From Candidatus Hydrogenedentota bacterium (GTDB taxonomy: Bacteria > Hydrogenedentota > Hydrogenedentia > Hydrogenedentales > SLHB01), in NCBI GenBank assembly GCA_020847495.1, contig JADLCA010000447.1:1-32808 (forward strand): a stretch of DNA of 32,808 nt. Direction: 5' to 3'. Each line of letters starts with the position of its first letter. The stretch's first letter is position 1. Positions 1 through 32,808 of this stretch are shown here, in pieces. The position numbers and the translations under genes are program-made. The notes under the pieces are model-generated. The model saw only the letters and a list, made by a program, of their open reading frames with translations, was not told the DNA's origin and made no database searches.

Positions 1-1
1 T

Positions 2-520
2 CTCGCCCGGGCCGCGGGGTGCGAGCCATGGGTAAAACTCGAGCTGACGCCCGAACCACGCTACCTGCTCCCCGATCCGATTGAAACACTGCGCGCCGCG
101 GAACTGCTTGTGAAGGATGGATTTGTCGTGCTGCCATACATCCAGGCCGACCCGGTCCTCGCGAAGCGCCTCGAAGAAGCGGGCACGGCAACCGTCATGC
201 CTCTGGGCGCGCCCATCGGCAGCAACCGAGGCGTCAAGACGCGCGACCTCATCCGGATCATCATCGAAAAGGCCCGCGTGCCGGTCGTCGTGGACGCGGG
301 ACTCGGCGCGCCGTCGCATGCCGCAGAATCCATGGAACTCGGCGCGGACGCCGTGCTCGTGAACACCGCCCTCGCCGATGCACACGATCACGCCGCCATG
401 GCCCGCGCCTTCGCGATGGCCACCGAAGCCGGCCGCATGGCCTACCTCGCCGGGCTCGGCCCCGTCCGCGACACCGCCGAGGCGTCATCTCCCCTCACCG
501 GTTTCCTCGATAGCCTGTAG
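2..520 (+). CDS. thiG: Thiazole synthase ThiG, C-terminal part (5' end outside window)
   Basis: The open frame from base 2 reads [79 protein letters not shown]...[28 protein letters not shown], characteristic ThiG sequence. Confidence 0.95.
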
Positions 521-570
521 TGCATTCAGGGTATCCTGGGGATCGGTCACTCGCTTCACGGCATTCGTCC

Positions 571-606
571 GTCCGATCGGTCCTATTCGTCCGATCCGTC
601 GGATAA
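571..606. repeat. Short 9-bp tandem repeat, GTCCGATC(C/G)-like
   Basis: gtccgatcg gtcctattc gtccgatcc gtcggataa; the same 9-mer array recurs at 7931-7974. Confidence 0.6.
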
Positions 607-614
607 CCGCTAAA

Positions 615-891
615 GACACAGGCGAGGGCGCCTGTGCCACACTCGCTTGCCCAGCCTTGGGTTTCTTCTTCTATTCTCCGGTCCTCGATTTGCACGAAGA
701 CCAGAAAAATCTCAAACAGCCAGGGGCCGTGGATAGCCGTGTGGCACAGGCGACGGCGCATGTGCCACACTCGCTTCCCCAGCCTCGGGCTTCTTCAATT
801 CTCCGGTCCTTGGCTCGCACGAAGACCAGAAGAATCTCAAACAGCCAGGGGCCGTGGATAGCCGTGTGGCACAGGCGCCCTCGCCTGTGTC
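615..891. repeat. Family-1 inverted-repeat element, tandem dimer
   Basis: Left end GACACAGGCGAGGGCGCCTGTGCCACAC (615-642), central palindrome GTGTGGCACAGGCGACGGCGCATGTGCCACAC (739-770), right end GTGTGGCACAGGCGCCCTCGCCTGTGTC (864-891). The two interior units are nearly identical (…GAAGACCAGAA.AATCTCAAACAGCCAGGGGCCGTGGATAGCC). Confidence 0.9.
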
Positions 892-892
892 T

Positions 893-1867
893 TCAATCCG
901 CAGACTCGCCTTCTCCCATCAGTCGCTTCAATTCGTCGATCGAGATGCGCCTTGTCCTTTGGATCTTCCTGCGCTCGCGCAGGCAATGCGGTATCGCTGT
1001 CAGCGTGTCGAAGCCCGCCGCTCCGAGCATGGCCAACGCGCGCACGAGCCCGAACTCCGTGCGCGCCGAGGACACCAGCCTGCGCGCCTGGTGCAATCGC
1101 TCACGCACGATCGACGGGAAGTTGCGCACGAATAGCGGCAATGGGAGATTCTTGATTATCAACAGCGCGTGGTTGCGAAAACACTGCCGCGAACGCCACC
1201 ACGTCTTGCCGCCCAGGCTCGCAGAGCCGACATGATACGCAATCGCCTCGCGCACGAGATTGGCATCGAAGCCTGCGAGCCTCGCGCGGAAGTTCAGATC
1301 GCTGTCTTCAAAGTACGCGATGAATCGTTCGTCCAGCAGGCCCACGCGGTCGAAGACCTCGCGTCTGTACAGACCCGCTCCGCCGGAGACACCGAATATA
1401 GTCTTCGGGAATCGGAATCCTTCAAGACGCTGACGAAAACCAATTGCTTCCGGCCGCCCGTCTGCACGTTGCCGATCGCCCGCGGAGTAGATTGTGTCCG
1501 GGTCGTCGCGGAAAAGCGCCAGCGGCGCGAGCATTGCCGCAACGCCTTCGCACGCCGCTTCCATCAGGCGTTCCAAGCAATCCGCCGCAAGCGTCATGTC
1601 GTTGTTCAGTAGAAACACCCAATCGCCGGTCGCGGCGCGAATTCCCGAGTTGACGGCTGCGCAGAAGCCCGAGTTCTTCTCCAGACGCACAAGCCGCACG
1701 TCCGGCCATTCGCGCGCGACATAGACAGCGGTGTCATCTGTCGACCCATCGTCCACCACAATGATTTCGCCGGCTTGCCGCGATTGCGCCGCAAGCGACT
1801 TCAGGCATTCCGCGAGCAAGTCGCGGTGGTTCCAGGTTGGTATGACGACACTCAGAGTCGCGCTCAT
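893..1867 (-). CDS. Glycosyltransferase family 2
   Basis: MSATLSVVIPTWNHRDLLAECLKSLAAQSRQAGEIIVVDDGSTDDT...FLLNNDMTLAADC...DRVGLLDERFIAYFEDSDLNFRARLAG; GT2 fold motifs. Start placed at internal ATG 1867, overlapping the upstream gene's stop (ATGA). Confidence 0.92.
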   Translation of the reverse strand: MSATLSVVIPTWNHRDLLAECLKSLAAQSRQAGEIIVVDDGSTDDTAVYVAREWPDVRLVRLEKNSGFCAAVNSGIRAATGDWVFLLNNDMTLAADCLERLMEAACEGVAAMLAPLALFRDDPDTIYSAGDRQRADGRPEAIGFRQRLEGFRFPKTIFGVSGGAGLYRREVFDRVGLLDERFIAYFEDSDLNFRARLAGFDANLVREAIAYHVGSASLGGKTWWRSRQCFRNHALLIIKNLPLPLFVRNFPSIVRERLHQARRLVSSARTEFGLVRALAMLGAAGFDTLTAIPHCLRERRKIQRTRRISIDELKRLMGEGESAD

Positions 1868-2622
1868 GACCGGGGCTCCATCCATACAATGGCCCGGTAG
1901 CACGCGCCGAAATGCATGAGGCACAACAGCGGCGTACACCATCGCAGGAAGACCTGGCACAGCGCATTGCCGCGTCCCGGCCACCCGCACATCAGGATGC
2001 GCCACATGAAGGTCCACACGCGCGCGTTGGCGTTCTTATCCACCGTGATACGACGCCCCGCGCCCGCGTGCCGCGCAATGGTATCTGCAATCTCCCGCAC
2101 ATCCGGCAGCGGGAACTGCGCGTGCTCTTCGAGCCATTTCAGTTGGCGTCCACAAAAGGCGAAGTGCTCCATGCGGATCATCTGTTCCGCGCGCGCAGCG
2201 GCCTCGCCGGAGGGAAAGCCTACCGCGGCGACGCCCGGCGCCGCGGTCACGCGGACGATCTCGCGCGCGGCGCGTTCACGCGTGTCCGCGTCGAAATGCT
2301 CAAACGTGTCGATGCAGACACAGACTTCGAACGCGCCGTCGCGAAAGGGCAATGCGCCCGCGTCCGCCACGACCGGAAGCACAGGTTGGGCCCCGCGCGC
2401 CGCAGCAAGATGCGCACGCGCCACGTCCACGCAGATCGTGCGCGTGCCGGTGAACCGCGCGAGGCCGTTCTCGTTTGCGCCGATTTCCAGCACGCGCGCG
2501 CCTTCACGCAGAAAGCGGCGCACGCGCCGCGCGACGGGCATGTAACGCATAGCCCAGTCCGGATAACCGCGCCCGTCCTTCTCGGCGTACGCGCGCAGTC
2601 TCTCACCGATTCCCTTGCCCAC
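1864..2622 (-). CDS. Class I SAM-dependent methyltransferase
   Basis: VLEIGANENGLARFTGTRTICVDVARAHLAAARGAQPVLPVVADAGALPFRDGAFEVCVCIDTFEHF; SAM-binding motif I and the usual downstream motifs. Confidence 0.88.
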   Translation of the reverse strand: MGKGIGERLRAYAEKDGRGYPDWAMRYMPVARRVRRFLREGARVLEIGANENGLARFTGTRTICVDVARAHLAAARGAQPVLPVVADAGALPFRDGAFEVCVCIDTFEHFDADTRERAAREIVRVTAAPGVAAVGFPSGEAAARAEQMIRMEHFAFCGRQLKWLEEHAQFPLPDVREIADTIARHAGAGRRITVDKNANARVWTFMWRILMCGWPGRGNALCQVFLRWCTPLLCLMHFGACYRAIVWMEPRS

Positions 2623-2628
2623 GCGCGT

Positions 2629-4437
2629 TCAGCCGCCTCCCCAGTCCACTTCGTAGATCTCCACGATCTCCCGGCCGCGCGCCTTCGGGCGCTCGATGTC
2701 AAAGCGCTGGAGCAACTGGAAATGCGCCGTGTCCGCACGCCAGGCTTCAAGCACCTCTCCCACGCCGGTTTCGCGAAACGCCGGTGACTCCGTAACATAC
2801 GCCTCGGGATACAGCAGGTAGCGAATGCCATGCGCGCGCAGCCAGTCCAAGCGCTTCGCGCTATCCATCGGCACCAGCGGCTTCAATGCTTCAAAATTCA
2901 CGAAGCTGGGCCCTTCGTAATAGTAGCCGCGCGGGTCAAGCGTAAGCAGCACTCCGCGCGTGTCCAGGTGTTCGTTTCCCCACGCAAACGCCGAATACCG
3001 TTCCACGCGGCGCGACAGATACGAGTCTCTGCTTTCCAGTCCCACCGCCGCCGGCAAGCGAATCATGGCCAGTGCGCCCGCGAGCGCAATGCCCACGGCA
3101 TAGCACCCGCCCAGCACCAGCCATACAAGCGGTTTCAAGCGCGACGCGCGGCACGCCGACACAGCGCCCACAACGATCATCGGCGCGAAAAACGGCGCGA
3201 GATACCGCGCGAAGCGCCGGAAGAAGAACATGCAGGCAATACCCGCGCCGCTGAATGCGCCCACGCGCCGCGCCTGTGCTCCGCCTGCTATCAACCCTGG
3301 AATCCCCAGCAGCAAGAGCGCGAGCCCGGGCGAGTCCATCCATCCGCCGTATGCCCGCGGTTGCAGCACAACGCGAAGGGGAAACAGGATGAAGTCGAGC
3401 GCACCGGTGCCTTGAATCGATGAATGATTGAGGACCAACGCAGCGTCCACATCCGGCACGGTCGCGGGCCCAAACCACTGTGAAAACAACGGGTAGAAGG
3501 GATTGCCCGAGACGGCCGCGCTCCGCGCGAGCCACGGGAACGCCCCCAGCGTTGCGTACATCGAGAACAGCGTGACCGCGCGCAAGCGGCCCGTGCCGCG
3601 CTCCACGAGCGTCATCCCCGCCAACAGCGCGCAAGCTAGGTAGCCGGTGTGCCGCACTCCGCATGACGAGCCCGCCAGCAACCCGGCCATCAGCAGCCAT
3701 GGCGTATGGCGGTCGTGCCGCCAGGCCAGCCATGCATTCAGCGCCGCGAGCGTTATGGCCGTGAACGCGAGGTCCAGCGACGGGTTTCCTGCCTGATCGA
3801 TGAAAAGCGGCATCGTCGCAACCAGCGCCGCCGCGATGAGCCCGCAACGCCTCCCCTCCAATCGCGCGCCCATCGAGTACGCCATGCCGCACGCCAGCGC
3901 CGCGAACAGCCAGCTTACGAGGGTCATGCTGCGCTCGCCCTCGTAGATTGCCACAGCATAAAGGGTATGCATCAAGTGCGGATACGCGGAGTAATTGTTG
4001 CCGTCCACCAGCGCGATCTGTCCCGTGCGCGCGTAGTGCGCAGGCAATGCGGCGTGGGCCACGCCGGCATCCCATCCGGTCACTGGGGCAAGCGCGCAGA
4101 TGAAGGTCATGAACAACACGCAGACAACAACGGCCAGCGATACGCGTTCGAGCCAATCGAGCGACGCCCTCACACCGCCGCACACGATCCACCCGCGCCG
4201 CGCGGCAAATGCAAGATGCACGGCACCCACGGCCGAAACGCCTGCCAGGAACCACCACGCCCCGCGCAGCGCCAGACTTCCAAACACCAGGGCCAGCAAG
4301 GCCGCTGCAATCAGGCCGATCATCACCCGGTAAGACAGACGCTCAACCCCGCCCGCGGCCGGGACAAAATGCGTGGTCCACGTCCCCAGTGCGAATGAAG
4401 CGAGTAGGAGAACGATGATACTCATGGCTGCCCGCAC
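2629..4437 (-). CDS. Polytopic membrane protein, glycosyltransferase-39/ArnT-like
   Basis: 602 aa, many hydrophobic segments and a C-terminal soluble part; adjacent to GT2 and methyltransferase genes on the same strand. Confidence 0.65.
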   Translation of the reverse strand: MRAAMSIIVLLLASFALGTWTTHFVPAAGGVERLSYRVMIGLIAAALLALVFGSLALRGAWWFLAGVSAVGAVHLAFAARRGWIVCGGVRASLDWLERVSLAVVVCVLFMTFICALAPVTGWDAGVAHAALPAHYARTGQIALVDGNNYSAYPHLMHTLYAVAIYEGERSMTLVSWLFAALACGMAYSMGARLEGRRCGLIAAALVATMPLFIDQAGNPSLDLAFTAITLAALNAWLAWRHDRHTPWLLMAGLLAGSSCGVRHTGYLACALLAGMTLVERGTGRLRAVTLFSMYATLGAFPWLARSAAVSGNPFYPLFSQWFGPATVPDVDAALVLNHSSIQGTGALDFILFPLRVVLQPRAYGGWMDSPGLALLLLGIPGLIAGGAQARRVGAFSGAGIACMFFFRRFARYLAPFFAPMIVVGAVSACRASRLKPLVWLVLGGCYAVGIALAGALAMIRLPAAVGLESRDSYLSRRVERYSAFAWGNEHLDTRGVLLTLDPRGYYYEGPSFVNFEALKPLVPMDSAKRLDWLRAHGIRYLLYPEAYVTESPAFRETGVGEVLEAWRADTAHFQLLQRFDIERPKARGREIVEIYEVDWGGG

Positions 4438-4790
4438 GATATCACGGCCCCTGCGGAAAGAAAAGACTCGCGCTTCCGCTTCGTTTCATTGGACGTTTTT
4501 GAAGCGCGGCGCAGTCAAGCCACTGCCAGAATGACCACCCCCGGGCTCTCAAAGAGTGACGATGGACGCGAGACGTTCCCCCTTCTCGGGAATGACGCAA
4601 CAGGCAGACCATGTGCAGATCGACAAACGGACGCGCAACCCTGATACTGTCCCCCCGTCAGGAGGTGTCCGTGAACTGCCGCCTTGTATTCGGTTCAGGC
4701 ATTGCGGACAATCGAACGCGTATATGCGGCTACGCTGCGTGGTCTGCCGTGTGGCACGGACTGCGATTCAAACAAACCGGAGGACGGCCC

Positions 4791-5291
4791 GTGTTTCGAT
4801 CAATTGAGGACTTTCTGGCGACGTGGCGTCATGAGCAGGACGCGACTCACACCCTGTATGCGAAGTTGACGGATGCCTCCCTTGCGCAGCCAGTAGTGGA
4901 AGGCGGGCGCACGCTCGGGTTCATTGCCTGGCACACGGTTCAGACGCTGGGCGAGATGATGGCCCGCGTGGACCTGAAGGTCGATGCGCCCAGCGAGCAT
5001 GAGCCGGTTCCCGCGCACGCCGCCGACATCGTCGCAGCGCTGGACCGCGCGTCTGAATCGCTATTGGAGCAGATCAAGGTGAAGTGGTCGGATGCGACGC
5101 TGCTGGAAGAAGATGACATGTACGGCGAGCGGTGGAAGCGCGGCACGACACTCCATGCGCTGGTGGCGCACCACGCGCATCATCGCGGACAGATAACGGT
5201 GTTGATGCGGCAGGCCGGCATCGCGCCCAGCGGGGTGTATGGGCCTGCGAAAGAAGAGTGGAAGGCGTTTGGGATGGAGCCGTTGCCGTAA
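4791..5291 (+). CDS. DinB family protein
   Basis: GTG start behind a GGAGG; FRSIEDFLATWRHEQDATHTLYAKLTD...LGFIAWHTVQTLGEMMARV...TTLHALVAHHAHHRGQITVLMRQAG, typical DinB-like four-helix signature. Confidence 0.85.
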   Translation: MFRSIEDFLATWRHEQDATHTLYAKLTDASLAQPVVEGGRTLGFIAWHTVQTLGEMMARVDLKVDAPSEHEPVPAHAADIVAALDRASESLLEQIKVKWSDATLLEEDDMYGERWKRGTTLHALVAHHAHHRGQITVLMRQAGIAPSGVYGPAKEEWKAFGMEPLP

Positions 5292-5354
5292 GGGGCGCGC
5301 CCCCGCCCATGAAGGGCGGCCGGTGGACACGGACGTGCACGGACCGGCACGGAC

Positions 5355-5440
5355 ACATCCCCCTCGACCGTGCGGGCCTGCCCCCTTCAAAGGGGAACCT
5401 TGTGCGCGCGCCCTTCGGGCCGCGCGTTTTTGCGGCCCAT
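5355..5440 (+). repeat. Family-3 element, partial (left half)
   Basis: acatccccctcgaccgtgcgggcctgcccccttcaaaggggaaccttgtgcgcgcgcccttcgggccgcg...gcggccc; closely matches 25856-25940. Confidence 0.85.
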
Positions 5441-5465
5441 GGCGTTCGTTTAATCATCCTGAAAA

Positions 5466-5588
5466 CGGCAGTTGAATGGGACTGATACCGACTTTCGCGT
5501 AGGCTTTGCGCGCCGAGACTCATCTCTCCCGGCAGCGAAACACGGTGTCTCTCCCTCGCACGTTAAACCCGAGCGCGTTCAACTGCCG
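5466..5588. repeat. Family-2 inverted-repeat element
   Basis: Outer inverted repeat CGGCAGTTGAA (5466-5476) / TTCAACTGCCG (5578-5588); interior GGGACTGATACCGACTTTCGCGTAGGCTTTGCGCGCCGAGACTCAT... shared with 22098-22181 and 24436-24511. Confidence 0.85.
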
Positions 5589-5597
5589 GGTTGGGGA

Positions 5598-6908
5598 TCA
5601 GCCGATCCGGGTGCCGTCCGGGATGACCGCGTTCTTGAGAATGATCACGATGCCGTCGCGAATCGCGTAGCCATCGCCATCGGAGTCCGGCAGGGAGTCG
5701 GAACCGCGGATAACGACGTTCTTTCCGATACGGGCTCCCTTGTCCACGATGGCGTTGACGATCTCGGAATTCTCGCCAATTCCCATGGGGACTTCGCGGC
5801 GGTAGCTGCGTTCTTCCTCGTAGTAGTCGGCGCCCATGATGACGCTGCGCTCGATGCGGGCGCCGCACCGCACGACCATGCGGATGCCCACGATGGAGTC
5901 AATGATGGTCGCGTCGCAGATCTTGGTGCCTTCACACACCACCGAATTGGTGATGGAGGCGTTGCCAATTCGCGCGCCGGGCAGATACCGCGGCCGGCTG
6001 TAAATGGGTTTTCCATCCACGTGGAAGTCGAAGTTGGGGGTAGGCGAGGCCATCTGAAGGCTCGTTTCGTAGTAGGAGCGCACGGTCCCGATGTCTTCCC
6101 AATAGCCTGAAAACAGGTGGGACTGGACCCGGAGCCGATTGAGCGACTTGGGAATGACGTCCTTGCCAAAATCGATCCAGCTTGGTTCCGTACTTAGAAT
6201 GCTCTCAAGCACCTGAGGCTTGAATACGTACACGCCCATGGAGCCGAGGTAGGGCTTGCCTTCCGCCTGCAACCCGAATTCCGAAAAAACCGCGTCCGGG
6301 GTTACGAGCCGTGCGAGATCGGCTTCGGCGTTGGGTTTTTCAACGAACTCGACGATGCGCCCTTCGCCGTCCACCTTCAGAATGCCGAATCCGCGGGCTT
6401 GTTCGCGCGTCACGGGGAGGGCCGCGACTGTGATGTCCGCATCGGATTTCAGGTGGGTCTCGAGCATGGTCCGGTAATCCATTCGATAGAGCTGGTCACC
6501 GGAGAGGATGAGGTACTGGCTGGCTTGCAGGTGGTTGATCTCGCGCAAGTGTTTGCGCACCGCGTCGGCCGTGCCCTGAAACCAATCGCCGCTTTCGGCC
6601 CGCAACTCGGCCGCGAGGATTTCGACGAAGCCCTTCGAGAAGTTGTCGAACTTGTAGGTGTTGTTGATGTGCCGGTGCAGCGAGGCGCTGTTGAATTGCG
6701 TCAGCACGAAGATCCGGTTGATGCCGGAATGAATGCAGTTGCTGAGGGGAATGTCGACGAGGCGGTAGCGTCCGCCGAGGGGCACGGCGGGTTTCGCGCG
6801 TTCGGCGGTGAGCGGGGAGAGGCGCGTGCCGCGGCCTCCGCCCAGTACCAGCGCAATGATCTTTTCGTTGGTTTCCCCGATATTGACGAGCTTCTGCCGG
6901 TTCCCCAT
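5598..6908 (-). CDS. glgC: Glucose-1-phosphate adenylyltransferase
   Basis: IIALVLGGGRGTRLSPLTAERAKPAVPLGGRYRLVDIPLSNCIHSGINRIFVLTQFNSASLHRHINNTY...LSGDQLYRMDY; unmistakable GlgC N-terminus. Confidence 0.97.
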   Translation of the reverse strand: MGNRQKLVNIGETNEKIIALVLGGGRGTRLSPLTAERAKPAVPLGGRYRLVDIPLSNCIHSGINRIFVLTQFNSASLHRHINNTYKFDNFSKGFVEILAAELRAESGDWFQGTADAVRKHLREINHLQASQYLILSGDQLYRMDYRTMLETHLKSDADITVAALPVTREQARGFGILKVDGEGRIVEFVEKPNAEADLARLVTPDAVFSEFGLQAEGKPYLGSMGVYVFKPQVLESILSTEPSWIDFGKDVIPKSLNRLRVQSHLFSGYWEDIGTVRSYYETSLQMASPTPNFDFHVDGKPIYSRPRYLPGARIGNASITNSVVCEGTKICDATIIDSIVGIRMVVRCGARIERSVIMGADYYEEERSYRREVPMGIGENSEIVNAIVDKGARIGKNVVIRGSDSLPDSDGDGYAIRDGIVIILKNAVIPDGTRIG

Positions 6909-6973
6909 GGTCTACTGCCTCTCTTGGTTGCGCCCAGGCACAAGGCGCCAACGGACTCCGCCTGGCTCCCGCC

Positions 6974-7882
6974 TCAGCTCAGCTGGAAGATGCGCTCACC
7001 GTATATGATTGCGATACTCGCCAGTCCCCAGAGCAAGACCGTAATCAGCAGCGGCGCATCCGTCAGGAGGGTGCGGCTTGGGTCGCCCCCTCCGCGCTTA
7101 TGATGAACCAAGTAGAGGTAACGGAACAAGCCATATACCACAAATGGAAGGAGGAGATAGAGCTTGTCGGTGCCGGTGCGATGGATCACCTCGGGCGAAC
7201 AGGTGTAAATGGTGTAGGTCAACAGGGTTGCTGCCGCGAGAATGACCATCAGGGAGTCAAGATACGGCACGCTGTAGTGTCCAAGGACCTCGCGATGGTT
7301 AACTGCCTCGGCGTCGAGCAGACCGATTTCCCGGCGGCGTTTCCCCAGACCGAGGAAGAGGGCCAAAAAAAGGGTACAGACGACGAGCCAGTTCGAGAAG
7401 GCAACGTCGAGCACGACGGCCCCGGCGATACCCCGGAGCACGAATCCGCCCGCGATGGCGAGCACATCGACCAGCATGATGCGTTTCAGCACGAAGGTGT
7501 AGCACAGATTGAGCGCAAGGAACCCCAACACCGCCAAGAGAAACCGGTAGCCCAGGAAGCAGGCCGGCGCCAGGCAGGCCGCCAGGAGCAAGATCAACAG
7601 CGTCCAGGCCGCGGGCACGGGCACGCGTCCGGAGGCGATGGGGCGGTTCCGCTTGTCGGGGTGGGCACGGTCCTTCTCGATGTCCACGAGATCGTTCAGC
7701 ACGTAGACGGCGCTCGATGCCGCGCAGAGCACGAGGAAGGCGGCAAGACTGCGGAGGACCTGAGCGGGGTCCGTGAGCTGAAAGGCAAAGACCAGCGCCG
7801 CAAAGACGACGAAGTTCTTGGGCCACTGGTAAACACGCAGTGCCCCGGCGTAGGCGGCTATGAAGTTTTGGCGAGCGCTCAT
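6974..7882 (-). CDS. UbiA family prenyltransferase, decaprenyl-phosphate phosphoribosyltransferase-like
   Basis: [23 protein letters not shown]...[31 protein letters not shown]; matches the DPPR synthase-type UbiA signature NDxxDxxxDxxHPxKxxRP. Confidence 0.88.
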
Positions 7883-7930
7883 GATGGCGTCTCATTCTCC
7901 GTCAGCGGACGGCGCAAGTCAAGGACTGGG

Positions 7931-7974
7931 GGTCGGACGGATCGGTCCGATCCGTCCGATCCGTCCGATCGGTC
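7931..7974. repeat. 9-bp tandem repeat (GTCCGATCC)n, palindromic
   Basis: ggtcggacggatcggtccgatccgtccgatccgtccgatcggtc; related to 571-606. Confidence 0.75.
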
Positions 7975-7991
7975 TGAAATCTGTTTGCGCG

Positions 7992-8021
7992 TTGCGGAAG
8001 TTCGCGGAATATGGTTATAAT
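7992..8021 (+). promoter_or_regulatory. Putative sigma70-type promoter of yebC-ruvC
   Basis: Perfect -10 TATAAT at 8016-8021; weak -35 TTGCGG at 7992-7997 with 18-bp spacer. Confidence 0.55.
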
Positions 8022-8084
8022 AAGGGGCGATTGTGCGGGAGTCTTGAATCACAACGTCATCGGGAAGTCTGGAAAGGCACGTTT

Positions 8085-8834
8085 ATGTCGGGTCATAGCA
8101 AGTGGAGCACCATCAAGCGCAAGAAGGGCGCCGCGGACGCCAAGCGCGGCAAGATCTTTTCCAAGCTGGCCAAGGAGATCACCGTGGCCGCCAAAATCGG
8201 CGGAGGCGATCCGGCGGGGAACCCCCGTCTGCGAACGGTGCTGATCGCGGCGCGCGGGCAGAATATGCCCAAGGACAACGTTGAGCGGGCCATCAAGAAG
8301 GGTACCGGCGAAATCCCCGGGGTGGTGTATGAAGAGATCCGCTACGAGTGTTACGGAGCCGCGGGTGTCGCCGTCATCATCGATGTCCTCACGGACAACA
8401 AGAACCGCACGGTGGCCGAAATCCGCCATGCCGTGACCAAGAACGGCGGGAGCATGGCCGAAAACGGGGCCGTGAGCTGGAATTTCGAGCGCAAGGGCGT
8501 GATTTCGGTATCCAAGACCGGCCGCACCGACGACGAGATCTTCGAGAAGGCCGTGGAAGCCGGGGCCGAAGACGTGGACACCGAAGGCGACATGTACGAA
8601 ATCACCACGGAACCATCTCAACTGCACGCTGTCACGGAAGCCTTGGAAGCCATGGGGATCAAGTCGGAGAACGCGGAACTCACGATGGTGCCCAAGACGA
8701 CGATCAAGGTCGAGGGCGCCAACGTGGGCCAGGTTCTCCGGATGATGGAAACGTTGGAAGACCACGACGACGTCCAGAACGTCTACGCCAACTTCGACAT
8801 CTCCGACGAGGAGATGGCCGCGGCCGTCGAGTAG
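8085..8834 (+). CDS. yebC: YebC/PmpR family transcriptional regulator / translation activator
   Basis: [76 protein letters not shown]; canonical YebC. Confidence 0.98.
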
Positions 8835-8838
8835 CGGG

Positions 8839-9321
8839 GTGCGCGTCCTGGGGTTTGACCCGGGCACGGCCACCACGGGCTACGGGGTAGTCGAGGGAAA
8901 AGGGTCCCGGCTGACCCACATCGCGCATGGCGCGATCACGACGCCCGCGGGACAACCCTTCGCCACACGCCTGAAAACCATCTACGAGGAGTCCTGCCGC
9001 CTTATCGAGGAGTACCGGCCGGATGCAATCGCGCTGGAGAAGCTCTACTTTTCGCGCAATGTGACGACCGGTATCGCCGTGGCGCAGGCGCGCGGCGTCA
9101 TTGCCCTCGCGTGCGAGCTGGCCGGAAAACCGGTCGGCGAGTACAGCCCCCTGGAGGTGAAGAACGCCGTGGTGGGCTATGGCAAGGCCACAAAACAGCA
9201 GATCCAGGAGATGGTGAAGATTCTCCTGTCCCTCAAAGAACGCCCCCGCCCCGACGATGCCGCCGACGCCATTGCCCTCGCCATCTGCCAAATCCACGCC
9301 GGTCGCAGCCCCGGCCGGTAG
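8839..9321 (+). CDS. ruvC: Crossover junction endodeoxyribonuclease RuvC
   Basis: GTG start 4 nt after the yebC stop; MRVLGFDPGTATTGYGVVEGKGSRL...IALEKLYFSRNVTTGIAVAQARGVIALACE...YSPLEVKNAVVGYGKATKQQIQEMV...DDAADAIALAICQ. Confidence 0.97.
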   Translation: MRVLGFDPGTATTGYGVVEGKGSRLTHIAHGAITTPAGQPFATRLKTIYEESCRLIEEYRPDAIALEKLYFSRNVTTGIAVAQARGVIALACELAGKPVGEYSPLEVKNAVVGYGKATKQQIQEMVKILLSLKERPRPDDAADAIALAICQIHAGRSPGR

Positions 9322-9477
9322 ACGGAAGAGGGGTAGAGTCTCACGAGGGCGCGGCGCGCCCGTAACCAAACCGGGAGGTTCCTCCATCGATTTCACCGTT
9401 TTTGGAAAGAGACCCAGCAAGGGGGAACGGGTGTCTCGCCCGTGATTGGAATGCACTTCAATGCGGAGGTGCGGAGT

Positions 9478-9630
9478 TCGCAGAGGAACGCAGAGAATCA
9501 AATGGGCGAAGCCAGAGAGGGAGGAAGAGTTCGTCCACAGATTGCACCGATTTACACAGATTTGAAGAGAAGAGATGAAATCGAAATGGTGACAGGATCT
9601 CACGAATCTGAACGTGAGTGGCACAGATGA
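9478..9630. repeat. Degenerate low-complexity repeat region (CGCAGAG / CACAGATT-type)
   Basis: cgcagaggaacgcagagaatc, cacagattgcaccgatttacacagattt, gtggcacagatgaacgcagg; a similar string occurs at 12699-12731 (gaacgcagacgaacacggactaacacagaag). Confidence 0.4.
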
Positions 9631-9805
9631 ACGCAGGGGATATGGGAGCGGGGATCTAACCCGGATTGCTTACACGCACGCACCGCTGCTCGATCAATCC
9701 CAGTCGAATTAGCTGTTTCCATGACCTTGGCACGTCCTCTCTGCTTACACGTTGTGCGTGTGAGAATTCCTCTCGAGTGAGCCTGTGGGCCATTGCTAGA
9801 GCATG

Positions 9806-9837
9806 TCTCACCGCCCGCTACGCGGGGGGCGGTGAGA
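9806..9837. other. Perfect 11-bp stem hairpin
   Basis: TCTCACCGCCC (9806-9816) / GGGCGGTGAGA (9827-9837) with a 10-nt loop; no clear U-tract. Confidence 0.6.
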
Positions 9838-9892
9838 TATGGGGACTAACCGGTGGGCCGTGTATTGCGGCCTGAAAGGCCAAAACCATACT

Positions 9893-9924
9893 AGCCCTGG
9901 ACGCAGCGAAGCGGAGCCCAGGGT
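9893..9924. repeat. Short palindrome-ended motif AGCCCTGG...CCCAGGGT
   Basis: agccctggacgcagcgaagcggagcccagggt; single copy in this window, repeat-like form inferred. Confidence 0.35.
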
Positions 9925-9996
9925 CATAGGTCCCCCCTCCGATCCTGAGCGCTGAAGGTGCGATGCAATACACTTGCGGCCTCCTCTGGCCGTTGG

Positions 9997-10005
9997 TGAT
10001 ATAAT
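9997..10005 (+). promoter_or_regulatory. Putative extended -10 promoter upstream of the DUF2281-like gene
   Basis: TGaTATAAT at 9997-10005, about 80 bp upstream of the ATG at 10085. Confidence 0.45.
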
Positions 10006-10084
10006 ACGGACAATGATATGGCGCATGAAGCCGGAAGTGCCCGCATGATGGCGAGGCGTATTACTAGGGACCGGGAGCGCAGGA

Positions 10085-10294
10085 ATGAACGGAGCTATTA
10101 AGACAAAAGTCATCGAGAAACTGGAGAGGTTACCCGAGCATCTGCAGCGTGAAGTGTTGGCATATGTGGAGGCGCTGCAGACGCCCGAGCGCCCCGGTGT
10201 GCCTGGCAAGCAACTGCTGGATTTCGCGGGCGTTGTGTCTTCTCAAGACGTCGATCTGATCCAGCGAGCGATAGATGACGGGTGTCGAGGTTGA
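10085..10294 (+). CDS. Small DUF2281-like / antitoxin-like protein
   Basis: MNGAIKTKVIEKLERLPEHLQREVLAYVEALQTPE...VVSSQDVDLIQRAIDDGCRG; resembles DUF2281-type antitoxins (KLxxLPxxxQxEVLxYVExL). Confidence 0.55.
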   Translation: MNGAIKTKVIEKLERLPEHLQREVLAYVEALQTPERPGVPGKQLLDFAGVVSSQDVDLIQRAIDDGCRG

Positions 10295-10414
10295 GTTTCG
10301 CTACACATCGTCTGCGCGAGATGCGGTGTCACTCCCGTTCACCTACTGGCTTCGCAGTGAGGTACTTTTCCGCGTCTTGGCGGCTTGGCGAGAGTAAAGG
10401 TCCGGGGCGCGTCT

Positions 10415-12013
10415 TCAGCCTTCGCAGACGGCATTGGCGACAATCTGCAGATCGTCGGCGTTGACTTCGCCGTTGCCGTCGGCGTCGGCGTAGGTGCTCT
10501 TGGATTCGCCGAGGATGGATGCCACGACCAACTGCACGTCGACGGCGTTGACCTTGCCGTCGCCGTTGATGTCGGTCTTGACGATGAGCGGTTGCAGTTT
10601 CACGTTGACCCGGGTCGCACGGCCATCGGCCACCACGACATCGTGCCTGCGCTTGTTCTTGTAGCCGGGCGCGGAGAATTTCAGGGTGTACGTGCCGGGC
10701 AGCAGCATGCGGTGATAGTCGCCCGCATCCGGGTCCGTGAATCCGGGCTGCTCATTGCCGATGACCTCGACCTTCGCGTAGATGGGTTCCAAGGTTAGCT
10801 TGTCGCGCACGAGCCCGCGCACGCCGATATCGGCCGCCTCCAAATACGCGAGCATGGATTCCCTGTTGTCGTCCCACAGGTCCGGCAGCGCGCTGGCGGA
10901 AGGCGTTTTGGTGGTGGATAGCTCGATGGTCACCTCGTTGCACGCGGCGTAGCGGTAGTTCCAGTCCTGCATGCCGCCGTCCACCTGGTACCACACGGAC
11001 CCGTTTGTGATGCCCTTGGGATAGCTGGGCGACGAATTCGTGTACATGGGGGTGTTGTGGATCGAGTAGCGCTCGGAGATGTTCTCGAACAGCAGGTCGT
11101 CGGGCGTGGGCGCGTCGTTGCCCGAACCCTTGCCATCGTCGTCAAAGGGGTAGTTCACGAGCAGCGCGCCCGTGTGGAGGTTCGCGGACAGCGTGAAGCT
11201 GTTCTCCGCGGTCCACTGCATAATGTGCTGCACTTCCGGCTGCCTGCCCTGCACGTCGACCGGGGCGCCGTCGAAGAGCGTGCCGGAGAACTCGCTTGGC
11301 CACGATGGAAACGCGCGGTTCAGGTCGATGCCGTTGGCGTTGTACCGCGTGCCGGCGGTGAGACCATCCGGGTTCATCAGCGGGACGATCCAGATTGCGG
11401 TGCGGTTCACGGCGCGCGTGACGCGGCCGTTGTTCCCATAGTGGCCAAGCAGGTAGTCGATCAAGTACAGACAAAGTTCGGCGCCCACGGGTTCGTCGCC
11501 GTGGATCGAGCCCACGTACTTGAACTCCGGCTCGAATTCCTCCGCGTCCGGATTGTCCGTGATGAGCATGGCCCAGAGTTCCCGCCCCTGGGCGGATTGG
11601 CCCAGCGAAACCAGCCGGCAGATGTCGGGGTTCACTGCCTGGGCAGAGCCGTACGCGTCCGCATAGGCGGCCAGCGCGGTGGTGAGGTCGGCGTAGGAGT
11701 GGTACTGGCCCAAAGCCTTCGCCCCGCCTTTCGGAGCGAGGGGACTCGGTTGCTGTTCGATGACCGTGTAGTCGTAGCCGTCCACCTTCAGCCAGAGCAA
11801 GTCGTCGACGCTGGCGTAAATGGTCAGGCGGTTGCCGTTTACGTTGCCGACGGAGAATCCATTGGCGGAAAGCGCGTCGATTTCGGCGGGGCTGTCCACA
11901 GTGACTTCGACCACATAGATGGGTCCCAGGTGCGGACGCGGCCCTTCCGCGGCGCCAGCCATGCACAGCATGAGCGCGCAGGATACGGCGACGGCGTGTG
12001 TCCGAATCGTCAT
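10415..12013 (-). CDS. Secreted M14 zinc carboxypeptidase with regulatory-like domain and C-terminal dockerin-type repeats
   Basis: Signal peptide MTIRTHAVAVSCALMLCMAGAAE; YVGSIHGDEPVGAELCLYLIDYLL...IWIVPLMNPDGLTAGTRYNANGIDLNRAFP (M14 HxxE, NPDG, N.R). C-terminus TDINGDGKVNAVDVQLVVASI / DADGNGEVNADDLQIVANAV, two dockerin-like Ca-binding repeats. Confidence 0.92.
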   Translation of the reverse strand: MTIRTHAVAVSCALMLCMAGAAEGPRPHLGPIYVVEVTVDSPAEIDALSANGFSVGNVNGNRLTIYASVDDLLWLKVDGYDYTVIEQQPSPLAPKGGAKALGQYHSYADLTTALAAYADAYGSAQAVNPDICRLVSLGQSAQGRELWAMLITDNPDAEEFEPEFKYVGSIHGDEPVGAELCLYLIDYLLGHYGNNGRVTRAVNRTAIWIVPLMNPDGLTAGTRYNANGIDLNRAFPSWPSEFSGTLFDGAPVDVQGRQPEVQHIMQWTAENSFTLSANLHTGALLVNYPFDDDGKGSGNDAPTPDDLLFENISERYSIHNTPMYTNSSPSYPKGITNGSVWYQVDGGMQDWNYRYAACNEVTIELSTTKTPSASALPDLWDDNRESMLAYLEAADIGVRGLVRDKLTLEPIYAKVEVIGNEQPGFTDPDAGDYHRMLLPGTYTLKFSAPGYKNKRRHDVVVADGRATRVNVKLQPLIVKTDINGDGKVNAVDVQLVVASILGESKSTYADADGNGEVNADDLQIVANAVCEG

Positions 12014-12230
12014 CGACTGAACCTTACCCCAACTCTCCGTACTGGACGCGGGCCGCAGGAGTTTATTCGACCGGCCCGCGCGACATGCAGGTGGACACAG
12101 CGTCCACGCGGTACATGGCGTACTGCGCACCCTCACGGAGGAATTGTACCCGGAATCTGAGAGAGACGCGGGAATATTCCCTGAGCTCTATCAAGGTAAG
12201 CGTATTTTGTGTTCTTGTCAACAGTTTATA

Positions 12231-12674
12231 CTATATTTGGGTATTTGGCAAGGGGATATCCAGCGTAAATAACTCGATCTCGTCCCGCAGTCTCCAGCGC
12301 TGAGCTAGCCAGAAATCCATCCCTTCCCTATTGTTGGCGAGTACGAAGAGGTGGCAACGGCGGATCCCGAAGGCTCTCAGGGCGTCGACGGCCGCATCGG
12401 CGAGGGCTGTCCCTATGCCCCTGCGGCGGAGGTGGGGAACTACGGCCAAGTGGTAGATGAAACCCCGGCGTCCGTCATGGCCGCAAAGGATGGTGCCCAC
12501 AAGCTCGCCCTCAGCCAAGGCGACAAAGCTCAGGCCGGGATTCCGGTCCAGGAAGATGCGGATGCCCTCGGGGGTGTCGTCTTCGTGACTAAGTCCAATT
12601 CCCGGCGTGGTGTACCAAAGCTTGTGCGCAGCGGGAAAGTCTGCGAGTTCAAAGGGGCGGATTGTAATGCTCAT
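12231..12674 (-). CDS. GNAT family N-acetyltransferase
   Basis: MSITIRPFELADFPAAHKLW...FIYHLAVVPHLRRRGIGTALADAAVDALRAFGIRRCHLFVLANNREGMDFW; acetyl-CoA loop RRRGIGTAL. Confidence 0.95.
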   Translation of the reverse strand: MSITIRPFELADFPAAHKLWYTTPGIGLSHEDDTPEGIRIFLDRNPGLSFVALAEGELVGTILCGHDGRRGFIYHLAVVPHLRRRGIGTALADAAVDALRAFGIRRCHLFVLANNREGMDFWLAQRWRLRDEIELFTLDIPLPNTQI

Positions 12675-12746
12675 GGGGTGATGCGGGGCCTTTCATGGAA
12701 GAACGCAGACGAACACGGACTAACACAGAAGCGAATCGACGAGCAA

Positions 12747-14348
12747 TCATGGCTGTTCGCGGGGATCCATAGCGGAATCGGGGGAGCCGGTGGGCGCGGC
12801 CGCGTTTGCGGGGAGAGCCGCTTCGGGGGCATCCAGGAGGCCGGAGGCGCCGCTATCCACGGGCAACGCGCGCTCGGGGGGGAAGAGGCGGCGGACCACG
12901 TCGCTCATGGGGGCCTGCATGATTTGGGAACGGTGACCTTCGACCTCGCGCAGCAGCGGCTCCAGAACCTGATCGACGCGGAGGTCCGAGGGCTCGCGGC
13001 CCGCGTCCCGCAAGGCGGCGACTACATTCCCGATGGTGATTTTGTCGAGGGAACGGGCCGGGGCGAAGGTGATGGGCTCGCCCGCGCAACGCCGGACGAG
13101 GCCAGCCTCGTCCAGCTGGCTCAAGGTCTCGTTGAGCAAGCGCAGGGGGACATTCCATTCCTCGGCGGCTTGGTCCGCGGCGAGGCCGGACTGGCCGGTT
13201 TCGAAGCGGCGGGCGACTTCCAACATGGCGCGCAAGGCGACGGCTTCGCGATAGCCGTGGCTGGCCCCAGCCGCGAGGCGTTCCATCGCAAAGGTCTTTT
13301 CGTTCTGGTAGGCGAAGGTCAGTTCCGCGCCAAAGAGCAGGATGGTCCAGCTCAGGTAGATCCAGATAAGCAGCAGCGGGAACAAGGCGAAGGTGGAGTA
13401 GACCATGCTGTTGCGGCTCAGGCCGTATTGCAGACCGAAATAGGCTGCCGAGGTCAGGCTCCACAAGGTGCCAGCAACAAACCCTCCGAGCAGGGCATAG
13501 CGCCATTTGACCTTGGTGTTGGGAACGAGCGCGTACAGCGCGGTGAAGGCCAGTGATATGACCCCGAATTGCAGAACGCGAACGCCATACGAAAACCCGC
13601 CGAGACGCTCCACAAAAGACGAACTGCCCAGGGCGGCGGTCAGGCCGATGATACCCATCACGACAAACGGCAACAGGATGGTCACCATCATGTAGTCGCT
13701 GAACATGCGGTACCACGAGCGGGTAGCCCGCAATCCCCAGATCGAGTTGAAGGACGATTCGATGTTCTGCATGAGCCCGAAGATTGCGGTGAGGATGAAG
13801 ATCAGGCCCAGTGTTCCCAGTGCCTTCGGGTTGGCATTCCGGCTCGCAGTGTCCAGGAGCCAGTCGATGGGGTTCTGATAGGTGGCGCCATTTGTAGTCA
13901 CGGCCCCGGCTGCATCCGGGGTGGCGCCAGTCCCCGGAGCCGATGGGCTCCCCATGGTTTCCGTAAGGCCCGGCACGACCAGATCGATGATCTCTTTCAA
14001 CTGGCGGTTGGGGTCGCCCGAGGCCTCAATATGGAGTTCCTTGCCGCCGGTCCATTGTACCGCCCACTCGGCAATGCTCGGGCCGAGGTCGAACTGCTGG
14101 ATGACGAAGTACATCACCGCCAGAAACGGTACGAGCGAGAGGAGCGTGGTATACGTCAGCGCCGCGGCCCGCAGGAGCAGGGCGTCCTGCACCATGTTCT
14201 TCATGAGCAGAATTATGACGCGCACCTGCTTGATGACGAACCCGTAGGGGACTTCCTCGCCGGGGCGGCCGACGTACCACACGTCGTGGGTGACGAAGCG
14301 CCTTCCCCGGTCCAAGGCCTCAAACGCGCGCTGCACGTAATCTCTCAT
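12747..14348 (-). CDS. YihY/BrkB family membrane protein (formerly 'ribonuclease BN-like') with C-terminal winged-helix-like region
   Basis: RVIILLMKNMVQDALLLRAAALTYTTLLSLVPFLAVMYFVIQQF...YALVPNTKVKWRYALLGGFVAGTLWSLTSAAYFGLQYGLSRNSMVYSTFALFPLLLIWIYLSWTILLFGAELTFAYQN. Confidence 0.93.
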   Translation of the reverse strand: MRDYVQRAFEALDRGRRFVTHDVWYVGRPGEEVPYGFVIKQVRVIILLMKNMVQDALLLRAAALTYTTLLSLVPFLAVMYFVIQQFDLGPSIAEWAVQWTGGKELHIEASGDPNRQLKEIIDLVVPGLTETMGSPSAPGTGATPDAAGAVTTNGATYQNPIDWLLDTASRNANPKALGTLGLIFILTAIFGLMQNIESSFNSIWGLRATRSWYRMFSDYMMVTILLPFVVMGIIGLTAALGSSSFVERLGGFSYGVRVLQFGVISLAFTALYALVPNTKVKWRYALLGGFVAGTLWSLTSAAYFGLQYGLSRNSMVYSTFALFPLLLIWIYLSWTILLFGAELTFAYQNEKTFAMERLAAGASHGYREAVALRAMLEVARRFETGQSGLAADQAAEEWNVPLRLLNETLSQLDEAGLVRRCAGEPITFAPARSLDKITIGNVVAALRDAGREPSDLRVDQVLEPLLREVEGHRSQIMQAPMSDVVRRLFPPERALPVDSGASGLLDAPEAALPANAAAPTGSPDSAMDPREQP

Positions 14349-14394
14349 GCATCTATGCTACACGGAGGGGCCGCCCGTTGCGAATCGGACTGAA

Positions 14395-14547
14395 GACACA
14401 GGCGAGGGCGCCTGTGCCACACGCGCTTGCCTTGCTTTGATTGCTTCTACTCTTCGTTCTGTTTCTGGTTTGTCCACAAGCACCAAGAATTCCGGATAGA
14501 CAAAGGACTGGAGATAGACGTGTGGCACAGGCGCCCTCGCCTGTGTC
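14395..14547. repeat. Family-1 inverted-repeat element, 153 bp
   Basis: Perfect 28-bp TIR GACACAGGCGAGGGCGCCTGTGCCACAC (14395-14422) / GTGTGGCACAGGCGCCCTCGCCTGTGTC (14520-14547); imperfect TIR extension into CGGACTGAA / TTGATCCG. Confidence 0.95.
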
Positions 14548-14673
14548 TTGATCCGGGCCGAATTCAGCGGATTGGACCGAGCAAACAAGAGATGCGAACT
14601 GCTATTGACCCCGCCGTCGTTGCGGGGCATGATGGGCGCGCATTGAGACGCGAATGCCAAAGAGGACCCTTCC

Positions 14674-16440
14674 ATGAATCTGCTTCTTGTGATTGCTGGC
14701 GTCCTGTGCGCGGCGGAGCCCGGACTCGTCCGCTTTGATCTCGAGAAGTGTCTCGCGGACCTGCCAGATGATTCCGTACTGCGCTACGACGTGGTGAAGA
14801 TGACGGCGTCCTTGCAGGGCGTGGTGAATCGTGACGGGCCGCGTTTGGCGGTTCGCTTCCTGCATGGCGCAGGCACCAACATCGACGACTACTGGTTCAC
14901 GAAGCTGCGCGAAGGCTGGTTGAAAGACTTGCCGGTCGAGGAGGTGAACTCCCTCGAAGACCTGCTTTCCCGCTTCGCGGGCGATATCGACGGCGTCGTG
15001 GTGTGGGACCCGGCCGTCGTCGCAACGGCGAATGTGGCCGCGACTGTGTGCGGTGTGGAAGGCTGGCTACCCGTGCGCGCGGATTCCGCGTTGTATGCGC
15101 GTATCGTCGAAGGAGGCCCGCACCTGCCGGTGCGTTTGTCGCTGGTGGGCAAGTTTGACGGCTCGATCTCGGGCAGCGCCAAGATCGACGCGTACCAGTG
15201 GGCCAAGGAAAACTATCTGGACAAGGGTAAGTGCCACCCGGCGCTCTTGGCGTACTTCATCGACGCGTACACGCAGCAACCCGGCACGCCGGGTTTTCAC
15301 TACCCGGATCTATTCAATGCGACTCTTGCGAACCACGATTACTACATCGCAAACCGCGCGTTCTTCTTCGATCTGAGCCCGTGGGCCGATGAAGCGCCCG
15401 TCGATGATCCGCGGCAGCCGCTCGGCGCGGATAAGCAGATGCTCACCGCGATTCTGCGCGACCAGGTTGAACGGAATGCAGGCAAGGCCTTCACCACGGT
15501 CGGCGGCTTCGTGCCTTGGAACCTCAAGTACACGTCGCACGGGGCGGCAGGAGGCAAGCACGAGCCGGTGCCGAGCGAATGGGAGTATGCGGGGATTCTC
15601 TCCGCGCACAACGCGATCATGGACGCCGATGCCCTCGGGCTCGCCTGCCTCACCAACGCGTCCGCCTACATGCACTTCCCGTTGCAGCCGCGCTATGAGC
15701 AGAACGCGCGCCCCGTGCCGGGCGAACTCGAGCCCAAGACCTACGTGCTCGTGTACATGGGCGATTACGACTCCGCGGCCTGGCTGTCCAGCAACATCCC
15801 GTCAATTTGGGACGACCCCGCGCGCGGCCAGATGCCGATGGCGTGGGCCTTCAATCCGAATCTTGCGGCCCGCGTGCCGTACGTGTTCGATCATGTCTAC
15901 CGCACGAAGACGGCGAATGACTGGTTCATTGGGGGTGACTCGGGTGCGGGCTATCTCAATCCCAACCTGCTCACGGGTCAGCGCCTTGGCAGCGGCGTGC
16001 CGGATGCGCTCGACATGTGGGTCCAGCACAATCTCGAGTCGTATGGGCGCTTTGACTACGACATCACCGGTTTCGTGATCAATGGCTTTCACGGGGACAT
16101 GCCGCTTGCGGTGCAAGAGGCGTATTCGCGCTTCTCGCCGCGCGGCGTCGGCATGCAACTGGGATTTGCGCAACCGGTCGTGAACGGCACCCCATTCCTG
16201 CGGCATGTGAGCGACATCTACCCGAAACGCGACAAACTCGGCGAGACCGCCGCGGAGATGGTGCGCTTCGCGAAGCCGGAGAAACCACAGTTCCTCATCT
16301 ACCGCATGATTCTCCAACGGCCCGGTACCGTGATGGCCGTGCGCGACCACTTGAACGCGGATTACCCGGACGCGCGCTGGGAGTTCTGCGATCCCTACAC
16401 CTTCTTCGACCTGTACAAGCGATCGCTCGGCGCGGAGTAG
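14674..16440 (+). CDS. GxGYxYP domain-containing protein (putative secreted glycoside-hydrolase-like)
   Basis: Short signal peptide; LQGVVNRDGPRLAVRFLHG; YVLVYMGDYDSAAWL; WFIGGDSGAGYLNPNLL near the family's GxGYxYP motif. Confidence 0.75.
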   Translation: MNLLLVIAGVLCAAEPGLVRFDLEKCLADLPDDSVLRYDVVKMTASLQGVVNRDGPRLAVRFLHGAGTNIDDYWFTKLREGWLKDLPVEEVNSLEDLLSRFAGDIDGVVVWDPAVVATANVAATVCGVEGWLPVRADSALYARIVEGGPHLPVRLSLVGKFDGSISGSAKIDAYQWAKENYLDKGKCHPALLAYFIDAYTQQPGTPGFHYPDLFNATLANHDYYIANRAFFFDLSPWADEAPVDDPRQPLGADKQMLTAILRDQVERNAGKAFTTVGGFVPWNLKYTSHGAAGGKHEPVPSEWEYAGILSAHNAIMDADALGLACLTNASAYMHFPLQPRYEQNARPVPGELEPKTYVLVYMGDYDSAAWLSSNIPSIWDDPARGQMPMAWAFNPNLAARVPYVFDHVYRTKTANDWFIGGDSGAGYLNPNLLTGQRLGSGVPDALDMWVQHNLESYGRFDYDITGFVINGFHGDMPLAVQEAYSRFSPRGVGMQLGFAQPVVNGTPFLRHVSDIYPKRDKLGETAAEMVRFAKPEKPQFLIYRMILQRPGTVMAVRDHLNADYPDARWEFCDPYTFFDLYKRSLGAE

Positions 16441-16450
16441 ATTGCGCTCG

Positions 16451-17449
16451 CTACTGGCGCAGCGCCTCGGCGAGGCGGTCGGCCACGGCCTGGCGTCCGG
16501 TGTCGCGCAGGTGCTCATCGGGATGACTGCCGCGGATGAAGCAGGTTCCCGGCAATGCCTCGGACATGTCGAGCAGTTGCACGCCCCGCGCCGCGGCCGC
16601 CTGTTTGAAGTGCGCGATGTTCTCGCGTGCGCGTGCCCGAAAGCGGTCGCCGAGATAATGCTCTCCCGTTTCCATGTCCAGCGGCGTGACGTAGGGCAAT
16701 GCGCGAATCCCCGCGCGATTCAGCGCGTCCAACGCACGTCCGAACTCCACGAGGGTCTGGCTCTCCGGCGTCAGCGAATACATGTAGAAGAATGTGACGA
16801 GCCGGGCACGCTGCTCCTCCGTGGTGCGGGCCTCGGCATGCGGCTGGTAACTGCCCACTGGTCCGAGATTCGCGAAGCCATCCAGTACCGGTAGTTTCTG
16901 AAAGTCTTCTGTGAGAACAGGCCGGAACGTGAAAGCCTTGAATGACGCCAGGGGCCTGTAGGCCACGTGAAAAAGGACGTAGTCGTGACGCAGGAACAGC
17001 AGCTCCTTGTCAAAGTACCGGTAAGGCAGGGTCTCGAGTTGCGGCGCCACGAGACGCATGTTGATTGGAAACACGACAGTCCCGACGGGGACGTCCTTCT
17101 CTTCGAGATACGCGGCAACCGCCTCGTAGAAAGTCAGATTGCATCCCCCGTCGTAGACGTGAACGACACGAAGGTCCGGGGCGGCGCGCTGCAGCATCTC
17201 CGGCGTGCTGGAGAGATCCGCATCGCCCTTGCCCGTGGCCATGGTGCTATCTCCTAGAAACAACACGTCCGCAGGGTCATCGCGAAGCTCCATGATCTTG
17301 AGCACAGCTGGCGGGATGTCGCCCGGCCACTCCAACCAGTAGATTGCCATCTGCCCCGCGCACACGAGCGCAATCAACACGGCGCAGCGCGCGAAGAAGC
17401 GCAACCCTGCGCGGCGATCAGAACTGGAAGTAGATGAATGAGGCTTCAT
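16451..17449 (-). CDS. SGNH/GDSL hydrolase-like membrane-anchored protein (AlgJ/DltD-like partner of MBOAT)
   Basis: N-terminal TM then DVLFLGDSTMATGKGD (GDS block) and C-terminal CFIRGSHPDEHLRDTGRQAVADRLAEAL (DxxH block); overlaps the MBOAT gene. Confidence 0.8.
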   Translation of the reverse strand: MKPHSSTSSSDRRAGLRFFARCAVLIALVCAGQMAIYWLEWPGDIPPAVLKIMELRDDPADVLFLGDSTMATGKGDADLSSTPEMLQRAAPDLRVVHVYDGGCNLTFYEAVAAYLEEKDVPVGTVVFPINMRLVAPQLETLPYRYFDKELLFLRHDYVLFHVAYRPLASFKAFTFRPVLTEDFQKLPVLDGFANLGPVGSYQPHAEARTTEEQRARLVTFFYMYSLTPESQTLVEFGRALDALNRAGIRALPYVTPLDMETGEHYLGDRFRARARENIAHFKQAAAARGVQLLDMSEALPGTCFIRGSHPDEHLRDTGRQAVADRLAEALRQ

Positions 17450-18884
17450 TCACAACCCCCAAGTTCATGACGATGAGACACAGTAAGGCATAGGCGGGAT
17501 AACGCACCCATGCGGGACTCTCGTTGATTACGCGATCAAACCAGGGCTTCTCCGAGGCCCATTCGCCGATAAGGAGCACGGCGAGCGGCCAGCATATCGT
17601 GATGAGATTGTCCGGGTAGATGCGCAGGCGCGCTTCAAGCGCGAGCCAGCCTCCCGGACCCAGGAAGGCGTCCCAACCCTGGAATGAGCCCACACAGATG
17701 TACACGGCCTCCTTGATCGAGCCCGCGCGGAAGAAGACCCAGCCCACGTTGACCAGTGCGAAGGTGACCGCGATCTCGATCGCGGCGCGGACGCGCGGCA
17801 AGCGCGCAAGACCCGTCTTTGCGTAAAGCCACTTACGCGGCCGCGCGGTCCATTGCTGCGCGAGGTAGTAGGCGGCGTGCAGCAGGCCCCACACCACGAA
17901 GGTCCAGTTGGCCCCATGCCACAGCCCGCTGAGTCCGAACACGGCGAGGATATTGACGGATTGGCGGCCGCGTCCGGCCCGGTTGCCGCCCAGCGGGATG
18001 TAGACGTAGTCGCGGAACCACGTCGACAGCGAGATGTGCCAGCGGCTCCAGAATTCCTGGATCGAGCGGGCCGTGTACGGGCGGTTGAAGTTGCGCATGA
18101 GATCGACATTGAGCGTGCGGGCGGTGCCGATTGCGATGTCGGAATAGCCCGAGAAATCGCAGTAGATCTGGAACGCGAAGCAAACCGTCGCAATGATGAG
18201 GATGGGGCCTTCGAAGTGGAAGGGGGTCTCGTAAACGCGATTCACGACGATGGCGAGTCGGTCCGCAATCACCATCTTCTTGAAGAGGCCCCAAAGGATC
18301 AGGCGCAATCCGCTGTACATCAACTCCGAATCAAACGCGAAATGCTGCCTCAACTGGGGCAGCAGCGAACCGGAGCGCTCTATGGGCCCCGCGACCAGTT
18401 GTGGAAAGAAGGTCACGTAGAGGGCGAAGCGTCCGAAGTTGCGTTCCGGTTCTTGTCTTTCGAGAAAGACATCGATCGTATAACTCATGGATTGGAACGA
18501 GTAAAACGAGATGCCCACAGGCAGCAGCAGATTCATCAATGGAATGTCGGCCGGCAGATGCGCCAAGTCGCAGACCCACCCCGCGCTGCGCAGAAAGAAG
18601 TCGAGATACTTGAAGGTGAAGAGCAGGCCGAGATTGGACGACATGCTGAGGATGAGATACAGGCGCCGCCTGCGCGGGTCGCGCGTGGCCCCGAGGGCAA
18701 GCCCGGCCCAATAGTCGATTGTCGTGCTCATGAGGATGAGCACGATGTACGCGGGCTTCCACGCCATGTAGAACGCGTAACTCGCGGCCAGCAGGAATAC
18801 CCACTGCCAGCGCCACGGAAGGGAGAAACATACAATCAGCACGAGCGGGAAGAAGATCAGAAACTCGATACTGTTGAAGAGCAC
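17418..18884 (-). CDS. MBOAT family O-acyltransferase (AlgI-like)
   Basis: MLFNSIEFLIFFPLVLIVCFSLPWRWQWVFLLAASYAFYMAWKPAYIVLILMSTTIDY...FCDFSGYSDIAIGTARTLNVDLMRNFNRPYTARSIQEFWSRWHISLSTWFRDYVYIPLGGNR...LWHGANWTFVVWG (Y.DFSGYSD, RRWHISLS..F, LWHGA motifs). Confidence 0.96.
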   Translation of the reverse strand: MLFNSIEFLIFFPLVLIVCFSLPWRWQWVFLLAASYAFYMAWKPAYIVLILMSTTIDYWAGLALGATRDPRRRRLYLILSMSSNLGLLFTFKYLDFFLRSAGWVCDLAHLPADIPLMNLLLPVGISFYSFQSMSYTIDVFLERQEPERNFGRFALYVTFFPQLVAGPIERSGSLLPQLRQHFAFDSELMYSGLRLILWGLFKKMVIADRLAIVVNRVYETPFHFEGPILIIATVCFAFQIYCDFSGYSDIAIGTARTLNVDLMRNFNRPYTARSIQEFWSRWHISLSTWFRDYVYIPLGGNRAGRGRQSVNILAVFGLSGLWHGANWTFVVWGLLHAAYYLAQQWTARPRKWLYAKTGLARLPRVRAAIEIAVTFALVNVGWVFFRAGSIKEAVYICVGSFQGWDAFLGPGGWLALEARLRIYPDNLITICWPLAVLLIGEWASEKPWFDRVINESPAWVRYPAYALLCLIVMNLGVVNEASFIYFQF

Positions 18885-19012
18885 CGCGCCCCGCCCCTGT
18901 TGGAAAACATGAACCCGCGAGTGTTCCGGACACCTCCCCGCGCGAATCGCAGCACCTTACCGCAGGCGCGCGCGTGCGCGCAAATCGCGCGGGGGCCGGT
19001 GCGATCTGCGCG

Positions 19013-20692
19013 CTACGGGTAGAAGGGCTGGCAGGCGCGGGCGATGAGCATGGAGTCCTCCGCAAGTGCGCGCGCTTCCTCGTCGCGGCCGGTCTCAGCC
19101 AGCATTTCGCACAGGCGCTCGCGGGGTGCGGCATTCATGGGCTGGCGCGCCATGCCATCGTACAAGGTGGCAATCGCTTCTTCTCTTCGGCCTGAGACCC
19201 ACTGAAGTTCCGCGAGGAGGTCCATGCCGCCGGTATTGTGCGGGTCGAGGAGGCCGGCCTGGGCAAGGTGTTCCTCCGCATGCGACGGCTCTCCCTGGCC
19301 CGCGAGCACATGCGCCATGCGGATGTGCGCTTCCGCGTGGAGCATGGCCAGTGTGGCGGTCTTTTCGGCCACGGCGCGTTGCCACCGGATGAGGAAGGGG
19401 TATCCGCTCGATCCCACCAGATACTGTGGTCCTTCGAGGGACGTGGCGAGCAGGGCCAGATTGAGGCTGTCCACCTCCTGGCTGACGAGCTGGCACGCGC
19501 GCGCGGCGGTGGCGAGATTGAGGGCGCACGGTGCTGAACTGGGTGCGAGGCGCTGGGCCTGGGCGAAAGCCTTCAGGTATCGAATGCGCCGCTGCGCGTC
19601 GTCGCCTGCGTCGCTGTACGCGTTGGCGAGGTGCTGTCCGAGGGAGGTCCAGGCGCGTGGGTCGTTGGGGAGAGCCCTCATCATGTGGGGCAGCAGCTCG
19701 CATTCTATCGCGTGGTACACGTTCCATTGCGAGAAGGCGTACATCGTGAAATCCTGGTACAACCGCTCTTCAGGCGCTAGATCGCGGAACGGGCGGCCGC
19801 TTGAAGGTAACGTCGCGGCGCAGTCGATGAGTTCCGTGAGGCGGTTCTCGCCGGCAAAGCGCTCGACCTTTGCCATCCCCCGTTCGGCGATGGCACTCGC
19901 TTCGCCGGGATGGGCAAGGTAATGGGCGATGCATTCTTCGAAGTTCGCTTGGTTGTACAGCACAAGGTCGCGGGCCGGTTCAAACCAGTTCCTGACTTCC
20001 AGGTTATCTTCTTCGAGCAAGGCCAGAGAACCGCACGCCATCGTCTCGAAGACGCGCAGGTTCAGTTCGCCCCGGATCGAATGATTGAACACGATCCGCG
20101 CACGGCTCAGGAGACGCCCGTAGTCTTCGCCGTGAACCTGCGTCGCGATGACAATGCGATAACGGCTGGAGAGGCGCGCGAGGCGTTCCAGATAGCGGGC
20201 CCTGACCGAATGGGCCGTGTGGTTCAGGTTGCCCACAAAGGCCACGTCGATGTCCTTGGGTTCCGGATAAGGTCTGTGGAACTTCGTGATTTGGGAATAG
20301 AGCGGGAAGAGGTGGTGGGGCGACACGAGGCTGTTCTTCAGAGCGCGCACCCCCGGCGTATCGCATAGCACGGCGTCGTAGCGCGCGAGATTCGTCTCCA
20401 AGAGGGGGTAGAAGACGTTCCAGTCGGACACCAGCGCCACCGTGGGGATTTGCACCTCCTCGATGTGCAAGGGCGGCGGGTGAATCTCGGGCATCCAGCA
20501 GAGAAGCAGGCCGGGCCGCCAATCCCGGCTTATGCGGGAGATGAGGGCCGGAGCGTCTTCCTCGCGCGGATCGTAGCGGTAGTAAGCGTTTTCGAAGTTC
20601 CCGGCGGTCCGCACCTCATGAGGGCCTGAATAGCGGTCCAGGCAGTCGTAGCTGCTGAAGAAGGGCGTGCCATGTGACAATACATTCATCAA
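19013..20692 (-). CDS. CgeB-like glycosyltransferase with C-terminal TPR-like region
   Basis: LLLCWMPEIHPPPLHIEEVQIPTVALVSDWN...VAFVGNLNHTAHSVRARYLERL...ARIVFNHSIRGELNLRVFETMACGSLALLEEDN; C-terminal AHIRMAHVLAGQGEPSHAEEHLAQAGLLDPHNTGGMDLLAELQWVSGRREEAIATLYDGM TPR-like. Confidence 0.8.
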   Translation of the reverse strand: MMNVLSHGTPFFSSYDCLDRYSGPHEVRTAGNFENAYYRYDPREEDAPALISRISRDWRPGLLLCWMPEIHPPPLHIEEVQIPTVALVSDWNVFYPLLETNLARYDAVLCDTPGVRALKNSLVSPHHLFPLYSQITKFHRPYPEPKDIDVAFVGNLNHTAHSVRARYLERLARLSSRYRIVIATQVHGEDYGRLLSRARIVFNHSIRGELNLRVFETMACGSLALLEEDNLEVRNWFEPARDLVLYNQANFEECIAHYLAHPGEASAIAERGMAKVERFAGENRLTELIDCAATLPSSGRPFRDLAPEERLYQDFTMYAFSQWNVYHAIECELLPHMMRALPNDPRAWTSLGQHLANAYSDAGDDAQRRIRYLKAFAQAQRLAPSSAPCALNLATAARACQLVSQEVDSLNLALLATSLEGPQYLVGSSGYPFLIRWQRAVAEKTATLAMLHAEAHIRMAHVLAGQGEPSHAEEHLAQAGLLDPHNTGGMDLLAELQWVSGRREEAIATLYDGMARQPMNAAPRERLCEMLAETGRDEEARALAEDSMLIARACQPFYP

Positions 20693-20804
20693 CGATGACT
20701 CTCGATTAAAGCCTGAGGTGACATCCCACTGACTTTCAACGTGTTACCGCGCAATCACCAAACCGTCAATCCGGTGGAATCGCGCTCCATGCGCTTCGAC
20801 ACAA

Positions 20805-20833
20805 TTGACAGGTGGCCCTCTTTATTCTATAGT
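20805..20833 (+). promoter_or_regulatory. Near-consensus sigma70 promoter upstream of the HDOD gene
   Basis: -35 TTGACA (20805-20810), 17-bp spacer, -10 TATAGT (20828-20833). Confidence 0.75.
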
Positions 20834-20901
20834 TGATCAGCGGGCATTAGGTAACCTACGGCGCTGACGGAACGCGTTCATAATCGGGGAGTTCAGAGCC
20901 C

Positions 20902-21777
20902 ATGGCAGAGGTGTGGATTTCCGATGTCCGCGAGAAGGTGTGGGCATTAGACGAGGTGGCCACCCTTCCTTCCACGCTGGTGCGCATCCTCTCCGTTGTG
21001 CAAGACGAATCCACGACCGCACTCGACCTCGCAGCGGAGATTTCCGCCGATCCCGCCTTGACGATGAAGATCTTGGGGACCGTGAATTCGAGTTATTATG
21101 GATTCCATCGCCAAATCAACAGTATCCCCGATGCCGTTGTCATCCTTGGATTTGACGAAGTCGAGCGGCTCGCGCTGGCCATTTCCGTAATCAACCTATT
21201 CGGCAGGGACCGCGAGAGCGCGCGGGCCCTGCACATGTTGTGGAGGCATAGCCTGGCGTGTTCGGTGGTGGCCGGCTGCCTCGAAACCCACTTCCGCTCC
21301 AGGCTTGCAAGGGTAAACGGCGCGCACATCGCAGGACTGCTCCACGATATCGGCAAGGCGGTCATCAACCAGTTCTTCCCCGAGGCGGTGGCGCCGGTGG
21401 CGCGGCTGGTGCAGGAAGACGGCCTCACGCTGTGTGAAGCCGAGCGGGAAATTCTGGAGGGCTGCACGCATTGCGAGGTCGGCGCGTGGGTGGCCGAGCG
21501 ATGGGCTCTGCCCAAGGATCTGGTGGAAAGCATTGCCATGCACCACACCCCGGAGTTGGTGCCCCCGGACCATCTGTTGACGCACACCACGCATCTGGCG
21601 GATGCCATCTGCAACCGGGTGGGCATCAAGACCATGAACACCGGTGTGCCCTGTGAAGTCTCGCCGAATCTCTCCCCCGAACTGGACGTGGACAACAATC
21701 TGGTCGCTCAGATCGAGCAGCGTCTCGACAAGCAGCGCGGCCTGATCAGCGCCATGGCCGCTGGCGGAGCCTACTGA
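20902..21777 (+). CDS. HDOD domain-containing protein
   Basis: VATLPSTLVRILSVVQDESTTALDLAAEISADPALTMKILGTVNSSYYGFHRQINSIPDAVVILGFDEVERLALAISV...HIAGLLHDIGKAVINQFFPE; HDOD signature. Confidence 0.95.
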   Translation: MAEVWISDVREKVWALDEVATLPSTLVRILSVVQDESTTALDLAAEISADPALTMKILGTVNSSYYGFHRQINSIPDAVVILGFDEVERLALAISVINLFGRDRESARALHMLWRHSLACSVVAGCLETHFRSRLARVNGAHIAGLLHDIGKAVINQFFPEAVAPVARLVQEDGLTLCEAEREILEGCTHCEVGAWVAERWALPKDLVESIAMHHTPELVPPDHLLTHTTHLADAICNRVGIKTMNTGVPCEVSPNLSPELDVDNNLVAQIEQRLDKQRGLISAMAAGGAY

Positions 21778-21893
21778 CGGGCAACGGACCCTGTGTTTCG
21801 CTGCGCCAGGCCGGACCGGCCGGGAGCGCCGGCATCCCTGCCGGCTCTTGGAGAGGCTTCCTCTCGCAAAGGCGCAAAGGCTACTCCAATAGA

Positions 21894-22046
21894 GACACAG
21901 GCGAGGGTGCCCGTGCCACACGCGCTTGCTTGGCCCGCAGGGATTCTCCCCATCTTGCCGTCCTTGGTTTGCACGGAGAATTCAAGCGTTTCAGAGAGGC
22001 GAGGTATGGTAGACGGACGTGTGGCACAGGCGCCCTCGCCTGTGTC
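21894..22046. repeat. Family-1 inverted-repeat element, 153 bp
   Basis: gacacaggcgagggtgcccgtgccacac (21894-21921) / gtgtggcacaggcgccctcgcctgtgtc (22019-22046); same length as the 14395 copy with a diverged core. Confidence 0.92.
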
Positions 22047-22097
22047 CCATTTCCATTTCCCGCAGGCAAGCCTCCGCTCCAGAAGTTAGTGCCATTC

Positions 22098-22181
22098 GGG
22101 ACTGACCCCGTCTTTCGCGTAGGCTTTGCGCGCCGAGACTCATCGCTCTCGGCCGCGAAACACGGGGTCTGTCCCCTCACC
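22098..22181. repeat. Family-2 inverted-repeat element
   Basis: GGGACTGACCCCGTCTTTCGCGTAGGCTTTGCGCGCCGAGACTCAT...CGAAACACGGGGTCTGTCCCCTCACC; ends inverted. Confidence 0.9.
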
Positions 22182-22190
22182 CATGACGGG

Positions 22191-24263
<2,073 letters not shown>

Positions 24264-24435
24264 AGGAATAATCGCGCCACGGTCCCCTCCGTACGCAACG
24301 GACTCTCATATGCGTGCGCAGTGCACAACGTCGATGGGCAACGGCCCCCATTCCGCTCGAACGACACGCGGCTTCGCGGGTGTCCCACAACTATCCGACA
24401 TCGTATGTATTCGCAAACACCAATTCAACCTAAAA

Positions 24436-24511
24436 CGGCAGTTGAATGGGACTGACCCCGTCTTTCGCGTAGGCTTTGCGGAGCGAAACACGGGGTCTGT
24501 CCCCTCACCCT
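24436..24511. repeat. Family-2 inverted-repeat element, short variant
   Basis: cggcagttgaatgggactgaccccgtctttcgcgtaggctttgcggagcgaaacacggggtctgtcccctcacc; internal segment missing relative to the other two copies. Confidence 0.9.
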
Positions 24512-24531
24512 GAGCAGCGAGGGCGGATAGG

Positions 24532-25725
24532 TTACCGCGGAGCGGCGGGAGTGAGGAATTCCCGTATGCTGGTGTAATTCTTGAGCCCGAACAGATCCGC
24601 ATTGTATGGACCGTTGCTGCAATGATCCGCGATGTCACGGTCCATGTAGTACTCGTTGTGCGGCCTGAAACCGGGAATGGTTATCACATTTACGAACACG
24701 TCGAGACCCCGGTGTCCGGTGCCGGGCGGGATGTGAACGAAGCTGCCGGGCTCCAACGGGTGCTCCTCGAAACGGCTCAGGTCAAGCAGATCGGGATATG
24801 TGACCAGCGAAGGCCTGCGGCCGTGCGTGTGCAATGCGTACGCGCCAGGGTCCAGCACGAGGTAGAACTCGTTCTGGGCACACCCCTCGCCAATGCAGTG
24901 GGGCGGGTGGAAATGAGAAGGCGAGGTTTCCTTCGCGATGTTTACCACGTGACTGTTGACGAAGTTGACCCCGTCGTCCTGCTGGCCGGGTCTGTCCATG
25001 TACCACGTGAGCGGCAGGCGCCGGAACGGATCGAAGTCGAAGTTGCAGCCCCCGGAGGTGTCCTTGAGAAAGCGCAGGCGCATGGCAGCGGGGACATGAC
25101 TCGTGTGGCGGTTCGCGTTGTCCAGCGTGAGGCATGCAAATGTGCCACGCACGCGCAGCCTCTCCTCGCCGGCCACGATGAGTTGGTCGCCTTCCATGAT
25201 CGGTTCCCAGGAGGCGTGGGTCTTGCGCGAGTACCCTGCGGCAAAACACAAGCCGAAGAGACGCTCGAGCGCGTCGTGGACTCGCGGGTCGCCGGACCAC
25301 GGCGCGGGAAGGTGCTCCAGCTTCCAAAGGTCGCCGGCAAAGTCGCCCAGAAAGACATCGCCGTGCCAGCGGCTGAGGATGGCCTGCACGGGCACCCTGG
25401 CCCCCTCGGCAAGCGTGTCCTGCCCGTCGCGCAGAATCGCGAGAGTCTCCGCGAGCGCGGGGTCGATGGCCTCGGGAGTGTACTCCGCGGGCAGGCGACT
25501 GCCGTCCCCTTCTTTCGTGCGATAGCCCGCGGGTAAGAACACTTCGCCGCGCCCTTCGTAGAGCCAGAAGACGGTCATGCCGCCTAACGGCGAAACCAGT
25601 TCCGCTTCGTGCGCGTGGAGGTGATAGCGCCCGAAACGCAGCGCCGGGTGCTCCTCGCGAAAGGCGTCCGAGAAGGTCTTGAGCGCGCGCTCTTCGCGCA
25701 TGTGCATGATGCTGACCTTGGGCAT
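24532..25725 (-). CDS. Uncharacterised protein with cupin-like C-terminal metal-binding motif
   Basis: Start placed at MPKVSIMHMREERALKTF (ATG 25725); C-terminal SHFHPPHCIGEGCAQNEFYLVLDPGAYALHTHG...PLEPGSFVHIPPGTGHRGLDVFVNVITIPGF resembles a cupin core (HxH…E…PGxxH). The upstream extension in the ORF track covers repeat DNA. Confidence 0.65.
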   Translation of the reverse strand: MPKVSIMHMREERALKTFSDAFREEHPALRFGRYHLHAHEAELVSPLGGMTVFWLYEGRGEVFLPAGYRTKEGDGSRLPAEYTPEAIDPALAETLAILRDGQDTLAEGARVPVQAILSRWHGDVFLGDFAGDLWKLEHLPAPWSGDPRVHDALERLFGLCFAAGYSRKTHASWEPIMEGDQLIVAGEERLRVRGTFACLTLDNANRHTSHVPAAMRLRFLKDTSGGCNFDFDPFRRLPLTWYMDRPGQQDDGVNFVNSHVVNIAKETSPSHFHPPHCIGEGCAQNEFYLVLDPGAYALHTHGRRPSLVTYPDLLDLSRFEEHPLEPGSFVHIPPGTGHRGLDVFVNVITIPGFRPHNEYYMDRDIADHCSNGPYNADLFGLKNYTSIREFLTPAAPR

Positions 25726-25780
25726 GGCGACAGTATACCTGCAAGCCAACAAGCGTGCGAAGCAGAGGGGCGGAGGATGG

Positions 25781-25800
25781 ATGCCCGCCTGCGCGGGCAT
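25781..25800. repeat. Palindromic REP-like motif
   Basis: ATGCCCGCCTGCGCGGGCAT: perfect 8-bp stem, CTGC loop. Confidence 0.5.
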
Positions 25801-25850
25801 ACTGGTGCTCGGGATACGTGGAGGAGATGCCTGAAGATGAGGCCGTGGGC

Positions 25851-26032
25851 GAAGAACATCCCCCTCGGCCCTGCGGGCCTGCCCCCTTCGAAGGGGGACC
25901 TTGTGCGCGTGCCCTTCGGGCCGCGTGATATGGCGGCCCACTGCCCCTGTGCAGCCATTGGATGCCGGATTTATCCACAAATATAGTGTTGCAAACGTCC
26001 CCCTTTGAAGGGGGTGTAGGGGGATGTTCTTC
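25851..26032 (+). repeat. Family-3 inverted-repeat element, 182 bp, full-length
   Basis: Perfect 15-bp TIR GAAGAACATCCCCCT (25851-25865) / AGGGGGATGTTCTTC (26018-26032); sub-terminal CCCCCTTCGAAGGGGG and CCCCCTTTGAAGGGGG palindromes. Confidence 0.95.
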
Positions 26033-26063
26033 TCTTCTCGGCGGAGAAGTGCTTCGAGGCCCG

Positions 26064-28796
26064 CTATTCGCCGGTGTAACCGAGCGCGCGGAGTTCCTCC
26101 ACTACATCCTCCGACAGCGATTTCGCGGCGGAGCGTTTCGTCGTGGGCGGCACGTACCATACGCGCAGCGCGGTCTTTCCCTTCGGGTCGAGCGACGGCA
26201 AGGGGAACTCGCCCTCGGCGGGGTCGAGATTGAGAGTGAATTGTGTACCGGTCCGCAGTTCCTGATTGCCCGCCGCGAGCGTCATCTCGGATCCCGACGT
26301 GGCCGTGACCACGAGCTTTGTGGACGGGTCCGTGGTGCGCAGGATGAGTTCGTCTTTCCCATCGCGGCCCATGATCACGCGTATGGTATTGCCTTTGAGG
26401 ATCATATTCTGCCGGTCGCGGCCCTGTGCGAGGATCGCCGTATCCAGCGCGCTGTCGGCGGTGACCTCCAGTTCGCCCCGCCATTCAGGGTCGGGCGAAC
26501 TGTAGGCAAAATGCCAGCCCTCCGGATTCACCTGGAAGAAGTCAAGGAGGTCCGCGCGCATCTCATCGATCGGCCCGGGCGGGGTCTCGTAGAGGTCGTT
26601 GCGTTCCTGTTTGTCGCTTGTCATGTCGAAGAGTTCGTAGTTGCCGCTCACGACGTCGCGGATGAGCTTGACGGCGTCTGTGCGGATCGCGCGCTGGTTC
26701 ATGCGCTGAATGTAGGCCTTGCCTTGCGGCGGCCGGGACTTCTCGAGGAGGGCCTTGAGATCCTGGCCGTCCACGGGATGCGGCAGCGGAACGCCGATCA
26801 CGCTGAGCACGGTCGGGTACAAGTCGGTGACCTGCACGATGCCGGAGTGCCGCGTGCCCGCATGGTGGCCCTGGGGAAAACGAATGATGAGCGGAACGCG
26901 CGCGCTGGGCTCGTACACGGTGCCGTGGCCGTACTCGCCGTGCTCGCCGAATTCTTCGCCGTGATCGGAGGTGACGATGATCAGCGCGCGGTCGTACAGG
27001 CCAAGTTCCTTCATCTTTTCGAAGAACCCGTGCAGGCTGTGGTCGACCATGCGAATGCAGTCGTCGTAAAGGGCGATGCAATAGGCGACTTCTTCCTGCG
27101 TCGGGGTCAGTTCGCCGCGGTTGGCGGCGAGCATGAAGGCCTCCGCGTCGATCTTCGTGCGGCCTTCCCGCTCGAAGGTGGGCGGCGAGGTGAATTCCTT
27201 GGAGAAGTGCAAGAAAGCTGGATCATCGGGGCCGTAGGGCAGGCCGTCGTACTGGCGCGCGGGTTTCGAGTGCACGTCGAAATTGTGGAAGAAGACGAAC
27301 TGGTTCGGCACAGGATGGTTTTCCATCCAGCCGAGCACAAGCTCCTGCGTTTCGAAAATGCCGCGGAACCGCCAATCGGGGACGTTGTACACGTCGAAGC
27401 CGTGCGCGAAGCCGCGCCAGGGATACAGCCAGAAACTGAAGCCGGTATAGCCCGCGGTGAGATAGCCCGCGCCGCGCAAGGCTTCGGCGAGCGTCACGGT
27501 GGATTCAGGGAGATTCGCATTGGCCGTGAGACCGTGGTTCTTCGGATAAAGCCCGGTAAACATCGTGCCGTGCGAGGGAAGCGTCCAGGTCTCCTGCGCG
27601 ATGGCGTTTTCAAAAACGACGGCCTCCTTGGCGAAGGCGTCGAGATGAGGCGACGTCTCGCGCAGATAGCCATAAGTGGACAAATGGTCCGCGCGCAGCG
27701 TGTCGCACACGATGAGTATGACGGGAATCGAGGCGATGTCCTGGACCTTGCTGTAAACGATGGGGTTGCCCCAGAACGCGTAGTCCGCCGCGGTCAGTTC
27801 GAGGCAATCCACGGAGAAGTGGAGCGTCACCTCTTGGCCGGCGTATTCGGAGAGATCCTTCTCGAAGGGGACCCACATGCGGTGCGGCTCGACCGTGGCA
27901 GGTTCGAGCGTCTCATCCAACAGGTCCACGCGCTTGCCGCCAGATTCCAGCGCGACGTGAAAACGCGCACGGCCGGTCCGCCCGTCTTCCCAAGCGCGCG
28001 GCAGCATGCCGAGGTGCAGATCGAGCGCAGCTGAAGGCGGCACGGTGATGCGCCACGGAGGCAGGGTGCCGTAGAGGGCCTCGTGGGTCTGCGCTTCGAG
28101 CGTGACGCGCGCCGGCGCTTCGGGGGCCGCGTAGAGGAAACGCAATGATGTGAGTTCCACGTTCGCGGGCTGGTCGGAGGGGTAAAACGCGAAACTCTTA
28201 ATCTGTCCCTGCCAGGTCTCGGCGGTGTACGGATCGAGCGGAATCCGGTAGGTGTGGAACTGCTTGTCCGCGAAGATGGGCGTCCCCACGCCTTTGTTAT
28301 GCAGCACCGACGGTTCCAAATCGCTCGACCAGCTCATGCTGCAGCGCGTGCCCACGTCCGCCTTCATGGTCACTTCGAGAACGTTGTAGTGGTCAGCGCG
28401 GAAAGGCAGGTTTGCCTCGACGCTGCTGTACTGGTCGCCCGCGGCGATGCGGATGGAATTCTCGCCATGTTCGACGTATTTGGCGAGGTCGGACTTTTCG
28501 AGCTTCCCCGCGTCACGGAGACCCACTGAGACCCGCAGCGAGGACAAGTCCACGGAAAGCGGCTCGCGCTGCACCTCTTTGCGGCGGAGCAGCAGGTCGT
28601 CCGTGATGCGGAAGACCTGGGCTTTGCCGTCCACGGTCGAAACGAGTTTTGCGGACAGGGGCGCGGAATCCGCCGCGTCCTCCTGGTGCAACTTCGAGAC
28701 GGGGCCGCGCCGGCACCCCGCGAAGGGAAACGCCAACAAGAGAACGAGAACGGCCAGTGCCAATGCGCGGCACCGCGCCAGTCGAGTCGCGAACAT
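26064..28796 (-). CDS. Sulfatase-fold (alkaline phosphatase superfamily) lipoprotein with long N-terminal domain
   Basis: Lipobox-like LLLAFPFAGC; VILIVCDTLRADHLSTYGYLRETSPHLDAFAKEAVVFENAIAQETWTLPSHGTMFTGLYPKNHGL...IIVTSDHGEEFGEHGEYGHGTVYEPSARVPLIIRFP. ATG at 28796 preferred over TTG at 28802. Confidence 0.93.
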   Translation of the reverse strand: MFATRLARCRALALAVLVLLLAFPFAGCRRGPVSKLHQEDAADSAPLSAKLVSTVDGKAQVFRITDDLLLRRKEVQREPLSVDLSSLRVSVGLRDAGKLEKSDLAKYVEHGENSIRIAAGDQYSSVEANLPFRADHYNVLEVTMKADVGTRCSMSWSSDLEPSVLHNKGVGTPIFADKQFHTYRIPLDPYTAETWQGQIKSFAFYPSDQPANVELTSLRFLYAAPEAPARVTLEAQTHEALYGTLPPWRITVPPSAALDLHLGMLPRAWEDGRTGRARFHVALESGGKRVDLLDETLEPATVEPHRMWVPFEKDLSEYAGQEVTLHFSVDCLELTAADYAFWGNPIVYSKVQDIASIPVILIVCDTLRADHLSTYGYLRETSPHLDAFAKEAVVFENAIAQETWTLPSHGTMFTGLYPKNHGLTANANLPESTVTLAEALRGAGYLTAGYTGFSFWLYPWRGFAHGFDVYNVPDWRFRGIFETQELVLGWMENHPVPNQFVFFHNFDVHSKPARQYDGLPYGPDDPAFLHFSKEFTSPPTFEREGRTKIDAEAFMLAANRGELTPTQEEVAYCIALYDDCIRMVDHSLHGFFEKMKELGLYDRALIIVTSDHGEEFGEHGEYGHGTVYEPSARVPLIIRFPQGHHAGTRHSGIVQVTDLYPTVLSVIGVPLPHPVDGQDLKALLEKSRPPQGKAYIQRMNQRAIRTDAVKLIRDVVSGNYELFDMTSDKQERNDLYETPPGPIDEMRADLLDFFQVNPEGWHFAYSSPDPEWRGELEVTADSALDTAILAQGRDRQNMILKGNTIRVIMGRDGKDELILRTTDPSTKLVVTATSGSEMTLAAGNQELRTGTQFTLNLDPAEGEFPLPSLDPKGKTALRVWYVPPTTKRSAAKSLSEDVVEELRALGYTGE

Positions 28797-29082
28797 GATC
28801 AACGATGTACCTTCATGGTAGGCAGGAAATTGACAGTTGCGGCCAGCACCAAAGCGGAGCCGGCAATGCTCCGAGGTCGAACCTTAGCGCAGGGTGAAAT
28901 CGGGAGTCAAACCGGGATCCCGCGGCTCTAGCGTTCGGGATTCAAAGCTCCCGGCGTGATATTGAGGCTGCTTCACGCCGTCAATCCCCGCAAGCGGAAA
29001 TCCCTCATTGTTTTCACGCCCCCGTGCAACGCGCCGGGTCTTAAGGATGGAACGCAGACATCAACCCTGAGAGGTGCGGCGC

Positions 29083-30360
29083 ATGGCGCGATGGTTGGAT
29101 TGGCTACGAGGAAATGCAAAGGCGGCTGGCGCTTCGCATCCGGCCGCGCAGGTGGGGACCTTCGAATCGCGCGAGCACGCGGCCTCCACACTGCCCCTTT
29201 CGCTCGCGGAGGACCAGCGCCTGTGGCGCGGGCTCGGCTCGGAGTACGTCGCGCTGCCGAACAACACGCCCTTCTCGATGCTTCAGGTGTACCGCTTCCT
29301 CAGCGACGCGATCCCCGACGTATCCGACGCCATCTGGACCTGGAAACGCCTTTGCCAGACCGGATACGACATCGAGATCATCAAGCCGTCCTCGGATGTG
29401 GCGCGGCGTCGCGCGCAACGGCTCCTGCGCGAACTCGATCAGCGCGTCAACAGCGGCGACCGCGGCATGGATGGACTGCTGGATGTCTTCTACACCTCGC
29501 TCTTCACCTACGGTGCGGCGGCGCTCGAAATCGTGTTGACGCAGAGCCGCGAGTCCATCTTTGATGTGATTCCCGTCGATGTGTGGACCGTGCGGTTCCG
29601 CCGCGAGGATGGCCAACTCCAGCCGTATCAAGTCATCGACGGCGAAGCAATTCGTCTGCCCCGTGAACGCTTCATCTACATCGGGCTCGACCGCGACGGC
29701 ACCAACCCTTACGGCCGGTCCATGCTGCGCGCGCTGCCCTTCGTGCTGAAGATTCAGCAGCGGCTCATCGAGGACATGGCGAAGGCCACGCACAACGCCG
29801 GCTGGTCGAAGCTCCACGTGCGCTATACGCCGGACGAGCGCCAGCGCGGCGAATCAGCCGACGCGTACGAGAAACGCATCAACGGCAACTTCGACTCGTT
29901 GCGCGAGAAACTATCCGGGCTCAAGGTGGACCAGAATCTCGTCACCTACGACAACGTCCAGATCGACGTTATTCACGGCGATCAGCATGCGCAGGTCTTC
30001 TACGACAACCACAAGGCGATCGAGGAGCAGGTGATCACGGGCATGCACCTCATGCCAATCCTGCTCGGACGCAACTACGGCACGACCGAAACCTATGGCA
30101 CGGCGCAGTTCGAGATCATCAACCGCCACGTCGAGGCCGTGAATCGCAGCGTCAAGCGCATCCTCGAGCGCCTGTACGGCTTCGAACTCGCGTTGATGTG
30201 GGGCTACGCGGAGGCGCGCGTGAAGATGCGCGGCAACCGTACGGTCGATGTCCTGCGGGAAGCGAACGCGCGTTCACGCGAAATCGCCAACGCGATCCAA
30301 CTCCGCGACGCGGGCTTCATCAATCACGAAGAGGCCGCCAAGACACTCGGCATCGCCTGA
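29083..30360 (+). CDS. Phage portal-like protein (DUF935-like)
   Basis: SFLxxxxPxVSDAIWTWKRLCQTGYDIEI-type N-terminus, LPRERFIYIGLDRDGTNPYGRSMLRALPFVLKIQQRLIEDM, EEQVITGMHLMPILLGRNYGTTETYGTAQFEIINRHVEAVNRSVKRILE; first gene of a phage-like order. Confidence 0.75.
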   Translation: MARWLDWLRGNAKAAGASHPAAQVGTFESREHAASTLPLSLAEDQRLWRGLGSEYVALPNNTPFSMLQVYRFLSDAIPDVSDAIWTWKRLCQTGYDIEIIKPSSDVARRRAQRLLRELDQRVNSGDRGMDGLLDVFYTSLFTYGAAALEIVLTQSRESIFDVIPVDVWTVRFRREDGQLQPYQVIDGEAIRLPRERFIYIGLDRDGTNPYGRSMLRALPFVLKIQQRLIEDMAKATHNAGWSKLHVRYTPDERQRGESADAYEKRINGNFDSLREKLSGLKVDQNLVTYDNVQIDVIHGDQHAQVFYDNHKAIEEQVITGMHLMPILLGRNYGTTETYGTAQFEIINRHVEAVNRSVKRILERLYGFELALMWGYAEARVKMRGNRTVDVLREANARSREIANAIQLRDAGFINHEEAAKTLGIA

Positions 30361-30392
30361 TCGAAACGAACCTCCAACACGGGAGCATACGC

Positions 30393-31088
30393 ATGGAACT
30401 GGAACCCTTTGTCTTCCGGCGCGAAGGCGCCCTCGTCGCGGCGCGGTCGCTTGCCGAAGAGAACGTCGCGGACGACGTCAGCCGCTTCGCGCTGCGTCCG
30501 CTGGAGCCGCACGAGTTCGCGGTGTTCACACTCGACCTCTGCCACGACCAAATCGACCGCCACTTCAGCCGCTTTCCGCAGGAGGAGTTGACTAAGATCA
30601 ACGCGATGACGCCCGGGCGCCCGCTCATGGAGCGCCACGACCTGCGCGGGTCGCTGCCACGCGGCACCTTCTTCCGGTCGCGCGTACACGATGGCAATGG
30701 CCGTGTGTCGGTGCGCCCGGATGTCTACGTGCTGCGCACGCAACAGAACGCCGGCTTCATTCTCAACATCGAGGGCGGTGTCTACCGCGAGACCTCCATC
30801 GGATTCTCCTTCGAGACGCCTGAATGCTCGATCTGCCACAAAGACCTGCGCACTTGCGACCACGTGCCCGGCAGGACCTACGGCGACCAGCAGTGCCATT
30901 ACGTGATGCGCAACGTGCTCGAAGTCATCGAAGGCTCCATCGTCTCCTCGGGCTCTCAAGGCACCGGCTTCGTCTCCGCGCAACAGGCGGAGCGCGCGTA
31001 CCCGCTGGCACAGGCGTTGAAACGCGCGCGCGACGCGTACCACGAGCCCATCGTGCTGCGCTCGCCTTCGTGGTGGTCCCATGAGTAG
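30393..31088 (+). CDS. Phage prohead-protease-like protein with zinc-knuckle-like motif
   Basis: GRPLMERHDLRGSLPRGTFFRSRVH...VYRETSIGFSFETPECSICHKDLRTCDHVPGRTYGDQQCH; His and Ser candidates placed as in U35-type prohead proteases, next to the portal gene. Confidence 0.6.
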   Translation: MELEPFVFRREGALVAARSLAEENVADDVSRFALRPLEPHEFAVFTLDLCHDQIDRHFSRFPQEELTKINAMTPGRPLMERHDLRGSLPRGTFFRSRVHDGNGRVSVRPDVYVLRTQQNAGFILNIEGGVYRETSIGFSFETPECSICHKDLRTCDHVPGRTYGDQQCHYVMRNVLEVIEGSIVSSGSQGTGFVSAQQAERAYPLAQALKRARDAYHEPIVLRSPSWWSHE

Positions 31089-31122
31089 CGGCGTGCACGA
31101 GCAAACCGGGAGGACCTGTGCC

Positions 31123-31317
31123 ATGAACTCCGAACCCGAGCGTTGCCCTTACAACATGGTGCACGACGTGCAGATGAACAACCTCGCGGAGGACATCAAG
31201 GAACTGCACCTCCGCGTGCGCAGTCTCGAAACCACCCTCACCCGCGGCGTGATGCTGCTCGTCGCGAACCTCGTCGCCGTCATCGTGTCCCTCGGCCAGC
31301 AACTGCTGCAACCCTGA
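31123..31317 (+). CDS. Small protein, coiled-coil plus C-terminal TM (XhlA/holin-like)
   Basis: MNSEPERCPYNMVHDVQMNNLAEDIKELHLRVRSLETTLTRGVMLLVANLVAVIVSLGQQLLQP; GGGAGG upstream of ATG 31123. Confidence 0.5.
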   Translation: MNSEPERCPYNMVHDVQMNNLAEDIKELHLRVRSLETTLTRGVMLLVANLVAVIVSLGQQLLQP

Positions 31318-31333
31318 GCGAAAGGAAGTCTTC

Positions 31334-32047
31334 ATGTATTGGAGAGTCACAAGCGAGGAAGTCTCGGGCGGCGCGCGGGAGTCACGTGAGTTCGCGGACG
31401 GTTCCTTCGTACTGCACCGCCATCGCGACGCGGACGGCCCGCACCTCGACCTGCGCATCGAGTGCGGCGACTGCCTCATGGGCTGGCGTATCGACGCGTG
31501 CACTTTCGACGGCGAGCCCTGGGCGACAGAAAAGGCCCCGCACGACCGGCGCTGGCTCGAGCAACACGGCGACGCCGAGTGCGTCGATGCCGGCCTCTAC
31601 CGCTGGGCCGAGCAACGTCCCGACGCACGAGCGCTGCTGCTCATGGGGCGCAACGCGGATCGCATGATCCGTATCGAACGCGCGGAGGGGTTGAATCCAT
31701 CCACCGTACGCGCCGTGCGCGACGCGCTATCCGCATGCAACGTGGAGGCCGCGCACGCGGCGCAATTGATCACGGACGGCGTCACTGCGCGCACGCGCGC
31801 CATCGAGCGTGTCTGCGGCCTCGGCCGTGAACTCGATGGTTCGGCCTTCGACGATGGCCTTTGGCGCCGCACGCTCGCGCAGCTCTCGCTTGACGAGATC
31901 CACGTGCACCTCCGCGCGCTCGAGCTGCGCTTCGACGCCAAGTACCCGCCCAGTCCTGTGTCCCGTCCCGAGCCGCTGCCCTCGCGCGAAGCGGGCCGGC
32001 ACGCGGAACGGGCTCTGACGATCCTTCGCGAAGACGCGCGTGTGTAG
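31334..32047 (+). CDS. Protein with LigD 3'-phosphoesterase-like N-terminal domain
   Basis: REFADGSFVLHRHRDADGPHLDLRIECGDCLMGWRI resembles the LigD PE core F(V/I)xxKHxxxxxHxDxRLExxGxLxSW; about 120 aa of unassigned C-terminus; AGGAAG RBS. Confidence 0.6.
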   Translation: MYWRVTSEEVSGGARESREFADGSFVLHRHRDADGPHLDLRIECGDCLMGWRIDACTFDGEPWATEKAPHDRRWLEQHGDAECVDAGLYRWAEQRPDARALLLMGRNADRMIRIERAEGLNPSTVRAVRDALSACNVEAAHAAQLITDGVTARTRAIERVCGLGRELDGSAFDDGLWRRTLAQLSLDEIHVHLRALELRFDAKYPPSPVSRPEPLPSREAGRHAERALTILREDARV

Positions 32048-32098
32048 ACGCTTCGCGGCAATTTCGACAGCAACTTCCCAGAATCAAGGAGAACCATC

Positions 32099-32479
32099 AT
32101 GGCATTTGGAGACGTAGGCGGCGCGGTGACCGAATTGGTCATCACCTGCAAGACCCCGGCCAGCGGCACTGTGAACATCGCCACCGGAGATGCGGTGAAG
32201 CTCACGGGCGCATACACCATCGACAACGCGACCGCCGACGAGGACGCGATCTTCGGCCAGGCGCTGGCCAGTGCGTCCGCAAACGGCATCGGCATTCCGG
32301 TGAAAGTCCGGGGCATCTGCATCTTCACCTACACGGGGGCCGCGCCCGCCGTGGACGGTGTGAAAGGCGTGCTGTGCTCTGCCACGGACGGCACGGTGAA
32401 GGCGCCCGCCTCCGGGAACGGCAAGGGCATCAACCTCAAGGTCGACACGGGGACGAGCAAAGTCCACGTGCTGCTCTAA
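32099..32479 (+). CDS. Phage head decoration-like protein (DUF2190-like)
   Basis: MAFGDVGGAVTELVITCKTPASGTVNIATGDAVKLTGAYTIDNATADEDAIFGQALASASANG-IGIPVKVRGICIFTYTG; small beta-rich, upstream of a probable capsid gene. Confidence 0.65.
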   Translation: MAFGDVGGAVTELVITCKTPASGTVNIATGDAVKLTGAYTIDNATADEDAIFGQALASASANGIGIPVKVRGICIFTYTGAAPAVDGVKGVLCSATDGTVKAPASGNGKGINLKVDTGTSKVHVLL

Positions 32480-32525
32480 TCGCGCCAGAGCATGTGGCGG
32501 CTCACATGGCGCTGGGTGTGTGACT

Positions 32526-32699
32526 GAAAGAACATCCCCCTGCACCCCCTTCAAAGGGGGACGTGCATAACTTCACAGTTATGGATTTGCGGCAATGCTT
32601 GGGGTCGCACAAAGGCTTCGGATCACCGGCATATGAAGGCCCGAAGGGCCTCTTGCGTCCCCCTTTGAAGGGGCAGGCCCGCAGGGCCGAGGGGGATGT
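32526..32699 (-). repeat. Family-3 inverted-repeat element, reverse orientation
   Basis: gaaagaacatccccct (32526-32541) ... gcgtccccctttgaaggggcaggcccgcagggccgagggggatgt; its right end is the reverse complement of the left end of 25851-26032. Confidence 0.9.
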
Positions 32700-32747
32700 G
32701 AGGGCAACCAAGCGGCCCCTGATTCAAATCAACGGAGAACATCGAAC

Positions 32748-32808
32748 ATGAACTATCGAGACGATCTCGTGAAGGAACGCCTGGCCTTTCTGAGCCAGGA
32801 ACCCGAGA
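32748..32808 (+). CDS. Start of a downstream gene, probable phage major capsid protein (truncated by window)
   Basis: ATG at 32748 preceded by ggaga; MNYRDDLVKERLAFLSQEPE. Function inferred only from position after the decoration gene. Confidence 0.4.
   Translation, partial: MNYRDDLVKERLAFLSQEPE

Follow-up and report, generated by a model that had tools for sequence, protein, structure and literature searches.

What are the 153-bp repeats of this Candidatus Hydrogenedentota genome, and what multiplies them? The stretch of DNA analysed here (the window, 32,808 nucleotides) carries one of them at 14395-14547, which an earlier note had taken for a MITE-like element of a possibly undescribed family. 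We conclude with high confidence that it is a REPIN, a doublet of REP hairpins that depends for its multiplication in trans on a cognate RAYT, most likely the one encoded on another contig of the same genome (C237), which is itself flanked by REPINs on both sides. The REPIN is a non-autonomous unit, made up here of two inverted REP hairpins with a GTGG foot around a free spacer roughly 95 bp long.

The 28-bp terminal inverted repeat previously described is in fact perfect over 31 bp (14393-14423 and 14519-14549), and with its outer AA and TT the copy in focus spans 14393-14549. Its ends, 14395-14422 (+) and 14520-14547 (-), are perfect copies of a 28-mer, GACACAGGCGAGGGCGCCTGTGCCACAC, 153 bp from end to end; at up to three mismatches this 28-mer has seven matches in the window, with none expected from 100 shuffles, and the conserved REPIN ends read AAGACACAGGCGAGGGCGCCTGTGCCACACG. 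Each end folds alone, as had been proposed, into a perfect 8-bp stem with a 4-nt loop and no bulge, within the range of REPIN palindromes (20-40 nt, stem of 6-13 bp, short loop), and is preceded on its 5' side by the REP foot GTGG, here within GTGTGG, which is of the GTRG type. Oriented foot first, the left REP (14395-14422, minus strand) consists of the foot at 14417-14422, assigned by cross-phylum comparison, and the hairpin at 14397-14416 (CACAGGCG-AGGG-CGCCTGTG); the right REP (14520-14547, plus strand) runs from its foot at 14520-14525 into the hairpin at 14526-14545 and on to the outer TCTT (14546-14549), whose CT dinucleotide is a candidate cleavage site. The feet of both REPs thus face inward: GTGTGG is on the spacer side of each hairpin, which makes the doublet a tail-to-tail one (PMC3733652).

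Between the REPs, the spacer (14423-14519) varies among copies: mean pairwise identity across 68 doublets is 91% for the ends and 44% for the cores, bearing out the earlier impression of conserved ends around divergent cores. Folded as single-stranded DNA, the focal element reaches -50.4 kcal/mol (z = -9.7), an energy that we attribute to the long inverted repeat because the 68 cores show no excess structure (mean z +0.2). A structured core was ruled out on the same value, and a search of the window for structured-RNA families found no Rfam match. Counts of stop-free runs say nothing about a coding core, since it is only about 95 bp long.

Two further copies lie in the window, both anticipated by the earlier note. 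The second 153-bp REPIN (21894-22046), with two mismatches in its left end, is located where an HDOD gene (20902-21777, +) and a PAS histidine kinase gene (22191-24263, -) converge, between their 3' ends. A tandem dimer (613-893) with REPs at 615-642, 743-770 and 864-891 is bordered by a ThiG gene (ORF 110-520, +) on one side and a glycosyltransferase gene (893-2017, -) on the other; its middle REP, with three mismatches, is a hybrid in which both arms are inner arms (GTGTGGCACAGGCG...CGCATGTGCCACAC). All three window copies, for which extragenic position was scored, are intergenic between Pfam-supported genes, one of them between convergent genes, and the focal copy occupies a divergent promoter region (14349-14673).

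Other repeats share these intergenic spaces. Arrays of a 9-bp word (ATCGGACCG / ATCGGACGG) occur at 567-604 and 7923-7978. Of 96 REPIN sites, 12 have such an array within about 110 bp, and the density of the motif is 2.5 matches per kb near REPINs versus 0.13 per kb at 400-1000 bp from them. REPINs might prefer such arrays as targets, and the intergenic siting of both may account for part of the enrichment. Another family, GGGACTGACCCCGTCTTTCGCG...GCGAAACACGGGGTCTGTCCC, is present at 5462-5555, 21784-21812, 22082-22175 and 24432-24510; because its motif is also found on a contig with a Y1 gene (L034, C417), this could be a second family linked to a transposase. Members of a third, CCCCCTTTGAAGGGGG / ACATCCCCCT, lie at 5354-5439, 25856-25940, 25973-26031, 32528-32586 and 32658-32700.

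How widespread is the hairpin? The genome-wide count that had been suggested as a check gave 223 occurrences of the 20-base hairpin (at most two mismatches) in the window's own genome, here G000 (6.9 Mb in 800 contigs, 81% complete), and none for the reversed-pattern control; the focal element is one of over a hundred copies there. Among 60 genomes of the genus, family and order, 320 copies were counted in the congener G001 and three in the congener G002; most of the others lack the hairpin, and G016, G030 and G052 contain mainly stems with two mismatches such as CACAGCCGAGGGCGGCTGTG, with one exact copy in G016. Among the fetched loci we distinguished 89 clusters for G000 and 23 for G001, which include seven triplets, all tandem forms. 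Two-hairpin clusters are oriented +- in 68 of 71 cases, -- in three and -+ in none, with start-to-start spacing of 121-134 bp (mode 129), so that both the high copy number and the inverted doublets of fixed spacing expected of REPINs are present. Many one-hairpin clusters lie close to contig ends, as expected because repeats break assemblies. Alignment of the flanks of 66 doublets, also proposed beforehand with target-site duplications in mind, revealed none (mean best match 2.56, compared with 2.47 for shuffled partners).

The enzyme had been predicted to act from elsewhere, as no transposase was visible in the window. Indeed, no Y1 transposase was found on the window's contig, and Pfam scans of nine ORFs, through which other transposase types were checked, showed none. 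G000 encodes 13 Y1_Tnp genes, of which one, on contig C237 (L043:1333-1890), has the family hairpin in its fetched surroundings; at the other 12 loci no family hairpin was found nearby, even with four mismatches allowed. This ORF of 185 amino acids is framed by two complete copies of the 153-bp element (about L043 1105-1257 and 1899-2051), one stopping about 75 bp before the ATG and the other beginning about 9 bp after the stop codon, which is the RAYT flanked by its own repeat that the earlier note had recommended looking for and which supports mobility in trans. The protein just reaches the cut-off of the NCBIfam model NF047646 REP_Tyr_transpos (80.1 bits, cut-off 80), matches the solved structure of TnpA-REP (PDB 4er8) with E = 5e-4, and carries the motifs of Y1/HuH enzymes, D-H-V-H (DHVH), WQDESFDH (WQ) and YICENP (Y..NP), with HVH, WQ and Y-NP conserved. 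Among the subclass motifs tabulated in PMC6006769 the nearest is 2.7, and exact agreement is found with none. Another RAYT of G000 (L041, contig C233) has hairpins of its own on its flanks (CATGGGCTTCCAGCCCATG, with a GTGG foot), and G000 therefore contains more than one REP-RAYT pair.

Between G000 and the sister genome G001, against which the window was compared in 20-kb pieces, several REPIN sites differ. An element-free site lies at 7938-7948 of the window, where G001 has a REPIN dimer of about 300 bp between the orthologues of 7937 and 7949, although the exact junction is blurred by the 9-bp repeats. The comparison with relatives that had been called for thus revealed an empty site in the window, but for the focal copy no clean empty counterpart was found in G001: homology ends at 14388, and on the side corresponding to window 14389-14603 G001 holds 2.6 kb that are 74% similar to window 16454-18897, reflecting either a paralogous duplication or a loss on the window side. 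A decayed REPIN at L166:16463-16623 of G001 is absent at position 9329/9330 of G000 contig C780; because G000 keeps GAAGACACA there, insertion followed by loss is indistinguishable from insertion adjoining GAAGACACA. Elsewhere the sisters differ in the state of the element. A G001 doublet (L166:363-511) corresponds to a single hairpin of two outer arms on G000 contig C359, a singlet that is expected because exchange between two REPs would yield that form. The reciprocal product would be a REP with two inner arms, as found in the middle of the window dimer (743-770). A tandem dimer of G001 (L170:9795-10073) is matched by one unit on G000 contig C578.

The sisters also differ in their RAYTs. At the G001 locus syntenic to C237 the outer REPs are kept with no RAYT between them. 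The only close RAYT found in the G001 assembly, at 65% identity, has REPIN-like units with a different stem, CACAGCCG...CGGCTATG, on its flanks. This stem forms a smaller population in both genomes, and the G000 locus syntenic to that RAYT (contig C536) has neither RAYT nor REP, with a member of the CCCCCTTTGAAGGGGG / ACATCCCCCT repeats instead. From these syntenic loci it follows that each sister has a RAYT that its counterpart lacks at the corresponding position; gain and loss both fit, and a copy may lie elsewhere in the unassembled part of either genome. The hairpin repeat AAGAGCCGGCAGGGATGCCGGC is found between the two REPs of the RAYT-less G001 locus (L275 1231-1524, contig C181) and is enriched beside REPINs, occurring in the flanks of several of them.

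The main weakness of the enzyme assignment lies in G001 itself, whose 320 copies have no assembled cognate enzyme: no RAYT flanked by the CACAGGCG hairpin was found in this assembly (93% complete). Could another RAYT then be responsible for moving the REPINs, be it an enzyme absent from the 81% complete assembly of G000 or the CACAGCCG type acting on both stems, with the C237 gene merely lying between REPINs? The G001 copies speak for such an arrangement, as do the 12 further Y1 genes of G000 and the fact that the CACAGGCG and CACAGCCG stems share foot, loop and most stem positions. We nevertheless regard it as unlikely: the family hairpin is lacking around those 12 genes, two-sided matching hairpins are common among the relatives of the C237 enzyme, and with roughly one REPIN per 60 kb, two-sided flanking within 100 bp would very rarely arise by chance (by our estimate on the order of 1e-5 for 13 genes).

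A MITE in the usual sense is a shortened DDE insertion sequence with terminal inverted repeats and target-site duplications. The length-conserved, perfect terminal inverted repeats of 28-31 bp around cores of 44% identity would suit a deletion derivative of this kind, yet target-site duplications of fixed length are absent, each end is a hairpin with the GTRG foot common to RAYT-linked REPs of other phyla, and in the fetched loci the sole transposase gene found between two copies is the RAYT. We therefore rejected this origin, which is now very improbable, on the lack of target-site duplication and the REP foot; of the earlier description, the repeat family stands, and its terminal inverted repeats are REPs. 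The hairpins might instead persist through a host role, as transcription terminators or stabilisers of mRNA 3' ends, with mobility a matter of the past. Such roles are known for REPs in other bacteria (PMC8266576, PMC3733652), and the intergenic position of the window copies, one of them between convergent genes, is in keeping with them. Against this stand the copy numbers of 320, 223 and 3 within one genus, sites that differ between sister species, a core without structure signal, and a focal copy in a divergent promoter region, and we consider persistence through a host role quite improbable; the repeats could still serve the host, as a secondary use is compatible with all of these points.

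How might the favoured system, a REPIN multiplied by the C237 RAYT, operate? Characterised TnpA-REP enzymes cut at CT beside the folded REP via a tyrosine and then rejoin strands (PMC8266576). By analogy, the C237 enzyme would recognise the folded REP in single-stranded DNA by its foot, stem and loop, its tyrosine would cut at the CT within the conserved outer TCTT, and the cut strand would be joined to a new intergenic site, leaving no target-site duplication. The two hairpins nearly copy each other in either direction, and homologous exchange between them could then collapse doublets to outer-outer singlets or expand them to dimers with an inner-inner middle.

Do enzyme and hairpin travel together beyond this genus? 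A scan of genome contigs for relatives of the RAYT yielded 80 loci from many phyla, most with hairpins beside them. The CACAGGC hairpin was not found beside close relatives, and hairpins emerged once any stem was allowed: matching hairpins, defined as the same 7-bp stem on both sides with one mismatch allowed, flank 56 of 93 RAYT loci, a pattern seen in only 1 of 60 stretches that lie 1 kb away and served as a control. Read as the four bases before the stem, with hairpins oriented by the pyrimidine loop, the foot is mostly GTGG or GTAG (G 87%, T 86%, G/A 97%, G 94%). Between close enzymes 0.26 of 7 stem positions are mismatched, between distant ones about 2.5, and stem difference is correlated with RAYT distance (Mantel r 0.21, a value as high arising in 2 of 2000 permutations). 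The same stem can also recur with distant enzymes, since two loci of Verrucomicrobia (L100 and L106) carry the 20-base hairpin of the present family unchanged, CACAGGCGAGGGCGCCTGTG or its complement, beside RAYTs that are only about 35% identical to the Hydrogenedentota enzyme, which may reflect convergence of the stem or transfer; stem identity alone is for that reason no proof of cognacy. We speculate, as a tentative and still doubtful extension, that the C237 enzyme represents a lineage of RAYTs that spans Hydrogenedentota, Planctomycetota, Acidobacteriota, Deltaproteobacteria, WOR-3, Sumerlaeota, Verrucomicrobiota and others and corresponds exactly to no published subclass motif, that the REP stem follows the enzyme as a readable code, and that sister species differ by the gain and loss of entire REPIN-RAYT-REPIN units, at odds with the view of RAYTs as stable single-copy genes.

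These results place an expanded REPIN-RAYT system in Hydrogenedentota and explain hundreds of hairpins there, which also seem to break metagenome-assembled genomes, since many contigs terminate within them or close by. The sister pair, each with a RAYT that the other lacks, offers a natural test of REPIN populations with and without their enzyme, and the 56 RAYT loci with matching hairpins provide enzyme and hairpin pairs for the study of how RAYTs read hairpins. The family is new for this lineage, as the earlier note had supposed, and our literature search found no work joining Hydrogenedentota with repetitive extragenic palindromes; as a kind, however, REPs and REPINs have been on record since 2010-2013 (PMC2817692, PMC3116915, PMC3733652).

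Among known systems, the closest parallels are the REPINs of Pseudomonas fluorescens SBW25 (PMC3116915) and GTAG REP dimers (PMC3733652), which share the inverted doublets, fixed spacing and free spacer, the hundreds of intergenic copies, a RAYT flanked by the same REPs, singlet remnants and tandem clusters. By contrast, the foot here is GTGG rather than GTAG, although most GTAG-20 elements of O. terrae have been recorded with GTGG (PMC3733652), only doublets with the feet inside (TT) occur, the spacer is about 95 bp, and the host phylum is Hydrogenedentota. TnpA-REP of E. coli and its BIMEs (REPtron Ec; PDB 4er8) have in common with the present system a Y1/HuH enzyme related in sequence and a substrate of foot plus hairpin, but the 8-bp stem here is perfectly palindromic and free of bulges, as in group 3 REPs, and the DHVH / WQ / YICENP motifs lie nearest to subclass motif 2.7 of PMC6006769 without matching any exactly. 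TIRYTs and TIRtrons (PMC3733652), reported in Acidobacteria as well, are likewise Y1 genes flanked by inverted repeats; their terminal inverted repeats, many with GGGGWSAS, are unrelated to GTAG REPs, whereas the repeats described here are REPs with a GTRG foot. IS200/IS605 elements and their derivatives, for which tnpB was looked for in the ORFs adjoining the C237 RAYT gene, share the Y1 chemistry, the subterminal hairpins and the lack of target-site duplication, but the C237 protein scores 22.5 bits against NF033573 (cut-off 55) and has the motif Y..NP in place of Y...Q.
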